This document shows positions 1 through 64,000 of a DNA stretch of 64,000 nt, in pieces. Each line of letters opens with the position of its first letter. The first letter of the stretch is position 1. The stretch comes from Hydrogenimonas urashimensis (lineage in GTDB: Bacteria > Campylobacterota > Campylobacteria > Campylobacterales > Hydrogenimonadaceae). The DNA is taken from the NCBI RefSeq assembly GCF_016593255.1, contig NZ_AP023212.1, positions 496,001-560,000 of the forward strand, given 5' to 3'. The translations under genes and the position numbers were made by a program. The notes under the pieces were generated by a model, which worked only from the letters and a program-made list of their open reading frames with translations, had not been told where the DNA came from and made no database searches.

Positions 1-76
1 GGCCAATCGGCTAAACGGCTACATTATGCAAAAAAACGGGCAGCTGCTTCTGGAGGGACCGCTCATTCTCGACTGA
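1..76 (+). CDS. C-terminal end of an unidentified protein (partial)
   Basis: An open frame enters from the left edge and ends at TGA 74-76, giving 24 residues that finish in LLLEGPLILD. The rest lies outside the window. The tail overlaps the convergent minus-strand gene by 14 nt. Such short tail-to-tail overlaps recur in this window, which mildly supports a real gene. I cannot assign a family from this fragment. Confidence 0.4.
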   Translation, partial: ANRLNGYIMQKNGQLLLEGPLILD

Positions 77-575
77 GGTAGAGTGTGGCGGCCACGGCAA
101 GAGGCGCCAGACCCGCACCGATCAAATAGGGCACCGGCGCGAACATCTCTTCCCTGATGAGCCAATAGACGCCTGCTGCAAGAAGCAGGTAGGCAAGCAG
201 CCTGTAAACAGAGATGGCGGGCCGGGCTGTTTTCAGCACGGTTTTAAAATCTCTTCGTCTCTTTTTCAGTCTCGTTTTTTCGGCTTTCAGCAGCGATTTG
301 GCATCGTCGGTTTCGGCGGCTCCCTCCTCATCCCACAGATCGTAGCGGTCGTCCATCTGTTCCACGATATCAGGTAACGGATGGTGAGGCGCACTCCCGG
401 CGCTTCCGGCGACCATCTGCCAGTAGCCGAACGCCGATGCCCCCAGAACCACGAGGGCACTCACAAAACCCGTCGCGAAATTGATCGTCGAAACTCTGCC
501 ATCCATACCGAACCAGACCGCACCGCCTCCCAGAAGCGCCACAAGAAGAAGTACGGCGGCGACTTTACGCATCAT
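63..575 (-). CDS. hypothetical membrane protein
   Basis: This 170-residue protein has two hydrophobic segments near the N-terminus (about residues 4-22 and 32-52). A charged cytoplasmic-type stretch follows (about 70-115, rich in D/E then K/R), and a further hydrophobic hairpin lies near 120-167. Its ATG overlaps the end of the upstream AtpI-like gene by 11 nt, so the two are probably translationally coupled behind hemL. I do not recognise the family; its role is unknown beyond being an integral inner-membrane protein. Confidence 0.75.
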   Translation of the reverse strand: MMRKVAAVLLLVALLGGGAVWFGMDGRVSTINFATGFVSALVVLGASAFGYWQMVAGSAGSAPHHPLPDIVEQMDDRYDLWDEEGAAETDDAKSLLKAEKTRLKKRRRDFKTVLKTARPAISVYRLLAYLLLAAGVYWLIREEMFAPVPYLIGAGLAPLAVAATLYLSRE

Positions 576-885
576 CCTCGTCGTCGAAATCCCTGTAGTT
601 CCTGTATCGGGGATCGTTTTTCAGTTCATCGAAGGATTTCACCTGCTTTCTGTAGGCTTTGTAAACATTCAGTACCGCGGCCGCAACTCCCCAGAAGACA
701 CCGAGCCAGAATAGCCACTCGTAGCCGAACATTTTCCGCAACCAGTAACCCAGTCCCACACCGATGAGAACGGCCAGCACCATCGAAATGCCCAGGGAGA
801 GGTCGTAGGCGCCTTCGACGACTTTGCGAACCTTCGGCTTCTTTTGTGATGTCGATTCTTCCGACCGTTTCTCTTCCGACGGCAT
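565..885 (-). CDS. AtpI/AtpZ-like small membrane protein
   Basis: The 106-residue protein has a charged N-terminal tail and then two transmembrane helices (about residues 30-50 and 56-78). The GlyxGlyTyr-type pattern in helix 1 and the tryptophan-rich second helix resemble the AtpI/AtpZ family, which accompanies F1Fo ATP synthase and has been linked to c-ring assembly or Mg2+ handling. No atp genes are nearby. The gene follows hemL with a 1-nt overlap (stop and start share position 885). The family call rests on length and topology; the function is inferred. Confidence 0.65.
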   Translation of the reverse strand: MPSEEKRSEESTSQKKPKVRKVVEGAYDLSLGISMVLAVLIGVGLGYWLRKMFGYEWLFWLGVFWGVAAAVLNVYKAYRKQVKSFDELKNDPRYRNYRDFDDEDDA

Positions 886-2168
886 CAGAGTGCTCCCATC
901 ACTTCATGGGCGTTTCGTATCGTCTCGTCGATCATCGTCTCCGTCGTTTTTGTCGAAATGAATCCCGTCTCAAACTGGCTGCAGGCGAAATAGAAGCCCC
1001 TATCGAGCATGGCGCGGTGGAATTTGGCGAAGCGCTCCGTATCGCTGCATAAAGCATCGTCGAAATTCCTTACGGGTCTGTCGTTGAAGAAAAAGCCGAA
1101 CATGCTTCCGCGCACATCGACCTGCAGGGGAATGTCGTGGGCGTCCGCCGCCGCTTTCAGACCGTTGACGAGGCGGATGGCTCTTTGTTCGAGTATTTCA
1201 TATAACGCCAGGTCGGCTTTGAGCTGGCGTACCTGGGCCAGTCCGGCAGCCATCGCTACAGGGTTGCCGCTGAGAGTTCCTGCCTGATAGACCGGACCTT
1301 CCGGGCTCAGTTGCGACATGATATCAGCCCGTCCGCCAAAAGCTCCTACCGGCATGCCGCCGCCGATCACCTTGCCGAGCGTCACGAGATCGGGTTTGAC
1401 ATCCGTCAATCCCTGCGCTCCCGTCAAAGAAGCGCGAAAACCGCTCATCACTTCGTCGAAGATGAGAAGCGCGCCGTGAGCGTCACACATTTCCCGCAAT
1501 TCGTGCAGAAATGCGTCGTCGGCAGGCACGAGTCCCATGTTGCCTGCTATCGGCTCGATGACGACGCAGGCGATCCCTTCGCTCGCCTCGAAACAGGCTT
1601 GAACACTTTCGATATCGTTGTAGTCGGCCAGCAGCGTATGTTTGGCGAAATCGGCAGGAACACCCGGAGAATTCGGTGCACCGAAGGTCGCCGCACCGCT
1701 TCCGGCCTGCACCAGCAGGGAGTCGCTGTGCCCGTGGTAGCATCCTTTGAACTTGACGATATCGTCCCTCCCTGTAAAACCGCGTGCCAGACGGATGGCA
1801 CTCATCACCGCCTCGGTGCCGCTGTTGACGAAACGGATTCTGTCGATCGCCGAAAAAAGCGTCACAATCTCTTCGGCCAGTTCCGTCTCCAGAAGCGTCG
1901 GCGCACCAAAACTGAGCCCCTTGCGTGCCGTCTCGATGACCGCCGCTTCGACCGTGGGGTCGCAGTGTCCGAAAATGAGCGGTCCCCAACTCTGGACATA
2001 GTCGACATAGCGGTTACCGTCGATATCGACCAGATAGCCGCCCTCACCCCGCTCGATGAATGGGGGTGTTCCTCCTACGCTGCCAAAGGCGCGTACAGGA
2101 GAATCCACTCCACCCGGAATCACTTTTTTCGCCGCTTCATACGCTTCGATGCTCTTTGTATGTTTCAC
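885..2168 (-). CDS. hemL: glutamate-1-semialdehyde 2,1-aminomutase
   Basis: HemL converts glutamate-1-semialdehyde to 5-aminolevulinate in the C5 haem pathway, using pyridoxamine phosphate in the cytosol. The 427-residue length is typical. The PLP-lysine motif is present as [17 protein letters not shown], together with the N-terminal [10 protein letters not shown] block, [18 protein letters not shown] and FDEVMSGFR. Translation starts at GTG 2168-2166 behind a GTGAGGA-type ribosome site about 9 nt upstream. It is the first gene of a three-gene minus-strand unit with the AtpI-like and membrane-protein genes. Confidence 0.97.
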
Positions 2169-2198
2169 GTTTTTTTCCTCACTCAGAAATTTTAGGAG

Positions 2199-2204
2199 AT
2201 TATA
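2199..2204 (-). promoter_or_regulatory. candidate -10 box for hemL
   Basis: Read on the minus strand, positions 2204-2199 are a perfect TATAAT about 31 nt upstream of the hemL GTG. The -35 region is only T/A rich (TTTATT-like near 2221), as is common in this group. Confidence 0.5.
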
Positions 2205-2225
2205 GGCAAAAAGGAGTTAATAAAG

Positions 2226-2231
2226 TATAAT
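2226..2231 (+). promoter_or_regulatory. candidate -10 box for the TonB-like gene
   Basis: A perfect TATAAT lies on the plus strand 181 nt before the TonB-like ATG, in the divergent interval. No good -35 box is visible and the implied leader is long, so this is tentative. Apart from this and a short repeat, the rest of the interval (to 2411) shows nothing I can name. Confidence 0.3.
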
Positions 2232-2244
2232 ACCGTTCTATTTG

Positions 2245-2273
2245 AGTGAAAAGTGAAAATCAAAAGTGAAAAA
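2245..2273. repeat. three copies of AGTGAAAA
   Basis: The octamer AGTGAAAA occurs at 2245-2252, 2252-2259 and 2265-2272. It is a short A-rich direct repeat of unknown role in the leader of the TonB-like gene. It resembles in character, but not in sequence, the ACTAAAA array before metG. Confidence 0.5.
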
Positions 2274-2411
2274 TTGGGTTCGAACGATCGGCTTGCACTG
2301 TTTTGTCGATATGCCATCCGCATCGGCCTGTGCCGTTGCTTTGCTCCATTTTGAGCCATTGGACAGTCGGCACTCTCCGATAAAACATCCGTTCTTATTC
2401 CATGGAAACCG

Positions 2412-3332
2412 ATGAATCGACGCAAGCTCGTCTCCTTTTTTCTTTCGCTGCTGATACACCTGATTATCCTGACTCTTCTTTTTGTCGTAACATACCGGGC
2501 GAAAAAGGAGATGACCTCCTCGGGCTCCAAACGTGTCGAACTCTCGCTAAAAAATTTCGTCACACCCCAGCCGGCAAAATCCGTATCAAAACCGACCCCA
2601 CCCTCACCGCCACAGCCCAAACCCGTCCAAAAGCCCCTACCCAAGCCCACCAAGCAGGAACCGAAAGCACAGCCAAAACCGAAAGTACAGGAGCCGACCC
2701 CGCCCAAGCCAAAACCAAAGCCAAAACCAAAGCTGAAACCTAAACCCAAACCTAAACCCAAACCTAAACCGAAGCCGAAAAAATCATCAAAACCGGCGCC
2801 TGTCGAAAAAAAGGTCGCACAACCGAAGCCGCACCCCAAACCCAAACCTCTGCCCAGAAAAAAGGAGACACCCGCATCGGCTCTCGCCGGAGCGTTGGGT
2901 ATGCCGGCTGTACCGTCTGAAAGCCGGTCCGTGCAAAAGATGCCCAAACCGCCCTCCGTCGACCAGATCGGCAACGCCATGTCGGACAGGGAGTTCCATG
3001 CTCTCTACAAAGACGAGTTCGACCACTTCACACCCAATCAGAAGAGGTTCATCAAATCGAATCTCAACCGGATCCAGGCGATCACCCAGCACTACCTGAC
3101 GATGCGCGGATACCCTCCTTTCGCAATTCAGCAGCGCATGCAGGGTGTCAACATCGTCGAATTCTATCTTCATCCCAACGGCGACATCACCGACTTGAAA
3201 ATGATCTCTTCGTCGGGTTTCAACGTTCTAGATGACAACTCCCTCGATACGATCAAAACGGCCTACAAAGACTATCCACGTCCCAAAGAGACAACGAAAA
3301 TTCGCTTCTATATCCACTATCAGATCTACTGA
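2412..3332 (+). CDS. TonB-like energy transducer
   Basis: The 306-residue protein has one N-terminal membrane anchor (about residues 8-28). A long Pro-Lys spacer follows (about 60-155, largely KP dipeptides, ending with HPKPKPLPRKK). The C-terminal domain (about 215-306) resembles the TonB C-domain, with the segment GVNIVEFYLHPNGDITDLKM. TonB proteins span the periplasm and carry proton-motive energy from ExbB/ExbD to outer-membrane receptors; no exbB, exbD or receptor gene is adjacent. The spacer DNA is a hexamer-like tandem array and may vary in length between strains. The gene overlaps the convergent membrane-protein gene by 7 nt. Confidence 0.85.
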   Translation: MNRRKLVSFFLSLLIHLIILTLLFVVTYRAKKEMTSSGSKRVELSLKNFVTPQPAKSVSKPTPPSPPQPKPVQKPLPKPTKQEPKAQPKPKVQEPTPPKPKPKPKPKLKPKPKPKPKPKPKPKKSSKPAPVEKKVAQPKPHPKPKPLPRKKETPASALAGALGMPAVPSESRSVQKMPKPPSVDQIGNAMSDREFHALYKDEFDHFTPNQKRFIKSNLNRIQAITQHYLTMRGYPPFAIQQRMQGVNIVEFYLHPNGDITDLKMISSSGFNVLDDNSLDTIKTAYKDYPRPKETTKIRFYIHYQIY

Positions 3333-4459
3333 GACTCTTTTTTGTAAATCATCTCTTTGACTTTCACAGGCTCTTTTTTGTACCGTGACCTTGCCTTGAG
3401 CGAGAAGGCCTCAAACGATTGCGCCAGGCTTCTTTTGAGCTCTTTTTCGATCCTGCTTCTCTTTTGGTCTATCGCGAAGAGAATCTCTTTTCTGAAACTC
3501 TCCCGGGTCAACATCTCGTCCGCTTGGATCACCGCCGCATCGGTCGCGAACCATGCCGCCGTCGCCAGTAGCGGGGAGCAGATCCAGACGAAGGGGCCGC
3601 ACAGGACACCGCCGGCTGCCCCCGTCTCGGCCGCTGCTACCTTCCCCGCCGTTTTGGCCGTCGTTTTGGCCGCCAGCTTCGCGCCCGCTTTCGAGAGAAA
3701 TTTGGCTGTTATTTTCGGAACGATGCGCGAGGCCAGCTTCGTTCCACCCGCCACGCCGATAAAGGTCGTCGCCGTCACCGCGACATTTTTCGCGATGTCG
3801 TATCCGATCGCATCCACTATCGCTTCGTTGAGCCGAATGTCGATGCCCTCGGAGGCAATCTCACCGATCAGCTCGCCGTGGCTTTGAAGCAGGATAGCGT
3901 AACGTTTTTCGATTTTGCTCATCTGCGATTTGAAATCTCTTTCGAAACCTTTCCCGAAGAGCCGGTCCCTGATGATCCGATCGATGTGGCCGGTCGCGGC
4001 ATACCCGAGTTCGGCGTATTCTCCCCTGATGGAGTAGTGATAGTCAAGAAAAAGCTCCACATTGTTGTAGACGTTCGCAAAAACCTTTTTGAGCGCCGTA
4101 TCGACAGCTCTGTTCATCTGTGTCTCTTTTTCGAGAAGATCCTTTTGAATCCGCTGTCGGCCCTTTTCGATATTGCGCGCAAAAAGATCTTTTTGCGAGA
4201 TTCGGATGATCGGCTCACGCATCGGACTTTTTTGAAGTGACGCTTTTGTGTTGATTATGGCCATCAGCGTCGCGAACGCGAAAAGGATCAGAAAGAGAAG
4301 GATGGTCCCCCAGAAATACCTCTCTGCCCGACCTGTTCTTTTCCCGCAAAAGCGTGATGTCTCAGGCGAGGGCTCAGCGCTTCTGCCTGTGCCGGAATCT
4401 GCGCGGCGTGGGTAAGCCGCTTCGGATTTCAAACACTCTCTTTTGCTGCCGTTTTCCAT
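3326..4459 (-). CDS. hypothetical single-anchor membrane protein
   Basis: The ATG at 4459-4457 overlaps the upstream gene's TGA (ATGA) and is preferred over an earlier in-frame start at 4558, giving 377 residues. A hydrophilic basic N-terminus of about 47 residues precedes one strong transmembrane segment (GTILLFLILFAFATLMAIIN). A long alpha-helical charged region follows, then an Ala/Gly/Lys-rich stretch (about residues 215-300) containing weakly hydrophobic helices, and a basic C-terminus. I do not recognise the family. It is the last gene of the cytochrome / CitE-like / membrane-protein run. Confidence 0.8.
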   Translation of the reverse strand: MENGSKRECLKSEAAYPRRADSGTGRSAEPSPETSRFCGKRTGRAERYFWGTILLFLILFAFATLMAIINTKASLQKSPMREPIIRISQKDLFARNIEKGRQRIQKDLLEKETQMNRAVDTALKKVFANVYNNVELFLDYHYSIRGEYAELGYAATGHIDRIIRDRLFGKGFERDFKSQMSKIEKRYAILLQSHGELIGEIASEGIDIRLNEAIVDAIGYDIAKNVAVTATTFIGVAGGTKLASRIVPKITAKFLSKAGAKLAAKTTAKTAGKVAAAETGAAGGVLCGPFVWICSPLLATAAWFATDAAVIQADEMLTRESFRKEILFAIDQKRSRIEKELKRSLAQSFEAFSLKARSRYKKEPVKVKEMIYKKESQ

Positions 4460-5229
4460 CACTCTTTTCCTCTCCCATCGATCAGATAGAGCACTTCCGC
4501 GATGAAACGATTGATGCCAAGCACCGCGAGACTGTTGTAGAAAAGAAAAAGAAGCCATCCTCCTGCGCGGAAAAGCTCACTGCTGAGCATGTCGGACTCT
4601 TTTTGCATGAACCACCATGCGATCGCCTCCAGTTCCCTGTGAAATCGCAATACCCTGTCGCTGAGCGTGCAGAGCGATCGTGTGCTGTTGGTCGCCGCGC
4701 GGAGTGTCTCCTCCAGCCCGGTATGGAGATAGGCCGGCACAACCCCTTCGTAGGCAACATAGAAGACGACGGCGACAAGAAAGAGAGCCGAAAGATTGAT
4801 GCTCCACTCCCTCGCAAAAAGAGGCAGGTAGGCCGCCTGCACCTGTGCCGAGAAGAGTCGTCCGATACCGCGCGCGAGCAGGAGCATGATCACGGCATGC
4901 ATCGGCAGATAGGCCCATATTGTCCAGGAAAAATCGATCACGGCCAAAAAAGCGGAGAGCGCCATCAGAAAGGAGACGGCCAGGAAAAAGAGGGAGACGG
5001 CAAATGGCGAAAGCAGCCATCGTGCCGCGAACCCTTCGGGATGGATGTAACAGCGCCGGATACACCGGCGCTCGTGCATCTTCAAATCGATGAAACTCGC
5101 GGCGATCACTCCCCAGAAGAGAAAAAAGAGAAGCAGCGCGAAGCAGCCGTAGGGATAGGTGACGTACCAGCCCCCCAATACCGCCATGACAACCACCACC
5201 CCCATGAGCAGCGGCTTGAGAAACGTCAC
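4459..5229 (-). CDS. hypothetical polytopic membrane protein
   Basis: The 256-residue protein has about six hydrophobic segments (roughly residues 5-22, 26-46, 74-95, 103-120, 147-165 and 222-245). A short Cys/Arg-rich loop lies between the early helices (HERRCIRRCYIHPEG). The start is GTG 5229, with AAGGA seven nt upstream. It lies 18 nt after the CitE-like gene and overlaps the following gene by 4 nt or less, so it is probably co-transcribed and translationally coupled. No family is recognised and no catalytic motif is visible. Confidence 0.8.
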   Translation of the reverse strand: MTFLKPLLMGVVVVMAVLGGWYVTYPYGCFALLLFFLFWGVIAASFIDLKMHERRCIRRCYIHPEGFAARWLLSPFAVSLFFLAVSFLMALSAFLAVIDFSWTIWAYLPMHAVIMLLLARGIGRLFSAQVQAAYLPLFAREWSINLSALFLVAVVFYVAYEGVVPAYLHTGLEETLRAATNSTRSLCTLSDRVLRFHRELEAIAWWFMQKESDMLSSELFRAGGWLLFLFYNSLAVLGINRFIAEVLYLIDGRGKE

Positions 5230-5247
5230 ACTCGGTCCTTCACACCG

Positions 5248-6189
5248 CTACGCCTCTTTTTCGGCCATCTGGAGAAGATTTTTCGCGTTTTTGTAGATCG
5301 GTTCGTCGATAAAACCCAGCTCTTCGTCCGCGAAACCGCTGCATTCGGCGTCAGATTCGAACAGCGCCACAACCCGTCTGGCCCATTCGATCTCCTCCTG
5401 TGAAGGAAGAAAGACCCGGTTGGCGATCTCCACCTGTGCGGGAGAGATGCACCCTTTGGCGTGATATCCCATCTTCCTTTCCAGAAGGCACCAGTTTTCG
5501 AACGTTTCTGTGTCCCGGTACTCCTGAAACACGAAAGAGACAGGCAACACCCCCGCGGCCGAACACTTCAGCAGAAAGCGGGTCATGACCGTATGCATCG
5601 TCGGATTGTGAAGGTGGACCAGGCGCTGCGGCAGCCCCATTGAAGCGAAGAGGTCGAGCACACCCAGGTAGCAGGCTTCGATTCGTGGCGAAAACAGGAG
5701 CGAACCGAGGTTTTCCCACGCCTCTTTCGTCTCTATCGAAAGATGCACGGCGATCGTATCCTCGACCAGTTCGAGCGCCTCCTCCACATCCGCCGCCGTC
5801 TTGATTTTCGGTATCCGGATCGCGTCGGGACGGATCCCGTTGAGATAGGCGATCTCCTCTCGACCCCCCGCATCCAGAGGATTGACGCGCACCACCGTTT
5901 TGGATTGGATCCTCTTGGCTTCGGCGAGAAAGAGGCCTGCTAGACGCAGTGCCAAAGGTTTCAAAGAAGCGGCCACCCCGTCTTCAAGGTTCAAAACGAC
6001 GACATCGGCCTCCAGTTCGTCGAGTCTGTTCAGGTGCCTCAACCGGTGGGCCGAAAGCATCAGGGCGCTCCGCACATAGGGCGGGGTATGGCGGGCACGC
6101 TGGCCGCGTCCTCTCCTAAGCCGCTCGATTCCGTCGAGATCGCCCTTTTTGACCAGGCTTTCTATCGTATCCAGATCTGCAAATACCAT
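5248..6189 (-). CDS. CitE/HpcH-family lyase-like protein
   Basis: The 313-residue protein looks like the TIM-barrel HpcH/HpaI aldolase / citrate lyase beta (CitE) family. It shows the acidic metal/CoA-ester motif VVVLNLEDGVA, the arginine strand VVRVNPLD, IRIPKI, and CYLGVLDLFASMGLP, and ends with a cap-like region containing YHAKGCISPAQV. Members cleave or form C-C bonds in CoA thioesters such as citryl-, malyl- or methylmalyl-CoA. There is no citD, citF or CoA-transferase nearby, so the substrate is unknown. The gene lies 16 nt after a c-type cytochrome gene and has a GAGAGGG ribosome site. Confidence 0.8.
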   Translation of the reverse strand: MVFADLDTIESLVKKGDLDGIERLRRGRGQRARHTPPYVRSALMLSAHRLRHLNRLDELEADVVVLNLEDGVAASLKPLALRLAGLFLAEAKRIQSKTVVRVNPLDAGGREEIAYLNGIRPDAIRIPKIKTAADVEEALELVEDTIAVHLSIETKEAWENLGSLLFSPRIEACYLGVLDLFASMGLPQRLVHLHNPTMHTVMTRFLLKCSAAGVLPVSFVFQEYRDTETFENWCLLERKMGYHAKGCISPAQVEIANRVFLPSQEEIEWARRVVALFESDAECSGFADEELGFIDEPIYKNAKNLLQMAEKEA

Positions 6190-6205
6190 CTGTTTTCCCT
6201 CTCTT

Positions 6206-6553
6206 CTACTCTTCTTTGCTCGTCAGGTAGTAGTGCAGCGCACGAATCTCCGAATCGGTGAGAAAATAGGTGGGCATAACACGGTACCGTCTGACAAGGC
6301 TCTTTTTGAGTTTTTCGATACCGATTTGCCGGATGTCGGGACCTTTTAGAACGATCTTTTTCCCCTCTTCCACGTAAGTGGCGATCACGGTTCCCTCTCC
6401 GTGTCTGCCGTGGCAGTGGATGCAGCCGATGCCGCGGGGGTTGCGGTAGAGCATCTCCCCGTATTCGTACTGAGTGATGAAAGAGTCCTCCGCACAAACG
6501 AAACTGCTTAAAAGCAGAATGAACCAATACTTCACTAACCGCCCTTTAATCAT
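6206..6553 (-). CDS. periplasmic c-type cytochrome, single haem
   Basis: The 115-residue protein has a signal peptide (cleavage likely near residue 21, after VCA) and one haem-attachment motif, CIHCH, at residues 44-48. A candidate axial methionine lies near residue 93 in RVMPTYFL, followed by the usual C-terminal helix (SEIRALHYYL). This is the class I cytochrome c pattern; such proteins carry electrons in the periplasm. It is the first gene of a four-gene minus-strand run and is divergent from folD across only 43 nt. Confidence 0.9.
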   Translation of the reverse strand: MIKGRLVKYWFILLLSSFVCAEDSFITQYEYGEMLYRNPRGIGCIHCHGRHGEGTVIATYVEEGKKIVLKGPDIRQIGIEKLKKSLVRRYRVMPTYFLTDSEIRALHYYLTSKEE

Positions 6554-6596
6554 CTTTTGGGTACGATTTTATCCAAAATGTGATTAAGGAACCGCG

Positions 6597-7442
6597 ATGC
6601 AGATTATCGACGGCAAAAAGCTGGCCCAGCAGATCCGCCGGGAGATCGCAAAAGAGGTGGAAGAGCTCAAAGCCTCCCGGGACATTACCCCCGGTCTGGC
6701 GGTGATACTCGTGGGCGACGATCCGGCAAGCCACGCCTATGTCAAAATGAAAGCCAAGGCGTGTAAAGAGGCGGGCATCTACTCCATCACCCACGAAATG
6801 CCCGAAAGCATCAGCCAAAACGAGATTGAAGAGACGATCCTGATGATGAACAAAAACCCGAATATCGACGGCATTCTCGTACAGCTGCCTCTCCCTACCC
6901 ATATCGATGCGACGAAAATCCTCGAACTCATCGATCCGGCGAAGGATGTGGACGGCTTCCATCCCTACAATTTCGGCCGCCTCATGACGGGACTCGACGG
7001 CTTCGTCCCCTGCACGCCCCTGGGTGTCATGGAGATGCTTGAAGCCTACGGTATCGATCCCAAAGGAAAAGACGCCTGCGTCGTGGGGGCGAGCAACATC
7101 GTCGGCAAACCGATGGCGGCGCTGCTTCTTAATGCCTTTGCCACCGTCGATATCTGCCACATCTATACGAAAGATCTGGCGGCGCACACGAAGCAGGCCG
7201 ATATTCTCGTCGTCGGCGTCGGGAAGGCCGGTCTCATCACGGAAGATATGGTCAAGGAGGGGGCCGTCGTCATCGACATTGGCATCAATCGCCTTGAGGA
7301 CGGGTCGCTGACGGGTGATGTGGACTACGAAGGCGTCGCCCCCAAATGCAGCCATATCACACCCGTTCCCGGCGGCGTCGGCCCCATGACGATCGCCATG
7401 CTGCTCAAAAACACTCTCAAAGCGGCGAAAGACCGGTCATGA
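6597..7442 (+). CDS. folD: bifunctional methylenetetrahydrofolate dehydrogenase / cyclohydrolase
   Basis: FolD interconverts 5,10-methylene-, methenyl- and 10-formyl-tetrahydrofolate in the cytosol. The 281-residue length is normal. Signature blocks are YVKMKAKACKEAGI (catalytic Tyr and Lys), QLPLPTHID, KDVDGFHPYN, the NADP-binding VVGASNIVGKPMA and the C-terminal PVPGGVGPMTIAML. The ATG follows AAGGA by six nt. The TGA overlaps the lepB ATG (ATGA), so the two genes are coupled. Confidence 0.98.
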   Translation: MQIIDGKKLAQQIRREIAKEVEELKASRDITPGLAVILVGDDPASHAYVKMKAKACKEAGIYSITHEMPESISQNEIEETILMMNKNPNIDGILVQLPLPTHIDATKILELIDPAKDVDGFHPYNFGRLMTGLDGFVPCTPLGVMEMLEAYGIDPKGKDACVVGASNIVGKPMAALLLNAFATVDICHIYTKDLAAHTKQADILVVGVGKAGLITEDMVKEGAVVIDIGINRLEDGSLTGDVDYEGVAPKCSHITPVPGGVGPMTIAMLLKNTLKAAKDRS

Positions 7443-8257
7443 GCGAAAAGCTGAACACCGAAACGGCCGATCTTTCGGAAACACCGAAAAAGCCCCACTG
7501 GCTGGTGCGTCTCTACCACTGGTCCAACACATGGACCGGCACGGTCGTCATCGTTTTGATGGTGATCTTTTTCATCGCCCAGGCTTTCGTCATTCCCAGC
7601 GGATCGATGAAGAACACCCTGCTCATCGGGGACCACCTCTTTGTCAAAAAATTCGCGTACGGCGTGCCGGTTCCCCATATCCCCTGGCTGGAGATACCCG
7701 TCGGATTCGACACCGACGGTGACGGCCACATCATCGCCTCCGAAGGGCCAAAACGCGGCGACATCGTCATTTTCCGCTATCCGCGCAACGAAAAGATCCA
7801 TTACGTCAAACGGTGCGTCGCCGTCGGTGGCGATATTCTCTTTCTCCATAACAAGGTTCTCTACCTTCATCCCCACGAAGGCAACGACTGGATCGCCGCC
7901 CATTACCCCAAGGAAAAGATAGTCGACTACCGGGGCATTCTGTTCGTTAAAAATCCCTACAGGGATGATTTTCCAGGCATACACAACGATCCGAAGGTGA
8001 CCGATGACGGGTATCAGCCCATCGAAATTTTCGAATTCGGCCCGATCAAGGTCGAGGAGAACCACTGGTTCATGATGGGTGACAACCGAGACCACTCCAA
8101 CGACAGCCGCTTCTGGGGCACGGTCCCTTATCGTCTCATTGTCGGAAAACCCTGGTTCATCTACTTCAGCTGGGACGAGAACTACACCATCCGCTGGGAT
8201 CGCATCGGAAGAGAGATCGACACCCTCCAACGGGAAGAACCGCGCTATGTCGAATGA
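7439..8257 (+). CDS. lepB: signal peptidase I
   Basis: LepB cleaves signal peptides from exported proteins at the inner membrane. The 272-residue protein has a transmembrane helix at about residues 34-52, then the catalytic serine in SGSMKNTLLIGD and the general-base lysine in HYVKRCVAVGGD. The conserved MMGDNRDHSNDSRFWG block is also present. The ATG at 7439 overlaps the folD stop. An extra insertion between the two catalytic boxes resembles other Campylobacterota enzymes. It overlaps the M50 protease gene by 11 nt. Confidence 0.96.
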   Translation: MSEKLNTETADLSETPKKPHWLVRLYHWSNTWTGTVVIVLMVIFFIAQAFVIPSGSMKNTLLIGDHLFVKKFAYGVPVPHIPWLEIPVGFDTDGDGHIIASEGPKRGDIVIFRYPRNEKIHYVKRCVAVGGDILFLHNKVLYLHPHEGNDWIAAHYPKEKIVDYRGILFVKNPYRDDFPGIHNDPKVTDDGYQPIEIFEFGPIKVEENHWFMMGDNRDHSNDSRFWGTVPYRLIVGKPWFIYFSWDENYTIRWDRIGREIDTLQREEPRYVE

Positions 8258-8897
8258 GGTGGAAGCAGTCAAAATCGCCGCCATCGTACTCTCACTGATG
8301 GTGGCGATCATCGGCCACGAGATCATGCACGGCTGGGTCGCCTACCGATTCGGTGATCCGACGGCCAAGGCGGCGGGTCGCCTGAGTGCCAACCCGATCG
8401 TCCATGTCGATCCCGTCGGCACCATTTTCGTTCCCCTGCTCCTTTATGTCAGCGGTGCGCCTTTTCTTTTCGGATGGGCCAAACCGGTACCGGTGAACAT
8501 CCATACGGTCATCGGCAACGGCGGGTTCAAAGCGGCGGTAGCGGTGGCGCTGGCCGGGGTGACATGGAACTTTCTTCTCGCCGGCATTTCGGCCCTGCTC
8601 TTTCCCATGTTCGAACATCCCCACTCCCTCCTGTCGGCTTTCATTGGGCTTTTTCTGATGTATTCGGTGATCTACAATGTGGTGCTCGGGGTTTTCAACC
8701 TCTGGCCCTTTCCGCCGCTTGATGGTGCCAACGCACTGCGCTATCTGGCCATGGAGTACCGCTGGAAAGCCGTCGTCGATCTGTTGAACAGAATCGAGCC
8801 GATCGGTATGATTCTGCTCATCATCGTCATCGCCACGCCGTTGTCGAACTGGTTTTTTCTGCCGGCGAGCTGGCTTATCAACCTGTTGTTGGGATAA
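8247..8897 (+). CDS. site-2-protease-type zinc metalloprotease (M50)
   Basis: The 216-residue integral membrane protein has the zinc motif HEIMH (about residues 23-27, in IIGHEIMHGWVAYRFGD). The second ligand motif is NLWPFPPLDGANAL near residue 155. The compact layout matches the small intramembrane proteases (rhomboid-independent, YwhC/Rip3 type) that have no PDZ domain. Its substrate is unknown. The start at ATG 8247 lies inside the end of lepB; an apparent longer frame starting upstream is a shadow. Confidence 0.9.
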   Translation: MSNEVEAVKIAAIVLSLMVAIIGHEIMHGWVAYRFGDPTAKAAGRLSANPIVHVDPVGTIFVPLLLYVSGAPFLFGWAKPVPVNIHTVIGNGGFKAAVAVALAGVTWNFLLAGISALLFPMFEHPHSLLSAFIGLFLMYSVIYNVVLGVFNLWPFPPLDGANALRYLAMEYRWKAVVDLLNRIEPIGMILLIIVIATPLSNWFFLPASWLINLLLG

Positions 8898-8903
8898 TTT
8901 GAA

Positions 8904-8909
8904 TATAAT
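8904..8909 (+). promoter_or_regulatory. candidate -10 box for rpiB
   Basis: TATAAT lies 35 nt before the rpiB ATG, right after the M50 gene. The -35 region is weak. It would give a leader of about 30 nt. Confidence 0.45.
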
Positions 8910-8944
8910 TTGACTTAACGATCTCAAAAATGCGAGGAGAAACG

Positions 8945-9388
8945 ATGAGATATTACGTCGGAAGCGACCATGCGGGATTCGCCGTCAAGGGACTCGTCAT
9001 CGAAATGCTGAAAAACCGGGGGCACGAAGTGACGGATATGGGGCCGGAAACCGACAATCGTGTCGACTATCCCGATTTTGCCGAAAAGGTGGCACGGGCC
9101 GTCGCTGCGGACGTCGGGAGCCGCGGCATCCTCATCTGCGGCACCGGCATCGGCATGAGCATCGCCGCCAACAAAATAGACGGCATCCGCGCGGCGCATT
9201 GCCAGGACTACTACACGGCACAGATGGCCCGTGCCCACAACGACGCCAACATTCTCTGCTTCGGCGAACGGGTCAGCGGAGCCGGTGTCATCGAAAGCAT
9301 GATCGACGCCTTCACGACGACACCTTTTGAAGGCGGACGCCACGAAGGCCGTGTCGAAAAGATTATGGCACTGCAAGCGAGAGACTGA
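8945..9388 (+). CDS. rpiB: ribose-5-phosphate isomerase B
   Basis: RpiB interconverts ribose-5-phosphate and ribulose-5-phosphate in the non-oxidative pentose phosphate pathway. The 147-residue protein shows the N-terminal YYVGSDHAGFAVK, the anion-hole loop ICGTGIGMSIAANK, the catalytic Cys-His region AHCQDYYTAQMAR, and HNDANILCFGERV. The ATG at 8945 has AGGAG about eight nt upstream and is preferred over a start 15 nt earlier. Its TGA overlaps the next ATG. Confidence 0.97.
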   Translation: MRYYVGSDHAGFAVKGLVIEMLKNRGHEVTDMGPETDNRVDYPDFAEKVARAVAADVGSRGILICGTGIGMSIAANKIDGIRAAHCQDYYTAQMARAHNDANILCFGERVSGAGVIESMIDAFTTTPFEGGRHEGRVEKIMALQARD

Positions 9389-9720
9389 TGCTGCTGGAGT
9401 GGTCGCTGGTCACCTTTTCCTTGCTGCTGGTGGTCTTCGTCGTGGTCAAGATGTTCTATTTCAAAAATCTGACGCTCAAGGAGCAGCGCAACAACGATGT
9501 CATGAAACTGACGCTCAAAGAGGCGGAAGTTCTCATCAGGAAATACCAGATTCAGCTCCAAAGGGCTCTGGGCAACATCGACATTCTCAACGAGCAGATG
9601 AACAAACTGCGGCGGGAGATCAAAACACTCAAGCAGCGCAACAGCCAGTACCGCATCGAAAACGAAAAACTGAAAAAACGTATCAAAGAACTCGAATCGC
9701 GCATCGAAGCGCTGATTTGA
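9388..9720 (+). CDS. small membrane-anchored coiled-coil protein
   Basis: This 110-residue protein has one N-terminal transmembrane helix (about residues 5-24). The rest is a nearly continuous charged heptad-pattern helix (about 35-108, rich in K, E, R, N and L). It is coupled to rpiB (TGATG) and precedes apt by 16 nt. The function is unknown. The layout resembles small divisome or trafficking scaffolds, but nothing in the sequence proves that. Confidence 0.8.
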
Positions 9721-9736
9721 CAAAGAGAGAAGAGCG

Positions 9737-10288
9737 ATGAAAACATTGGGCAGTGAAGAGAAGAAATTTCTGATGGAGTCGATCCGGGATGTGCCGGATT
9801 TTCCGAAACCGGGCATCCTTTTCAAGGATATCACCACCCTTTTGAACAATCCGAAAGCCTACAATCTGCTGATGGAACACCTGAGCGAACGGTATGCCGG
9901 AATGGACCTCGACTACGTGGCCGGTATCGAAAGCCGGGGATTCATCTTCGGCGCAGCACTCGCGGCAAAACTTGGTATCGGGTTTGTGCCGGTGAGGAAG
10001 CGGGGCAAACTCCCCTACACGACCATCGGAGAGAAGTACGCACTGGAGTACGGCGTGGACGAGATCGAAATCCATATCGACGCCTTCAACAACCGGGAGG
10101 GGGCACGTGTTTTGCTCATAGACGATCTGATCGCCACGGGCGGGACCGCCGAAGCGGCGGCCAAACTGATCAAAGACGCCAGGGCCGAATGTGTTGAGGC
10201 CTGTTTCATCATCAATCTCACATTCCTCAACGGCGCCGAAAAACTGAAGGGGCTGGCACCCGTCTATCATGTTCTGGAGGTCGTCTGA
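9737..10288 (+). CDS. apt: adenine phosphoribosyltransferase
   Basis: Apt salvages adenine to AMP using PRPP. The 183-residue protein has [15 protein letters not shown], the [14 protein letters not shown] block, the PRPP motif [17 protein letters not shown] and VRKRGKLPY. The length is typical. GAGAGAAGAG precedes the ATG. The TGA overlaps the trpB start (TGATG), and the gene sits in a run with rpiB, trpB, dedA and pepA. Confidence 0.97.
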
Positions 10289-11493
10289 TGTATATTCCCA
10301 AACCGCTTCGATTCGATCCCGATGAGCTGGGCCACTTCGGTATCTTCGGCGGACGCTATGTCCCCGAAACCCTGATGCCCATTCTTCGGGAACTGGACGA
10401 AGCCTATACCAAAATCCGCTTCGACGAAACCTTCTGGGAGGAGGCCCACTACTACCTGGAGCACTATGTGGGCCGCCCCAGTCCCCTCTACTACGCCAGA
10501 AACATCTCCGACGACGTAGGCGCCACCGTGTACCTCAAACGCGAAGACCTCAACCACACGGGGGCCCACAAGGTCAACAACACGATCCTTCAGGGACTCA
10601 TCGCCAAACGTCTGGGCAAAAAGAGGGTGATCGCCGAAACGGGGGCGGGCCAGCACGGCGTCGCCACCGCCACCATCGCCGCGCTTCTGGGGCTTGAGTG
10701 TGAAATTTTCATGGGAGCCAAGGATGTGGCGCGCCAGGAACTCAACGTTTTCAGGATGAAACTGCTGGGGGCCAAAGTCCATGCCGTCGAGAGTGGATCG
10801 AAAACCCTCAAGGACGCCATGAACGACGCCATCCGCTACTGGGTCACCAACGCCCGCGACACCTTCTACATCATCGGCACCGTCGCGGGGCCCCACCCCT
10901 ACCCGATGATGGTGCGCGATTTCCAGGCCATCATCGGCTACGAGGCCAAAGCCCAGATTCTCAAGGCTCAAAACCGCCTGCCCGACTACGTCATCGCCTG
11001 CATCGGCGGCGGTTCCAATGCCATGGGCATCTTCGCCCATTTCCTGGACGAGCCCGAAACCACCTGCATCGGCATCGAAGCGGGCGGACTGGGTCTTGAT
11101 ACCGACAAGCACGGCGCAAGCCTGGCCAAGGGAAGCCCGGGTGTTCTGCACGGTCAGATGAGTTACCTGCTTCAGGATGAAGACGGTCAGATTCTCGAAG
11201 CCCACTCCATCAGCGCCGGCCTCGACTATCCCGGCATCGGGCCCGAACACGCCTACCTCAAGCAGATCGGTGCCGCCGAATACGACAGCATCACCGACGC
11301 CGAAGCCCTCGAAGCCTTCGTCTGGCTGAGCCAGCGCGAAGGGATCATTCCGGCCTTTGAAAGCTCCCATGCGATCGCGTACCTGAAAAAAATGGACCCC
11401 GAACGCCTGAAAAACAGGCTTGTCATCGTCAATCTTTCCGGCCGGGGCGACAAGGATATGATCCAGGCCAAAGACCTGCTCCATTTCGACTGA
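10288..11493 (+). CDS. trpB: tryptophan synthase beta chain (TrpB1 type)
   Basis: TrpB joins indole and serine to make tryptophan, with PLP. The 401-residue protein has [16 protein letters not shown], the PLP-lysine motif [17 protein letters not shown], the [13 protein letters not shown] block and [12 protein letters not shown], which match the trpA-dependent TrpB1 class rather than TrpB2. No trpA or other trp gene is in the window. It may be an extra copy, or the trp genes may be dispersed. It is coupled to apt. Confidence 0.95.
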
Positions 11494-11506
11494 TTGAGAA
11501 GAACGG

Positions 11507-12124
11507 ATGGAACAGTTTCTGATCGACGCGCTGACGCAGTATGGCTATATCATTCTCTTTGTCTGGAGTGTCATGGAAGGTGAGCTTGGGCTCGTGATGG
11601 CGGGAACGATGGTCCATACCGGTCATATGAACATGCCGATGGCCATCTTTGTCGCGGGTCTCGGCGGCTTTGCCGGCGACCAGCTTTATTTCTATATCGG
11701 ACGCTCCAACAAAAAGTGGCTCTACAGATATCTGAAAAAACACCACAGAAAATTCGCCCTGGCGCACCTTCTTCTGAAAAAGTACGGGTGGCCCGTTATC
11801 TTTATCCAGCGTTACCTCTACGGCCTGCGGACCATCATTCCGATGAGCATCGGACTCACGCGCTACAGTGCCAGAAAATTCGCTATCATCAATTTCCTGA
11901 GTGCCCAGGTCTGGGCGGCCGTAACGATTGTACTGGCCTACATTTTCGGAGAACAGATACTGGCAGTTCTCGAATATACGAAACACCACTGGTATTTCGC
12001 CCTGCCGGTCGCCGCTCTCATTTTCGGTACAATCGGCTATACGTTCAAACGCATCGAAGACAATATATTACATAGGAGGAGTGTACGTCATGCAAATCGA
12101 AACAAGTCCGCTGAAGCGGCATGA
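11507..12124 (+). CDS. DedA-family membrane protein
   Basis: The 205-residue polytopic protein shows DedA family features: EGELGLVMAGTMVHTGHM near the N-terminus, AGLGGFAGDQLYFYIGR and the conserved FIQRYLYGLRTIIPMSIGL segment. DedA proteins are implicated in lipid flipping (undecaprenyl phosphate, phosphatidylethanolamine) and envelope homeostasis. The C-terminal 35 nt overlap the start of pepA, so the tail is basic and hydrophilic. It lies 13 nt after trpB. Confidence 0.9.
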   Translation: MEQFLIDALTQYGYIILFVWSVMEGELGLVMAGTMVHTGHMNMPMAIFVAGLGGFAGDQLYFYIGRSNKKWLYRYLKKHHRKFALAHLLLKKYGWPVIFIQRYLYGLRTIIPMSIGLTRYSARKFAIINFLSAQVWAAVTIVLAYIFGEQILAVLEYTKHHWYFALPVAALIFGTIGYTFKRIEDNILHRRSVRHANRNKSAEAA

Positions 12125-13583
12125 AATCGACGCGGACATCGAAATCGTCTGTGTCGTGGCGAAAAAAATGGACCATCCCTGGATAGAGGAGAAGGATCTG
12201 CTGGAAATGGCGGGATTCAAAGGAGAGCAGGACGAAACCTGTCTTCTGATTGAGAAAAAGAGGCTCTATGTCGGTGTCGATTCCCTTCACCACGACGATG
12301 TCCGAAGCGCCTACGCGGCGGCTATCCGTGCCGTTAGAAAAACGCAGGCCCAAACCGTCAAGACAGCTCTTTATCTGGGAAAATGCTCCGCCCAGAACGT
12401 CAAGGCGATGGCGGAGGGGATGATCTTCGGCGATTACGAATACGACACCTACAGGAGTGAAAAAGCGAAACACCCCGTCAAAAAGGTAACAATCTCCTGC
12501 GAAGATTTCAACGGCAAAACGATCGCGTGCGAAAAAGCGGCGGCGTATGTACAAAACGCGGTCATACTCGCCCAGGCGACCAACTACACCCGCAACATTG
12601 TCAACACCCCTCCCGATGACATGATTCCCGAGATGCTTGCCCTCAAAGCTGTGGCACTGGCGGAAGCGAACGACCTGGAGTGCATCGTGCTGGACGAAAA
12701 GGGGCTCGAAGCGGAAAACATGGGAGCTTTCCTGGCCGTCAGCCGCGCCAGCGACCATCCGCCGCGCCTCGTCCATCTCGCCTACAAACCCAAGAACGCG
12801 AAATTCAAAGTCGCACTGGTGGGCAAAGGGCTTACCTACGACAGCGGCGGTCTGAGCCTCAAACCCGCCGAATACATGGTCACGATGAAATCGGACAAGG
12901 CGGGAGCCTGCGCGGTCATGGGCATTATGAAAGCGGTCAGCGAACTGGGGCTGCCCATCGAAGTTCACGGTATCGTGGGTGTCACTGAAAACATGATAGG
13001 GGGCAACGCCTACAAACCCGACGACATCCTTACTGCAAAAAACGGAACGACCATCGAAATACGCAATACCGATGCCGAAGGGCGGCTCGTCCTGGCCGAC
13101 TGTCTCTGCTACGCCCAGGAGAAGGTCAAGCCCGACTACCTTCTCGATTTCGCGACACTCACGGGTGCGTGTGTCGTCGCGCTGGGAGAGTACACCACGG
13201 GCCTGATGGGACACGATCGCTCTTTGAAGCACAGCTTTTCGAAAGCGGCGTCCAATGCCGGGGAACTTACCGGCACCCTCCCTTTTAACCGCTACCTGAA
13301 AAAACTGCTCAAAAGCGACATCGCCGACGTCTGCAACATCAGCTCCTCACGCTACGGCGGCGCCATTGCCGCAGCGCTCTTTCTCGACCATTTCATCGAA
13401 AAGGAGTACAAACACAAATGGCTCCATCTGGACATCGCCGGACCAGCCTATGTGGAGAAGGCGTGGGGCTACAATCCCGCCGGCGCCAGCGGAGCGGGTG
13501 TACGCATGACCGTCAAATGGTTCGAACAGATCATCAAACAGGCGGAGAAAAAGCAGTCATCCGATCCCTCGCACGGGGAGTGA
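12090..13583 (+). CDS. pepA: leucyl aminopeptidase (M17)
   Basis: PepA removes N-terminal residues from peptides, using two divalent metals as a cytosolic hexamer. The 497-residue protein has the metal/catalytic blocks VGKGLTYDSGGLSLKP and MKSDKAGACAVMG, the family signature NTDAEGRLVLAD, and the C-terminal GPAYVEKAWGYNPAGASG. ATG 12090 is chosen because a strong AGGAGG lies about ten nt upstream, inside dedA; the frame extends further upstream only as an overlap artefact. The N-terminal domain is typically divergent. Confidence 0.96.
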   Translation: MQIETSPLKRHEIDADIEIVCVVAKKMDHPWIEEKDLLEMAGFKGEQDETCLLIEKKRLYVGVDSLHHDDVRSAYAAAIRAVRKTQAQTVKTALYLGKCSAQNVKAMAEGMIFGDYEYDTYRSEKAKHPVKKVTISCEDFNGKTIACEKAAAYVQNAVILAQATNYTRNIVNTPPDDMIPEMLALKAVALAEANDLECIVLDEKGLEAENMGAFLAVSRASDHPPRLVHLAYKPKNAKFKVALVGKGLTYDSGGLSLKPAEYMVTMKSDKAGACAVMGIMKAVSELGLPIEVHGIVGVTENMIGGNAYKPDDILTAKNGTTIEIRNTDAEGRLVLADCLCYAQEKVKPDYLLDFATLTGACVVALGEYTTGLMGHDRSLKHSFSKAASNAGELTGTLPFNRYLKKLLKSDIADVCNISSSRYGGAIAAALFLDHFIEKEYKHKWLHLDIAGPAYVEKAWGYNPAGASGAGVRMTVKWFEQIIKQAEKKQSSDPSHGE

Positions 13584-13585
13584 TA

Positions 13586-13605
13586 CGGAAGCGTTCATGC
13601 TTCCG
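13586..13605. terminator. hairpin between pepA and a small minus-strand ORF
   Basis: CGGAAGC (13586-13592) pairs perfectly with GCTTCCG (13599-13605) across a six-nt loop. It lies right after the pepA stop and just beyond the convergent 34-codon ORF, as a shared terminator would. No long T tract follows, so termination is not assured. Confidence 0.5.
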
Positions 13606-13612
13606 GACCGCT

Positions 13613-13717
13613 TCACTCTTTTGGATGGCGGTCGTTTTTCTTCGGCCACCTGAGCACAACGATCATCACAATGACCGCACCGGCCAGCATTCCTATTCTT
13701 ATCCATTCATCTGTCAT
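13613..13717 (-). CDS. possible 34-residue single-helix membrane peptide
   Basis: A 35-codon frame runs from ATG 13717-13715 to TGA 13615-13613. It encodes an acidic N-terminus (MTDEW), one hydrophobic helix (about residues 6-24) and a basic tail (RWPKKNDRHPKE), the inside-positive pattern of a small membrane protein. The ribosome site is weak (GGGGC about six nt upstream). It nearly fills the otherwise empty interval between pepA and the CsgG-like gene. The rest of that interval (13718-13908) shows no other feature beyond AT-rich sequence. Real translation is uncertain. Confidence 0.4.
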   Translation of the reverse strand: MTDEWIRIGMLAGAVIVMIVVLRWPKKNDRHPKE

Positions 13718-13908
13718 CGCAGCCCCGTTTCGTTTTCATTGATCAATAGCCATATTGAGCAATTTTATATCTTTTCGGCTAATACCGTCTAATTTCGGCA
13801 AAACTCCCTCCCCTTTTCCGGTTATGCGGTCATGTTTTCGTCGGTATAAACTTCGATTTAACGTATTTGAGATATTCTTTGACAAAATAAAAAGGAAAAG
13901 GAAGGACG

Positions 13909-14853
13909 ATGAAAAGAATTTGGACTTTCGTTTTGATCATGCTGTTCGTTTCGTCTCTTGCGGGTGCGGAGAGCGAAACGGAAAACAAAATACCTCCGCC
14001 GCCGAAGGATGCACTCAAATATACGATCATGGTGAAAAAATTCGCCAACGAAGCGGGATGGAGAGGCAGATGGGAAATCGGTCAGGGCATGACGACCGTG
14101 ATGATCGATATGCTCAACAAATCGGGATGGTTTACGGTGCTTGGTGACGAGGAGATGCGCAAAGCGGCGATGCAGGAGCAGGATTTTGCGGCTACCGGCC
14201 GGGTCGTTCAGGGTAGAAAAACTCCGAAAATGGGCAGAATGACACCGGCGCAACTGCTTCTTCGCGGTTCGATAACGAATGTCCAGGAGAGTGGAAGCAT
14301 GGGCGGCGGCATCAATTTCATGGGTGTCTCCATCGGCGGCAGGGAAGGCACGGCGGAAATCAATTTCACCATCTATCTGATCAACAGCGAAACGGGACAG
14401 GTAGTCGCTTCCAAAAGCGTCGTGGGCCGATCGGGCGAACGCGGTTTCAGACTCGGCTATTACGGTTCGGCGCTTGAAGGTCTCACCGGCAGTTTCGGCG
14501 GGACGAAGAAAGACAATGTCATGGAGGCGGCGGAAAACGCGCTGGGCAAAGCACTCGCCTTTATCGTGCAGCAGCTCGACAAAATTCCCTGGGAAGGTCA
14601 CATCATCCTGATGAAAGGGGACAAGATCATCATCAATCGAGGCACCCGCGAAGGGGTGAAGGTGGGAAAAGTTTTCAAAATCGGCAAAGTGGAAGAGCTG
14701 GTCGATCCCGATACGGGTGAAGTTCTCGATATTGAGATGACGCCGGTCGCAACGGCGAAAGTTGTCAAAGTCAAGAAAAAAATCTCCTATCTCAAGCCGC
14801 TCTCCGGCAAAAGCAAAATCCGCCGCGGCATGAGCGTTTTTCCTGCCGAGTAA
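13909..14853 (+). CDS. CsgG-family periplasmic/outer-membrane assembly protein
   Basis: The 314-residue protein has a signal peptide (about residues 1-20, cleaved near LAGA) but no lipobox cysteine, unlike E. coli CsgG. The central part (about 35-220) resembles the CsgG/HfaB domain: IMVKKFANEAGWRGRWEIGQGMTT is split by small gaps, then LLLRGSITNVQESGS, glycine-rich hairpins and VVGRSGERGFRLGYYGS. A C-terminal extension (about 225-314) resembles a small beta domain with repeated KVGKVFKIG-type strands. CsgG proteins form secretion pores or bind envelope polymers; no curli-like genes are near. AAGGAAGG precedes the ATG. Confidence 0.75.
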   Translation: MKRIWTFVLIMLFVSSLAGAESETENKIPPPPKDALKYTIMVKKFANEAGWRGRWEIGQGMTTVMIDMLNKSGWFTVLGDEEMRKAAMQEQDFAATGRVVQGRKTPKMGRMTPAQLLLRGSITNVQESGSMGGGINFMGVSIGGREGTAEINFTIYLINSETGQVVASKSVVGRSGERGFRLGYYGSALEGLTGSFGGTKKDNVMEAAENALGKALAFIVQQLDKIPWEGHIILMKGDKIIINRGTREGVKVGKVFKIGKVEELVDPDTGEVLDIEMTPVATAKVVKVKKKISYLKPLSGKSKIRRGMSVFPAE

Positions 14854-14867
14854 AAGGCAATAAAATC

Positions 14868-14888
14868 GGAGGGGGTCTTTTCCCCTCC
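14868..14888. terminator. bidirectional terminator hairpin
   Basis: GGAGGGG (14868-14874) pairs with CCCCTCC (14882-14888) around a T-rich loop. It lies between the convergent CsgG-like gene and the exported-protein gene. Confidence 0.6.
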
Positions 14889-14904
14889 AGACCGGCGTCC
14901 TGCA

Positions 14905-15252
14905 TCACTCCCGCCGGAAAATGATGGTATTGCTGTTTTCCAGTGACTTTTTGCGCGCATGCATATAATCTTTCATCTCTTTCATGACGTTTTTCGCCTC
15001 TTCGGCCGTCAGTGTAAAGACATGGAACGTGCCGTTGTTTTTCTTGACGAGTATTTTTTTCAGTTTCTGCCCCGAGCCGTCGGGAGCGTAGCAGTCGGCA
15101 CTTTCGACTTTGTAAATCTCGTCAATTTTGGCGGTGGCAAAGCCCGTCTCTCCGTCACAGCTCATCGTTTCAAACATCACCTGATAGCTGTCCGCCATGA
15201 TGGGAGCCGCTCCCAGTATCAGCATGGCCAGTGCGATCAACCCTTTTTTCAC
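14905..15252 (-). CDS. small exported protein of unknown function
   Basis: The 115-residue product has a clear signal peptide (about residues 1-20, ending IMA). Two cysteines follow in the mature part (in ETMSCDGE and SADCYAPDG), possibly a disulfide, along with a lysine-rich second half. Translation starts at GTG 15252 with AAGGAG seven nt upstream. I do not recognise the family. It is convergent with the CsgG-like gene and stands alone; a functional link is not shown by the sequence. Confidence 0.75.
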   Translation of the reverse strand: MKKGLIALAMLILGAAPIMADSYQVMFETMSCDGETGFATAKIDEIYKVESADCYAPDGSGQKLKKILVKKNNGTFHVFTLTAEEAKNVMKEMKDYMHARKKSLENSNTIIFRRE

Positions 15253-15355
15253 GATGCATCTCCTTTCGTTTGATCCTATCCATTCAATGTGACTCCATAT
15301 TAACGAATTTTCATTTAATAGCCAAGAATCCTTTCATCGTGAATCTTTCCAATCG

Positions 15356-15384
15356 TTGATTTTTCCCTTCCACTTTGATATAAT
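15356..15384 (+). promoter_or_regulatory. sigma-70 type promoter of ychF
   Basis: TTGATT (15356-15361), a 17-nt spacer and a perfect TATAAT (15379-15384) stand upstream of ychF, giving a leader of about 64 nt. This is the best two-box promoter I see in the window. Confidence 0.7.
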
Positions 15385-15454
15385 CCGCCAAAATTCATAC
15401 TGCAAAACCCTCCTTTGACAATCAAAGAGTTTATCGCAACATAAGGAGCTATAT

Positions 15455-16558
15455 ATGGGTCTTCCCGTAGGTATCGTCGGTCTGCCCAACGTGGGCAAAT
15501 CGACCACATTCAACGCGCTGACCAAAGCGCAAAACGCCGAATCGGCCAACTATCCCTTCTGCACCATCGAACCCAACAAGGCGGTCGTGCCGGTCCCCGA
15601 CCCGCGCCTGGAGGAGCTGGCCAAGATCGTCAACCCCGAACGTATCCAACACAGCACGATCGACTTCGTCGACATCGCGGGGCTGGTCAAAGGGGCCAGC
15701 AAGGGCGAGGGGCTTGGAAACCAATTTCTTAGCAACATCCGGGAAACGGAGATGATTTTGCATATGGTCCGCTGTTTCGACGATGGCAACATCACCCATG
15801 TGGAAGGTTCCATCGACCCGTTGCGGGATATCGAGATCATTGAAAGCGAACTGATCTTCGCCGACATCCAGCAGCTGGAGAAGAAGATCGACCGCCTCGC
15901 GCGTCAGGCCAAGACCGGTGACAAGAAGGTGCGCGCCCAGCTGGAGATCGCCCAGGAGCTGATGAAACACCTGGAGGAGATCAAACCGGTCAGCACCTTC
16001 GAAAAACGTGACGACGAAAACTTCCAACAGCTCGACAAAGAGCTGCGCTTTTTGAGCAACAAGCCTATCATCTACGGCGCCAACGTGGACGAGGAGGGAC
16101 TGCTGGAAGACAACGAGTATGTGAAGGCGGTGAAAAAGCATGCCCAGGAGGTGGGTGCTGATGTCATCAAACTCTGCGCCAAGATCGAAGAGGAGCTGGT
16201 GCAGCTGGAGGAAGAGGAGGCCAAAGAGTTCCTCGAAGAGCTCGGCATCGAAGAGTCCGGGCTGGACAAGATCATCCGAACCGCTTTCAAACGGCTGGGG
16301 CTAATCAGCTACTTCACCGCCGGCGTGAAGGAGGTGCGTGCCTGGACGATCCACAAAGGGTGGAAAGCCCCCAAAGCGGCCAGCGTCATCCACAACGACT
16401 TCGAGAAAGGCTTCATCCGCGCCGAAGTGATCGCCTACGAGGATTTCATCAGATACGGCGGAGAACAGGGTGCCAAAGAGGCTGGCAAGATGCGCTTGGA
16501 AGGCAAAGATTACGTCGTCGCCGACGGCGATGTGATGCATTTTAGATTCAACGTCTGA
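15455..16558 (+). CDS. ychF: redox-regulated ATPase YchF (Obg-like GTPase family)
   Basis: YchF/OLA1 is a universally conserved P-loop protein that binds ATP and ribosomes and has been tied to oxidative stress. The 367-residue protein starts with GLPVGIVGLPNVGKSTTFNALT and has FVDIAGLVKGASKGEGLGNQFL, the coiled-coil insertion (about 125-200), and a TGS-like C-terminus ending VVADGDVMHFRFNV. It is monocistronic, with its own promoter and a good terminator. AAGGAG precedes the ATG. Confidence 0.98.
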   Translation: MGLPVGIVGLPNVGKSTTFNALTKAQNAESANYPFCTIEPNKAVVPVPDPRLEELAKIVNPERIQHSTIDFVDIAGLVKGASKGEGLGNQFLSNIRETEMILHMVRCFDDGNITHVEGSIDPLRDIEIIESELIFADIQQLEKKIDRLARQAKTGDKKVRAQLEIAQELMKHLEEIKPVSTFEKRDDENFQQLDKELRFLSNKPIIYGANVDEEGLLEDNEYVKAVKKHAQEVGADVIKLCAKIEEELVQLEEEEAKEFLEELGIEESGLDKIIRTAFKRLGLISYFTAGVKEVRAWTIHKGWKAPKAASVIHNDFEKGFIRAEVIAYEDFIRYGGEQGAKEAGKMRLEGKDYVVADGDVMHFRFNV

Positions 16559-16563
16559 TATCT

Positions 16564-16602
16564 GGAAGCGGCCATGCCGTTTCCCTTCTCTATTTCTTTT
16601 CA
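16564..16602 (+). terminator. rho-independent terminator of ychF
   Basis: GGAAGCGGC (16564-16572) pairs with GCCGTTTCC (16576-16584) with one wobble and a CAT loop. A T-rich tail follows (CTTCTCTATTTCTTTTC). Confidence 0.75.
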
Positions 16603-16653
16603 AAATTCCCTCGTTCCATGACTTATGTTGCATCCGGATGCCCTGTATTGAGG

Positions 16654-16659
16654 TATAAT
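16654..16659 (+). promoter_or_regulatory. candidate -10 box for the acidic-protein gene
   Basis: A perfect TATAAT lies 38 nt before the ATG at 16698. A TTGCAT at 16628-16633 is a possible -35 but the spacer is 20 nt. Confidence 0.45.
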
Positions 16660-16697
16660 TGAAGCAGTACAACATCAGTCAAGAAGAAGGAGAGAAT

Positions 16698-17399
16698 ATG
16701 GCCTTTAAACTGCATATCGAAGGGGAAGGCAGAAAAATAGGATTCTATAAAATCAACCGGCTGGAAGCGCAGGGTCTCGAAATCGATCCCGATATGGAGT
16801 TCGACAAAGAGAATATCCGGGAACTGTTCGAAAACATCAACGCTTTCATCGAAAGCGGCGAACTCGACGAGATGGACGAAGCGCAGTCGATCTGCACGTT
16901 CAATCCGGAAAAAGTGGCGATCACACTGGATGCGGACAATATGGAAGAGATCGAAATATCCGTCGATGACGTGACACTCGAAAACATCAATGTCGACAGG
17001 AAACTCGAACTGCTCGAGAGAGCCAAAATCGGCAATATCATCTTCATCCGCACCGAGGTGGGCGACGCCTACTGGGACATCGGGGGTGAGGGTGAAGCGA
17101 ATTTCGATATCGAAAAGGTCGTACTCGGCTATCTCGACTGCAGCCAATCGCATGACCAGTACGACATCTTTCGCGAAGGATACTACGATTTCCTTTGCGA
17201 TCTCGTCATACCGGAAGAGGCGCGCTACAACGGAACCAAACTGGAAATCGACGAGCATGTGTTGCGACCGCAGCAGATCTGGGGTGAACTCTACATCGTT
17301 CGCGACAACATTCCCGACCACCGCAAGGAGTTCGAGCGTGTGGACATCGGAGGTCCCATGCTTCTTGACACAACAGCAACGCCCGAAGAGTTCTCCTAG
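16698..17399 (+). CDS. acidic cytosolic protein of unknown function
   Basis: The 233-residue protein is strongly acidic (many D and E), with no signal peptide or membrane segment. It has an N-terminal half with helical DE-rich stretches (about 30-75) and a later part with aromatic blocks such as DAYWDIGGEGEANF and QYDIFREGYYDFL. ATG 16698 is chosen because AAGGAG lies six nt upstream; the frame extends 13 codons further without a ribosome site. I do not recognise the family. It precedes moxR by 20 nt and may be co-transcribed with the MoxR / DUF58 / transglutaminase genes. Confidence 0.75.
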   Translation: MAFKLHIEGEGRKIGFYKINRLEAQGLEIDPDMEFDKENIRELFENINAFIESGELDEMDEAQSICTFNPEKVAITLDADNMEEIEISVDDVTLENINVDRKLELLERAKIGNIIFIRTEVGDAYWDIGGEGEANFDIEKVVLGYLDCSQSHDQYDIFREGYYDFLCDLVIPEEARYNGTKLEIDEHVLRPQQIWGELYIVRDNIPDHRKEFERVDIGGPMLLDTTATPEEFS

Positions 17400-17419
17400 A
17401 CTTCCTGGCATCGTTGGGT

Positions 17420-18340
17420 ATGACGGAGAAACTGGCACCCGAATTCGTTCCGCTCGTCGAAGCGGTCGAAGCGCATCTGCTGGGCAAGCGACATGCCGTT
17501 ACACTCACCCTCGCCGCCTTCTTCGCACGGGGGCATCTGCTTTTAGAAGATATCCCCGGCGTCGGCAAGACGACCCTCGCCAAAACCTTCGCCGCCGTCA
17601 TGGGGCTTGGTTTCGGGCGCGTTCAGTTCACCAGTGATCTCCTTCCCTCAGACATTCTGGGTATCAGCTACTTCGATGCCAAAGAGAGCCGTTTCATCCT
17701 GAAAAAAGGACCCATCTTCACGCCGTTTCTTCTCGCGGACGAAATCAACCGCGCCATGCCCAAAACCCAGTCGGCCCTGCTTGAGGCAATGGAGGAACGC
17801 CATGTGACGATCGACGGCGTTACCTACCCGCTTCCCGAACCTTTTTTCGTCATTGCCACGCAAAATCCCCACGAAGAGGTGGGCACTTTTCCTTTGCCTC
17901 TCTCCCAACTGGACCGTTTCATCTGCAGTTTCGGCATCGGCTACCCCGAGAGAGAGGCGGAACGGGAAGTGTTGCTGGGAGCGGCTGAGAGGCCCCTGCC
18001 TGCCACTCCTTTGATGGACGAAGAGCAGATTCATACGGTTTTTATGAGCGTCAGAAACGTCCGGCTAAGCGATGCAATGCTCGACTATCTGCAGGCTATC
18101 GTTGCCCATACCCGCACAAGCGGAGCTTTTTGTGTCGGCCTTTCCACACGCGGCGCCCTGGCTCTCGCCTCGATGACAAAAGCGTGGGCGAGACTCCACG
18201 GGCGGGATTACGCCATTCCCGACGACCTTCAGGCGGTGGCGGGCGAAGTCTGCATGCACCGACTCCGCTTCAAAGAGGGACCTACTACCATGGAACGCAT
18301 TCGCCATGAACTCTTTTCGCACGTTGCTTCAGATTCGTAG
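17420..18340 (+). CDS. MoxR-family AAA+ ATPase
   Basis: The 306-residue protein has Walker A in DIPGVGKTTLAKTFA, the RVQFTSDLLPSDILG segment, Walker B in LLADEINRAMPKTQ, sensor 1 in FVIATQNPHEEVGTFPLP and the C-terminal lid. MoxR ATPases act as chaperones for assembling or activating partner complexes, often alongside DUF58 and VWA proteins. Here DUF58 and TgpA-like genes follow, each overlapping the previous one, but no VWA gene is present. The start is ATG 17420, two codons inside an in-frame TTG; the ribosome site is weak. Confidence 0.92.
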   Translation: MTEKLAPEFVPLVEAVEAHLLGKRHAVTLTLAAFFARGHLLLEDIPGVGKTTLAKTFAAVMGLGFGRVQFTSDLLPSDILGISYFDAKESRFILKKGPIFTPFLLADEINRAMPKTQSALLEAMEERHVTIDGVTYPLPEPFFVIATQNPHEEVGTFPLPLSQLDRFICSFGIGYPEREAEREVLLGAAERPLPATPLMDEEQIHTVFMSVRNVRLSDAMLDYLQAIVAHTRTSGAFCVGLSTRGALALASMTKAWARLHGRDYAIPDDLQAVAGEVCMHRLRFKEGPTTMERIRHELFSHVASDS

Positions 18341-19175
18341 AGAGGTCCGGCAGCACGCAACAAGGCAGAGTCTCATTCTTCTGTGTCTCATTGTAGGGCT
18401 CTTTTTCGAAGCCTATATGCACAATTTCAACCTCGTTTACATCACCCTCTTCTTTCTGATCGCCGCCGCCATGGCCGCCATTCCTCTCGGTCTTTTGAAT
18501 ATCGGTCCCCTCCAATGTCATTTCGACGGATGCGGCCGTCTGTTTGCAGGCAAAGAGGGAGAGTGCCGCTTCCGAATCGAAAATCCGGCGTCTACCACGG
18601 GATGGGGAGTCGACTTCTGTTGGAAAGAAAACCGCATCAAGCTGCCGCCGCTTCCTTCCCGAACGAGCCGCACGGTTGCGGTTGTGTGCCTTCCGAAACG
18701 GCGGGGACGCATGAAAGCGGGTTCCTGCTGCTTCGAATCGCTCTTTCCTCTCGCAACAATCCGATTCGTCAAACCGGTAGAGGTCGAAAGAGAACTCGTG
18801 GTCTTTCCCGAGCCGAAGGGAGTACCGCTGGAGAGTTTTGTGAAGCAGTCGAACGCTCCCTACGGTCACGAAACGGATTTCGACGGTCTCGCCGACTACA
18901 GCGGCACCGAAAACGCATCGCGTATCCACTGGCCATCGGTAGCCAAAGGCGAGACGCTGGTCAAACATTTTGAAAAGGAGCGGGAAAATGAGACGTTGAT
19001 TTTCGATTTTCAAACCTGTGCCGGAAATGACGAAGCCAGACTTTCGCAACTCACACTCTGGGTGCTCGAGTGTGAAAGACGCGGCAAGCCGTTCATCATT
19101 CGGCTTCCGGGCAGAGTGCTCGAAAGCCAAAAGGTGGGAACCGATGCGATTCTTGAAACGCTGGCTCTCTACTGA
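18306..19175 (+). CDS. DUF58-domain membrane-anchored protein
   Basis: The 289-residue protein has two N-terminal hydrophobic helices (about residues 22-38 and 42-62) and then a beta-rich region. The DUF58 signature follows near residue 200 (in GLADYSGTENASRIHWPSVAK), equivalent to the usual tyrosine/arginine/tryptophan pattern that leads to RRIHW. DUF58 proteins are found with MoxR ATPases. The gene overlaps moxR by 35 nt and the transglutaminase gene by 32 nt, so the three are tightly coupled. Confidence 0.85.
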   Translation: MNSFRTLLQIRREVRQHATRQSLILLCLIVGLFFEAYMHNFNLVYITLFFLIAAAMAAIPLGLLNIGPLQCHFDGCGRLFAGKEGECRFRIENPASTTGWGVDFCWKENRIKLPPLPSRTSRTVAVVCLPKRRGRMKAGSCCFESLFPLATIRFVKPVEVERELVVFPEPKGVPLESFVKQSNAPYGHETDFDGLADYSGTENASRIHWPSVAKGETLVKHFEKERENETLIFDFQTCAGNDEARLSQLTLWVLECERRGKPFIIRLPGRVLESQKVGTDAILETLALY

Positions 19176-21162
19176 AACGAACCTCCCGCCAGAGTCCGAC
19201 GAGAGGCTGTTGAGGATTCTCGACCTCGCTTACGCAAGCCTTCTTCCACCTTTGCTGCTGATTTTGAAACTGCCGATGATTCTTTTTCTCCTTATCGCTG
19301 TCGTTTTGATCTTTTTTCGCAAAAAAGCGACGCCATTGACACTTAGTTCGCTTTTCATGACGGGACTTCTGGCTATCTTTCTTTCACTCTATGGGGCTTT
19401 CGGCTTCGTCGGCCTCATGCATTTGAAACTTTTCGTCGAGCTTCTTGTCTATCTGCTGGTTGTGGCAGTAACGCTGCAGCGGCTCACCCGGAAGGTCAAT
19501 CTCTATCTGGCGATATCGCCTGTGCTTCTGCTGGGTCTTACGCTCTTCTTTTTCAATTCGATACCGATGCTTCTTTATACCGTTTTTGAAATCTTTTTTC
19601 TGCTTTGGATGGTTGTAACCTGGCAGATGCGCAGCGGTTTTGCGGAGAGTCTCCGCATGGCCGGCATGCTCTTTTTTCTTTCCCTTCCCCTGGTGGCGAC
19701 ACTCTTCATCTTCTTTCCCCGCATCTCCTTCGGCCACGCCTCCTACGGTTTCCGGGGCGAGGGCGCCGCATACGGCGGACACGACGGAACGATGCGGCTT
19801 GACAACGGAGCGCTTGACGTCCTTTCCGGACGTATCGTCATGGAGGTCGAATTCAAAGGCCACATTCCCCCCGAAAAGAGTCTCTATTTCCGAGGAAGCG
19901 TCCTTTATATCGACAGAATAGACCATTGGTCACCCCTGTCAAGACAAGCAGCGAGCAAATTTCGGCCCGTCAGAGTCGCGTATCCTCCCATGTTCGAAAG
20001 GGCGGAAAATCTCGTCATCTACAAAATTTCCCTCTATCCTACCCATAAACGGTGGCTTTACATGCTGGACCTTCCTTTCGAAGCGCCCGAGGGCGCATCG
20101 ATCGGAGCGGATTTCGAAGTGACACTGCAAAAGCCGATCGACAGACCGCAGATCTATGAAGCCTCTTCCGCTCTCGATTACCGCTATGGCTCAAACACCG
20201 ACGAAAACAGACTCCGTTACGCGCTGACGGCAAATCCCGCCCTCAATCCCATGAGTGCAAGGGAGGCGCGGCGCATCGTGCGGGCCTATCCCGACAAGAA
20301 AGAGAGGCTGCAGGCGATCGAAACATTTTTCAAGAAAGCGGATCTGACCTACACGCTGCGCCCCGACCCGCTCGATTTGAAGCATATGACCGACGACTTC
20401 CTCTTTCGCCGTAAAAAGGGGTATTGCGTCCACTTCGCCGCGGCTTTCGCCACCTTTTGCCGCCTCGCGAAGATACCGGCACGCATTGTTACCGGATACC
20501 GGGGAAGCCTGGCCAACAGCGTCAGAAATTTCATCGCCGTGGAAGAGCGCGACGCCCACGCCTGGGTGGAAGTCTTCGTAAACCGGGCGTGGCGGAGGAT
20601 AGAAACCACGGCACTGGCACAGAAAGTGGGGAACGACGAAGCCACCGCCGCACTGCTTCGCAGAACTCCGGGCGCCGCGATGGTGAAAAGAGAAAAGAGC
20701 GGTACGCGTGGGCTCTCGAGAGCGGAACTCTATCTTCTCTACGCCAAATTCCGAATCGAGACATGGATTCTGCGCTACAGCCGCTATCGGCAGATGCAGC
20801 TGCTCGAACGCGCGAAGAGCGACCCCATGTTCGTGGCGATATTCCTGGGCGTGTTCGGGCTTTTGGCCCTGACGGCTTGGTATATCGCCGCGTTGCTGCG
20901 GCGTCTTGAATGCAAAACAACTCTCCGATGCCTGATGGAAAAACTCTGCCGGCATCTTGAAAAGCGTGGCTGCCGACGAGCGGAGGGGGAGACCATGCAC
21001 CGCTACCTGCAGCGTTGCACAAAGATGCTCGGTCGCGCAAAGAGACTGGAAAAAATCGACGCACTCTATCATGCCTGCGAATATGCGGCCAAGACACCGT
21101 CACAAAGAAGCGAACTGTTAGAAACATTGAAAAAAGAGGTGAAGGCTTTTATTCGCGGCTGA
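19144..21162 (+). CDS. TgpA-like membrane transglutaminase-domain protein
   Basis: The 672-residue protein begins with several transmembrane helices (about residues 25-200, DUF3488-like). A periplasmic transglutaminase-like domain with catalytic Cys428 (KKGYCVHFAAAFATFCRL) and His472 (ERDAHAWVEVFV) follows. The third position, normally Asp in a DPT-type motif, appears as IETT, so Glu may replace Asp. A final helix lies near 555-578, followed by a cytoplasmic DUF4129-like tail. It is the last gene of the MoxR / DUF58 cluster. The start is ATG 19144 rather than earlier in-frame codons inside the DUF58 gene. Confidence 0.88.
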   Translation: MRFLKRWLSTETNLPPESDERLLRILDLAYASLLPPLLLILKLPMILFLLIAVVLIFFRKKATPLTLSSLFMTGLLAIFLSLYGAFGFVGLMHLKLFVELLVYLLVVAVTLQRLTRKVNLYLAISPVLLLGLTLFFFNSIPMLLYTVFEIFFLLWMVVTWQMRSGFAESLRMAGMLFFLSLPLVATLFIFFPRISFGHASYGFRGEGAAYGGHDGTMRLDNGALDVLSGRIVMEVEFKGHIPPEKSLYFRGSVLYIDRIDHWSPLSRQAASKFRPVRVAYPPMFERAENLVIYKISLYPTHKRWLYMLDLPFEAPEGASIGADFEVTLQKPIDRPQIYEASSALDYRYGSNTDENRLRYALTANPALNPMSAREARRIVRAYPDKKERLQAIETFFKKADLTYTLRPDPLDLKHMTDDFLFRRKKGYCVHFAAAFATFCRLAKIPARIVTGYRGSLANSVRNFIAVEERDAHAWVEVFVNRAWRRIETTALAQKVGNDEATAALLRRTPGAAMVKREKSGTRGLSRAELYLLYAKFRIETWILRYSRYRQMQLLERAKSDPMFVAIFLGVFGLLALTAWYIAALLRRLECKTTLRCLMEKLCRHLEKRGCRRAEGETMHRYLQRCTKMLGRAKRLEKIDALYHACEYAAKTPSQRSELLETLKKEVKAFIRG

Positions 21163-21202
21163 ACCGCCGCAGCTCATGCCAAACGGGACGGGATGGCGCG
21201 TT

Positions 21203-22030
21203 TTAATCGCGAATGATCGCCACTCTTTCACCGAAACGGACATGACGACGGTCGTTGGTTCGTATCTCCATCAGGCCCGGTTCGGCGAATATCAGCACCG
21301 TCGAGCCCATCATGAACATGCCGAGAAGATCCCCTTTGTGAATCCAGACCGGCTTTTTGTCGTATCGGTAGAATGTCGGTTCGTAGGGATCGGCATTCGT
21401 TTTGATGCGATGATCGAAAGCGATCGTCATCCGACCCACGTTGAGCGCCCCGACGAGCACGATAAAGATACGCCGGTTCTTTTCGGTGAAGCACTCCAGA
21501 ATGACCCGCTCGTTCTCCACGAAGAGCTCTTTCGTGCGGCGAAGCGAAGGGAAGTTGACAGGATAGAGCTTGCCCGGCTGGTGCAGAATCGAGGCGATGC
21601 GAAGTTTGTAGGGCATGTGGTAGCGGTGGTAATCTTTCGGTGAAAGGTAGAAATTGATATAGGTTCCCTCATAGAGCGCTTTCGCTTCCCTGCCGTACTG
21701 CAGAGTCAGAAGATCGTCGATGCTGTACTCCATCCCCTTGATCTGCAACGCTTTGTCTTTCTGCAGTCTTCCGCATTCGGTGACAAAGGCGTCGACCGGC
21801 GAAATCAGCACACCGTGGCGATAGTCGATGGAACGCTCTTTTCTCAGTTCCCGGGTAAAGAGTTTGTTGAGCGTGGGATAGGTCGAAGGCGGGGCGAATT
21901 CCGACATGTCAAGCCCCAGCAGGTTGACATAAGCATGGTTGATGAAGGATTGGATGTTACTTGGAAACTCATGGTCCGCAAAGCGGCCGAACCACTGGGA
22001 AACGACATTCGTCAGATGTTTTTTCACCAT
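21203..22030 (-). CDS. psd: phosphatidylserine decarboxylase proenzyme
   Basis: Psd makes phosphatidylethanolamine from phosphatidylserine at the membrane after self-cleavage that creates a pyruvoyl group. The 275-residue protein has the PVDAFVTECG and SPKDYHRYHMPY blocks. The processing site near residue 243 reads MMGST instead of the usual LGST; serine is kept. The gene directly follows the ferritin-like gene with no gap and is convergent with the transglutaminase gene. Confidence 0.95.
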   Translation of the reverse strand: MVKKHLTNVVSQWFGRFADHEFPSNIQSFINHAYVNLLGLDMSEFAPPSTYPTLNKLFTRELRKERSIDYRHGVLISPVDAFVTECGRLQKDKALQIKGMEYSIDDLLTLQYGREAKALYEGTYINFYLSPKDYHRYHMPYKLRIASILHQPGKLYPVNFPSLRRTKELFVENERVILECFTEKNRRIFIVLVGALNVGRMTIAFDHRIKTNADPYEPTFYRYDKKPVWIHKGDLLGMFMMGSTVLIFAEPGLMEIRTNDRRHVRFGERVAIIRD

Positions 22031-22852
22031 CTATCCTATCCTCTCCAGCGCCTCTTCCATCAGGGTGATATGGTAGTCCTCCTGGAAGTTGATGAAATCG
22101 AAAAACTGCTGCAGTGTCTCGTTCGCCACCGCTTCGGCAAGCGCACGACACTGCTCCTTGGCCATCTTCTCCTCTTCGATGCCGTCGGCCAGAAATTTTT
22201 TCAGCGAATCGAACCGATAGATCTCCCGGGTGACCATCCGCGGAACCGCCAGTATCCCCAACTTCGCCATCATCAGCGCGAAAGATTTGAGATGGAATTT
22301 CGACTCGTCGATCAGTATCTGAAATATTTCGCCAAGCCGCTTGTCGTCGACGACCGTCTGGGCGTAGGAGTAGATCACGATCAGCTCGTACTCCTTGTAG
22401 CTCTCTTCGAAAAGAAAGAGCACCAGCGCATCGAGGGAGGCCTTGTCGAGTTCGATGCCATCAAACCTCAGAGATTTGTCAAAAGCAGTGACTTTCGCGT
22501 TGCGTCCGAAAGCGCGGTGGAGTTCGGCACGGATAAATTTCAGGTCGTTGAGCATCCTTTTGGCGAGGGGATCGCCGTTCTCCACCAGTTGCAGCCCGAT
22601 ACGCGCCAACGCCTCGTCGCAGTACATCGCCGCTTCCCCTTCGGTCGTAAACGCCAACTGTATGGCTGGCCGTTCGTAGCTGTATTCGATCTTTTTTTGG
22701 ACATAGAGCGTTTCAATGAAACGAAGGTGCCTGTAGAGAATCTCGGCGTAGTCATAGAGCTTCTCGCCCCATGCTCTGTCTTCAACGGCGAAAGAGGCGA
22801 ACAGAAGTTTGAGCCACCCTTCGTGAACCGTGGTAAAAAGTCTTTTCTGCAT
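22031..22852 (-). CDS. ferritin-like four-helix protein (putative)
   Basis: The 273-residue soluble protein is all-helical by eye. It holds Glu/His clusters spaced as in di-iron four-helix bundles: EESYKEYELIVIY (about residue 150), DESKFHLKSFALMM (about 187), IEEEKMAKEQC (about 225) and FQEDYHITLMEEAL (about 255). This suggests a ferritin/rubrerythrin-like iron-binding fold, but I cannot match a named family. Its ATG overlaps the stop of the IscU-like gene (TAATG), and psd follows immediately. The link to iron-sulfur assembly or iron storage is inference from the motif and the neighbour. Confidence 0.6.
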   Translation of the reverse strand: MQKRLFTTVHEGWLKLLFASFAVEDRAWGEKLYDYAEILYRHLRFIETLYVQKKIEYSYERPAIQLAFTTEGEAAMYCDEALARIGLQLVENGDPLAKRMLNDLKFIRAELHRAFGRNAKVTAFDKSLRFDGIELDKASLDALVLFLFEESYKEYELIVIYSYAQTVVDDKRLGEIFQILIDESKFHLKSFALMMAKLGILAVPRMVTREIYRFDSLKKFLADGIEEEKMAKEQCRALAEAVANETLQQFFDFINFQEDYHITLMEEALERIG

Positions 22853-23298
22853 TATTGTTTCTCCTCTTCCGGCAGTGCACAGGCCCGTCCGATCATATGG
22901 GTGGGTACCAGCGCATCGGGATCGCTTTTTTTCGCCTCGTATTGGTCGAGTGCCGCCAGAAAAGCCTGTGCCACCATCTCCGAACAGGCCGCCTCTTCGG
23001 GGGGCATGCTGTCGAGTTTGCCAAGCATGATCTGGGCAAGTTCCTTCGATTCGGCGATGGTGGCTCCCTTGACCGTTTCGGTGAAGATCGACCCGGCGAT
23101 GATCGTCGTCATACAGGCTTTGGCCTGGAAACGGATATCTTCGATCTTCCCATCATCCATTTTAAGGTAGACGATGACCATCTCCCCGTTGTCCGGATTT
23201 TTCCCTATTCCCTGCCCGTCGGCGTCTTCCAGTTTTCCGTAATTGCGCGGATTCATCATATGATCCATCGTGATGTCGTACAGCTCTTTCTTTTCCAT
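22852..23298 (-). CDS. IscU/NifU-N-like scaffold lacking the first ligand cysteine
   Basis: The 148-residue protein resembles the IscU/NifU N-terminal fold: YDITMDHMMNPRNYGKLEDAD, VYLKMDDGKIEDIRFQAKACMTTIIAGS, then LDSMPPEEAACSEMVAQAFLAAL. In true IscU three cysteines hold the nascent cluster. Here the first site reads NPDNGEM (Asn instead of Cys) while the second and third Cys remain, and an extra Cys is near the C-terminus. The start at ATG 23298 is preferred to 23346, which has no ribosome site. No iscS is adjacent. Confidence 0.8.
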   Translation of the reverse strand: MEKKELYDITMDHMMNPRNYGKLEDADGQGIGKNPDNGEMVIVYLKMDDGKIEDIRFQAKACMTTIIAGSIFTETVKGATIAESKELAQIMLGKLDSMPPEEAACSEMVAQAFLAALDQYEAKKSDPDALVPTHMIGRACALPEEEKQ

Positions 23299-23352
23299 TT
23301 CGTTCCCGGTATAAACTTCTTGTTGTTCTGTCCGATATTGGTTCATAAAAAT

Positions 23353-23358
23353 ATTCTA
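23353..23358 (-). promoter_or_regulatory. candidate -10 box for the IscU-like operon
   Basis: On the minus strand 23358-23353 reads TAGAAT, 55 nt upstream of the preferred ATG. No clear -35 box is visible. The 5' flank is AT-rich. Confidence 0.3.
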
Positions 23359-23476
23359 TCGCATTCCATGAATTAATTAATGTTTGCGATCGATATTGAA
23401 AGCGTGATTATATCATGTTGTCACAATAAAATGAGATGGATTGCAATGTTTCCAGAAAATAATTGGCAGGATCGCA

Positions 23477-25498
23477 ATGACCGCTAAAAAAAACCGATTC
23501 GTACTTCTTTTTGCGAGTATCTCTTTTCTGGCACTGCTCTACAATGCCATCTTTATCTATGATCAGTTCAGGCGTATCGACAATATCCAGCTGTTCGTCT
23601 CCACACAGCAGGCGAAAATTCTCGATGCGTTTTTTGTCGCTTTCAGGACGACCTATCAGGAGAGTTTCCTGAAAAACCATATTCCACTCAATGAAGAGAA
23701 CATCAAGCTTCTGCCGGTAGTGACGACTCCCAAGATTTCCGAGAAGATTGCCGAAATCATCGCCAACAAAGCGATCGTCCGGACCGTTTCGGACCGGCCC
23801 AGGAACCCGAAAAACGCCGCCAATGAGCTGGAGCGTCGAACCCTTGATTATTTCAGAAAGCATCCGGGGCAAAAAAAGACCTACGCCACGATCAAAAGGG
23901 GGGGCGAAGAGTTTTTCTTCTTCGCCGCCCCGCTTTATATCACGAAACAGTGTCTCAAATGCCACGGAAAGCGGGAAGACGCCCCTGAGTATATCCGGAC
24001 ACACTACAACAGCGCTTATGGGTACAAAGAGGGTGATCTGCGGGGCCTCATCAGCATCTATCTCGACCAAAAAGGGCTGCATGAAAACGTGATGGGACTG
24101 GTTTACAAAAATATCTCTCTCATGCTGGTTATCACCTTTCTTTTTCTAACCGTCTTCTTTTTCCTGATGAAAAAAATCTATCTGAAAGAGGAGGAGTACA
24201 CCTCAAAACTTGAAAAAGAGGTGGAAAGACAGACACAAGCCCTCGAAAAGAAGTCTCAGGAGCTTGAATACCAGCTCTATCACGACCGTTTGACCCAACT
24301 GCCAAACCGCAACGCCCTCATCAACGACATAGCCGATCCCAACGCAAGAGCACTGATTCTGCTCAATATCGACGATTTCAAAGAGATCAACGATTTCTAC
24401 GGCCACGAAGCGGGCGACACACTGATCAAAAAACTGGCGGAGCTACTGCACGATGAGTGCCCAAGAAAGATCTGCACCCTTTACAGGATGCCCTCCGATG
24501 AATTCGCGCTTCTTCTTTACGCCGACATCAAAAAGGAGACACTCGAACGCCATATCAAGGAGCTGATTAGAAAAATCAACAATTTCGACTTCGTCATCGA
24601 CTCCAATGTCGTCCACCTGCGAATCGCCGCCGGCGCCTCTATGGAGATAGACGATCTTCTCGTTACGGCGGATATGGCGATCAAGAAGGCGAAAGCGGAG
24701 AGAGCCGACTACATTATCTACGACCCTTCGATGAATATGAGCCACTTCTACAAAAAAAATATCGAATGGGCGGAGAGACTCAAAAGCGCCCTCGAAGAGG
24801 ATCGCATCGTTCCCTATTTTCAGCCTATCGTTTCGGCCCGCGACGGCAGAGTCAAAATCTACGAATCCCTGGTGCGCCTTCTCGACGAGGATGGCACGGT
24901 CCATACCCCCTACCATTTCCTGGAAATCGCCAAGCGGACGAAATACTACCCCGAACTGACCAAAAGGATGGCTGACAAAATATTCGATATCTCCAAAAAG
25001 ATTCCCTGTGACATATCGATGAACATCTCCTATCTCGACATTATGAACAAGCAGACGATGGACTACATCATCAGGAAAGTTTCCGAGTCCGACAATGCCC
25101 ACCGCTTCCACTTCGAAATACTCGAAAGCGAAGGGATCGAACGATATGAAGATGTCTCAAGCTGCCTGAAGCGTCTTAGAAAACTCGGATGCCAGATTTC
25201 CGTCGACGATTTCGGCTCCGGCTATTCCAATTTCGACCACATTCTAAAACTCGAAGTCGACATGCTCAAAATAGACGGCTCCCTCATCAAGAACATCAAC
25301 AACGATATCGGCTCGCAGATCATCGTCGAAACGATCGTGGATTTCGCAGAAAAACTCAGGATCGAGACCTGTGCCGAATTTGTCTGTTCAAAAGAGGTTT
25401 ACGAAACCGTCAAAGATATCGGAGTCACCTACGTCCAGGGCTATTATATCGGTGAACCGAAGCCCGATATTCCAGACACCACCCATTACGAAATCTAA
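23477..25498 (+). CDS. haem-motif sensor GGDEF-EAL protein (c-di-GMP turnover)
   Basis: The 673-residue protein has a transmembrane helix (about 8-28). A periplasmic DUF3365-like domain with a c-type haem motif CLKCH at residues 159-163 follows, then a second helix (about 216-234), a short coiled coil, a GGDEF domain (about 265-425) and an EAL domain (about 430-665). The GGDEF active loop reads PSDEF, so cyclase activity is doubtful. The EAL domain keeps YESLVR (Glu463), NMSYLDIMN-type, VDDFGSGYSNF, KIDGSLI and VQGYYIGEP, so phosphodiesterase activity is likely. A periplasmic redox or gas signal through haem is inferred. The ATG at 23477 is chosen over a TTG 36 nt earlier. Confidence 0.88.
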   Translation: MTAKKNRFVLLFASISFLALLYNAIFIYDQFRRIDNIQLFVSTQQAKILDAFFVAFRTTYQESFLKNHIPLNEENIKLLPVVTTPKISEKIAEIIANKAIVRTVSDRPRNPKNAANELERRTLDYFRKHPGQKKTYATIKRGGEEFFFFAAPLYITKQCLKCHGKREDAPEYIRTHYNSAYGYKEGDLRGLISIYLDQKGLHENVMGLVYKNISLMLVITFLFLTVFFFLMKKIYLKEEEYTSKLEKEVERQTQALEKKSQELEYQLYHDRLTQLPNRNALINDIADPNARALILLNIDDFKEINDFYGHEAGDTLIKKLAELLHDECPRKICTLYRMPSDEFALLLYADIKKETLERHIKELIRKINNFDFVIDSNVVHLRIAAGASMEIDDLLVTADMAIKKAKAERADYIIYDPSMNMSHFYKKNIEWAERLKSALEEDRIVPYFQPIVSARDGRVKIYESLVRLLDEDGTVHTPYHFLEIAKRTKYYPELTKRMADKIFDISKKIPCDISMNISYLDIMNKQTMDYIIRKVSESDNAHRFHFEILESEGIERYEDVSSCLKRLRKLGCQISVDDFGSGYSNFDHILKLEVDMLKIDGSLIKNINNDIGSQIIVETIVDFAEKLRIETCAEFVCSKEVYETVKDIGVTYVQGYYIGEPKPDIPDTTHYEI

Positions 25499-25538
25499 GA
25501 AGTGGCGCAGCGCGAGATCAACATTTCGACGACCAATT

Positions 25539-25547
25539 TGGTATAAT
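25539..25547 (+). promoter_or_regulatory. extended -10 promoter of the gltX2-like gene
   Basis: TGGTATAAT (25539-25547) is an extended -10 element 37 nt before the ATG. The -35 region has no clear match, as expected for an extended -10 promoter. Confidence 0.5.
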
Positions 25548-25584
25548 CGCCTCAAGAAATCCGCCAGATGGCAAAAGGAACTCC

Positions 25585-26868
25585 ATGCTGCGCTTCGCAT
25601 CCGCTCCCTCGGCAGATATGTCCATCGACGATCTGCGCGTGGCCATTTTCAACTATATCGTTGCCAGACAGCGGGGCGAACGGTTCATTCTCCGTATCGA
25701 AGATGGCGACGATGCACGCAACAATGAGGGAAAGGAGCGGAATATACTCGAAATATTCCAGCTCTTCGGGCTTCATCCTTCCGATGTCTCCTACCAACGC
25801 GACAATCTCACGATTTATCAACATATGGCGGTCAAGCTGCTGCAAGAACGAAAGGCGTTTGCCTGTTTCTGCTCCCACGAAGAGCTCGAAGCGAAGAAGC
25901 AATTGGCCAAAGAGCAAAAGAGAGTCTACCGGTACAGCGGCCGATGCGAACGGCTCAGCGACGCGGAAGTTCTCGCCAATGAAAAACCTTTCACGGTTCG
26001 GCTTAAAAAGCCTGAGAAACCGATAACGTTCGACGATCTCGTCACGGGACACCAATCTTTCGCGCCGGATGATATCGACAGTTTCGTCATCATGCGGACG
26101 GACAAAACGCCCACCGCCAATTTCGCCTGCGCCGTCGACGATATGATTCACGACATCTCTCTTGTTATTCGGGAAGAAGAGCATTTGAGCGACACGCCCG
26201 AGCAGATACATATCAGAGAGGCGCTCGGCTATGACAAGACGGTGGCTTACGCCCATCTGCCGGCCATTCTCGGCGCATCGGGGGAAAAAGGCTTGCCGGG
26301 CGTCAGGTGGCTTTTTGAAGAGGGTTTTCTTCCGGAAGCGATCGCCAACTACCTGATTCTGCTGGGCAGCAAAACTCCGACGGAGGTCTTTACGATGGAG
26401 GAGGCGATTGGATGGTTCGACCTCGCCTCCGTCTCCAAAGAACCCGTCCGGTTTGAGATAGACAAGCTTCGTTTCCTGAACCGTGAGCATATACGGCTGG
26501 CCGATTCCAAAGAGCTCTCCCGTGCCTTCGGTTTCGCGGACTCTGCCATCGGGGAGCTGGCAAAATGCTACCTCGAAGAGGGAAGCACAATCGGGGAGAT
26601 CAAACCGAAAATCGAGGCGATCTTCGCCGACAAACCCTTCGAAGGGGAGTGGAAAAGGCAGATGACGCTGCTGCGGGATGCAATCAAAAAGGGGCCGCTC
26701 TTTGAAACTTTCGACGAACTCAGAAGCTACCTGATGGAAAGGACGTATCTTGAAGGCGAAGCTCTCTTCACACCTCTTAGACTTCTGCTGACAGGATCCG
26801 AACAGGGTCCTGACCTTCGGACGCTCTATCCCCATCTCAAATCTTATCTACAGGAGATAGTCAAATGA
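25585..26868 (+). CDS. gltX2-type glutamyl-tRNA synthetase homologue with lost catalytic motifs
   Basis: The 427-residue length and many blocks fit the class I GluRS2 of Campylobacterota: LRVAIFNYIVARQ, FILRIEDGDDARNNEGKE, KAFACFCSHEELE and SDTPEQIHIREALGYDK. The ATP-binding signatures are broken: the HIGH site reads SIDD (residues 13-16) in place of HIGN. The KMSKR loop is missing, the region reading GASGEKGLPG (230-239), and the usual RGED reads REEE. Class I synthetases need HIGH and KMSKS to make the aminoacyl adenylate, so this protein is probably not an active GluRS. GluRS2 in relatives charges tRNA-Gln for GatCAB. It is coupled to yggT (ATGA). Confidence 0.88.
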   Translation: MLRFASAPSADMSIDDLRVAIFNYIVARQRGERFILRIEDGDDARNNEGKERNILEIFQLFGLHPSDVSYQRDNLTIYQHMAVKLLQERKAFACFCSHEELEAKKQLAKEQKRVYRYSGRCERLSDAEVLANEKPFTVRLKKPEKPITFDDLVTGHQSFAPDDIDSFVIMRTDKTPTANFACAVDDMIHDISLVIREEEHLSDTPEQIHIREALGYDKTVAYAHLPAILGASGEKGLPGVRWLFEEGFLPEAIANYLILLGSKTPTEVFTMEEAIGWFDLASVSKEPVRFEIDKLRFLNREHIRLADSKELSRAFGFADSAIGELAKCYLEEGSTIGEIKPKIEAIFADKPFEGEWKRQMTLLRDAIKKGPLFETFDELRSYLMERTYLEGEALFTPLRLLLTGSEQGPDLRTLYPHLKSYLQEIVK

Positions 26869-27140
26869 TTTCCGCACTTATGTTTGCCATCGTCAATGTC
26901 ATCCATACAATCATCAACATCTACATCTGGATCGTCATCATCGCCGCACTTGTCAGCTGGGTCCGTCCCGATCCCTACAACCCGATCGTCCAGGCGCTCT
27001 ACCGTCTGACAGAGCCGGTATACGCATGGATCCGCCGCTATATTCCGACCGTGGTGGGAGGCATCGACCTGGCACCGCTGATTGTCATCATCGGCCTTCA
27101 GTTCATCGACGTTTTCCTGATGCGCCTCGTTTTCCATTGA
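26865..27140 (+). CDS. YggT-family small membrane protein
   Basis: The 91-residue protein has two transmembrane helices (about 6-28 and 66-86). The YggT signature lies between them, with SWVRPDPYNPIVQALYRLTEP followed by the basic IRRYIP. YggT proteins have been linked to osmotic tolerance and cell division; the biochemical role is unknown. The start overlaps the stop of the gltX2-like gene (ATGA), so expression is coupled. Confidence 0.9.
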   Translation: MISALMFAIVNVIHTIINIYIWIVIIAALVSWVRPDPYNPIVQALYRLTEPVYAWIRRYIPTVVGGIDLAPLIVIIGLQFIDVFLMRLVFH

Positions 27141-27144
27141 TACC

Positions 27145-28776
27145 GTGCCGATGATGTGGGGTAAAGCTCTTGTTTTCGCCTTTCTGACTCCGCTTCTGCT
27201 CCATGCGGAGATTACGCCAAAACAGCTTGAAAAAATGCCACAAAGCTACGCCAAAGATTTCTATATCTGGCGTTTTTTCGATCAGAACATTACATCGGAG
27301 GAAGCGGACCGTGCCTTCTACCAGATCCGTTCTGTCAACTGGAAGCTCATCCACCGCTATGCGAAAAAGACGAAAAAACCGGGATTTGCCATGGCAGACC
27401 GCTGTCATCGGCTTGGCTACCGGAAAATTCCTGCCAAAGAGGCGGCATGCAGTGCCATCGCCGTCACTCCCTACAAATTTTCGAAACTCAAATACGCCGA
27501 CAAGTACAGGCTCATCGCGCAGCTTTCCGAATTTCCAGAACTGCTTCGATGGATGGATATCATGGTCGCCGAAGAGCCTTTCTACGAGCTCGTGCGAAGC
27601 GACAACGATACGTTCTTCGAAGTGTTCAACCGCTGCGGACGCGATTGGCGCGAAACCTATCTCGATCATCCTCTCCCGCCGAAGCTTATAGAAAGAGTCG
27701 GTGGCGACAGGAAATTCGCACAGACTGTCAAACTGATCGTAACGGACCGGCGCCTGGAGAGACTGCAGAACTCTCTGCTTGGCATCGACTCCAAAAAATT
27801 CGACCACCAGACCACCTTCTTCCTGGCCATGAACGCGCTGCGGCACGGCCATCCCGCACTGGCGAAAATCTATCTGGCGGACGCCTACAAAAAGGCATGG
27901 TTTCGTTTCGACAAGGACAAGGTCCTCTTCTGGCTCTCGCGGATCGATCACGAAAAACCCTATCTGGAAGCGCTCGGGAAGAGTTTCGACCTCAATATCT
28001 ATACCCTCTACGCCCACGAAAAGCTCCACACCCCCTGGCCCAGGATTGTTTCACCCACCTTTGGGAAAAAGCGCTGCCGCTACGATATCCGTAACCCTTT
28101 CGCATGGCTGAAGACTCTCAAAACGATCCGTGGGAAGAAGGAGGATTTTCTCATCGATTATGGCAAACGTTTCGCCTGTCCACAGACGCTTGGCCACTAC
28201 GCTTTCGTGATGGAGAGAGCCTCCCGCTACCATACCCACTACTTTCCGATCCCCTACGAAGAGGCGTACGCAGGTCTGGATACGGATGACAAGGCGCTCA
28301 TTCTGGCGCTCGCACGGCAGGAGAGCCGATTCATCCCCTCCTCCATCTCACCCTCCTACGCGCTGGGTATGATGCAGATTATGCCCTTTCTCGTCAAATC
28401 GCTGGCGAAAGAGAGAAACGAACCTTTCGACCTGGATGCGATGTTCGACCCTGTAACCAATGTCGCATACGCCAAGACCCATCTGACATTTCTCAAGCGT
28501 TCGCTCCATCATCCGCTTTTTCTCGCCTATGCCTACAACGGCGGCATCGGATTTACAAAACGGCTGCTGACGGAGCGGGAGCTATTCAGAAAAGGTGCTT
28601 ACGAACCGTGGCTGAGTATGGAGTTGGTCTATTACGATGAAAGCAGACGATACGGCAAGAAGGTACTTGCCAACTATATCGTCTACAAAAAGGTGCTGGG
28701 AGACCCTATCGACGTTTCGTCGGTCGTTGGAACGCTAACTGAACCGAGCCGTACGGATAGATTCCGAAGTCGATAG
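27145..28776 (+). CDS. slt: soluble lytic murein transglycosylase-like protein
   Basis: The 543-residue periplasmic protein has a short signal peptide (about 1-20, ending LLHA) and a long helical superhelix region (about 25-370). The SLT domain follows (about 375-500), with catalytic Glu in LALARQESRFIPSSISPSYALGM split across ARQESRF, then GMMQIMPFLVK and YAYNGG. Slt cleaves the glycan strand and makes 1,6-anhydromuramoyl ends. The start is uncertain: GTG 27145, or ATG 27151 or 27154, none with a clear ribosome site; coupling to yggT (stop at 27140) is likely. The last 71 nt overlap the convergent lipoprotein gene. Confidence 0.92.
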   Translation: MPMMWGKALVFAFLTPLLLHAEITPKQLEKMPQSYAKDFYIWRFFDQNITSEEADRAFYQIRSVNWKLIHRYAKKTKKPGFAMADRCHRLGYRKIPAKEAACSAIAVTPYKFSKLKYADKYRLIAQLSEFPELLRWMDIMVAEEPFYELVRSDNDTFFEVFNRCGRDWRETYLDHPLPPKLIERVGGDRKFAQTVKLIVTDRRLERLQNSLLGIDSKKFDHQTTFFLAMNALRHGHPALAKIYLADAYKKAWFRFDKDKVLFWLSRIDHEKPYLEALGKSFDLNIYTLYAHEKLHTPWPRIVSPTFGKKRCRYDIRNPFAWLKTLKTIRGKKEDFLIDYGKRFACPQTLGHYAFVMERASRYHTHYFPIPYEEAYAGLDTDDKALILALARQESRFIPSSISPSYALGMMQIMPFLVKSLAKERNEPFDLDAMFDPVTNVAYAKTHLTFLKRSLHHPLFLAYAYNGGIGFTKRLLTERELFRKGAYEPWLSMELVYYDESRRYGKKVLANYIVYKKVLGDPIDVSSVVGTLTEPSRTDRFRSR

Positions 28777-29203
28777 TATATTTGGTACCCGAAATGGATG
28801 GGAATTTGACGATGAAGTACTTTCCCCACCGATTGACATTGGGCATCAGCCTGTAGATATCGTCCGTGCTCTCCACTTTCTGGATAGAGAGGGGTTCCAT
28901 GCCGTTGAGCCGGATATGGTAATTCTTTTTGAACTCCTCCACATCCAGATCTGTGACGATGCCGACGAAAAAGAAGATTCCATCCTTGTAGGAGTATTTG
29001 TCGGGGAAAACCTCGTTCAGAAGCGTCGCACTGATGGCCGCTTTGGTCTCCAAACCGCGCACCACCTGGTCTTCTCTTGTGTAAACGAGCGCTTTTTCGT
29101 AGATTCTGTCGGGTTCAAAAAGCTCCGAAACACCATGCTTCGCACTGCATCCTCCCAGCGTCAGCACGAGTGTCAATCCTGCGAGCAAAAACTTTTTTTT
29201 CAC
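28706..29203 (-). CDS. lipoprotein of unknown function
   Basis: GTG 29203 with AAAGGG about nine nt upstream gives 165 residues, with an ideal lipoprotein signal (MKKKFLLAG, then LTLGGC). An upstream in-frame ATG at 29242 would place a charged extension before it. The mature part has no motif I recognise; it contains YSYKDGIFFFVGIVTDLDVEEF and a C-terminal beta-like FGIYPYGSVQLAFQRP. Tail-to-tail it overlaps slt by 71 nt. It may be anchored in the inner or outer membrane. Confidence 0.78.
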   Translation of the reverse strand: MKKKFLLAGLTLVLTLGGCSAKHGVSELFEPDRIYEKALVYTREDQVVRGLETKAAISATLLNEVFPDKYSYKDGIFFFVGIVTDLDVEEFKKNYHIRLNGMEPLSIQKVESTDDIYRLMPNVNRWGKYFIVKFPSISGTKYTIDFGIYPYGSVQLAFQRPTKRR

Positions 29204-29269
29204 CTGTCGGCCCTTTAAACTGTTATGGAAGAATTTTATCACATTATCCTTTCTTTAACCCTTTTTGGT

Positions 29270-29275
29270 TATAAT
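29270..29275 (+). promoter_or_regulatory. candidate -10 box for mobB-fbp
   Basis: TATAAT lies 29 nt before the mobB TTG. The upstream region is T-rich without a clear -35 box. Confidence 0.45.
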
Positions 29276-29304
29276 CGACTTCATTTTACATCGAGGTAGA
29301 CACT

Positions 29305-29802
29305 TTGCAGAAACGTTCGGCAATCGCCTTTACCGGCCCATCCAACAGCGGGAAGACAACCATCATCGAGAAGATAGCACGCGTGCTGATCAGAGATTAC
29401 AAAATCGCTATCGTCAAAAACGATCCGAAGGACAAAGCCACTTTCGATGTGGAGGGAAAGGACAGCTGGAAATTTTTCCAAACCGGCGCGGAAGTGGTCG
29501 TCACCTCGCCGACGAGGACCACCTACTTTTCCCACCGCCAAAAAACGATCGACGAGATCGTCCGGATGGTCGACGATTTCGACTACCTTCTGGTCGAAGG
29601 GCTCAAAACACTGCCTCTTCCCCGCATCGCCGTCTTCCGAAACAGGATCGACGAAAGCTATTTTTCCTGCTCCGAAGCGATCGCGATCGACGACAGCATC
29701 GATGTAAAGGATTACACCATTCCGCCCGGCATCGACATCCTCGATCTCAACGATGTCGATCAGATCGTCGGCTGGATCAAAACCCACGCAAAGGCTGTTT
29801 AA
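29305..29802 (+). CDS. mobB: molybdopterin-guanine dinucleotide biosynthesis protein B
   Basis: The 165-residue P-loop protein begins [19 protein letters not shown] and continues with the MobB-type [21 protein letters not shown] and [10 protein letters not shown] blocks. MobB binds GTP and assists MobA in attaching GMP to molybdopterin. Translation starts at TTG 29305 with GAGGT about nine nt upstream. Its stop overlaps the fbp ATG (TAATG); no mobA or moa gene is in the window. Confidence 0.88.
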
Positions 29803-30653
29803 TGACACTCAAACCCGTATTCGACGCCATTGAGCGATCCGCCCACCGCATCAAAGAAGCGATCACCAACGAAGACCTCTGTTACGGAGACTCCTGCAAC
29901 GCCACGGGCGATATGCAGCTCAAGCTCGATATCCAGAGCGACCTGATCATCGCTGAAGAGTTTTCCAAAATCACGGCAGTCAGGGCGATCGCCAGCGAAG
30001 AGAAGGAGGAGGCCGAAACCCTTCATCCCGAGGGACGCTTCATGATCGCCTACGATCCGCTCGACGGCTCCAGCCTGATCGATGTCGACCTGAGTGTCGG
30101 CACCATCTACGGAATCTACGACGGAGAGTTCCAGGCGAAAAACATGCTTGCCGCCGTCTATGTCGTCCACGGTCCGCGTCTTGAGATGGTTACGGCCTAC
30201 AAGGGGGGCGTGCGCCACTACATCTACCGCCACGGTCGTTTCGCCGAGCAGGAGACGATACGTCTTGCGGAAAAGGGAAAGCTCAACGCCCCGGGCGGAA
30301 CCCAGATGCACTGGTACCCCCATCACAAAAAGATGGTCGACGGGCTCTTCGCGGAAGGCTACCGTCTCCGCTACTCCGGAGGGATGGTCCCCGACCTGCA
30401 CCAGATTCTCCTCAAAGGGGGCGGCCTCTTCAGCTACCCCGGCACGACGGACAAGCCCGAGGGAAAACTGCGCAAACTTTTCGAAGTCTTTCCCTTCGCG
30501 TTCGTCTACGAAACGGCCGGCGGCGCCGCGATCGACGACAAGGGCAGACGCCTGCTCGATCTTCCCTGCAACGATCCCCATGAAACCACACCCTGTTTCT
30601 TCGGAAGCTGCTACGAAATCGGCAAGGTGAAAGAGGCCTATGGCATCGACTGA
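29802..30653 (+). CDS. fbp: fructose-1,6-bisphosphatase, class I
   Basis: FBPase removes the 1-phosphate from fructose-1,6-bisphosphate in gluconeogenesis. The 283-residue protein has [10 protein letters not shown] and the metal/catalytic signature [23 protein letters not shown]. The sugar-phosphate region reads [22 protein letters not shown] in outline (GGMVPDLHQ), and the active-site lysine region GGLFSYPGT follows. It is shorter than the E. coli enzyme (about 330) but within the range seen in Campylobacterota. It is coupled to mobB. Confidence 0.95.
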
Positions 30654-30843
30654 GAAAAAAACCGATCAATGGGAAGTGGCACGTGACGAAGCGAAAGAGA
30701 GGCTTCTGGCGTGCCAGAAAGAGCATGGGGTCGAAAGCTGCATGAAATGCGAAAAGATCCTCGGATGCGACATCCGCAGCGACTACGTCAAGAAAGTCTA
30801 CGAAAGCATGAGCAAAGGAGAGGGAGGCGGATTCGAGTTTTAA
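30640..30843 (+). CDS. small cysteine-containing protein
   Basis: The 67-residue hydrophilic protein overlaps the end of fbp by 14 nt. It has four cysteines: LLACQKE, then [10 protein letters not shown]. The CxxC-x5-C arrangement could bind a metal. Its composition and position suggest a real gene seen in related genomes, but I know of no function. Confidence 0.7.
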
Positions 30844-30935
30844 ACTAAAAGTTAAAAACTAAAAACTAAAAGTTTCGGTTTTTTCAATGTCAATTGTTAG
30901 TTTATTGTTAGTTTTTAGTTTTTAGTTTTTAGTTG
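30843..30935. repeat. AT-rich heptamer array forming a long inverted repeat
   Basis: The left arm (30843-30875) holds ACTAAAA/AGTTAAAA-type heptamers. The right arm (30896-30935) holds GTTTTTA repeats that are its near reverse complement (about 25 of 27 positions by eye). The whole could form a hairpin with a loop of about 20-30 nt. It fills the gap between the small Cys protein and metG. Confidence 0.75.
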
Positions 30936-30948
30936 AAAAAGAGGTTTC

Positions 30949-32925
30949 ATGAGCGAAAAATGTAAAAAAATCTATATCACCACACCGATCTATTATGTCA
31001 ACGATGTCCCGCATATCGGACACGCCTATACGACGATCATCGCCGATACGCTGGCGCGCTATTCGCGCATGGTCGGCATGGATGTCTTTTTTCTGACCGG
31101 TACCGACGAACACGGCCAGAAGATCGAGCAGGCGGCCAAAGCGCGCGGCAAGAGCCCGCAGGAGTATGCCGACGAGATTTCGGCCCGTTTCAAAAATCTG
31201 TGGGATGAATTTGATATCAGTTACGACAAATTCATCCGCACGACCGATCCCGACCATATGAAGGGGGTTCAGAAGGCGTTCGAGGTGATGTATGACAAGG
31301 GCGACATCTACAAAGACGTCTATCGCGGCCATTACTGTGTCAGCTGCGAAACCTTCTTCACCGACACCCAGCTCGTGGACGAGGAGTTCTGCCCCGAATG
31401 CGGCCGTTCCACGACGATCGTCGAGGAAGAGAGCTACTTTTTCCGTCTCTCGAAATATGAGGAGAGGCTGCTGGAGTGGTACGAAAGCAAACCCGAATGC
31501 ATTCTTCCCAAAAGCAGGCGAAACGAAGTGATCAACTTCGTCAAAAACGGACTCGAAGATCTCTCCATTACCCGTACCAGTTTCGACTGGGGCGTCAAGC
31601 TGCCGGAAAAGATGAACGATCCGAAACATGTGATGTATGTGTGGCTCGATGCCCTGATGAACTACGTCACGGCACTCGGATACGGAACCGACGAGAAACG
31701 GATGGATTACTGGCCCGCCAAAATTCATCTCATCGGCAAAGACATCCTCCGTTTCCATGCCATCTACTGGCCCGCCTTCCTGATGAGTCTGGGACTGGAG
31801 CTTCCCCACCACATCGGTGCCCACGGGTGGTGGACACGCAATGGGGAGAAGATGAGCAAAAGCAAAGGCAACGTCGTCGACCCAAAAGAGATCGCCGACG
31901 CCTACGGCCTGGAAAATTTCCGCTACTTCATGCTGCGGGAAGTCCCCTTCGGACAGGACGGTGACTTCAGCCAAAGAGCCCTCATCGACCGCATCAACTC
32001 CGACCTGGGCAACGACCTGGGCAACCTGCTCAACCGCATCATCGGCATGAGTGGCAAATATTTCGATTTCCGAATCGACAGCGAAGGGGTCAAAACCCAT
32101 CACGCATCGGAGCTTGAGGAGGCGGAAAAGATATTCTCCGGCATCGAACCCTACCTTTACGAAGTGCAGACCAACCGCTACCTCGAAGAGCTGTGGAAAA
32201 CACTGCGCATCGCCAACAAGGCGATTGATACCGCCATGCCGTGGGTGAAGATGAAGGAAGCGAAAGAGAAGGAGGCGATGGCGACCATCGCGCTGGTCGC
32301 CAACATCCTGGCGAAAGTCTCCGTACTCCTTCACCCCTTCATGCCCAAAACGACCCAGACGATTGCCGGCGCACTGGGATTTGCGATCACCACGGAGCAG
32401 TACCGCAGGCTGATCAAAGAAAAGAGTCTGCTGGAGAGTTTCACGATAAAGAAGATTCCACCCCTCTTCCCCCGCATCGAGGAGCCCCTCGTCGAAACTC
32501 CGGCAAAAAAAGAGGAGACGGCGAAAGAGGAGAAAAAACAGAAGAGAGGCTCCGAAAAGAGAGCGCCTTCCGAAACGAAGAGCGAAGAGAGCGGCGCAAA
32601 CCTCATCACGATCGACCAGTTCTTCCAGGTCCAGCTGAAAGTGGGCACCGTCGTCAAAGCCGAAGAGGTTCCCAAAAGCAAAAAACTGCTCAGGCTGCAG
32701 GTCGACCTGGGCGAAGAGCAGCCGCGACAGATCATCGCAGGCATCAAAGAGTGGTATGGACCCCAAGACCTCGAAGGCACACAGGTCTGCGTCGTCGCCA
32801 ACCTCAAACCGGCCAAACTGATGGGCATGCTCTCCGAGGGAATGCTCCTTGCCGCCAAAGATGAAGAGGGACTCTGCCTCATCCGTCCGGAAAAACCGAG
32901 GCGCCCCGGCAGCGCCATCGGTTGA
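30949..32925 (+). CDS. metG: methionyl-tRNA synthetase
   Basis: MetRS charges tRNA-Met. The 658-residue protein has TPIYYVNDVPHIGHAYTTI (HIGH site), a zinc knuckle with two CxxC pairs (YCVSCETFF and FCPECGR), and GEKMSKSKGNVVDP. After a charged linker (about 520-550) a C-terminal tRNA-binding (Trbp111-like) domain follows, with VQLKVGTVVKAEEVPKSKK. The ATG at 30949 follows GAGG and the AT-rich inverted repeat. It is followed 11 nt later by the Mur-domain gene. Confidence 0.98.
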   Translation: MSEKCKKIYITTPIYYVNDVPHIGHAYTTIIADTLARYSRMVGMDVFFLTGTDEHGQKIEQAAKARGKSPQEYADEISARFKNLWDEFDISYDKFIRTTDPDHMKGVQKAFEVMYDKGDIYKDVYRGHYCVSCETFFTDTQLVDEEFCPECGRSTTIVEEESYFFRLSKYEERLLEWYESKPECILPKSRRNEVINFVKNGLEDLSITRTSFDWGVKLPEKMNDPKHVMYVWLDALMNYVTALGYGTDEKRMDYWPAKIHLIGKDILRFHAIYWPAFLMSLGLELPHHIGAHGWWTRNGEKMSKSKGNVVDPKEIADAYGLENFRYFMLREVPFGQDGDFSQRALIDRINSDLGNDLGNLLNRIIGMSGKYFDFRIDSEGVKTHHASELEEAEKIFSGIEPYLYEVQTNRYLEELWKTLRIANKAIDTAMPWVKMKEAKEKEAMATIALVANILAKVSVLLHPFMPKTTQTIAGALGFAITTEQYRRLIKEKSLLESFTIKKIPPLFPRIEEPLVETPAKKEETAKEEKKQKRGSEKRAPSETKSEESGANLITIDQFFQVQLKVGTVVKAEEVPKSKKLLRLQVDLGEEQPRQIIAGIKEWYGPQDLEGTQVCVVANLKPAKLMGMLSEGMLLAAKDEEGLCLIRPEKPRRPGSAIG

Positions 32926-32936
32926 CGCACTCTTGC

Positions 32937-33950
32937 ATGCGGCTTGAAAGCGTACTTGCCGTCACGGGCGGCAGGCTGCTCAATTCTCCTTCCATTTCGG
33001 GTTTCGACACCGTCGCCCTCTCTCCGCGCAAAGTGACACGCGGCTCGCTTTTTGTTGCGAAACGGCGGGAAGAGATTGTCCAGGCGCTTCAACAGGGCGC
33101 TTACGGTATCATCACCGATCTTGATCTCGTTCCGCAGGATGAAGAGGTCGCATGGATCAGGACGGACAATCTTGCAGAGGCCATGGTCCGTCTCCTGAGA
33201 CTCTGGCTCGTGGAGAATCCGAGAAATATCCGATACGTTCCAGCCGCCGACCTCGAGTTCGTCGAGCAGATCGGTTCTCAAAGATCGCTCGTCATCATTG
33301 CAGGAAGCGAAGAGCAGATGAGCGAGACTCTCTTTCTCTCCCACGCCGAACAGATACTCCTATGCGGCGCCAGGCCCTTTATCGAACGAATCGGAGCCTC
33401 CGTCGAACCGATCGAACCGGCTCCCGTCGCCTGCACCGTCACGTCCTCGAAGATTTTCGAAACTTCGCTTGTTCTCGATGGCACCTACCATCCCCATCTT
33501 TTCGTGATCCCCTGCATGGTTCCACATCTTCTGCACGCGGTCGGTATTTTGAAAACACTTTCGCTTCCCTACTTCCTACAGCATCTGCACCATACTCCCT
33601 CCCTCAAGCCGGTTTTCGTCGACGCCTGCGGCCGGGAAGTGGCGTACGGATCGAGCGAACATGTGCTTGTCTTCGCCGAAAATTCGCTGCTGTGCGCATG
33701 CAAAGAGCTTTTTGAAAATGCCACATGGATCCGACGTAGGATCTTTTTCCCAAAACAAATTAAGTTCAATTGTGATATAAAAATGACGATGTATCCATAC
33801 GAATCGCTGGAGCGTCTGCTGATGACGATCCGCGAAGAGTTCGCCAAACCCGCCTATACAATCATAACGGGCACAAAACGCGAACGTGTGATGGAACATC
33901 TGCCACAGGATGATGCGATATTTTCGAACATGAACAAAGGACTCTTTTAA
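32937..33950 (+). CDS. Mur-ligase N-terminal-domain protein without ATPase core
   Basis: The 337-residue protein opens with a MurE/MurF-type UDP-sugar-binding N-domain (about residues 1-90). This contains GFDTVALSPRKVTRGSLFVA, matching the usual DSRKVxxGxLFVA, and AYGIITDLDL. The GTNGKT ATP loop and glutamate-ligase domain expected next are absent. The rest (about 95-337) is of unknown type, with FVIPCMVPHLLHAVGIL and several cysteines and histidines. It does not look able to ligate. The ATG at 32937 is preferred to the TTG at 32922, which overlaps the metG stop. Confidence 0.65.
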   Translation: MRLESVLAVTGGRLLNSPSISGFDTVALSPRKVTRGSLFVAKRREEIVQALQQGAYGIITDLDLVPQDEEVAWIRTDNLAEAMVRLLRLWLVENPRNIRYVPAADLEFVEQIGSQRSLVIIAGSEEQMSETLFLSHAEQILLCGARPFIERIGASVEPIEPAPVACTVTSSKIFETSLVLDGTYHPHLFVIPCMVPHLLHAVGILKTLSLPYFLQHLHHTPSLKPVFVDACGREVAYGSSEHVLVFAENSLLCACKELFENATWIRRRIFFPKQIKFNCDIKMTMYPYESLERLLMTIREEFAKPAYTIITGTKRERVMEHLPQDDAIFSNMNKGLF

Positions 33951-35123
33951 ATGAACAGTGACAGTTCTGAACCCTCCCCGGGTTTGCAGGATTTTCTCGA
34001 GGATTACTGGGATCTGATCGCCGGTATCCTCTTCGCCTCGCTGGCGCTTCTTTTTCATCTGAACCATTCGGTCTATCTCGCCACTCTCTTTGCGGGACTC
34101 GGCATCGCGGCATTCTCTTTCACCGTCTCCGAAATCGCGGAAATACTCGCCGAAAGACTCCAGGAACCCTATGCCAGTTTCGTGCTCACCTTCAGTGCCG
34201 TTGCCGTCGAGATTCTGCTGCTTTTCATGATTTTGCTCGAAAGCAGCCACGGCGCTCATGCGCTCGAAACGGTCAAAGGCGGTATCATTTCCGCTGTCAT
34301 CGTCGATATGAACGTTCTGTTGGGCATCGCCGTGTTCGTTGGTGGCCTCCGTTTCAAAGAGCAAGAACACAACGAAGACACATCCAGCACCTATACGACC
34401 ATTCTGCTTGTCGCGTCGGTCATGCTGCTGGTCCCGAGCCTTCTGCAGTACTCAAGCAGCAAGGGAGATTCGCTGCCGACGGCAAGCTATATCATCGCCG
34501 GCCTTCTGATGTTCTACTACATCACGATCTTCATTTTCCAGACCAGGACACACATTCACTTCTTCAAAGCCACGGCAAGAAGCCGGATTTTCCGCCTGCG
34601 AAGAAAACGCGCCGAAAAAGAGGGAATGGAGGAAGAGGAGGAAGAGGAGGACTACATATTCGAAAAACTCCCTAACATCGCCAACTTTTTCGTCATCTTC
34701 GGTCTCATCTTTCTCATCGGCATCATTGCGGAGATTTTCGCCAGCGACGGTATGCAGATCGCCAACGATTATGGTATATCCGCCGCCCTCGCCGGTCTGG
34801 TCATCGCCATCATCAGTGTCTCGCCCGAACTATTCACCGCCGTCAAAGCGGCGAAATCCGACCAGATCCAGCGGGTCGTCAATATCGCCATGGGGGCCTC
34901 GACCGTTTCGATCCTGCTGACGGTGCCCATCCTTATGCTTCTGGCCCCCTTCGCCGGTGTCCACCTCAGCCTCGATTTCAATTCACTGCAGATCGGCGCG
35001 CTGATCCTGACCGTCATTCTCGCGTGGAAAACGACCGACAACGGGGAGACCAACTACGTCGAAGGGATCAGCCACCTGATGTTCTTCTTCGCCTACGCCG
35101 TTATCGCGGCCTTCTATCATTAA
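33951..35123 (+). CDS. Ca2+/H+ exchanger-type (CaCA) membrane transporter
   Basis: The 390-residue protein has about eleven transmembrane segments arranged as two inverted halves. Alpha-repeat motifs are FSFTVSEIAEILAERLQEPY and AIISVSPELFTAVKAA, in the style of ChaA/Cax exchangers. An acidic cluster (EEEEEEED) lies in the central cytoplasmic loop. Such proteins extrude Ca2+ (or Na+/K+) in exchange for H+. The start abuts the stop of the preceding gene (33950/33951). A terminator-like hairpin follows. Confidence 0.88.
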   Translation: MNSDSSEPSPGLQDFLEDYWDLIAGILFASLALLFHLNHSVYLATLFAGLGIAAFSFTVSEIAEILAERLQEPYASFVLTFSAVAVEILLLFMILLESSHGAHALETVKGGIISAVIVDMNVLLGIAVFVGGLRFKEQEHNEDTSSTYTTILLVASVMLLVPSLLQYSSSKGDSLPTASYIIAGLLMFYYITIFIFQTRTHIHFFKATARSRIFRLRRKRAEKEGMEEEEEEEDYIFEKLPNIANFFVIFGLIFLIGIIAEIFASDGMQIANDYGISAALAGLVIAIISVSPELFTAVKAAKSDQIQRVVNIAMGASTVSILLTVPILMLLAPFAGVHLSLDFNSLQIGALILTVILAWKTTDNGETNYVEGISHLMFFFAYAVIAAFYH

Positions 35124-35138
35124 ACCACACAAAAGCGG

Positions 35139-35180
35139 CCGATGGGGCAAGCCTATCGGTCTGCGCTCTATTTCTCTTTT
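35139..35180 (+). terminator. terminator after the exchanger gene
   Basis: CCGATGGG (35139-35146) pairs with CCTATCGG (35152-35159), with one wobble and a five-nt loop. A pyrimidine-rich tail with TTTCTCTTTT follows. Confidence 0.6.
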
Positions 35181-35221
35181 GAGAAAAAGCGTCATTCACC
35201 CTTCAGCAATCTTCACAATGT

Positions 35222-35227
35222 TATAAT
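35222..35227 (+). promoter_or_regulatory. candidate -10 box for the TRAP binding-protein gene
   Basis: TATAAT lies 24 nt before the TTG start at 35251. No clear -35 box is visible. Confidence 0.45.
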
Positions 35228-35250
35228 TTCCAAAAAATTCAGGAGTCCCC

Positions 35251-36345
35251 TTGAAACGCAGAGATTTTCTTAAAACCGCGGCGGTCGCCGGGGCCGCAGC
35301 GACATTTTCGGGATGTACCAGGGAACAGATCGAAGGGAAGAAGAGCTTCAACGTCAGCCGTCAACGCAAAGTGAAACTCAAACTGGCTACCAGCTGGCCG
35401 GCCAACTTCCCGATCATGGGGACGGGTGTCGACCGTTTCGCCGAAAAGGTCAAGACGATGAGCGGCGGATCGCTGGAGATCAAGGTCTACCCCAAAAACA
35501 TCCTCGTCCCCGCCCTCGCCGTCTTCGATGCGACCAGCAGCGGACAGATCGACGCGTTCCATTCGGGCCCCTACTACTGGAAAGGGAAAAATCCCGCCTT
35601 CGCCCTTTTCAGCGGCCTGCCTTTGGGCATGGTCGCATCGGAACTGAAGTGCTGGATGGATTACGGCGGGGGGTACGAGCTGTGGCGGGAACTTTACGCA
35701 AAATACAATCTCCATCCGTTTGTCGGCGGCAACACCGGTGTTCAGATGGGTGGATGGTTCCGTAAACCGATCGAATCGCTTGATGACCTCAAAGGGCTGA
35801 AGATGCGCATTCCTGGCCTAGGAGGCGAGGTCATGGCGAAACTGGGCGTCAATCCCATCCTGCTGCCCGCCGGCGAAATCTACACGTCGCTCGAGCGGGG
35901 CACGATCGATGCGACCGAATGGGTCGGTCCCGCGCTGGATATCCGCATGGGATTTTACAAAGTCGCCCGCTACTACTACACGGGATGGCACGAGCCCGGC
36001 TCGATTCTGGAGTTGACCTTCAACAAGGCCCGCTTCGATTCGCTCGGCGACGAGCACAAAGCCATCATCCGATATGCGGCCGAAGCGATGACGACGGAGA
36101 TGTACCATGAGTTCATGGATGAGAACGCCAAAGCGTTGAAAAAGCTCAAAGAGGTGCATGTAGAGATCAGGGATTTTCCGCCGGATATCATCGAGGCGGC
36201 CAAAAAAGCGCTGATGCAGGTCGTGGAGGAGCAGAGCGCCAAAAGCGGCGATTTCAAACGGGTCTTCGCATCGATGGACGCCTATGAGAGAGTGATCAGG
36301 CCCTGGACCGATATCAGCGAAGCGAAGTATCTCTCTATTCGCTGA
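35251..36345 (+). CDS. TRAP transporter substrate-binding protein (DctP family)
   Basis: The 364-residue protein has a twin-arginine signal (KRRDFLKTAA) followed by FSGC, so it may be a Tat-exported lipoprotein. The DctP fold shows LKLATSWPANFP, RFAEKVKTMSGGSLEIKVYP, the substrate-arginine region LKGLKMRIPGLGGEVM, and TIDATEWVGP. These proteins bind organic or keto acids in the periplasm and feed DctQM permeases; no dctQ or dctM gene is adjacent. TTG 35251 with AGGAG about six nt upstream is the start. The C-terminus overlaps the convergent lipoprotein gene by 11 nt. Confidence 0.92.
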   Translation: MKRRDFLKTAAVAGAAATFSGCTREQIEGKKSFNVSRQRKVKLKLATSWPANFPIMGTGVDRFAEKVKTMSGGSLEIKVYPKNILVPALAVFDATSSGQIDAFHSGPYYWKGKNPAFALFSGLPLGMVASELKCWMDYGGGYELWRELYAKYNLHPFVGGNTGVQMGGWFRKPIESLDDLKGLKMRIPGLGGEVMAKLGVNPILLPAGEIYTSLERGTIDATEWVGPALDIRMGFYKVARYYYTGWHEPGSILELTFNKARFDSLGDEHKAIIRYAAEAMTTEMYHEFMDENAKALKKLKEVHVEIRDFPPDIIEAAKKALMQVVEEQSAKSGDFKRVFASMDAYERVIRPWTDISEAKYLSIR

Positions 36346-37345
36346 AAGGAAACCCCTCTCTCAGCTGTTTCTCCAGCGCCTGCGTGGCTTTCTGCAGCGC
36401 CCGCATACCGCTTTTGGAAGAGGTTCCTGTCACCACGTAGTGTCTCTTTTCGATCACATGCCGGTGTGGCTCCCGCAGTTTCAGATCGATGGATGCACTC
36501 AACATGTGCGTATCGGCGCTGCTGTGATGATCGAGCACTCCTTCCACGAGGATGCAGATGGTGTCTTTTTTCACACCGTCTGAGGTCACGACCGGGTAGT
36601 TCTCTTTTGTCAGGGCTTTTTCGACCGCTTCGGAGAAGAGCTCCAGGGCAGGCGTTTCCGCCGGTTCGATACAGAAACTCAATCGTTTTTTGAGCGACCT
36701 CTCCATACGGTCGAAATAGGGCAAGGCCTCTTCGACACGGCTCGTTATGTTTTTCGAAAACGGTTCGATCGCCGAAGCGACCAGGTAGTCCGGAAGCAAT
36801 TCCCTTATCTTCTTTTTCGCCTCATTCAGGGTCTTGTAGCGGACAAGAATATTCGACGTACGGACCGCATGCCAGCGCTCTTCGATCGGTACCAGTCTGC
36901 GAATCACCTTTCGCTTCAGAGGTTTGGCCAGGTCGGCGCGTCCGGCGCCTACAAGTACAATGTATCCTTCGGGCCTTCTTTCGCTTTTCAACATTTTAAT
37001 ATCTTTGACATGGAATTTTTCCAGTCGTCGATGAAGCGTCCTGGTCTGACTTTCTGTCAAATACCTTTTCACTCTCTTCTCATGAATGCGGCACCGAGCG
37101 AGCAGGTCATCGCTTATCCGTTCGTTCAGATCTTTCCGTGCCGCTTCTGCTGCCGCGTCCGGCGTCGTTCCCCTGCCTATGCCGTAAAAGAGAGTATCGC
37201 TGTTTTCAGGAGGATGGGTATACCACCCGGGCATCGCATCCACCTCTTTTTGCTGCGGTATGTCGGCATCTTTTTGTATCTCCTTCTGACTGCAGCCGGC
37301 CAGGAAGAGAAAAAAGATGAGGGGCCAAAAAAAGATCTTTGTCAT
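36335..37345 (-). CDS. LPP20-like lipoprotein
   Basis: ATG 37345 gives 336 residues with a lipoprotein signal (MTKIFFWPLIFFLFLAGC). The mature N-part holds PGWYTHPPENSDTLFYGIG and then AAAEAARKDLNERIS, close in pattern to the LPP20 family of Helicobacter and relatives (a conserved surface lipoprotein domain). The rest is a basic helical region and a C-terminal domain without a recognised motif. An earlier ATG at 37378 would add 11 residues before the signal. The role is unknown. Confidence 0.75.
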   Translation of the reverse strand: MTKIFFWPLIFFLFLAGCSQKEIQKDADIPQQKEVDAMPGWYTHPPENSDTLFYGIGRGTTPDAAAEAARKDLNERISDDLLARCRIHEKRVKRYLTESQTRTLHRRLEKFHVKDIKMLKSERRPEGYIVLVGAGRADLAKPLKRKVIRRLVPIEERWHAVRTSNILVRYKTLNEAKKKIRELLPDYLVASAIEPFSKNITSRVEEALPYFDRMERSLKKRLSFCIEPAETPALELFSEAVEKALTKENYPVVTSDGVKKDTICILVEGVLDHHSSADTHMLSASIDLKLREPHRHVIEKRHYVVTGTSSKSGMRALQKATQALEKQLREGFPFSE

Positions 37346-37475
37346 GTTTCTGTTATCCGTTATGGAGCATGGTTTCATTCAGCGGGTTTTGCAATATCAT
37401 GTACTACATAATCGACAATAACCAAAAACATGAAAGAGTCTGGAAGAAATTTTTTATATGTCGGGAATGGGTTCC

Positions 37476-38147
37476 TTATCCCTTTTTTTTGTAGGGGATG
37501 ACATCCTGAAGGCCCGCTTTTTCGAACCCTTTGAGCCGAAGCCGGCAACTGTCACACACACCGCACGCCTCCTCCTCGTTCTGGTAGCAGCTCCATGTCA
37601 GCTCCAGTGGAACGCCGTATTCTACTGCGGTTTTTACGATATCCTCTTTTTTCAGATGCACAAGCGGCATGCGTATCTGTATGCGTGTCTGCTCCTTCGT
37701 GCCGAGGTTGATCGCTCTCTCCATCGCTTCGATAAAGGATTCCCTGCAGTCGGGATAGCCGCTGCTGTCCTCCTCCACCACGCCGATGTAGAGCGCTTCG
37801 GCCCCCTCTTTTTCCGCCACGGCGGCGGCAATGCTCAAAAAGATGCCATTGCGGAACGGAACGTAGGTTACGGGAACCCCCTCTTCGATACCGCCGGTGG
37901 GCACATCGATGCTTCTGTCCGTCAGTGCCGACGCTCCGATCTGCTCGAAAAAAGGAAGATCGATGAGATAACGGTTCACGACGCCCATCCTGTCGCAGAT
38001 CGCCTCGAACGCCCTGCGTTCCCGCCTCTGTGTGCGCTGTCTGTAATCAAAATGCAGCGCCACGATCTCATACCCCTCCGCCCTGGCAATATAGGCGGCT
38101 GTCGTCGAATCCATTCCGCCACTCAATATCACTACCGCTCTTTTCAT
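37476..38147 (-). CDS. queC: 7-cyano-7-deazaguanine synthase
   Basis: QueC turns 7-carboxy-7-deazaguanine into preQ0, using ATP and ammonia, for queuosine in tRNA. The 223-residue protein has the PP-loop LSGGMDSTTAAYIA, FRNGIFLSIAAAVAE, and the C-terminal zinc-binding cysteines in WSCYQNEEEACGVCDSC. The gene is divergent from the Clp1-like gene and stands alone on the minus strand. Confidence 0.96.
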   Translation of the reverse strand: MKRAVVILSGGMDSTTAAYIARAEGYEIVALHFDYRQRTQRRERRAFEAICDRMGVVNRYLIDLPFFEQIGASALTDRSIDVPTGGIEEGVPVTYVPFRNGIFLSIAAAVAEKEGAEALYIGVVEEDSSGYPDCRESFIEAMERAINLGTKEQTRIQIRMPLVHLKKEDIVKTAVEYGVPLELTWSCYQNEEEACGVCDSCRLRLKGFEKAGLQDVIPYKKKG

Positions 38148-38244
38148 TGGAGATCCCGTATTTTTTATTCTTATTGCAATTTTACAATCGCAAGACTTTC
38201 ATTATCCAAAACTTCACGGCATACCTGTGGTACAATCGATCATT

Positions 38245-39111
38245 ATGGCAAATGAAACGACAACCCTCGACACTCCCTCGGCCTGGCTGCGTCTGGATGA
38301 AAAACTATTAAGCGGCATCGTCATGGTCATTGGAGGCACCGATTCGGGCAAAAGCACCTTCGTGCGCCATTTTGCGGAAAGACTTCGCGGCGAACGTCTG
38401 GTCGCGGTGATCGACGGGGATATCGGACAGACGGCGCTGGGACCGCCAACGACACAGACACTCAGCCTCTGCTCGCCGGATTTTGATTTCGTATGCGTGG
38501 CAAGATGGTTCGTAGGCGGCATTTCGCCCGCAGGGCACCGTGAGCAGACCCTGGTGGGGCTGGAGCGTCTCGTACAAAAAGCTAAAAAGTCGGGGGCGCG
38601 CACGATACTGATCGACACGACAGGTTTCATTTCGCCCGATGCCGGCGGCCATACGCTCAAATGGAGCAAATTCGATCTGTTGCGGCCCGCCACTCTCATC
38701 GCACTGAAAAAGGGCGAAGAGCTTGAGCCCATTCTTTCTCCCTGGCGCAAAAGCGGCCGTTTTTCGATGATTGAACTGCCACTTTCCAACAAGGTCCAAA
38801 AGATCTCCCCCGCCCGGCGCAAAAGAATACGCCAAGATAATTTCCGCCGCTATTTCCAAGACGCCACAACGATCTCTGTCTCTTTGGAAACGACGGGCGT
38901 GGTGGGACGGTGGCCCCTGCGAAAAATGCAGCTTGTGGGTTTGATCGACAACGAGGGGTTTTTGCTGAGGCTTGGCATCGTGGAGAGAGTGGAGGATGAG
39001 AAAATTTTCGTCAAAGCGCCCCTTTTCGATCCAAAGGCTCTTGACATGGTGCGCACGGGATCGCTTCTGCTCGACGAAAAAGCGGGCTGGATCGAACAAA
39101 CGATTCGCTGA
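38245..39111 (+). CDS. Clp1/Grc3-like P-loop polynucleotide kinase (putative)
   Basis: From ATG 38245 the 288-residue protein has Walker A GGTDSGKST at residues 30-38. The Clp1/Grc3 lid and catalytic-type motif VIDGDIGQTALGPPTT lies near 58-73, followed by LIDTTGFISPDAGG and a C-terminal beta region (about 200-285). Clp1/Grc3/Nol9 proteins phosphorylate 5'-OH RNA ends in eukaryotes and archaea; bacterial members are rarer and of unknown role. A GTG at 38227 is an alternative start, but it overlaps a TACAAT -10-like box (38231-38236). It is followed by ybeY, an RNA-maturation gene. Confidence 0.75.
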   Translation: MANETTTLDTPSAWLRLDEKLLSGIVMVIGGTDSGKSTFVRHFAERLRGERLVAVIDGDIGQTALGPPTTQTLSLCSPDFDFVCVARWFVGGISPAGHREQTLVGLERLVQKAKKSGARTILIDTTGFISPDAGGHTLKWSKFDLLRPATLIALKKGEELEPILSPWRKSGRFSMIELPLSNKVQKISPARRKRIRQDNFRRYFQDATTISVSLETTGVVGRWPLRKMQLVGLIDNEGFLLRLGIVERVEDEKIFVKAPLFDPKALDMVRTGSLLLDEKAGWIEQTIR

Positions 39112-39140
39112 ACGATATCCCGTAAGATCGCCATCGCCTT

Positions 39141-39160
39141 TTTATCGATTTTTCGATAAA
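39141..39160. repeat. perfect 8-bp inverted repeat before ybeY
   Basis: TTTATCGA and TCGATAAA (39141-39148 and 39153-39160) flank a TTTT loop. It lies between the Clp1-like gene and ybeY and may be a weak terminator. GATAAAAT at its right edge could also act as a -10 box for ybeY. Confidence 0.5.
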
Positions 39161-39169
39161 ATCGGCCCC

Positions 39170-39595
39170 ATGATAGAGATTACCAACGAAACCAACTACC
39201 GGCCCAATACCAATCTGCTCGAAACGATCGCGGCGGAACTGACCGACCGCGACATCGAACTCGTTTTGACTAACAACAGCAGAATCCGGGAGATGAACCG
39301 CCTGCAGCGGGGAGTCGACGCTCCGACCGACGTGCTCAGTTTCCCGCTGGAAAAGGTTCCCTTCGCGCCCCTCGGCGAGATCGTCATCAGTGTCGAATAC
39401 GCCGCCGACAAGGCGAGCCAGTACGGAAACTCTCTTGACGACGAGATCGCCCTGCTCTTTATCCACGGGCTGCTCCACCTGCTGGGCTACGACCATGAGA
39501 CCGACAATGGCCAAATGCGCCGGAAAGAGGAGGAGCTGATCCGCCGTTTCGGTTTACCCGAAAGCCTCATCGTCCGTACGGAGGGCAGCCAATGA
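39170..39595 (+). CDS. ybeY: endoribonuclease YbeY
   Basis: YbeY is a zinc enzyme of 16S rRNA maturation and ribosome quality control. The 141-residue protein has the metal motif FIHGLLHLLGYDHETD (three His), preceded by DVLSFPLE and GEIVIS. The ATG at 39170 is the family-typical start; an upstream extension of the frame lies inside the Clp1-like gene. The stop overlaps the exchanger ATG (ATGA). Confidence 0.97.
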   Translation: MIEITNETNYRPNTNLLETIAAELTDRDIELVLTNNSRIREMNRLQRGVDAPTDVLSFPLEKVPFAPLGEIVISVEYAADKASQYGNSLDDEIALLFIHGLLHLLGYDHETDNGQMRRKEEELIRRFGLPESLIVRTEGSQ

Positions 39596-40527
39596 TCGAT
39601 TTCGTGATCTTCGTCGTCAGCATGGGCGCTCTGATATGGGGAGCCGAATTCATCATCAAAGAGTCCGAGCGCATCGCTTTTCACCATAACATCAGCGAAT
39701 TCATCATCGGCGCGACACTGATCGCCCTGGGGACCAGCCTGCCCGAAATGGCGGCCAGTGTCGCCGCGAGCATCAAGGGGCAGAGCGATATGGCCGTCGC
39801 CAACGTCCTGGGTTCGAACATCATGAATATCGCACTGGTGCTCGGACTTGTCTTTCTGATCGCATCACGCATCGCGCCCCATCGCGATCTCTTCTTCAAG
39901 GACAGCGCGTGGCTTCTTTTTCCTGTCATCATCTTCCCGCTGATGATTCTCGACGGTTCCCTCTCCCGCATCGACGGTTTTTTGCTATTTGCGATGATGG
40001 GAGCCTACGTGATGTTCCTGATCCAGTCAGGCAGTGAGGAGCAACTGGCCGAATTGGACGTGGAGATGAAAAAAGAGGTGTTCAACTGGCCCAAAACCAT
40101 CGCTCTGCTGGCAGCAGGCTTTGTTCTGGTCGTTGTCGGCGCGGATTACGCCATCGAGAGTGCCGCCAACATCGCCAGGGCGTTCGGAATCAGCGAATGG
40201 ATCATCGGTCTGCTTCTCATCGCCTTCGGGACCAGCCTTCCGGAACTGGTCGTCAGCATCAAGGCGGCCCGTCAGGGCAAAGCCGACATGAGCATCGGAA
40301 ACATCATCGGCTCCAATATGGCCAACACGTCCGTCGTGCTCGGCTCCGCCGCTATGACACGACCCCTTTCCATCGACCTTGTCAACAGCTCTTTCGATGT
40401 TTTCCTGATGATCGGCGTCACATTGATGCTCGTCTTCATCACCGCCAACAGACTCTACGCCAAAGCCTCCGGCGTCATGCTGCTCATCGTACTGGCCATT
40501 TTCCTGCAGCATGCGCTGAGCGCATAG
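39592..40527 (+). CDS. Na+/Ca2+ (or K+-dependent) exchanger, YrbG type
   Basis: The 311-residue protein has ten predicted helices in two inverted halves. The alpha motifs are IGATLIALGTSLPEMAASVAA and LLLIAFGTSLPELVVSIKAA, each followed by NVLGSNIMNIA and NIIGSNMANTS. This is the standard CaCA YrbG pattern. It probably exports Ca2+ in exchange for Na+. It is coupled to ybeY. A 234-nt interval downstream (40528-40761) contains no gene I can support. Confidence 0.95.
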   Translation: MIDFVIFVVSMGALIWGAEFIIKESERIAFHHNISEFIIGATLIALGTSLPEMAASVAASIKGQSDMAVANVLGSNIMNIALVLGLVFLIASRIAPHRDLFFKDSAWLLFPVIIFPLMILDGSLSRIDGFLLFAMMGAYVMFLIQSGSEEQLAELDVEMKKEVFNWPKTIALLAAGFVLVVVGADYAIESAANIARAFGISEWIIGLLLIAFGTSLPELVVSIKAARQGKADMSIGNIIGSNMANTSVVLGSAAMTRPLSIDLVNSSFDVFLMIGVTLMLVFITANRLYAKASGVMLLIVLAIFLQHALSA

Positions 40528-40761
40528 GCATCGGCTATCTCTTTTCACTCGCGACGCTCTATAGTCTCGCCCGTTTCGGCAATGTCACCCTGTGATGCGA
40601 TACGGCGATGACGACATTTGTCACATGGGTCATCTACCGGGGCAAATCCTGCTCCTTTCCCAGCGTCATGCAAAAAAGCGCATGCCGGGCAAGTAAGGAG
40701 GGTTGGTGACACTGTTTAAAAATGATCCGATGTTGTGCACGATACCGGCGAAATTTTCAGA

Positions 40762-42564
40762 CTATTTGATATACCCGTGGTCGATGAGCCAGTTGTAGAT
40801 CGCCTTGGTCATGGGGCCGGCGGCTGACCCACCGTGGCCGCCGTGCTCGATGAGGATCGTCACGACATACTGCGGATGGCGGTAGGGTCCGTAGGTCGTC
40901 AGCCAGGCGTGGGAGCGGTGGTAGTAGGCGAGTTCATCCTCTTTCATGCGTTTTTTCTCCTCCTGGGGGATGCCGATGACCTGGGCCGTACCGGTTTTGC
41001 CAGCCACTTTGACCTTCGTTCCCTTGAGTGCCCAGTAGGCCGTTCCCTTGGGGTGGTTGCACACTTCGTACATGGCGCGTCGTATGATCGGAAGCGACCG
41101 CTTTTCACGGAGTGTGAGCACATCGGTGAGCACCGGCTTGAGTTTTCTGCCCGCCAGGGACTCGACCAGATAGGGTTTTGGCAGTTTTCCGGTGGCCAAA
41201 AGTGCGGTGTAGCGGGCTATCTGCATCGGTGTCACGAGGACATATCCCTGCCCGATAGCGGCGTTGAGCGTTTCACCCATGTACCATGGCTGGCCGTATT
41301 TGCTCATTTTCCACATCTTGTCGGGTATGACGCCGATAAATTCGTTGGGCAGATCGATGCCGCTTTTTTCCCCAAGCCCCATTTTTCTCAATTCTCGGGC
41401 GATTTTGTTGATACCGGTCACCAGACTCCCCTTGTAGAAATAGACATCACAGCTCTCCCGGATCGCCTTGACCATGTCCGTCTTTCCGTGCCCGCTGCTC
41501 TTCCAGCAGCGGAATTTGTGCTTGACCGTTTTGCCCAGTTCGATGGCCCCGTTGCAGAAGAAAGTGGTGTAGGGAGAGACCTTTTTCGAGTCGATCAGCC
41601 CCAGGGCAACACCCGGCTTGATAACCGATCCAGGCGGATAGAGACCGTGGATCAGCTTGTTGGTGAAGGGATGGTTCAGGTTTTCGATGATCCGTTTCCA
41701 CTCCTCTTTGCTGATACCGCTGACAAAATCGTTCGGATCGAATGCAGGATAGCTGCCCGCACTGAGAATGGCCCCATCGGTGCGCATGACAATGACGGCA
41801 CCCGACTTTTTCTCCCTTTTGAACATTTCGGAGATGAACGCCTGTAGCTCCATGTCAAGATGGAGCGTGATGTCGGTATCCTCTTTCGGCGGCACCGTCT
41901 TAAGTACATCGATCTGTTCGTTGAAGGCGCTCACTTTCACCTTTTTGTATCCGGGTCTGCCCTCCAGAAATCTGTTGTAGTATTTTTCAAGACCGCTTTT
42001 TCCGGCGATCATGGTCAGTTTCACCATTTCGTCACCGGCCATCTCTTTTTGGTTGGCTTTGCCCACATAGCCGATGACATGTGCCGTCATATCGCCGTAG
42101 GGGTAGTAGCGTTTTGTCGTCGGTTCGATGGTGATATGCGGTTTTCTGGAGAGTTCCGTATAATGGGGAAGGACCTGCTCGTAGGGAAGGAATTTTACCA
42201 TGACGATCGGATCGTGCCGGTAGGGGGAGTCGATGCGCCTGTAGCGCCTGAGCAGTTTTGTCCTGTTGACGTCGGGAAAATCTCTTTCGATATCTTTCAG
42301 GGCTTTGAGCAGTTCCGGAAGGCGTTTTTTGGATGCAAGATGAGCATCCACGAGAATTTTGAAACCGATTTTGTTGATGGCCAGCGGCTTGCCGTGCCGA
42401 TCGAGAATCTCCCCCCTGACCGGTAGAATCCACTCTTTTTTGACAATATTCTGTTTGGCCAGGGATTCGTAGTAGGTGTTCGATTTGACGGTAAGCTGAT
42501 AGATCCGTACCAAAAGGACCATCCAGACGATCGTGAAAAAGGCCAGAAGCAGTTTGATCTTCAA
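40762..42564 (-). CDS. mrdA: penicillin-binding protein 2 (elongasome transpeptidase)
   Basis: MrdA cross-links peptidoglycan in rod elongation. The 600-residue protein has a membrane anchor (about 4-22), the RGEILDRHGKPLA block of the pedestal, and the active-site serine in YPPGSVIKP (usually PPGSTFK). SCDVYFY serves as the SxN motif, and VAGKTGTAQ as the KTG box. It is the last gene of the long nadK-mrdA operon and overlaps the MreD-like gene by 4 nt. Confidence 0.96.
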   Translation of the reverse strand: MKIKLLLAFFTIVWMVLLVRIYQLTVKSNTYYESLAKQNIVKKEWILPVRGEILDRHGKPLAINKIGFKILVDAHLASKKRLPELLKALKDIERDFPDVNRTKLLRRYRRIDSPYRHDPIVMVKFLPYEQVLPHYTELSRKPHITIEPTTKRYYPYGDMTAHVIGYVGKANQKEMAGDEMVKLTMIAGKSGLEKYYNRFLEGRPGYKKVKVSAFNEQIDVLKTVPPKEDTDITLHLDMELQAFISEMFKREKKSGAVIVMRTDGAILSAGSYPAFDPNDFVSGISKEEWKRIIENLNHPFTNKLIHGLYPPGSVIKPGVALGLIDSKKVSPYTTFFCNGAIELGKTVKHKFRCWKSSGHGKTDMVKAIRESCDVYFYKGSLVTGINKIARELRKMGLGEKSGIDLPNEFIGVIPDKMWKMSKYGQPWYMGETLNAAIGQGYVLVTPMQIARYTALLATGKLPKPYLVESLAGRKLKPVLTDVLTLREKRSLPIIRRAMYEVCNHPKGTAYWALKGTKVKVAGKTGTAQVIGIPQEEKKRMKEDELAYYHRSHAWLTTYGPYRHPQYVVTILIEHGGHGGSAAGPMTKAIYNWLIDHGYIK

Positions 42565-43034
42565 AACAGTATCACTCCCGCCAGATCCACAACGAAATAG
42601 TAAAGAAGTATCAGATCCGTTTCGACGACTTTCGTATGCATCAGGTGACCGTATCCCAGGAGGAAGACGAGATAGAGAAGATCGAAAAGAACGACACTCA
42701 CAAGACGGATCGCCGTCCGCATACGCAGCAGATAGGTGATTTTAGGGTCAAAAAGCGCGAAAGTCACGAACATCACGGTCCAGATGCCGTAAAGGGGCAG
42801 GCCCCATACCGACTCCAGTATGACGGCATAGAGCATCCATACCGCCACCCAGAAATAGTCCTGCCGATCGAGCGCTTCCCTCCACTGCACATAGACAATG
42901 CCCGTCAAGGGCGGAAGTATCGGATAGACCGACTCCATCGAAGGATAAAGAAGCAGCAGTCCAAGCAGCGGCAGAAGCTGTGTCAGAGTTTTTTGATCAG
43001 CGATATTTCGTTGCACACGGGGAAATATTTGCAT
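42561..43034 (-). CDS. MreD-like membrane protein
   Basis: The 157-residue protein has five hydrophobic segments (about 20-35, 62-78, 84-96, 108-125 and 140-155) and precedes mrdA, which is where mreD or an analogue sits in many genomes. It lacks strong sequence hallmarks, so the MreD call is from topology and position. The start at ATG 43034 overlaps the acetyltransferase gene by 52 nt; GTG 43016 is an alternative. Confidence 0.6.
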   Translation of the reverse strand: MQIFPRVQRNIADQKTLTQLLPLLGLLLLYPSMESVYPILPPLTGIVYVQWREALDRQDYFWVAVWMLYAVILESVWGLPLYGIWTVMFVTFALFDPKITYLLRMRTAIRLVSVVLFDLLYLVFLLGYGHLMHTKVVETDLILLYYFVVDLAGVILF

Positions 43035-43450
43035 TTGATGCAGTCCGCCCAGATTTTGTGTTCGGGTATCGTCTCTTTCGGGATCTCTTTGAAACCGAGG
43101 CGTTCGAAAAAGGTTCCCATATATGTCAGGGCCAGCACTTCGCGAAGTCTCAGGCCTCTTCCCTCTTCGATCGCCCGCTCCACAAGCCCGGTGCCGATAT
43201 TTCTGTGCCGGTGCCCCTCTTTGACAATGAGACTCCGTATCTCTCCCAGCCGCATCGAATGGATATGGAGCGCCACATACCCAACGATCTCGCCGCCAAA
43301 AGCCTCTTTTGCCACGATATAGGAGCGGATATTGGTCGCCAGTTCGTCGTCAGAGCGCGGAAGAATGATCCCCTCCTCCACCTCTTTCCTGACAATCTCC
43401 TGCATTTGCGGGATATCGGTCAACACAGGTTTTTCATAGATTACAGACAC
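42983..43450 (-). CDS. GNAT N-acetyltransferase, N-acetylglutamate synthase-like
   Basis: The 155-residue protein has the acetyl-CoA loop with EIRSLIVKEGHRHRNIGTGLV and the ArgA-style C-terminus: VLALTYMGTFFERLGF, then KIWADCIKCKYFPVCNE (three cysteines). This pattern matches the short N-acetylglutamate synthases that start arginine synthesis. GTG 43450 with AAGGGA six nt upstream is the start. It overlaps engB by 10 nt. Confidence 0.82.
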   Translation of the reverse strand: MSVIYEKPVLTDIPQMQEIVRKEVEEGIILPRSDDELATNIRSYIVAKEAFGGEIVGYVALHIHSMRLGEIRSLIVKEGHRHRNIGTGLVERAIEEGRGLRLREVLALTYMGTFFERLGFKEIPKETIPEHKIWADCIKCKYFPVCNEISLIKKL

Positions 43451-44058
43451 GGTTTTCCCTTGATGACGATATCGAAAATGAGCTGTTCCACTCTTTCGAT
43501 ACCCTGTTTTTTAAGATTGGATACCAAAATGGCACCGGGATGCTTGCCAAGTATCTTCCCTCTCTCTTTCTGATTCAGTTTGTCCGATTTTGTGAAAATT
43601 TCGATATAGCACTGATCGGGCCCGATGAACGATGCGATGTAGGATTTGACTTCCTCGTCGATCGGTACGTCAGGATGCCGTGCGTCTCTGAGATGGACAA
43701 AAAGACGGATCGTTCGGCGGTTTCGGATGAATTCGTTGAGGCTTTTCTGCCACGCATGCTTCATGCTCTTGGAGACTTTCGCATATCCGAATCCGGGCAG
43801 ATCGACGAAATGGAGCCTGAATTTCTCCTGTGTCTCCTCTTCCTTGTAGACAATGTCGAAGTAGTTGATCAGACGTGTTTTCCCCGGTGTCGATGAGCTT
43901 TTGGCCAGATGTTTTCTGTGAGTCAGGGAGTTAAGAAGCGAGCTTTTCCCCACATTGCTGCGCCCGAGGAAAACCACCTCCCCGATCCCCTCCGCCGGAG
44001 CCTCTTCGATACGGCTGGCACTCGTGATGAAGGAGGCGTCAACGATCCTCGCCGCCAT
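43441..44058 (-). CDS. engB: ribosome-biogenesis GTP-binding protein EngB (YihA/YsxC)
   Basis: EngB is a GTPase in late 50S assembly. The 205-residue protein has G1 FLGRSNVGKSSLLN, G2 in SSTPGKT, G3 VDLPGFGYAK and G4 FTKSDKLN. GGAGGA precedes the ATG. It overlaps lptA by 20 nt within the nadK-mrdA operon; the hisB-kdsC-lptC-lptA-engB order is a familiar Campylobacterota arrangement. Confidence 0.96.
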   Translation of the reverse strand: MAARIVDASFITSASRIEEAPAEGIGEVVFLGRSNVGKSSLLNSLTHRKHLAKSSSTPGKTRLINYFDIVYKEEETQEKFRLHFVDLPGFGYAKVSKSMKHAWQKSLNEFIRNRRTIRLFVHLRDARHPDVPIDEEVKSYIASFIGPDQCYIEIFTKSDKLNQKERGKILGKHPGAILVSNLKKQGIERVEQLIFDIVIKGKPCL

Positions 44059-44524
44059 CGCGTTCCTCCACCTTGAAAATGAACTTCACCGGTTTGTCGC
44101 CCCCGCCCTCGACGCTCGCCCTGCCGCTCAGTTTCTCGACGACGACTTTCTCCCCTGTCACGGTTCTGTCGAGTCTGGGCTCTTTGAGCACGACACTGCC
44201 GTAGAGTTCGTAACGCTGCTCTTTGGGGAGGTAGACAAGTTTGTCGGCTTTGCCGGTGTAGAGCTGCCCCTCTTTCTTCATGTGGATGACGAAGGAAGCC
44301 TTTCCGATCGCTTCGTAGCGAAGGGGTTTTCGCTTCGCGTCGAAATAGACCACCACCTTCGACGCGTTGAGTTCGTCGGCACCCTTTTTCATCCGAACAT
44401 GGCCGAGAAATTTCGCGACATGTTTCACATCGTCCGCTTCGAACCGGTCCGAGAGAATTTCCACCCGCTCCGCCGCCGCGAAAAGGACCGATACCGCCAG
44501 TAGAGTCATGACACTTTTTTTCAA
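44039..44524 (-). CDS. lptA: lipopolysaccharide transport periplasmic protein LptA
   Basis: LptA carries LPS across the periplasm. The 161-residue protein has a signal peptide (about 1-18), then an OstA/LptA-N domain with RVEILSDRFEADDVKHVAKFLG in outline, and repeated beta segments such as GKADKLVYLPKEQRYELYG. TTG 44524 with GAGGA upstream is the start. It follows lptC by one nt. Confidence 0.88.
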   Translation of the reverse strand: MKKSVMTLLAVSVLFAAAERVEILSDRFEADDVKHVAKFLGHVRMKKGADELNASKVVVYFDAKRKPLRYEAIGKASFVIHMKKEGQLYTGKADKLVYLPKEQRYELYGSVVLKEPRLDRTVTGEKVVVEKLSGRASVEGGGDKPVKFIFKVEERDGGEDR

Positions 44525-44525
44525 A

Positions 44526-45053
44526 TCAGATATCCTCTTCCGCTATCTTCGCATCTATCGATTCGGCCTTGATTTTACCACTTTTTTGGTAATAGTGGAG
44601 GTTTTTGCCGTGGATGACGCTGCTGCCGTAGGTGATGACGAAGGAAAAGCCCTGTGTCGTGTAGAGTTTTTTGTCGATGATATAGGTGAGTCTTTGCGTA
44701 TCAAGAACCCAACCGCCCTCTTTTTCAAGATGGACATCTCCTCTTAGCTCGACCCTTCTGTTAAGAAAGAAGAGAGCTTTTTTCGCCCGGACCGACTCTT
44801 CACCCCTGGGTGCCAAACGGATCAGCTGCGCGTTGCTGACTTGCAACCGGTCCATGAATTTTTCCGCCTTTTCTCCGGTAAGATGACCGGTGACACCGTC
44901 GCCTGTAATCTCGTAACTTTCGAAATCGACAAATGCAATCTGCGGGATTCCCCGCTTCTCGATCCTGGCGACATGATAGGGCTCGAGAAAAAAGATCGCA
45001 GAAAAAGCGAGCGCGAAAAGCAGCAGAATAAAATCTCTGATCGTCAGGTCCAA
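44526..45053 (-). CDS. lptC: LPS export ABC transporter periplasmic protein LptC
   Basis: LptC links the LptBFG transporter to LptA. The 175-residue protein has one N-terminal membrane anchor (about 8-24) and an LptC-type beta jellyroll (about 40-170), with YEITGDGVTGHLTGEKAE and RVELRGDVHLEKEGG. TTG 45053 is the start; it overlaps kdsC by 10 nt. The call rests on topology, position between kdsC and lptA, and jellyroll-like repeats. Confidence 0.85.
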   Translation of the reverse strand: MDLTIRDFILLLFALAFSAIFFLEPYHVARIEKRGIPQIAFVDFESYEITGDGVTGHLTGEKAEKFMDRLQVSNAQLIRLAPRGEESVRAKKALFFLNRRVELRGDVHLEKEGGWVLDTQRLTYIIDKKLYTTQGFSFVITYGSSVIHGKNLHYYQKSGKIKAESIDAKIAEEDI

Positions 45054-45538
45054 AGTGCCAGATACTCCTCTTCAAGCCCCTCCTGCCGGATTAGCAGTTC
45101 GATCATCTCCCGGATCGCTCCCTCCCCGCCGTTTTTGCTCAGCACCACGTCGGCAATGTCGATGACATAATGGTTGGCATCGGCCGGAACAAAGGAGATG
45201 CCGCACGCTTTGAGCATTCTGTAATCATTCAGGTCATCCCCGATGACAGCCACTTCGCTGCATTCGATGCCCAGCTCTTCGCAGAGATTTTCGAGCATCG
45301 CGAGTTTGTCCTTGACATGCTGGTAGAAATGCCTGATTCCTAGCTCTTTCGCTCGGCGCTCCACGATTTTTGAGCTGCGCCCCGTGATAATGGCGGCGGC
45401 ACGTCCAAGGCGAATCCAGTTGACGATAGCAAATCCGTCCTTCACGTTGAAGGCTTTGAGTTCGTCCCCCTTCTGCGTATAGACGATTTTACCATCGGTC
45501 ATGCAGCCATCGACATCGAGAACGATCAGCTTGATCAC
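45044..45538 (-). CDS. kdsC: 3-deoxy-D-manno-octulosonate 8-phosphate phosphatase
   Basis: KdsC dephosphorylates KDO-8-phosphate for LPS core synthesis. The 164-residue HAD protein has the nucleophile motif LIVLDVDGCMTDGKI, AAIITGRSS, and the metal motif VIGDDLNDYRMLKACG. The GTG start overlaps the hisB stop (GTGA). Confidence 0.95.
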   Translation of the reverse strand: MIKLIVLDVDGCMTDGKIVYTQKGDELKAFNVKDGFAIVNWIRLGRAAAIITGRSSKIVERRAKELGIRHFYQHVKDKLAMLENLCEELGIECSEVAVIGDDLNDYRMLKACGISFVPADANHYVIDIADVVLSKNGGEGAIREMIELLIRQEGLEEEYLALWT

Positions 45539-46116
45539 AGCACCCCCTTCGTACTCGGGACACCCGCCTTGGCATTTTCAACCAGTGCCCTGCGAAGCGC
45601 CACGGCACACGCCTTGAAAGCCGCTTCGATGAGATGGTGACGGTTTTTCCCCCGTTGCTGTACCAGATGGAGTGTCAGACCGCTGTTGAAAGCGAAAGCC
45701 TTGAAGAACTCCTCGGCAAGCTCCACATCGAACTGCCCGACCTTTCCTTTCAGGTCGATCTCATAGACGAGATAGGGACGGTTGCTTAGATCGAGGGCAC
45801 ACTCCACCGCCGCTTCGTCCATCACGACGACACTGTTGCCGAACCGTTCCACATTCTGGATCGGATAGATCGCCTCGCTCAATGCCTCTCCCAGTACGAT
45901 ACCGACATCTTCGACCGTGTGATGGTCGTCGACATGGGTGTCCCCGCGACATTCGACACTCAGGTCGAACTGGGCGTGCTTGGCGAAACTCTCGAGCATA
46001 TGGTCGAAAAATCCGACACCTGTCGCGATCTGCGAGACGCCGCTGCCCCCCGTATCGAGCACCAGGCGAATGGCTGTCTCTTTGGTTTTTCGTATTTTCT
46101 CTACTTTCACTCTCAC
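45535..46116 (-). CDS. hisB: imidazoleglycerol-phosphate dehydratase
   Basis: HisB catalyses the sixth step of histidine synthesis. The 193-residue monofunctional enzyme shows GVGFFDHMLESFAKHAQFDL (two metal His), HVDDHHTVEDVGIVLGEAL and GQFDVELAEEFFKAFA. The GTG start overlaps the rlpA stop. It is embedded in an envelope operon rather than with other his genes, as in related genomes. Confidence 0.97.
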   Translation of the reverse strand: MRVKVEKIRKTKETAIRLVLDTGGSGVSQIATGVGFFDHMLESFAKHAQFDLSVECRGDTHVDDHHTVEDVGIVLGEALSEAIYPIQNVERFGNSVVVMDEAAVECALDLSNRPYLVYEIDLKGKVGQFDVELAEEFFKAFAFNSGLTLHLVQQRGKNRHHLIEAAFKACAVALRRALVENAKAGVPSTKGVL

Positions 46117-46895
46117 CCCCTTATGATAAATGCACCGGGAATGCCCCAGGCTTTGATGAAATCTCTCGCTTCCGCTTCGCTTTTGAAACCAAGAAGCCAG
46201 ACACGATAGAGCGGCTCTCCGTGGACGATGAACTTCCTGATCTCGGCATGGTAGCGTCCCTCGAAATTGTCGTATCGGTTCCGGTAGATTTCGGCTCCGC
46301 GGTAGTGCTTGAATGCTCCCACCTGCACGCCGAAACCGCTCAGGACCACCTCTTTTTTCACCCTTCGGCCCGCCTGTTTGGCCATCGAAGCGATAATATT
46401 GTCAAAGCCCAGAACCGTCAGACGGACCGGGGCCGTACCGGTTCTGTCGATACCCAGTTTTTTGGCTGCGGCATAGGAGAGATCGATGATGCGCCCCTTG
46501 ACAAAAGGTCCCCTGTCGTTGATGCGCACGACGACCGATCTGCCGTTGCGCCTGTTTATGACCCGCACCATGGTGTTCATCGGAAGGGTCTTGTGAGCTG
46601 CCGTCATCTCGTACATATTGTAGGTTTCGCCATTGGATGTCTTCCCGCCGTGGAAATTGGGACCGTACCAGCTGGCCACACCCTCCTGCTGCCATCCGAG
46701 GGAGACTACCGTGGGATAGTAGGTCTTGCCGTTGATCGAGTAGGGACGCAGCGTCGCCCTGTGTACCGCCTGGGAGGAGCGCGGTTTCGATGGCCCATGG
46801 ATGACGGGATATCCCAGTGTGCCGTGTCCGCTGCATCCAGCCATGACAAGAGCCAACAGTATGCCGGCCACACACTTTTTAGTTCGGGATAACAA
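46113..46895 (-). CDS. rlpA: RlpA-type septal ring lytic transglycosylase
   Basis: The 260-residue protein has a lipobox (LVMAGC near residue 21), the double-psi beta-barrel domain with VASWYGPNFHGGKTSNGETY and RVINRRNGRSVVVRINDRGPF in outline, and a C-terminal SPOR domain (about 185-260). RlpA cleaves naked glycan strands at the septum. The start is TTG 46895, needed to supply the basic residues of the signal; it overlaps mltD by 17 nt. Confidence 0.93.
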   Translation of the reverse strand: MLSRTKKCVAGILLALVMAGCSGHGTLGYPVIHGPSKPRSSQAVHRATLRPYSINGKTYYPTVVSLGWQQEGVASWYGPNFHGGKTSNGETYNMYEMTAAHKTLPMNTMVRVINRRNGRSVVVRINDRGPFVKGRIIDLSYAAAKKLGIDRTGTAPVRLTVLGFDNIIASMAKQAGRRVKKEVVLSGFGVQVGAFKHYRGAEIYRNRYDNFEGRYHAEIRKFIVHGEPLYRVWLLGFKSEAEARDFIKAWGIPGAFIIRG

Positions 46896-48090
46896 GTTTG
46901 TCGCCTATATGGATGATATTGTCTTTCAGATCGTTCCGTGCTTTGATCGTCGCCACTTTGACACCGAAACGCTTCGCGATCTTGTATATTGAATCCCCTT
47001 TTTTCACCCTGTAATGGTGCAGCGATCCGCGAGGAACCGGGATGATGAGCTCCTGTTTCGGATAGATCACCGCCTTCTTTATCCGGTTGAAGGCGATGAT
47101 CATCTTGTAGGAGATGCCGTAACGGTGTGCGATGCGGCTCAGGCTCTCCCCTTTTTTGACTGTATGGACCAAAAACATGTTCTTCTGTTTGCCCGGTCTG
47201 TAGGCTTTTTTGAAAGCGGCCATCCTGTTTTGCGGAATGTTGATGCTTGCACCCGCCACAGGCGGTGTGAATCCGTAATTGAATTGAGGGTTGAGCGTTT
47301 TAAGATCCGCCGTCGGCATTCCGATCTGGGAGGCGATATGTTCCAGTGTTTCGCCGCCGCTCACTTTGACGCGGACAAGTCTCTCGCCATCGGTGTGTCT
47401 GAAAAGTTTCAGTTCCGATTCGGTGAAACAGAGTTCCGCATTGTTGGCCACAAGGGCCAGCGAGACGATTTTTCGCAGATAGTTTCGGCTCTCTTTGGGC
47501 AGGTATTTTTTCTTCTCGTCCATCAGAACATGCAGCTCATCGGAGCCCGCCTTCTTTATGGCCCGCAGCACACGACCCTCTCCGCAGTTGTAAGCGAATG
47601 CCGCCAGATACCATTTGCCGAACCGGCGATGAAGGTCTTTGAGATACCTGACAGCCGCTTCCGTCGACCGGACGGGATCTTTCCGCTCGTCGATATAGCG
47701 GTCGATCTTCAGTCCGTAAAGTTTCGCCGTCTCGGGGATGAACTGCCACAATCCCGCCGCTTTCGCACGGGAAAGGGCGTGGGCATCGAAATGGGACTCC
47801 GCCATCGCCATGTAGAGAAAGACCTGGGGAATGCCACTCTCGTCGATCATCTTCTGAAGGGTCGGAATATAGATGCGTCCCCGTTTGAGCATCCGCAGAA
47901 AATGGTCGCGTTTGCGGGAGTTCATATCGTTTTTCAACTGCCTGAACAGCGGATCGTAGAGAAAGGATGCATCGATGTCGAGACTTTTGAGTACAGTGCT
48001 CTCGTCGTTGTACTGCGGTTCGTTGACCGCGGTAAGCGACGCATGCAGCAGGCCCAGCGACAAAAGAAGAAGCGATACGGCTTTTTTCAC
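46879..48090 (-). CDS. mltD: membrane-bound lytic murein transglycosylase D with LysM repeats
   Basis: From GTG 48090 (GGGAG just upstream) the 403-residue protein has a signal peptide (MKKAVSLLLLSLGLLHA). The SLT domain (about 75-210) has catalytic Glu in YMAMAESHFDAHALSRAKAAG and GLWQFIPETAKLYGL. Three C-terminal LysM modules begin near 245, 305 and 355 (for example VKKGESLSRIAHRYGISY and VKKGDSIYKIAKRFGVK). It processes peptidoglycan in the periplasm. A longer upstream frame to 48147 overlaps tatD and lacks a signal-like start. Confidence 0.93.
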   Translation of the reverse strand: MKKAVSLLLLSLGLLHASLTAVNEPQYNDESTVLKSLDIDASFLYDPLFRQLKNDMNSRKRDHFLRMLKRGRIYIPTLQKMIDESGIPQVFLYMAMAESHFDAHALSRAKAAGLWQFIPETAKLYGLKIDRYIDERKDPVRSTEAAVRYLKDLHRRFGKWYLAAFAYNCGEGRVLRAIKKAGSDELHVLMDEKKKYLPKESRNYLRKIVSLALVANNAELCFTESELKLFRHTDGERLVRVKVSGGETLEHIASQIGMPTADLKTLNPQFNYGFTPPVAGASINIPQNRMAAFKKAYRPGKQKNMFLVHTVKKGESLSRIAHRYGISYKMIIAFNRIKKAVIYPKQELIIPVPRGSLHHYRVKKGDSIYKIAKRFGVKVATIKARNDLKDNIIHIGDKLVIPN

Positions 48091-48124
48091 GGAGACTCCC
48101 AAAACGTTTTGAAAAAGTACGAGA

Positions 48125-48919
48125 TTATACCATCTGCAACGTGGCAAACGGTTTAAACAGCCGCTGCGCGTTCCGGGTCGTCAGCGACTCCACCTCGGCG
48201 ACGTCCATTTCAAGTATATCGGCTATTTTTTCGACGATGTAGAGCGTATAGGCGGGTTCGTTACGCTTTCCCCTGCGGGGATGGGGCGCCAGATAGGGGG
48301 CGTCTGTTTCCACGACGATCCGATCCGGCGGGATTTTCGGAAGCACGTGGGGAAGTTTTTTCGCGTTTTTGAAAGTCACGACGCCACCGATGCCGTAATA
48401 GAAGCCGTGACCGGCCAGCTTCAGAAGCTGTTCGTCTGCATTGTAGCAGTGAAGCACGCCGCCCACCTCTTTGGCATGATGGTCGATCAGCATCTGCATC
48501 GAATCACTGCCGGCGTCGCGGATATGGACGATCAGCGGCTTGCCCACCCGCTTCGCCAGTTCAATCTGGGCGCCGAAGACTCTCTTTTGTGCAGCGATCT
48601 CTTCGTGTCTTTGGCCTGTATCCTCGGGAAGCCGGTAATAATCGAGTCCGCACTCCCCGACGGCGATGCACTTCTCATCCTGCAGGTGCTCGAGCAGCAG
48701 CGCTTCGTCATATTCATTAATATCATAGGGATGGACGCCTGCGGCGTAGTACACTTCCGGATAGGTATGGGCGATTTTTCTTGCTTTCGCCAGTGTCTTG
48801 GGCTCGGCGCCGGGTATCAAAAATCCCCGTACCCCGTGCGCTTTCGCCCGCTCGATCACCGCATCGAGATCGTCGTCAAACCGCGTATCGTCCAGATGGC
48901 AGTGGGTGTCGATAATCAT
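48125..48919 (-). CDS. tatD: TatD-family metal-dependent DNase
   Basis: The 264-residue TIM-barrel protein opens with the metal motif IIDTHCHLDD and has VGECGLDYYR, LPLIVHIRDA in outline (KPLIVHIRDA), and VETDAPYLAPHP near the C-terminus. TatD acts as an exo/endonuclease in DNA repair. The start, ATG 48919, overlaps the recN stop (ATGA); the frame upstream of this lies inside recN. Confidence 0.95.
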   Translation of the reverse strand: MIIDTHCHLDDTRFDDDLDAVIERAKAHGVRGFLIPGAEPKTLAKARKIAHTYPEVYYAAGVHPYDINEYDEALLLEHLQDEKCIAVGECGLDYYRLPEDTGQRHEEIAAQKRVFGAQIELAKRVGKPLIVHIRDAGSDSMQMLIDHHAKEVGGVLHCYNADEQLLKLAGHGFYYGIGGVVTFKNAKKLPHVLPKIPPDRIVVETDAPYLAPHPRRGKRNEPAYTLYIVEKIADILEMDVAEVESLTTRNAQRLFKPFATLQMV

Positions 48920-50457
48920 TTCGCAAACTCCCCGAGAAGATTCTGTGCCAACGCCCGCGCCTCCTTCATCCCCTTTTCTCCCGCGATCATCCGCGAAATC
49001 TCTTCCACCCGTTCGTTTTTGTCGAGAACCTTCGCCACACTTTTGCTCTCCTCTTTTTTGATCAGAATATGCTCTCTCGCGGCCGCACTCAGGTGGGGTT
49101 GATGGGAGATCGCCACAATCTGGTAGTTTTTCGAAAGGGTTTTGAGCAGTCTGGCGATGGCGATCGATTCGTCGCCGCTGACATTGGCGTCGATCTCGTC
49201 GATGAGCAAAATCCCCTCTCCTCCGGCAAGTTCGCTCTTGCACAGCAGAAGCGCGAGGCGTATCCTGTTGAATTCGCCGCCGCTGAGGGTTTGGATGGAT
49301 GAGCCCTGCAAATCGATATCGACGGCGTCGATGCCAAGCCTGTCCAGCGGTTTTTCCGACAGCTTGAAACCCAAGGAAGGCATCCGCAGTTGCGCGAGGT
49401 AGCCGTTGATGAAATGTTCCACTTTCTGAGCCGCTTCCCTGCGGGTGTAACTGATGTTCTCCGCCTCCTTCCGCAGGGCAAGATGCAGCGTTTCGACTTC
49501 GGTTTCGAGCTCTTCGAGCTCATGGTCGATGTTGCGGTAGTATTCAAGATCACGTATCTTTTCGTCCCGGTAGGCGAGCGCCTCCTCAATCGAACCGTAA
49601 CGCCGTTTGAGCTCGGCCAACGCCTCGATGCGGTTTAGAATCTGCTCCACGTCGATCTCCTGCAACTCGTCGAGCATCTCCTCGGCCCGCTCGAACTCGT
49701 TGCGGAGCATGTTCATCGCTTCGTTGAAGAGCACAAGCCCGTCGCTTTCGATCATCGTCAAAGCTTCGGTCACGGCATCCTCCGCATCAAAAACTTTCGA
49801 TGCCCGTGCGATCGCCTCGCCGATTTTCTCTTTTTTCGAGAGTTTTCGCTTGATCGTCATCAGCTCTTCGTCCTCTCCCACACGGGGCGCTGTCTCGTCG
49901 ATTTTTGCGATCTCGAATTCGGCAAATTCGATCATCTCCTTGATGCGGTTCTCATCGGATCGCATCTTTTCGAGCCTGTGGCTCTTTTTCATGTAGTCGT
50001 CGTAGAGATTCCTGAAAGTCTCCAGCCTTTCGCCATAGCCCGAATCTTCCACCATGGCCATGGCATCGAGCAGTTCCAGCAGCAGTTCGGAGGAGAGCTC
50101 GTTGTTGCTCCGTTGGGAAATATGGCGCACCAAAGGCTGCATGAGCTCCTTCAGACGCTTTTTCGAAATGGTGAGGTCGTTGAGGAAAAAGCGTATTTTT
50201 CCCTTCTTGACAGCTCTTAGCGTCATCTCCGCTTCGCCGTTTTCGAAACTGCCGAGATCAAGAAGAACGCTCGTGCTTACGACAACTTCCGAAAGCTCCG
50301 CCTGCACATCGGCCAGTCCGAAAAGCGCCAGAAGCGACTGCATGAACACCGATTTTCCGGCGCCGCTTGGCCCCGTGATGGCGATCAGCCCCGGCTCGAA
50401 GGAGATATCAAGCGTCTTAAATCCCAGAAGATTTTTGGCATAGAAGCGTTCGATCAT
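48916..50457 (-). CDS. recN: DNA repair protein RecN
   Basis: RecN is an SMC-like ATPase in double-strand break repair. The 513-residue protein has Walker A ITGPSGAGKSVFMQSLLALF, a long central coiled coil (about 150-340), the ABC signature LSGGEFNRIRLALLL and Walker B EGILLIDEIDANVSGDES. It is slightly shorter than the usual 550. It overlaps nadK and tatD by 4 nt each in the operon. Confidence 0.92.
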   Translation of the reverse strand: MIERFYAKNLLGFKTLDISFEPGLIAITGPSGAGKSVFMQSLLALFGLADVQAELSEVVVSTSVLLDLGSFENGEAEMTLRAVKKGKIRFFLNDLTISKKRLKELMQPLVRHISQRSNNELSSELLLELLDAMAMVEDSGYGERLETFRNLYDDYMKKSHRLEKMRSDENRIKEMIEFAEFEIAKIDETAPRVGEDEELMTIKRKLSKKEKIGEAIARASKVFDAEDAVTEALTMIESDGLVLFNEAMNMLRNEFERAEEMLDELQEIDVEQILNRIEALAELKRRYGSIEEALAYRDEKIRDLEYYRNIDHELEELETEVETLHLALRKEAENISYTRREAAQKVEHFINGYLAQLRMPSLGFKLSEKPLDRLGIDAVDIDLQGSSIQTLSGGEFNRIRLALLLCKSELAGGEGILLIDEIDANVSGDESIAIARLLKTLSKNYQIVAISHQPHLSAAAREHILIKKEESKSVAKVLDKNERVEEISRMIAGEKGMKEARALAQNLLGEFAK

Positions 50458-51317
50458 CGCATCTGACCCCAGGAGAGTTTTTCACGGAGCACGTCGAAAT
50501 AGTTGCGTTCCACCCGGTGGATGAGCCGCGCCCCGATCGAAGCTTTGCGTACCAGCAGCGTATCATCGGGACCGAAGTCGTACTGCTCCTGACCGTCGAT
50601 GATCACCAGCGACTGCTTGTCCGGCGTTTTGATCTCGATTTCGAAATTGGCCGGAATGACGAGAGGGCGCTGGGTCAGAGAGTGGGGGCAGATCGGCGTC
50701 AGGATGAAGGCATCGGTCAGAGGAAAGGTCACAGGCCCGCCGGCAGCGAGATTGTACGCCGTGGAGCCGGTCGGCGTCGAAATGATAAGCCCGTCTCCGT
50801 AGTAGGTGTTGAACCATTTGTTGTCGATATAGGCATCGACTTTCACCATCTTCGAAATGGAAGGACGGCTGATGACGATATCGTTGAAGGAGAAGAAGTG
50901 TTCCGAGCCGTGAGAGTTTTTGAGCACTCCTTCGATCATCATGCGCTCGTCGATCCGGTATTCATACTTGTAGAGTTTCTCGACGAATTTCTCCACTTCC
51001 GAAGGATTGATGTCCGCCAGAAAGCCGAGCGTTCCCGCATTGATCCCCAGTATCGGTTTGTGATAGCGGTAACTCCGGCGCGCCAGAGAGATGAGCGTGC
51101 CGTCTCCGCCGATGCAGACGAGTATGTCGCTCTTTTCGCACATTGTGGAAAAATCCTGCCCGAGCATCCCTAAAATGCCGGCGCTGATCGTATCGAGAAT
51201 GATTTCGGCGCCATGTTTTTCAAAAGCGTTTTTGACACGGAAAAAGAGCTCTTTGAGTTCGGGGGTCGAGGGTCGCAGAACGACACCGACCCGCCGGATC
51301 TGAATTTTTTCTTGCAC
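50454..51317 (-). CDS. nadK: NAD kinase
   Basis: NadK makes NADP from NAD. The 287-residue protein has the GGDGTLISLARRS motif and the STPTGSTAYNLAAGGP block, with a conserved DG near residue 255. GTG 51317 with AAAGGT upstream is the start. It is the first gene of the 13-gene minus-strand operon ending with mrdA, divergent from aspS across 147 nt. Confidence 0.96.
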   Translation of the reverse strand: MQEKIQIRRVGVVLRPSTPELKELFFRVKNAFEKHGAEIILDTISAGILGMLGQDFSTMCEKSDILVCIGGDGTLISLARRSYRYHKPILGINAGTLGFLADINPSEVEKFVEKLYKYEYRIDERMMIEGVLKNSHGSEHFFSFNDIVISRPSISKMVKVDAYIDNKWFNTYYGDGLIISTPTGSTAYNLAAGGPVTFPLTDAFILTPICPHSLTQRPLVIPANFEIEIKTPDKQSLVIIDGQEQYDFGPDDTLLVRKASIGARLIHRVERNYFDVLREKLSWGQMR

Positions 51318-51411
51318 GGCAAACCTTTGGACGACGAACGAACCGCTTCGGGCATCTTGGGGTCGTCTGTAATTCTGGTGATTATTCTATCAAAAATAAG
51401 TTTCTTTTCGC

Positions 51412-51417
51412 TATAAT
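51412..51417 (+). promoter_or_regulatory. candidate -10 box for aspS
   Basis: A perfect TATAAT lies 48 nt before the aspS TTG, preceded by a T-rich tract. Between it and the start, GGGGA/TCCCC (about 51434-51448) can form a small hairpin in the leader. The same interval must hold the nadK operon promoter on the other strand. Confidence 0.5.
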
Positions 51418-51464
51418 CGCGCCACTATATCCGGGGAGAGGCTTCCCCAAACGGGAGATTTGAT

Positions 51465-53234
51465 TTGAGAACTCACTACTGTACCGATCTGAATGAAACC
51501 GACATCGGCAAACGCGTCGAACTTGCCGGCTGGGTCAACAGCTACCGTGACCACGGCGGTGTCATCTTTATCGACCTGCGCGACAAAACGGGGCTGATCC
51601 AGCTCGTCTGCGACCCCGCCGACAATGCCGAAGCCCACAAAACCGCTTCCCACGTCCGTGACGAATTCGTTCTCATCGCGAAAGGCACGGTGCGCCGACG
51701 GGGCGAGGGACTGGAAAACCCGCGTCTTGCAACGGGCCGGATCGAGGTGGTCGTAGACGAACTCGTGATCGAAAACCGAAGCGAGCCGATGCCGTTCACC
51801 CTCGGCGACCCCAACGTCGGCGAAGATATCCGACTTAAATACCGGTACCTCGATCTTCGTCAAAAAGAGATGTTCGAAACCTTCAGGATGCGCTCCAAAG
51901 CGGCCATCGCGGCACGAAATCTCCTCGATTCGCTCGGGTTTCTCGAAGTCGAAACCCCGATACTGACCAAGTCGACTCCCGAGGGCGCGCGCGACTATCT
52001 CGTGCCGAGCCGGGTCCACAACGGGGAGTTCTATGCCCTGCCCCAGTCTCCCCAGCTTTTCAAACAGCTGCTGATGGTGAGTGGTTTCGACCGCTATTTC
52101 CAGATCGCCAAATGTTTCCGCGACGAAGACCTGCGTGCCGACCGCCAGCCGGAGTTTACCCAGATCGACGTGGAGATGAGCTTCTGCACCCAGGAGGATG
52201 TGATGGCAGTGGCCGAGGAGTTGCTCAAAGCGATCTTCGAAGCCTGCGGACACGAAATCCAGACCCCTTTCAACCGCATCACCTATCACGAATCGATGGA
52301 GAAGTACGGCAACGACCGCCCCGACCTCCGCTTCGGTCTGCCGCTCGTCGATGTCATCGACCTTTTTGAAAAGTGTGAGAGTCCCATCTTCGCCGAAATC
52401 GCGCAGTACAAAAAGCTCAATCGCATCAAGGCACTGAAAGTGCCCGGCGGCGACACATTCTTCTCCCGAAAAATGATCAAGGAGCTCGAAAGTTTTGTCG
52501 GAAAATTCGGTGCCAAAGGCCTGGCCTACATCCAGGTCAAGGAGGAGGGTCTCAAAGGGCCCATTCTCAAATTCCTCGGCGACGAGGCGATCGAAACGAT
52601 GAAATCCCGCCTCGACCTTCAGGTGGGCGACATCGTCTTCTTCGGTGCCGGCGACAGAAAGACGGTCTGGGACTACATGGGGCGCCTGCGCACGGAAGTG
52701 GCCCATCGCATGGGAATGATCGACGAAAACCGTTTCGAATTCGTCTGGGTCGTCGATTTCCCGATGTTCGAACTCGAAGAGGGGGAGCTTCACCTCAAAG
52801 CGCTGCACCACCCGTTCACGATGCCAAAAAACATCGACGAAGAGGATATCGAGGCGATCGATTCCATCGCCTACGACGTGGTTTTGAACGGTGTCGAACT
52901 CGGTGGCGGTTCCATCCGTATCCATAAACTTGATATTCAGCAAAAAGTGTTTAAAATGCTGGGTATCGGCGAAGAGGAGGCGCAGGAGAAATTCGGTTTC
53001 CTCCTCGACGCACTCAAGTTCGGTGCCCCTCCGCACGGGGGATTCGCCATGGGTTTTGACCGCATCATGATGCTTCTTGGAAAAAAAGAGAGCATTCGCG
53101 ACGTCATCGCCTTCCCGAAAACCCAGAGTGCGACCTGCCTCCTGACCCATGCGCCGAGTCCGGTGGACGATGCCCAGTTGAAAGAACTCGGTATCCGGAT
53201 CAGGAAACAGCCGAAGACCGATGCGTCTGAGTGA
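51465..53234 (+). CDS. aspS: aspartyl-tRNA synthetase (bacterial type)
   Basis: The 589-residue class II synthetase has the N-terminal OB-fold ([24 protein letters not shown] in outline), motif 2 ([23 protein letters not shown], in outline), the bacterial GAD insertion (about 300-400) and motif 3 ([15 protein letters not shown]). It charges tRNA-Asp. In Campylobacterota lacking AsnRS it may also charge tRNA-Asn; the sequence alone does not tell. The start is TTG 51465 with GGGAG upstream. Confidence 0.97.
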
Positions 53235-53472
53235 AGCGAAAACCGGCGATCTCGTCAAAATCAGGGGATTTGAGGGAGGCTGCGACACGTTCAAGAGCCG
53301 CCTCGATGCCCTCGGCATCCGGATCGGCGACATCGTGGAGATCAAATCGAAAGCCTTTCTCGGCCCCATCGAGATCAAAAACGAAAATATCGATGTCGCG
53401 CTCTGCCGGGGCCAGGCAGAGAAGATCATCGTCAAACCCATCACACCAATCAAATTCAGGAGAACCTCATGA
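53221..53472 (+). CDS. FeoA-domain protein
   Basis: The 83-residue SH3-like protein has [20 protein letters not shown], then [20 protein letters not shown] and [13 protein letters not shown] in outline. FeoA supports the FeoB ferrous-iron permease; no feoB is next to it here, and it sits between aspS and adk, overlapping aspS by 14 nt and adk by 4 nt (ATGA). Confidence 0.85.
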
Positions 53473-54041
53473 AAAAACTCTTTCTTATCATCGGCGCACC
53501 CGGAAGCGGAAAAACGACCGACGCGGAGATCATCGCCGCCAACAACCCCGACACCATCGCCCATTACTCCACCGGTGACCTGCTGCGTGCCGAAGTCGCC
53601 AGCGGCTCGGTCCTGGGTGCCACGATCGACAGCTATATCAGCAAAGGCAATCTCGTTCCCCTCGAAATCGTCATCGACACAATCGTCAGTGCCATCAAGC
53701 GAAGCGACAAGCCGGTCATCCTGATTGACGGATTCCCGCGGAGTGTCGAACAGATGAAGGCGCTCGACAAGATCCTGGCAGAAGAGCCCGACGTCAAACT
53801 CGAAGCGGTCATCGAAGTCGATGTCAGCGAAGAGGTCGCCAAAGAGCGCGTACTGGGACGCGCCCGGGGTGCTGACGACAACGAAGAGGTTTTCAAAAAC
53901 CGCATGAAAGTCTACAGGGAACCGATCGAGGAGATTCGCAAATTCTACAAAGAAAAAGGGCTGCTTCACGTCATCAACGGCGAACGAAGCATCGAAGAGA
54001 TCGTCGACGAGATGGAGAAGTTCATCAAGAGCAAAATATAG
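53469..54041 (+). CDS. adk: adenylate kinase
   Basis: Adk balances ATP, ADP and AMP. The 190-residue short-lid form has [35 protein letters not shown] and the [16 protein letters not shown] block. AGGAG precedes the ATG and the start overlaps the feoA-like stop. Confidence 0.96.
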
Positions 54042-54062
54042 GAAACGGCTTTATGCCGTTTC
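54042..54062 (+). terminator. terminator after adk
   Basis: GAAACGGC (54042-54049) pairs perfectly with GCCGTTTC (54055-54062) across a TTTAT loop, directly after the adk stop. Confidence 0.6.
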
Positions 54063-54077
54063 TCTCAAAAGGCGTGC

Positions 54078-54848
54078 ATGCATTTCTATCAAGTCATAAT
54101 CGGCACCGAAATCCTCAACCGGCGCAGGCGTGACAAACATTTCGACTTTCTTACGGAAGAGCTCCTCAAACGGGGTGAAACCCTCTATGCCTCTTTCATC
54201 CTCGAAGATGACCGCTCTTTGATCGCCAAAGCGTTCGAGCTTGTCAAAAGCGATCCCGAAAGTGTCATGTTCAGCTTCGGCGGCATCGGGTCGACACCCG
54301 ACGATCTGACGCGACAGATCGCCGCGGATGTTTTCACTAGCAGCCCTCTTGAAGTTCACGAAGAGGCGAAACGGCGTATCCTCGATCAGTTCGGCAAGGA
54401 CGCGTTCCCCCATCGCATCCACATGGCGGAGCTTCCAAGGGGGGCGAATCTCCTTGACAATCCCGTCAACAACGTCCCAGGATTCAGTCTCGAGAGCCGT
54501 TTCTTCTTCGTGCCGGGGTTTCCCAAAATGGCCCACCCGATGATCCGCCAGGCACTCGAGAGACTCCTGCCCGATGCAAAGCCTATGGTGCGCAGAACCT
54601 TCACGGCCCTGGTCAGCGAAAACGATCTGATAGAGATGATGCAGAAGGTTCCGGACGACGTAACGCTCTCTTCCCTCCCCGCATTCTGCGGCAGCAGACG
54701 TATCGCTGTCATCAGTCTCAGCGGAAAGGACGGCGGAAAAATCGACTCATGGTACAAAAAGTTCATAGAGTTCATGAACGAAAAAGGGATCGGGTGGATC
54801 GAAGGGGACCGGCACAATGACCTTGACATATGCCGTACTCAGGCTTGA
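54078..54848 (+). CDS. MoCF-biosynthesis-domain (CinA-N-like) protein
   Basis: The 256-residue protein has the MoaB/CinA N-domain features: VIIGTEILNRRRRDKHFDFL and the substrate loop FSFGGIGSTPDDLTRQ, then NLLDNPVNNVPGFSLE and FFVPGFPKMA. Standalone members of this family are annotated as molybdopterin-binding or competence/damage-inducible-like proteins; the reaction here is unknown. The C-terminal region (about 170-256) is divergent. The start at ATG 54078 has AAAAGG upstream. It overlaps the DUF503 gene by 32 nt. Confidence 0.85.
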   Translation: MHFYQVIIGTEILNRRRRDKHFDFLTEELLKRGETLYASFILEDDRSLIAKAFELVKSDPESVMFSFGGIGSTPDDLTRQIAADVFTSSPLEVHEEAKRRILDQFGKDAFPHRIHMAELPRGANLLDNPVNNVPGFSLESRFFFVPGFPKMAHPMIRQALERLLPDAKPMVRRTFTALVSENDLIEMMQKVPDDVTLSSLPAFCGSRRIAVISLSGKDGGKIDSWYKKFIEFMNEKGIGWIEGDRHNDLDICRTQA

Positions 54849-55092
54849 GCTTCCTTTTGCCGAATCGAAGAAAGGACGCCGTGCCGTTCTCAACTCCATC
54901 AAGGAGCGGCTCGCGCGGATGAACTGCTCCGTACTCGATCTCTCCGGAGAGTATCCCAAAGAGGGGGAAATCGGCATCGCCTTTCTCTCCCCCGACGAAC
55001 AGCAGGCGAGGCAGAAGATCGAAAAGATCGAGGCGATGCTCGAGAGCCGCTACCCCGACATCCATGCCGAAATAACCTACGAATCGCTCTAG
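54817..55092 (+). CDS. DUF503 (YlxP-like) protein
   Basis: The 91-residue protein matches the YlxP/DUF503 pattern: an N-terminal strand YAVLRLELPFAESKK, KERLARMNCSVLDLS and alternating charged helices. YlxP genes often lie near translation factors; the role is unclear. The start is ATG 54817 with AAGGGG upstream. It ends 4 nt inside the convergent HicA-like gene. Confidence 0.8.
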   Translation: MTLTYAVLRLELPFAESKKGRRAVLNSIKERLARMNCSVLDLSGEYPKEGEIGIAFLSPDEQQARQKIEKIEAMLESRYPDIHAEITYESL

Positions 55093-55349
55093 AGCCTGTC
55101 GGGAGTCAGCTCCACCTCTTCGAGGAAATGGCGCAGGCGCACCGTCTCATCCTTCGTGAGATGATCGCCGTGGGGGAGGTTCAGGACAAATTCCCTCTCC
55201 CGGTAGAAGAGTTTCACTTTGTGTTTCTTGGTCGTTTCGACCTGCATACCGTAGTGTTCCAATGCCGAAACCAGTTTTTTGACATCGATATTGGAAGAGA
55301 TGGGATGTTCGAACACCTTTTCGATTTTGGCTTTGTGTCTGTGGCTCAT
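55089..55349 (-). CDS. HicA-like (YcfA-type) small basic protein
   Basis: The 86-residue protein has an alpha-beta-beta-beta-alpha layout: DVKKLVSALEHYGMQVE, VKLFYREREFVLNLPH and DETVRLRHFLEEVELTPD. It recalls HicA mRNA-interferase toxins, where the His after the third strand is catalytic. Here LPHGDHL keeps a histidine. No hicB antitoxin is adjacent, so a toxin role is doubtful; it may be a housekeeping RNA-binding protein. AAGGA precedes the ATG by nine nt. Confidence 0.6.
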   Translation of the reverse strand: MSHRHKAKIEKVFEHPISSNIDVKKLVSALEHYGMQVETTKKHKVKLFYREREFVLNLPHGDHLTKDETVRLRHFLEEVELTPDRL

Positions 55350-55368
55350 GATTTTTTCCTTTCGCTAT

Positions 55369-55674
55369 TCAAGATTGTGGGTGGTGTGCCATCCAGATTC
55401 CGGCCAGTGCGGCCAGCAGAACGACGATATAAAGAGCGTTGCCCCACACGCCATACTTCGCCGGCTCCATTCCCCGCTCCTTTTCCAGCATGCCCATGAC
55501 GATGCCGATGGCCGCCGTGATAAAAGAGAGCATCACGTATCCGTAGAGCGGATAGAAAAAGTATCGGACAACGGGGTGGAGATTGTCGGTGGCATGGAGC
55601 AGGTAGCCGGCCAGGGCGACCAGGGCGGCTGCAACGTTGAAAAAGAGTATCTTGGCACCATTGCTACGAAACAT
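55369..55674 (-). CDS. small membrane protein, three helices
   Basis: The 101-residue protein has three hydrophobic segments (about 7-26, 40-62 and 78-96) with short charged loops. It starts at ATG 55674 with a strong AAGGAGG site and overlaps the HAD gene by 11 nt. I do not recognise the family. Confidence 0.7.
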   Translation of the reverse strand: MFRSNGAKILFFNVAAALVALAGYLLHATDNLHPVVRYFFYPLYGYVMLSFITAAIGIVMGMLEKERGMEPAKYGVWGNALYIVVLLAALAGIWMAHHPQS

Positions 55675-56500
55675 TCAGAACCTCCTTTTCGATAAACTTC
55701 GCAACCGCATCTTCATCGTTCGTCCAGGGCAGAATGATGTCGGCGGCGGCTTTGACTTCCTCGATGGCATTGGCGACGGCGATTTTCCGACCGGCCGCGG
55801 CGAAAAGCCCCAGATCGTTGTGGCTGTCACCGAAGACCGTCGTATGGGCCCTGTCCACCCCTTCCATCGCCTCCAGTCGAGTCAGGGCGTGGGCTTTGTC
55901 CCCTTCGGCATGCAACACGGTCATGAACCAGCAGTCGATGTAGGGATCTTTGGAGCGTTTGATCTCGATCTCATCTGCGAATTTCTCTTTCAGAACACTC
56001 TGCAGGTACGCCGTCACTTCGCCGTTTTCGAGAAAGACGATTTTGAGATTTCTCTCCATCGCCCGCAGCGGATCGGCATCGACGAGACGGCGGTCGTTGT
56101 GAAAGGTTTCAAGAAGTTCTTTGAGATAGCGGTTTCTCTTTTTCGGATAGACAAATCGTTCGGTATCATCCCTTTCCATGCCCACCAGCAGCGGATAGAT
56201 TCCTGCCGCTTTGTGTGCCGTGGCGATGATATCGTCGGCAAGCTCCCTCTCCAGGGCGCTCACATGAAGAATCTTCCCGTCCGAAGAGGCGATCACGACG
56301 CCATCTAGAAGTATCAGCGGCTCTTCGAGACGAAGCCCTTTGAGAAGTTTCATGACGCCGGTGTAACTGCGGGCCGTGGCGACCGAGAGCTTCGCTCCCC
56401 GCTTAACGGATGCGTTCCATACGCGGCGGCTGTAGTCGGAGATGCTCAGGTCGCTGCGCAGAAAAGTTTTGTCAAGATCGGTCAGGTAGAAGTGTTGCAT
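55664..56500 (-). CDS. HAD-superfamily (Cof type IIB) phosphatase
   Basis: The 278-residue protein has motif I FYLTDLDKTFLRSD (DLDKT in place of the usual DxDGT), a LSVATARSY segment, a large cap domain, and motif IV VFGDSHNDLGLFAAAG. Cof-type enzymes act on sugar phosphates or PLP; the substrate is unknown. The ATG has AAGGAG upstream. The gene is divergent from ppa across 235 nt, where I can support only the ppa promoter. Confidence 0.85.
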   Translation of the reverse strand: MQHFYLTDLDKTFLRSDLSISDYSRRVWNASVKRGAKLSVATARSYTGVMKLLKGLRLEEPLILLDGVVIASSDGKILHVSALERELADDIIATAHKAAGIYPLLVGMERDDTERFVYPKKRNRYLKELLETFHNDRRLVDADPLRAMERNLKIVFLENGEVTAYLQSVLKEKFADEIEIKRSKDPYIDCWFMTVLHAEGDKAHALTRLEAMEGVDRAHTTVFGDSHNDLGLFAAAGRKIAVANAIEEVKAAADIILPWTNDEDAVAKFIEKEVLNVS

Positions 56501-56672
56501 CTTTTCTCTCCTTCACCGATATTACAACCCGTATCCGGATGGACTCGGCGGTTTTTCTGCCTCGCTGGTTTTTTCAAATCGCGCATTTTTGCAATATCCG
56601 GTCGTAATCCCATAATCTCTTTCATTTTATATCGATGCGGAATTTTAGCATACTCCGCTTACATTTTTTGAT

Positions 56673-56700
56673 TTGATTTTCAATCACATTGCGCTAAAAT
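56673..56700 (+). promoter_or_regulatory. sigma-70 type promoter of ppa
   Basis: TTGATT (56673-56678), a 16-nt spacer and TAAAAT (56695-56700) lie 36 nt before the ppa ATG; AGGAG follows. Confidence 0.55.
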
Positions 56701-56735
56701 TTTTCGTCAGTCACTAATTTCTTCAGGAGAAAAAA

Positions 56736-57254
56736 ATGGATATTGAAAAAATCGGAAGCGGTGAATGCCCCGACAAGGTGCATGCGCTGATCGAAATTCC
56801 CTACGGTTCGAACATCAAATACGAACTCGACAAAGAGAGTGGCGCCGTCGTCGTGGACCGCGTCCTCTACTCCGCCATGTTCTATCCGGCCAACTACGGA
56901 TTCGTGCCCAACACACTGGCGGACGACGGCGATCCCATCGATATTCTGGTACTCAACGACTACCCGGTCCAGGCCGGGTCCGTGATCAAATGCCGGCTTA
57001 TCGGCGTGTTGATCATGGAAGACGAGGCGGGCATGGACGAAAAACTTCTGGCCGTACCGGTAACGAAAATCGATCCGACCTACGATTCGATCCAAAGCTA
57101 CGAGGATCTTCCCAAAGCTACGCTCAACAAGATCAAAAACTTCTTCGAAACCTACAAGATGCTTGAGCCCAACAAATGGGTCAAAGTGAAAGATTTCAAA
57201 GGCAAGGAAGAGGCGACGCGCCTTCTTGAAGCCTCCATCAAGAACTACAAATAG
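56736..57254 (+). CDS. ppa: inorganic pyrophosphatase
   Basis: Ppa hydrolyses pyrophosphate and drives biosynthesis. The 172-residue enzyme is family I: IEIPYGSNIKYELDKESGA, YPANYGFVPNTLADDGDPID (metal Asp residues), and a C-terminal helix. AGGAG lies a few nt upstream of the ATG. It is monocistronic with its own promoter and a hairpin terminator. Confidence 0.97.
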   Translation: MDIEKIGSGECPDKVHALIEIPYGSNIKYELDKESGAVVVDRVLYSAMFYPANYGFVPNTLADDGDPIDILVLNDYPVQAGSVIKCRLIGVLIMEDEAGMDEKLLAVPVTKIDPTYDSIQSYEDLPKATLNKIKNFFETYKMLEPNKWVKVKDFKGKEEATRLLEASIKNYK

Positions 57255-57263
57255 AAAAGTACG

Positions 57264-57284
57264 GCTTCGGGATACCCCCGGAGC
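57264..57284. terminator. bidirectional terminator between ppa and the META gene
   Basis: GCTTCGGG (57264-57271) pairs with CCCGGAGC (57277-57284), with one wobble and a five-nt loop. It lies between two convergent genes; a T-rich stretch follows on the minus strand. Confidence 0.6.
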
Positions 57285-57286
57285 GC

Positions 57287-57724
57287 CTACTCACCCTTTC
57301 GCTGACGAGAGGGCACGAATACCAGAACTCTCTCTTTACCGCCTGAAAAGAGAAGCATTCCATCTTTCATTTCGTACCGGTCCACCTGGAGCAAGCGTTT
57401 TTTGAATGCGGTTTCGCCACGCATGTCGACACACGCCATCTGCGTCGAGGGATCCATCGTAAAGCGTATGTTTTTCCCCCTCATTTCATAGGTCCCGCTC
57501 AGCCCGTTGCATCCGGCAAAACCCTGATACCGTCCCTTTTCAAGCAGAATCCACGCCCTTTGGGGCACCTTCATGCGATGGTTGCCGAAGCTCATCAACC
57601 GCCATTTGCGCCCTTCGATGACGAAGGCCGTTTCCTTTTTGACTTGCGAAGGTGGCCGCGGTTGTGTGGCACATCCGGAGAAATAGATGAAAGCCACCCC
57701 CGCCAGAACGATCTTTTTCAGCAT
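57287..57724 (-). CDS. META-domain (HslJ-like) lipoprotein
   Basis: The 145-residue protein has a lipobox (IYFSGC near residue 18) and a META domain with RYQGFAGCNGLSGTYEMRGK and MDPSTQMACVDM, the family's paired cysteines. META/HslJ lipoproteins are linked to heat or antibiotic tolerance with unknown chemistry. The ATG overlaps the amidase stop (TAATG), so it is the last gene of the pyrH-to-META run. Confidence 0.9.
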   Translation of the reverse strand: MLKKIVLAGVAFIYFSGCATQPRPPSQVKKETAFVIEGRKWRLMSFGNHRMKVPQRAWILLEKGRYQGFAGCNGLSGTYEMRGKNIRFTMDPSTQMACVDMRGETAFKKRLLQVDRYEMKDGMLLFSGGKERVLVFVPSRQRKGE

Positions 57725-59208
57725 TATCGACCCCCGTTTTTGTGATAGATGTAACTTTCAATCCCGTTGGCGATACCTTCTGCCAGCAGTTTCTGGTAAT
57801 AGGGGTTGAAAATTCTGCGGGCTTCCGTCGGATTCGTGATATACCCTATCTCGATCAGTACCGCCGGCATCTGCGCGCCGACAAGTACCCAAAACGGCCC
57901 TTTTCGCACCCCGTTGTCGACCACATGTCTGTATTTCTTTCTCAAGGATGTGAGCATCTGTCTCTGCAGGTCGATGGCCAGTTTGTTGGATTCGATAATC
58001 TTTTCCCTGTTGAGCATGCTAAGCACCGCATCCTTCGTGTAGCGGTCGATGTTTTTGACCTCGGCACTGTTTTCGATCGCGGCCACCCGTTTGGCACGTT
58101 CGGTTCTCGCCGGCGAGAGGTAATAGGTTTCGATCCCCCTGTTTTTCAGGTAATTGCGCTTTCTGGCGGCCGCATTGGCGTGGATCGAAATGAAGAAGTC
58201 GGCCTGTTTCCTGTTGGCCATCCGCGTGCGTTTTTTGAGCGGAATGAAAATATCCTTTTCCCGTGTGAGAAAGACATTGAACCCCCGTTTTTGCAACACT
58301 TTCTTGAGCCGTTTCGCGACCGCAAGGACGGCGTCCTTTTCCTTTCTCCGCTGATAGCCCACCGCTCCGCCGTCTTTACCTCCATGCCCGGGGTCGATCA
58401 CGACTCGGTACTTTCTGAGTGTGGCGTTGTAAGAATTGTTTGAAGGAGGTTCGGAGGTTTTCGAAAGGATCTTCTTTTTCGGTTTGCCGCTCTCTTTTTT
58501 CGATGGAACCCGCTTTTGGATACTTTTTTTTCGCTTTTTAAAGTCCGGCAGAGAGATTTTCATCACCTTTCCCGTCACGGTGAATTCCGGCCTGTAGGAT
58601 TTCGTCGTTTCGATAACGAGACGAACTCTCTTGGGATCGTACTGGGCGATGCGGATCTCTTTGAATCCCTCGCCTCGGATTCGTTTGATCGCATAGGGAA
58701 GACGGACACGGTAGATATCGAAAACGTAGAGGATCGATTTTTTGCGTTTGAGTACGAACTCTCTGATCCTCTTTTTTCCGATCGTATCGGAAAAACGGAG
58801 TGTCAACGTTTTGCCTCGCACTTTCGATTCGGCCAGAGTGAGAGTTTTTGTCTCTTTTTCGCCGGAAGTCTCGGGCGATCGGGCTTTTGGGCTTTTTTTT
58901 CCTTTCGCCTCCCGATCTTTTCGGGCGGCCGGCTCAATCGCCGCCAGTGCGTTTTGGTACCGAGTCGGATCGAGTCCGAGTCTTTTCGAGGCTTTGATGA
59001 GCCCTTTGAGCGCAGCGGCCTGAAGTGCTCTGTCCCCTTCCAGAAGTCCTTTCATGTAGAGGGACTGGTAGTCGTGGTACCCTTTCCAGACGGTCGATTT
59101 CGTACTCGCCTCGATCGCCTTGCGCGCCGTTTCGAGCCGGTCCGCATAGCCGGCGGCAAAAAGAGAGAGGGTACCGAAAAGTACCAGAAGAAGCAGCGCT
59201 CTTTTTAT
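57724..59208 (-). CDS. N-acetylmuramoyl-L-alanine amidase with apparent ATA start
   Basis: The conventional first ATG (59055) gives 443 residues and no export signal. Reading upstream in frame adds 51 codons up to ATA 59208-59206, preceded by GGAG at an ideal 8-nt spacing. The new start yields a signal peptide (after the first residue: KRALLLLVLFGTLSLFAAGYA). The full 494-residue protein then has an AMIN-like beta domain (about 115-225) and a zinc amidase domain (about 268-490) with VVIDPGHGGKDGGA, SIHANA and AVLIEIGYITN. AmiA/B/C enzymes cleave the peptide from the glycan at the septum. An in-frame TAG, the stop of the previous gene, bars any start further upstream. Confidence 0.88.
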   Translation of the reverse strand: MKRALLLLVLFGTLSLFAAGYADRLETARKAIEASTKSTVWKGYHDYQSLYMKGLLEGDRALQAAALKGLIKASKRLGLDPTRYQNALAAIEPAARKDREAKGKKSPKARSPETSGEKETKTLTLAESKVRGKTLTLRFSDTIGKKRIREFVLKRKKSILYVFDIYRVRLPYAIKRIRGEGFKEIRIAQYDPKRVRLVIETTKSYRPEFTVTGKVMKISLPDFKKRKKSIQKRVPSKKESGKPKKKILSKTSEPPSNNSYNATLRKYRVVIDPGHGGKDGGAVGYQRRKEKDAVLAVAKRLKKVLQKRGFNVFLTREKDIFIPLKKRTRMANRKQADFFISIHANAAARKRNYLKNRGIETYYLSPARTERAKRVAAIENSAEVKNIDRYTKDAVLSMLNREKIIESNKLAIDLQRQMLTSLRKKYRHVVDNGVRKGPFWVLVGAQMPAVLIEIGYITNPTEARRIFNPYYQKLLAEGIANGIESYIYHKNGGR

Positions 59209-59211
59209 GGT

Positions 59212-60303
59212 CTACTCTCCGTACACCAGTTTTTGCATCAACTCTTTGACACTGATCAGTTCGTTCAGGCGGTATCCATTGGCACCGGAAAAGAAGAGCC
59301 CCAGCTCTTTGTCACCCATGTAGGCGTCACTCAGGCGGTCGGCGATGCAGTAGCCCACCTGCTTCGCCTCGACACCGCGTTTGCACGGCGCGACGCAGTT
59401 GCTGATGCATTTGATGGCGGGCCCTTCCCGCCTGTCGACAAGATTGATGAGATTGGTTCGAACGCCCCGTGCCGGATAACCGACCGGTGATTTGAGCAGC
59501 AGAATATCCTCTTTTTTGGCGTTGAGGAGCACCTCTTTGAAATTCTGGTGGGCATCGCACTCGTGGGTCCCGATGAAACGGGTACCCATCTGGACACCGG
59601 CCGCGCCCAGTTCGATGCAGCGGACAATGTCGTTTTTGTCCCAGATGCCTCCGGCTGCAAAGACAGGTATTCCACCCCACCTTTCCGCCTCTTCGACGAC
59701 AGGGCCGATAAGATTTTCCAGTTGATACTCCTCCATCAGGCACTGCTCGTAGGTGAAGCCCTGATGCCCGCCGCTCAAAGGCCCTTCCAGAATCACCGCG
59801 TCGGGGATTTTGCCGTAACGCTTCTCCCACCGTCGGCATATCAGACGCAGCGCTTTGGGGGAAGAGACGATGGGTACCAGCGCCACATCGGGATAGTCGG
59901 CCGTGAATTCGGGCATATTGGTCGGAAGCCCCGCCCCGGTGATGATGATGTCCGCACCCGCCGCACAGGCATCTTCCACGACCCGTCCGTAATCGTTGAT
60001 GGCGTAGAGCACGTTGCATGCCAACGGTGCGTCCGCGCATATTTTCCGTGCGTTTTCGAAAATTTTGAAAAGCGCTTTTTTCGAATAGAAGTTGTCGGTT
60101 TCGAGAGGACGGTCCGAAACGAGTTTGTCGGCGTAGGCCTTGTTGTTGTAATAGCCCGTCCCGACACTGCTGATGACACCGAGGCCGCCCTCCAGACTTA
60201 CATGGCCGGCGAGCTGGTCCCAGCTGATCCCGACCCCCATGCCGCCCTGGATAATCGGGTATTTCAGCCTGTATTTTCCGATTTTGACAGGTTTGAGCTC
60301 CAC
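59212..60303 (-). CDS. NAD(P)H-dependent flavin oxidoreductase / nitronate monooxygenase-like
   Basis: The 363-residue TIM-barrel protein opens with KYPIIQGGMGVGISW, typical of the 2-nitropropane dioxygenase / FabK family. It contains FAAGGIWDKNDIVRCIELGAAGVQMGTRF in outline (VFAAGGIWDKNDI, then AAGVQMGTRF) and a flavin-binding GGHQG. It may oxidise nitronates or reduce enoyl substrates. The GTG start overlaps the tyrS stop (TAGTG). Three nt separate it from the amidase ATA start. Confidence 0.88.
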   Translation of the reverse strand: MELKPVKIGKYRLKYPIIQGGMGVGISWDQLAGHVSLEGGLGVISSVGTGYYNNKAYADKLVSDRPLETDNFYSKKALFKIFENARKICADAPLACNVLYAINDYGRVVEDACAAGADIIITGAGLPTNMPEFTADYPDVALVPIVSSPKALRLICRRWEKRYGKIPDAVILEGPLSGGHQGFTYEQCLMEEYQLENLIGPVVEEAERWGGIPVFAAGGIWDKNDIVRCIELGAAGVQMGTRFIGTHECDAHQNFKEVLLNAKKEDILLLKSPVGYPARGVRTNLINLVDRREGPAIKCISNCVAPCKRGVEAKQVGYCIADRLSDAYMGDKELGLFFSGANGYRLNELISVKELMQKLVYGE

Positions 60304-61502
60304 TACTTCACCTTCACTTTCGCAAATTTCTTTTTTCCTACCTGAAGTATATAATCTCCCGCCTCCAATTGCAAGTCTTTGTCGGTCACTTTCTGCTGGT
60401 CGATGCGCACGGCTCCCGCTTGAAGATCGCGTCTGGCCTGGGAGGTCGACGGCTCCAACTTCGCCTCGACCAGCGCCTTGGCGATCCAGATGGGTCCTTC
60501 AATCTCATGTTCGGGCATGTCGGTCGGCAGATTCTTCTGTTTGAAAACCTTGTTGAACTCTTCGCATGCCGCCAGGGCCGCCTCTTTGTCGTGGAATCGC
60601 TCGACGATCTCTTCGGCCAGCATCTCTTTGGCCCGTTTTGGATGGAGCTTTCCGGCGGCGACATCCTCTTTCATCCGTGCGATCTCTTTCAAGGATCGCC
60701 CGCTCAGCAGTTCATAGTAGCGCCACATCAATTCGTCGCTGATGCTCATCACTTTGGCGAACATCGTGTTGGGATCTTCCGCCACGCCGATGAAGTTGCC
60801 CAGCGATTTGCTCATCTTCTGCACGCCGTCGAGACCCTCGAGGATCGGCATCATCATAACCACCTGCTCCTTGCCCACGCCGTAGGCCCGCTGCAGGTGG
60901 CGTCCCATCAGTAGGTTGAACTTCTGATCGGTTCCTCCGATCTCGATATCGCTTTTTAGCACCACGCTGTCGTACCCCTGAAAGAGAGGATAGAAAAATT
61001 CATAGAGGGAGATGTCCTGTCCGCTTCGGAACCGTTTTTCGAAATCGTCGCGCTCGAGCATCCGGGCGACGGTCCGCTTGGACGCGAGCTCGATCATCTC
61101 GTAGCTGGTCAGTTTCCCGAGCCACTCGCTGTTGAAGACCACGATCGTCTTTTCGGGATCCAGAATTTTGAATACCTGCGCTTCGTAGCTTTTCGCATTT
61201 TCTCGGACCTCTTCCTGTGTCAGTTTTTTGCGGGTCTGGCTCTTTCCCGTCGGATCGCCGATCATTCCGGTGAAATCGCCGATCAGAAACTGGACGATCC
61301 CGCCGTACTTCTGGAATGTCGCCAATTTTTGCAGAAGCACCGTGTGGCCCAGGTGAAGGTCGGGAGCCGTGGGGTCGAACCCCGCTTTGACATAATAGGG
61401 TTCGCCCGTCTCATAGTAGCGTTTGAGCAGGTTCTCGATCTGCTCGTCCGTAATGATTTCGGCAGCGCCGCGTCTGATTTCGTTCAAAGCTTCTTCTATC
61501 AT
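60303..61502 (-). CDS. tyrS: tyrosyl-tRNA synthetase
   Basis: From ATG 61502 (AAGGA six nt upstream) the 399-residue class I synthetase has the HLGH signature ([10 protein letters not shown]), [18 protein letters not shown] in [13 protein letters not shown] and a C-terminal S4-like RNA-binding domain. It charges tRNA-Tyr. A longer upstream frame to 61781 is a shadow inside spoT. It lies 8 nt after spoT. Confidence 0.97.
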
Positions 61503-61510
61503 ATCGTTCC

Positions 61511-63676
61511 TTATGGTAATTGTTTGTAGGCGTCGGTCAGGTTGACCATTTCGATCACTTTGAAACGCCTCTCCAAAAGTGTTTTGAGACGATTCCTGTC
61601 GTACTCCCTGCTCTCGACGACCAGTTCGCACAGATTGCTCTGGGCCATTCCGTCGCCCAGTTTGATCGAAATGACATTCGTATCGATCTTCGCCAGGAAA
61701 GCGAGTAGTTTGGCCAGAGCCCCTTTTTCGTCTTTCAGTGTCACCAGGATGCGATAGCGCATCATTTTGCTTTCGCTCCACTCCACGAACAGCATCGCCG
61801 TATGTTTCTGGATCCAGCTGTAGGCCTTTTCGCAGAATTTGTGATGAACGATCGCCTTGTTCCCGAATCGGAAAGCGACGATCGGATCGTTTCTTTTGGG
61901 ATGGCAGCAGTAGTCGAATTCGACACTGTTGACGCTCTCGGTGGCATGAATGACGAAATTTTCGAATTTGTACCGTTTGATCCTTTTGGGCGGCAGCTGG
62001 AAAATCGTAGGCAGGATCGACTTCTCTTTGCGGCTTTCGACAAATTTGTGAAGCACCTCTTTATAGAATTTCAAATCACGCGCCACCAGATAGATCTGAT
62101 CCTCCAGCGACTGCTGCTTTATCCACTCCTCCACTTCGTAAGGCAGGAGATTGAGCGTGGCCATCAGGATATTGACGGCGCTCATGCGATCGATCTGTTT
62201 GCGCCGCTTGTTGCATCGCGTCCGCATGTGGCTTTTGGCCCGGGATGTTTTGACTGCATCGATCCAGGTACAGTGGTAGATTGGATGATCCGCCGTGATG
62301 ATTCTGACAAGATCCCCGTTTTTAAGCTCCGTCAGTAGCGATGCCGCCCGTTTGTTGACCAGCGCCGATGTGGCGGTCTCGCCGACTTGTGTGTGAACCG
62401 CGTAGGCGAAGTCCAGCACCGTCGCGCCCCTCGGCAGTGAAATCTGGTCCCCCGCAGGGGTGAAGACACTGATATCCTCACTGTAAAGATCGTTTTTGAC
62501 AAGTTCGTAGAACTCTTCGATCGACTCGTTCTGATACTGGAGATTTTTCAACCACTCCACATTGACGGAGATATCCTCCTCCATCTTGTATTTCCAGTGG
62601 GCCGCGATGCCGAATTCGGCTTTCTTGTGCATTTCGTAGGTTCGAATCTGCGCTTCGATGATCGAGGTGTCGTCAAAAACCGTCGTATGGAGGGTCTGAT
62701 AGCCGTTCTCCTTGGGGAGGGCCACATAATCTTTGAAACGCGCGATCAGCGGTTTGAAATGCAGATGAAGTGTCCCCAGCGAACGGTAACAGTCGATCGG
62801 CCTCTCGACCAGAATCCGCACCGCAAGCAGATCGAGAATCTCGTCGATCGATATTCCTTTGCGCTGCATTTTCAGATAGATCGAGTAGTAGTGTTTGACA
62901 CGGCCGAATATCTCGAAGCTGTCCGCCTTGAAACCGCTGCGCACCATCTGGGTTTTGACCTTCGAGATGAAAGTGTTGAGTTTTATCTGGAAATCCTGGC
63001 TGTGCGACGTGATGAAAGCGTCGATCTTCGCATACTCTTTGGGAAAGAGGTAGTAGAAGCTCAAGTCCTCGAGTCTGTTTTTCAGTGCGGAGATACCGAG
63101 GCGGTGGGCGATGGGAGCATAGACCACCAGTGTCTCCTCGGCGATACGATGCTGTTTCTCCTTCGAAAGAGCATCAAGCGTGAGCATGTTGTGCAGACGG
63201 TCGCAGAGTTTGATGATCAAAACCCGCACATCTTCGATCGAACAGATGAGCATTTTCCGGAAACTGAGAGCGGAGGTCACCAGTTTTTCGTCGGATGAGG
63301 AAGGGATCAGTTCCGATTCGCGTATCTCGACGATCTTCGTCAATCCCTCGACGAGATAGGAGACATCTTCGCCGAACCGGAACTTGATATCCTCGATCGT
63401 ATAGGGGGTATCCTCGACAACATCGTGCAGAAGGGCCGTCACCACCATCGTCTCGTCGGAACTGACCGTCGCGGTGATCGCGGCGACAATGATCGGATGG
63501 ATGATGTAGGGCTCGCCGCTTTTTCTCTTCTGATCGATATGCGCCTCTTTGGCGAATTCGAGGGCTTCCCTGATACGGTCGGTCGGTTCCACCGTATCCC
63601 AGAAAATCTCTTCCGCCACGTCGACCGTTTTGATCGTGCGAACGATATTGACAAGGGGCTCGAGGGCCGGATTCAT
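61511..63676 (-). CDS. spoT: bifunctional (p)ppGpp synthetase/hydrolase (SpoT/Rsh)
   Basis: The 721-residue protein has an HD hydrolase domain ([14 protein letters not shown] near residue 85), the synthetase domain (about 230-360), a TGS domain ([21 protein letters not shown], in outline) and a C-terminal ACT domain (about 640-715). It controls the stringent response. Campylobacterota usually have a single such enzyme. It follows rpoZ by 8 nt. Confidence 0.97.
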
Positions 63677-63684
63677 TCGGGTCC

Positions 63685-63897
63685 CTAGCTCTGCTGCATA
63701 CCCTCTATCTTGACAAGGCCTTCGGCGATCTCTGTGATGGCGATATCCGAAAACTTGTGTTTTTTCGGATCCATGTTGACCAGCGGTTCCGCACCCGCCG
63801 CCAATTCGTTGGCTCGCTTGGAGACGGCAGCTGAAAGAAGGTATCGGTTGAAGTTGGCTTTTTCAAGGGCTTTCGCCGCTACTTTTTCGAGTCTCAT
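63685..63897 (-). CDS. rpoZ: RNA polymerase omega subunit
   Basis: The 70-residue protein begins with the omega pattern MRLEKVAAKALEKA and NFNRYLLSAAVSKRANEL, and ends with ITEIAEGLVKIEG. Omega helps assemble RNA polymerase and, in some bacteria, binds ppGpp; its position just before spoT is notable and typical of this group. Confidence 0.93.
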   Translation of the reverse strand: MRLEKVAAKALEKANFNRYLLSAAVSKRANELAAGAEPLVNMDPKKHKFSDIAITEIAEGLVKIEGMQQS

Positions 63898-63932
63898 GGT
63901 ATCTTTGCTCCTAAAAAATTATTTGACGGATG

Positions 63933-64000
63933 TTATTTGACGATCGAACATTTTTCGTAATCGCCCTGCATAATGGCAAGAAGATTGCCTTTTTTGAACA
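63933..64000 (-). CDS. pyrH: uridylate kinase C-terminus (partial)
   Basis: The minus-strand frame ends at TAA 63935-63933 and reads KKGNLLAIMQGDYEKCSIVK up to the stop, which resembles the end of UMP kinase. In Campylobacter the order pyrH-rpoZ-spoT-tyrS is familiar, which supports the call. The rest lies beyond the right edge. Confidence 0.75.
   Translation of the reverse strand, partial: FKKGNLLAIMQGDYEKCSIVK

Follow-up and report, generated by a model that had tools for sequence, protein, structure and literature searches.

Loss of catalytic signatures in most GltX2 proteins of GlnRS-containing Campylobacterales, probably followed by retention under selection in a non-catalytic form

Our analysis of the window, that is, the whole 64,000-nucleotide stretch of Hydrogenimonas urashimensis DNA under study, centred on a plus-strand gene whose translation runs for 427 amino acids with 0 internal stops and an unbroken frame. 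It is the first gene of a gltX2-yggT-slt operon, the features of which are listed below with their positions in the window.

25585..26868, plus strand: gltX2-derived pseudo-synthetase open reading frame, 427 amino acids (translation, TIGR00464, PF00749, AF2 model)
25621..25632, plus strand: HIGH signature site, SIDD replacing HIGN, residues 13-16 (S13-I14-D15-D16; alignment with relatives)
25864..25947, plus strand: kept zinc knuckle CxCx20Yx3C (C94, C96, Y117, C121; motif definition from PMC4381286)
26272..26301, plus strand: KMSKR loop site, GASGEKGLPG, residues 230-239, five residues deleted compared with relatives
26746..26781, plus strand: degraded anticodon motif YLEGEALFTPLR, intact form GLKGKxFFKPLR (alignment)
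26852..26856, plus strand: AGGAG, probable yggT ribosome-binding site within the 3′ end of gltX2 (sequence reading)
26865..27140, plus strand: yggT (YGGT family, PF02325), downstream partner in the conserved operon
27145..28776, plus strand: slt, lytic transglycosylase (PF01464), third gene of the conserved operon

The product of the gene upstream of gltX2 (23441 to 25498) is a Tll0287-like sensor carrying GGDEF and EAL domains. An antisense open frame, likewise of 427 amino acids, runs on the minus strand through almost the entire gltX2 gene (25552 to 26835) and is probably a by-product of codon usage.

The protein matched the GltX family profile TIGR00464 with 341.6 bits (curated cut-off of 289.95) and PF00749 with 189.6 bits, and its sequence, its operon and its position in the GltX2 tree, inside the genus clade with G009, G008, and G007, place it in the GltX2 (GluRS2) lineage. 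It lacks both the class I HIGH signature and the KMSKS/KMSKR loop. The translation bore out an earlier note on this DNA, which had reported SIDD, a missing KMSKR loop, RIEDGD (residues 37 to 42), and REEE (residues 196 to 199) in a well-kept, unbroken gltX2-derived gene within an intact operon. In intact relatives of the same genus, which are 67 to 73% identical, the same columns read FAPSPTGDMHIGNLR (HIGN), RIEDTD, RGEDH, and KMSKRD. The earlier note would have discounted the loss if close relatives carried HIGH/KMSKS and the copy resulted from an assembly error. Close relatives do carry the signatures; however, an assembly or frame artefact is ruled out by the single complete contig, the normal flanking operon, and the same losses occurring independently in dozens of genomes. 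Judged from its sequence, the window protein is almost certainly non-catalytic, and we infer that it has no charging activity. Because it passes the TIGR00464 cut-off, automated annotation would probably name it an active glutamate--tRNA ligase.

The genome, a single contig of 2,297,889 bases, was searched for other gltX copies, glnS, and gatCAB, as the earlier note had suggested. It encodes three class Ic catalytic domains, namely, those of the window protein, of a canonical GltX1 (HIGG and KLSKR), and of a complete GlnRS-YqeY fusion with its own HIGH and MSKR signatures (1238.8 bits against NF011291, cut-off of 681), and GatB is encoded as well. With the complete GlnRS providing direct glutaminylation, GltX2 becomes redundant, and there is no need for GltX1 to act on tRNA-Gln; the idea that GltX1 handles both tRNAs thus gives way to the presence of GlnRS as the account of the GltX2 loss. 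No AsnRS reached the cut-off in this genome or in the 40 relatives searched, and from the known pathway GatCAB is therefore probably still needed to make Asn-tRNA-Asn.

We screened 299 Campylobacterales genomes for GlnRS and obtained a match in 94, including one (G266) that is probably a contaminant. Among the 75 GlnRS-positive genomes with an evaluable GltX2, KMSKR was missing from 72, and in 58 of these HIGH was missing as well. The three intact copies (G137, G223, and G277, at loci L172, L185, and L174) all come from one genus and likely represent living intermediates. Outside these 75, GlnRS-positive genome G012 has its gltX2 split across two contigs, the N-terminal piece being devoid of HIGH, and a recognisable gltX2 is missing from 16 GlnRS-positive genomes, several of which keep yggT-slt and GatB. 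Where GlnRS was not detected, GltX2 was intact in 87 of 90 genomes (a few copies being only partly visible) and degenerate in three. These 90 copies comprise an initial 60, skewed to copies resembling that of the window, and 30 weaker-scoring ones that were added against this skew and yielded two degenerate copies (G158 and G259). The three degenerate copies come from G009 (88% complete, with KISER), G158 (480 contigs), and G259 (57% complete), and GlnRS may simply be missing from these fragmented assemblies. In a 128-row tree, in which G266 was counted as GlnRS positive, GltX2 was degenerate in 65 of 69 rows with GlnRS versus 1 of 59 rows without it (Fisher P value of 2 × 10−30). Furthermore, 14 GlnRS-positive copies had lost KMSKR with HIGH kept and 0 had lost HIGH with KMSKR kept, an asymmetry by which KMSKR seems to be the first to go.

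G266 was rejected as an exception that would combine GlnRS with an intact GltX2. Its GlnRS-like frame (contig C171, locus L226, positions 7988 to 9214) reads through 4 TAG and 11 TAA codons, with no TGA, in a bacterial assembly; 15 such read-throughs without TGA fit a ciliate-type code, in which TAA and TAG encode Gln, and the match was therefore treated as a contaminant. In a single-contig genome without GlnRS (G054, C1, positions 1540345 to 1541636, locus L261), GltX2 appears as two overlapping frames with KMSKR intact, owing to either a sequencing error or a real frameshift.

The GltX2 tree, computed without the motif columns, required 20 changes of state, 16 of them on well-supported branches, a count that is approximate since this was a quick tree with some long branches. 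As the regain of both motifs is implausible, most of these changes are presumably losses. The degenerate copies form 22 maximal clades and occur alongside intact copies in each of six families; 16 phylogenetically independent pairs included no exception to the link with GlnRS (median P value of 1 × 10−4). The same conversion appears to have happened independently in Campylobacterales, some 16 times or more.

Closer inspection of the alignment revealed what the degenerate copies lose and what they keep. The lost columns include G10, H13, G15, N16, T41, G197, D199, and K234 to R239, together with K385, G396, K397, and F400 around the anticodon motif, where K395 is down to 40%. Conversely, 64 of the 142 conserved columns, C94, C96, and C121 among them, persist in 80% or more of the degenerate copies. 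The CxC..C zinc knuckle is present in 71 of 76 degenerate copies; its spacing is altered in 31 of these. The anticodon domain is lost or the protein is shrinking in some copies (G156, G282, and G052). The AF2 model of the window protein (pLDDT of 91.6, pTM of 0.87), with a TM score of approximately 0.83 by query length against GluRS structures, predicts that the GluRS-like fold is retained.

To measure selection after the loss, which the earlier note had also suggested, a pairwise codon model was applied to sister pairs made up of two degenerate copies, and saturated ones, for example G225/G252, were left out. Omega ranged from 0.12 to 0.38 in these post-loss pairs, and omega = 1 was rejected in all of them (likelihood-ratio statistic of at least 23), so that the degenerate GltX2 genes evolve under purifying selection and are not pseudogenes; intact GltX2 pairs gave 0.03 to 0.07. 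Pooled by region, post-loss omega was 0.110 in the zinc domain, 0.126 in residues 311 to 360, and 0.132 in residues 1 to 80, and residues 361 to 432 were the loosest at 0.244. The window lineage's own pairs gave an omega of 0.12, a value that partly covers time before the loss, and post-loss selection on the window copy thus rests on the other lineages. Repeated conversion combined with continued selection suggests that the dead enzyme is still useful.

We consider it likely that GltX2 was displaced by an acquired GlnRS-YqeY, disarmed, and kept under selection as a non-catalytic pseudo-synthetase. Acquisition of the fusion would have made GltX2, the former tRNA-Gln-charging GluRS, redundant and would have ended selection for tRNA-Gln misacylation, and holding tRNA-Gln may even have turned costly. 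The KMSKR loop would then have been lost first, by deletion or replacement, and HIGH next; the anticodon-reading lysines would have been replaced, mostly by glutamate, and the remaining folded body would have been held by purifying selection for a non-aminoacylating role. A dead enzyme still holding tRNA-Gln would be a competitor of GlnRS; for this reason the charge reversal at the anticodon motif was perhaps selected for, and the pseudo-synthetase would bind tRNA-Gln weakly.

As for the retained role, we tentatively propose protein docking in the aminoacyl-tRNA machinery. GatCAB would be the leading partner, because the zinc domain of GluRS contacts GatCAB in the Thermotoga transamidosome (PMC4381286) and because GatCAB is probably still in use. 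In that glutamine transamidosome, which unites GatCAB, GluRS, and tRNA-Gln, the contacting zinc domain is the very element that the pseudo-synthetase, as read from its sequence, has kept, although tRNA-Gln charging here no longer needs the pseudo-synthetase. It is also conceivable that the displaced synthetase was repeatedly recruited to GatCAB, or to another partner, as a dedicated regulator or non-catalytic subunit, a selected Lys-to-Glu switch in the anticodon motif dropping tRNA-Gln and the partner-binding zinc module staying in place. There are counterpoints to these proposals. The pseudo-synthetase is dispensable, given the 16 GlnRS-positive genomes without a recognisable gltX2; some copies are shrinking or no longer have the anticodon domain; the zinc knuckle may be conserved for fold stability only; and degenerate GltX2 occurs without detected GlnRS in the three fragmented assemblies (G009, G158, and G259).

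The main rival explanation, which we regard as possible but clearly less likely than retention of a useful pseudo-synthetase, holds that the frame is a translated placeholder, kept for the translational coupling of yggT (and slt), with selection acting only on a foldable, soluble, and non-toxic product. The gltX2-yggT-slt operon is indeed retained wherever a degenerate locus has sufficient flanking sequence, and the ATGA overlap between gltX2 and yggT (26865 to 26868 in the window) is frequent among these loci. The near-invariant final Glu codon of gltX2, which had been considered a functional C-terminus, is better explained by the AGGAG of the yggT ribosome-binding site lying in the gltX2 3′ end. 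Loop deletions and an acidic surface drift (overall net charge of −14.7 in degenerate copies versus −5.7, with a lower pI) would also fit selection for foldability alone, and many lineages eventually lose gltX2. However, gltX2 was cleanly removed with yggT-slt kept repeatedly among the GlnRS-positive lineages, which argues that the frame is not needed for yggT. Moreover, most degenerate copies remain 395 to 425 amino acids long although a short in-frame remnant would suffice, the zinc cysteines persist even where the helix between them is trimmed, and conservation is uneven, being tight in residues 311 to 360 and loose in residues 361 to 432. In genus g16, the gap between gltX2 and yggT is often 27 to 54 bases, so that the coupling is looser, yet omega is still low.

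It is improbable that the protein acts as a regulator or chaperone that still holds tRNA-Gln or some other RNA but does not charge it. The earlier note had raised a tRNA-binding regulator or scaffold and had described the tRNA-binding parts as intact. In favour of such a role, the fold is kept, K332, K347, K355, and K424, among others, remain basic in nearly all degenerate copies, and a basic helical segment at approximately residues 311 to 360 is retained, with a net charge that becomes less negative. The description of the tRNA-binding parts as intact, however, fails at the anticodon motif GLKGKxFFKPLR, which, from GluRS structures, we take to be the anticodon-contacting site. Instead of the GltX2 pattern KxGKxxxxPLR, the window protein has LEGEALFTPLR, and its E390, E392, and T396 stand at K395, K397, and K401 of intact relatives. 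Of the 57 intact copies, 56 have Lys at position 397, which is Glu in 45 of 68 degenerate copies and acidic in 17 of the 22 degenerate clades; the lysines are thus gone, and often charge-reversed, both here and convergently elsewhere. Overall charge and pI drop as well, and Pfam Anticodon_2, above the cut-off in an intact relative, was not reported for the window copy. The loss of the anticodon lysines makes a tRNA-binding regulator less likely than either protein docking or a translated placeholder.

That the gene is a recent pseudogene, in frame by chance, is very unlikely: omega is relaxed compared with intact copies, some copies are shrinking, and several lineages eventually lost the gene, but omega near 1 was found in none of the post-loss pairs of other lineages that were tested, and the listed degenerate copies carry no internal stops with dS reaching approximately 1 within post-loss pairs. 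Least credible of all is a still-active synthetase with unusual ATP motifs, for which the predicted intact fold speaks, as does the presence in 24 of 68 degenerate copies of all four of R3, E39, Y178, and R196 (by reference to the Thermus enzyme, presumably the glutamate-site residues), but Y178 is Ala in the window copy, and the signatures, invariant in intact copies, are lost almost only alongside GlnRS, with HIGH and KMSKR both missing from 58 of the 75 GlnRS-positive copies, that of the window included.

The proposed pseudo-synthetase can be compared with several known systems. With its direct ortholog, the tRNA-Gln-specific GluRS2 (GltX2) of Campylobacterota, of the Helicobacter type, it shares the yggT-slt operon, approximately 70% identity within the genus, the fold, and the zinc knuckle; in contrast to that enzyme, the window copy is devoid of HIGH, KMSKR, and the anticodon-motif lysines and coexists with GlnRS. 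HisZ-like paralogs of class I/II synthetases do not charge tRNA and are duplicates with known partners. In them the synthetase fold is likewise kept for a non-charging role, whereas here a displaced single gene would have been repeatedly disarmed. GluQRS (YadB) is an active enzyme without an anticodon domain. It has a GluRS-like catalytic body, and some degenerate copies have a trimmed zinc motif similar to its CxCx11Yx3C (PMC4381286); however, the window protein fell far below the cut-offs of the GluQRS profiles.

The accessible text of Dasgupta and Basu (2014; PMC3927822) describes GlnRS and GluRS2 together in six epsilon-proteobacteria, with a YqeY-fused GlnRS that is suggested to derive from Deinococcus-Thermus, and finds both enzymes in Mesorhizobium as well. 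The epsilon-proteobacterial GluRS2 is described there with H-phi-G-N, and that part of the paper does not report motif loss. The gene combination is, as far as this text goes, the same as here, and the motif loss, its independence, and the selection are added by our analysis. In the open-access literature, we found no publication on GltX2 motif loss or on its selection in this group.

The surprising element is the convergence combined with continued selection; the phenomenon is real and is explained in outline. It constitutes a replicated natural experiment of about 16 or more cases in which a translation enzyme, displaced by an acquired rival, was disarmed and not deleted. It also offers a likely order of events, from GlnRS acquisition to KMSKR loss and then HIGH loss, and a route to finding roles of synthetases besides tRNA charging.

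The position of glnS relative to the degenerate gltX2 varies. The two genes lie approximately 1 Mb apart in the window's genome. In family f20 (at L186, L188, L154, L143, and further loci), the degenerate gltX2 is immediately preceded by glnS, the two genes overlapping or being separated by a few bases, and in family f16 (L175, L183, L184, and L191) glnS is divergent and adjoins the degenerate gltX2. The neighbourhoods in these two families indicate that GlnRS often adjoins the gene that it replaced.

Follow-up and report, generated by a model that had tools for sequence, protein, structure and literature searches.

The open reading frame at positions 38245-39111 of the forward strand (ATG at 38245, stop at 39111, 288 aa) of a 64,000-nucleotide stretch of Hydrogenimonas urashimensis DNA, here called the window, raises the question of whether this bacterium possesses a kinase for RNA 5′-ends, how the gene was obtained and what it may be used for. 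An in-frame GTG is present at 38227, upstream of this ATG. In the preliminary description of the locus the product had been considered a Clp1/Grc3-like polynucleotide kinase with a conceivable role in rRNA processing, and an HMM search, a structure prediction for comparison with Nol9 and a search for RNA ligases had been proposed. The reading preferred here, with a probability of roughly 0.8, combines membership in the Clp1/Grc3 family with a 5′-hydroxyl kinase activity and a lateral origin of the gene, of which we infer the activity and the donor. Family, motifs, fold, selection and patchy presence were established by computation.

For the assignment to a family, the product was compared with profile collections and solved structures. 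The Pfam family CLP1_P was matched at residues 30-205 with an E-value of 2.7e-28 and 99.5 bits (cut-off 26.6), far above cobW, the sole other Pfam family above its cut-off (22.2 bits versus 20.7), and none of the NCBIfam models was matched at its cut-off. In a profile search of the organism's own genome of 2,297,889 bases the open reading frame was the one full-length CLP1_P match; a second match covered only profile positions 6-38 and reached 22.7 bits. The top choice of phmmer for the product was Nol9 with an E-value of merely 0.051, and the best solved structures for a profile built from 21 relatives were human Clp1 (E 1e-27), C. elegans Clp1, Nol9 and Grc3. An AlphaFold2 model of the product (mean pLDDT 90.2, pTM 0.90) had Clp1, Grc3 or Nol9 entries as its first 23 Foldseek matches. 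In VIA-align, human Clp1 was matched with Z 27.3 over 270 residues and ranks 1-16 were all occupied by Clp1, Grc3 and Nol9 chains (Z 27.3-18.4), so that the structure prediction proposed for comparison with Nol9 returned the fold of this family. The next family, the SRP/FtsY GTPases, reached a best Z of 12.6 against 27.3 for Clp1, and an identity as an SRP/FtsY or GPN-type GTPase was rejected. The model comprises the Clp1 fold with kinase domain and C-terminal domain; its residues 1-277 align with residues 55-422 of human Clp1, and the C-terminal beta domain corresponds to residues 206-288 (38860-39108, forward strand). The available part of PMC6777427 describes bacterial Clp1 as devoid of the archaeal C-terminal domain, whereas the model obtained here covers the Clp1 C-terminal domain. 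As the P-loop already begins at residue 30, a eukaryotic N-terminal domain cannot be accommodated, and with this domain absent the eukaryotic Clp1 and Nol9 subfamilies were rejected.

The active-site motifs, named as in the available parts of PMC6777427 and PMC10598085, were located in an alignment of 74 rows, which was derived from 82 stretches with a Clp1 open reading frame (81 loci and the window) by leaving out 8 duplicate, cut or aberrant ones. All of the motifs lie on the forward strand. The Walker A motif or P-loop, GGTDSGKST (residues 30-38, 38332-38358), has G30, G35 and K36 in 74/74 rows and D33 in 71/74, and the Walker B motif DGDIGQ (residues 57-62, 38413-38430) has D59, G61 and Q62 in every row and D57 in 73 of the 74. 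The clasp DTTGF (residues 124-128, 38614-38628), located also by profile alignment with 8hmy and 4ohv, shows G127 in all 74 rows and T125 in 71, the other 3 having S; the clasp of human Clp1 is NTCGW, and its conserved W is F in the product. The RxxxR motif (38818-38832) supplies the arginines of the lid, R192 in 74/74 and R196 in 73/74 rows, and in the profile alignment both coincide with the lid arginines of the human and C. elegans Clp1 proteins. The product carries all scored motif residues, with Walker A, Walker B (DxDxGQ), clasp and lid intact. Both segments that had initially been read as Clp1-type motifs, GGTDSGKST and DGDIGQTALGPPTT, were located at residues 30-38 and 57-70, respectively, and the initial reading of the product as a Clp1/Grc3-like polynucleotide kinase is borne out by the CLP1_P match, which lies far above that of cobW, by the motifs and by the predicted fold. 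The product very probably phosphorylates the 5′-end of RNA. By analogy with the solved members of the Clp1 family, ATP would be bound at the P-loop, an aspartate of DxDxGQ together with a metal would ready the 5′-hydroxyl, and the phosphate would be carried across by the lid arginines.

No report of a Clp1 protein or a polynucleotide kinase from Hydrogenimonas was found in the literature among the matches listed. To our knowledge, bacteria have neither the tRNA-splicing endonuclease nor the polyadenylation partners of Clp1. Human and C. elegans Clp1 (8hmy and 4ohv series) match the model with Z 27.3-25.9 over 270-273 residues at 17-18% identity and with aligned motif residues, but have the N-terminal domain for which the product offers no room. 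Grc3 and Nol9 match it with Z 24.9-18.4 and have large N- and C-terminal domains, both of which are missing here. The archaeal Clp1 proteins of Thermococcus and Bathyarchaeota show the same domain order, but are longer (345-438 aa versus 288 aa) and contain extra sequence; the product is 31% identical to row L035 from Thermococcus and 23-29% identical to the remaining archaeal rows. Bacterial Clp1 kinases are rare but already on record in the available parts of PMC6777427 and PMC10598085, and the Hydrogenimonas member is new. It had been stated beforehand that the bacterial members are little studied, which is fair except that kinase activity has already been demonstrated for Ts-Clp1 of Thermus scotoductus (E8PQM6): in the accessible text of PMC6777427 this enzyme phosphorylates single-stranded RNA in vitro and prefers RNA, while single-stranded DNA is phosphorylated at higher enzyme amounts. 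Like Ts-Clp1 as described there, the Hydrogenimonas product is bacterial and short and has a CLP1_P domain with the same motifs; Ts-Clp1 belongs to another phylum and, according to the same source, has one lid arginine replaced by lysine, whereas the product keeps both.

In order to assess selection and descent, the gene was compared with its counterpart in genome G013. Values of dN 0.183 and dS 1.14 were obtained over 198 codons, and with a dN/dS of about 0.16 the gene is in use; for queC, the same pair of genomes gave dN 0.088 and dS 0.97. On these rates clp1 is under purifying selection, yet drifts faster than its neighbor queC, and the similar dS of the two genes fits inheritance of the clp1-queC stretch by both genomes from a common ancestor. 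The gene was found in 3 of 18 Hydrogenimonas genomes and full queC in 16 of 18. Among the 16 genomes with queC, clp1 lies beside queC in 3 (one of these contigs ends within clp1), queC and ybeY are separated by an empty gap of 56-236 bases in 11, queC is located elsewhere in G005, and in G011 the gap holds a transposase-like open reading frame. This frame (L066, 2266-3018) appears to be of the REP type, an identity assigned by eye, and the queC-ybeY gap seems open to insertions. With a threshold of E ≤ 1e-8, a match to clp1 was found in 2 of 397 sampled genomes of the Campylobacterota, namely the own genome and G281. The phylum of genome G420 gave a match in 60 of 395 genomes, which far exceeds the 14 of 1,543 complete bacterial genomes with Clp1 reported in 2019 in the available part of PMC6777427.

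In the tree of the 74 rows, the three Hydrogenimonas Clp1 proteins form one clade (100/99) within a nine-row group that includes six rows from the phylum of G420 (100/96). On the same tree G281 stands apart on a long branch and the archaeal rows fall elsewhere, with weak support for the deep branches (63/26 at the midpoint). Because G281 branches apart from the Hydrogenimonas rows, the Campylobacterota probably gained clp1 at least twice, and the tree favors an exchange between bacterial phyla more than direct acquisition from archaea. Since the gene is rare in the Campylobacterota and its nearest relatives belong to another phylum, horizontal transfer, from a donor that we infer, is the most likely origin of clp1 in Hydrogenimonas: a bacterium from a different phylum would have supplied the gene, which would have landed between the divergent queC and ybeY. 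In a tree of queC and ybeY from Hydrogenimonas, which is weak, the three carriers do not form one clade (3 changes), and this tree does not distinguish one gain followed by losses from repeated gains. Phages, plasmids and viral contigs were searched with the product and gave no match, and carriage by such mobile elements was rejected.

The neighbors named beforehand were confirmed by NCBIfam models: queC (37476-38147, reverse strand) matches TIGR00364 with E 1.3e-63 and is divergent from clp1, and ybeY (39170-39595, forward strand) matches TIGR00043 with E 9.4e-35 and lies downstream. A putative -10 element, TACAAT, was read from the sequence at 38231-38236 of the forward strand, 8 nt before the clp1 ATG; TACAAT is present near the start in G013 too, and TAGAAT in G004. 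Upstream of ybeY a box, TTTTATC...GATAAAATCGGCCCC (39140-39169, forward strand), ends adjoining the ATG, and its core TA(A/G)AATC precedes ybeY in 14/14 loci read, with and without clp1. Because this box is kept in carriers and non-carriers, clp1 appears to lie outside the presumed native promoter of ybeY. In all 14 of these loci the -10-like box is located about 7 bases from the ybeY ATG and leaves no room for a Shine-Dalgarno sequence, and ybeY may be expressed from a leaderless mRNA across Hydrogenimonas. Two sodium/calcium exchanger genes (PF01699) are found within 7 kb, at 33951-35123 and at 39592-40527, the latter overlapping the end of ybeY. A lipoprotein-like gene at 36335-37378, with an LPP20 match below threshold, changes fast (29-41% identity in relatives, compared with 86-89% for the adjacent queC).

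Outside Hydrogenimonas, queC was found near clp1 in the two loci L160 and L164 of the G420 phylum, in which queC-queE is divergent from nfo-clp1; nfo, encoding endonuclease IV, directly precedes clp1 on the same strand, and the two genes are separated by a single base in L160 and overlap in L164. The lineage of both loci stands next to Hydrogenimonas on the Clp1 tree with a support that is not firm (97/44). No queC was detected within the fetched flank of the other clp1 loci outside Hydrogenimonas, nor in the flanks, up to 20 kb long, that surround the gene in G795, G445 and G647 (L247-L251). The open reading frames within about 6 kb of clp1 were clustered for G281, 59 loci from the G420 phylum and named loci of bacteria and archaea, and no conserved partner emerged. 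These frames were called mechanically and some of the listed neighbors are spurious; the families common to most loci reflect synteny of archaeal lineages, and in bacteria no family occurred in more than 9 loci, at varying positions.

RNA ligases and sources of 5′-hydroxyl ends were searched for as possible counterparts of the kinase. RtcB was found in none of the 18 Hydrogenimonas genomes (controls positive in 9/14), and a PF09414 RNA ligase in none of the own genome, G004, G013 and G281 (controls positive in 6/14); PF09511 gave no match, its controls being silent as well, and the proposed ligase check is answered in the negative for RtcB and PF09414 in these genomes. In the G420 phylum, RtcB was present in 36 of 38 clp1 carriers (of 60) and in 33 of 38 non-carriers (of 335), and an association with clp1 was rejected as showing no clear link. 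An in-frame TGA at the conserved cysteine (GYDIN*GVR) was observed in 11 of 50 RtcB genes of this phylum (L198, L201, L207, L213, L215, L226, L235 and L243-L246), the other 39 having C; these look like selenocysteine RtcB proteins, of which an engineered form is described in the literature.

MazF-type toxins make RNA with 5′-hydroxyl ends. A positive link between MazF and clp1 was expected and the reverse was found. MazF/PemK occurred in 10 of 30 clp1 carriers (of 60) versus 23 of 30 non-carriers (of 335) of the G420 phylum (Fisher p 0.0016) and in 0/3 carriers versus 11/15 non-carriers of Hydrogenimonas (p 0.043). The deficit persisted after adjustment for genome size (z -2.9); after adjustment for relatedness, with a tree of RtcB covering 50 of the 60 genomes (10 without long-type RtcB were left out), 9 independent pairs gave a mean of 5.3 opposite and 0.8 in the same way (median p 0.125). 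MazF is rarer with clp1 in two phyla, which is only a trend once kinship is considered. This rarity opposes a simple story of supply and demand.

Since a probable 5′-hydroxyl kinase is present and neither RtcB nor a PF09414 ligase was found, the simplest role for the product would be the licensing of RNA decay, which is put forward tentatively, at less than even odds and partly by analogy: the kinase would work without a dedicated ligase and convert RNA fragments with 5′-hydroxyl ends into 5′-phosphorylated RNA that is readily degraded by RNase J. The own genome encodes RNase J (675.5 bits), and a precedent is given in the available part of PMC10942766, in which Grc3 prepares RNA for Rat1 in yeast. 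However, RNase J1 can start on 5′-hydroxyl RNA without a kinase according to the accessible text of PMC3997798, so licensing may be unneeded. The main rival to this RNA-decay role is a kinase that heals DNA ends, restoring 5′-phosphates at breaks for DNA ligase alongside base-excision repair; the position of clp1 directly behind the DNA-repair gene nfo in L160 and L164 and the activity of Ts-Clp1 on single-stranded DNA at higher enzyme amounts (PMC6777427, available part) speak for it, but Ts-Clp1 prefers RNA in the same source and nfo adjoins clp1 in just these two of the loci searched and in none of Hydrogenimonas, which makes this function unlikely. A kinase of the Clp1 kind is used in classical 5′-phosphate ligation pathways, and the product could provide the healing half of RNA repair on broken RNA such as tRNA, together with an unrecognized ligase that the PF09511 search, silent for its controls too, could have let pass. 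Such a repair function is decidedly unlikely in view of the absence of RtcB in 18/18 Hydrogenimonas genomes and of PF09414 in the own genome, G004, G013 and G281; in the G420 phylum, PF09414 is no commoner in clp1 carriers (3/38) than in non-carriers (2/38). It is improbable that the product is a P-loop protein devoid of kinase activity, either a GTPase, as bacterial members are annotated (PMC6777427, available part), or a scaffold as yeast Clp1 is: the product has F in place of the tryptophan of the clasp and cobW scores narrowly above its cut-off, but every motif residue kept in active members is present, CLP1_P scores far above cobW, and T125-G127 of the clasp is intact, unlike in inactive Clp1 proteins, in which, as far as described in the available part of PMC10598085, changes affect especially the clasp.

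The neighboring genes suggest further functions, which are weighed here against RNA decay as the preferred role. A queC-linked function in the metabolism of queuosine or of tRNA would agree with the divergent arrangement of clp1 and queC in 3/3 Hydrogenimonas carriers and in the loci L160 and L164 from a different phylum, but outside Hydrogenimonas the arrangement was seen in these two loci of a single lineage among those searched, and it is a lead noticed post hoc, with luck or shared descent as possible causes; such a link is highly improbable. More speculative still is a traveling end-healing unit that would have moved between phyla with queC and would heal 5′-hydroxyl ends made by nucleases, for example in queuosine tRNAs or at AP-site breaks, queC being a functional part of it and not a landing place. 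The least probable function is that of a YbeY partner in 16S rRNA 3′-end maturation. Although ybeY lies on the same strand 58 bases downstream of clp1 and adjoins it in G004 too, queC directly neighbors ybeY, with no clp1, in 11/18 Hydrogenimonas genomes, ybeY retains its own upstream box, no ybeY was present in the fetched flank of any clp1 locus searched outside Hydrogenimonas, and YbeY works on the 3′-end whereas the kinase works on the 5′-end. The earlier suggestion that the kinase is linked to ybeY and to the processing of rRNA is not sustained: queC-ybeY is the ordinary layout in Hydrogenimonas, with clp1 as an extra gene in 3/18 genomes, ybeY has a separate box, and in the flanks fetched from other genera clp1 was not accompanied by ybeY. 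The existence of close Hydrogenimonas genomes with and without clp1 at one site makes the role of this bacterial Clp1 protein testable by deletion or by comparison.
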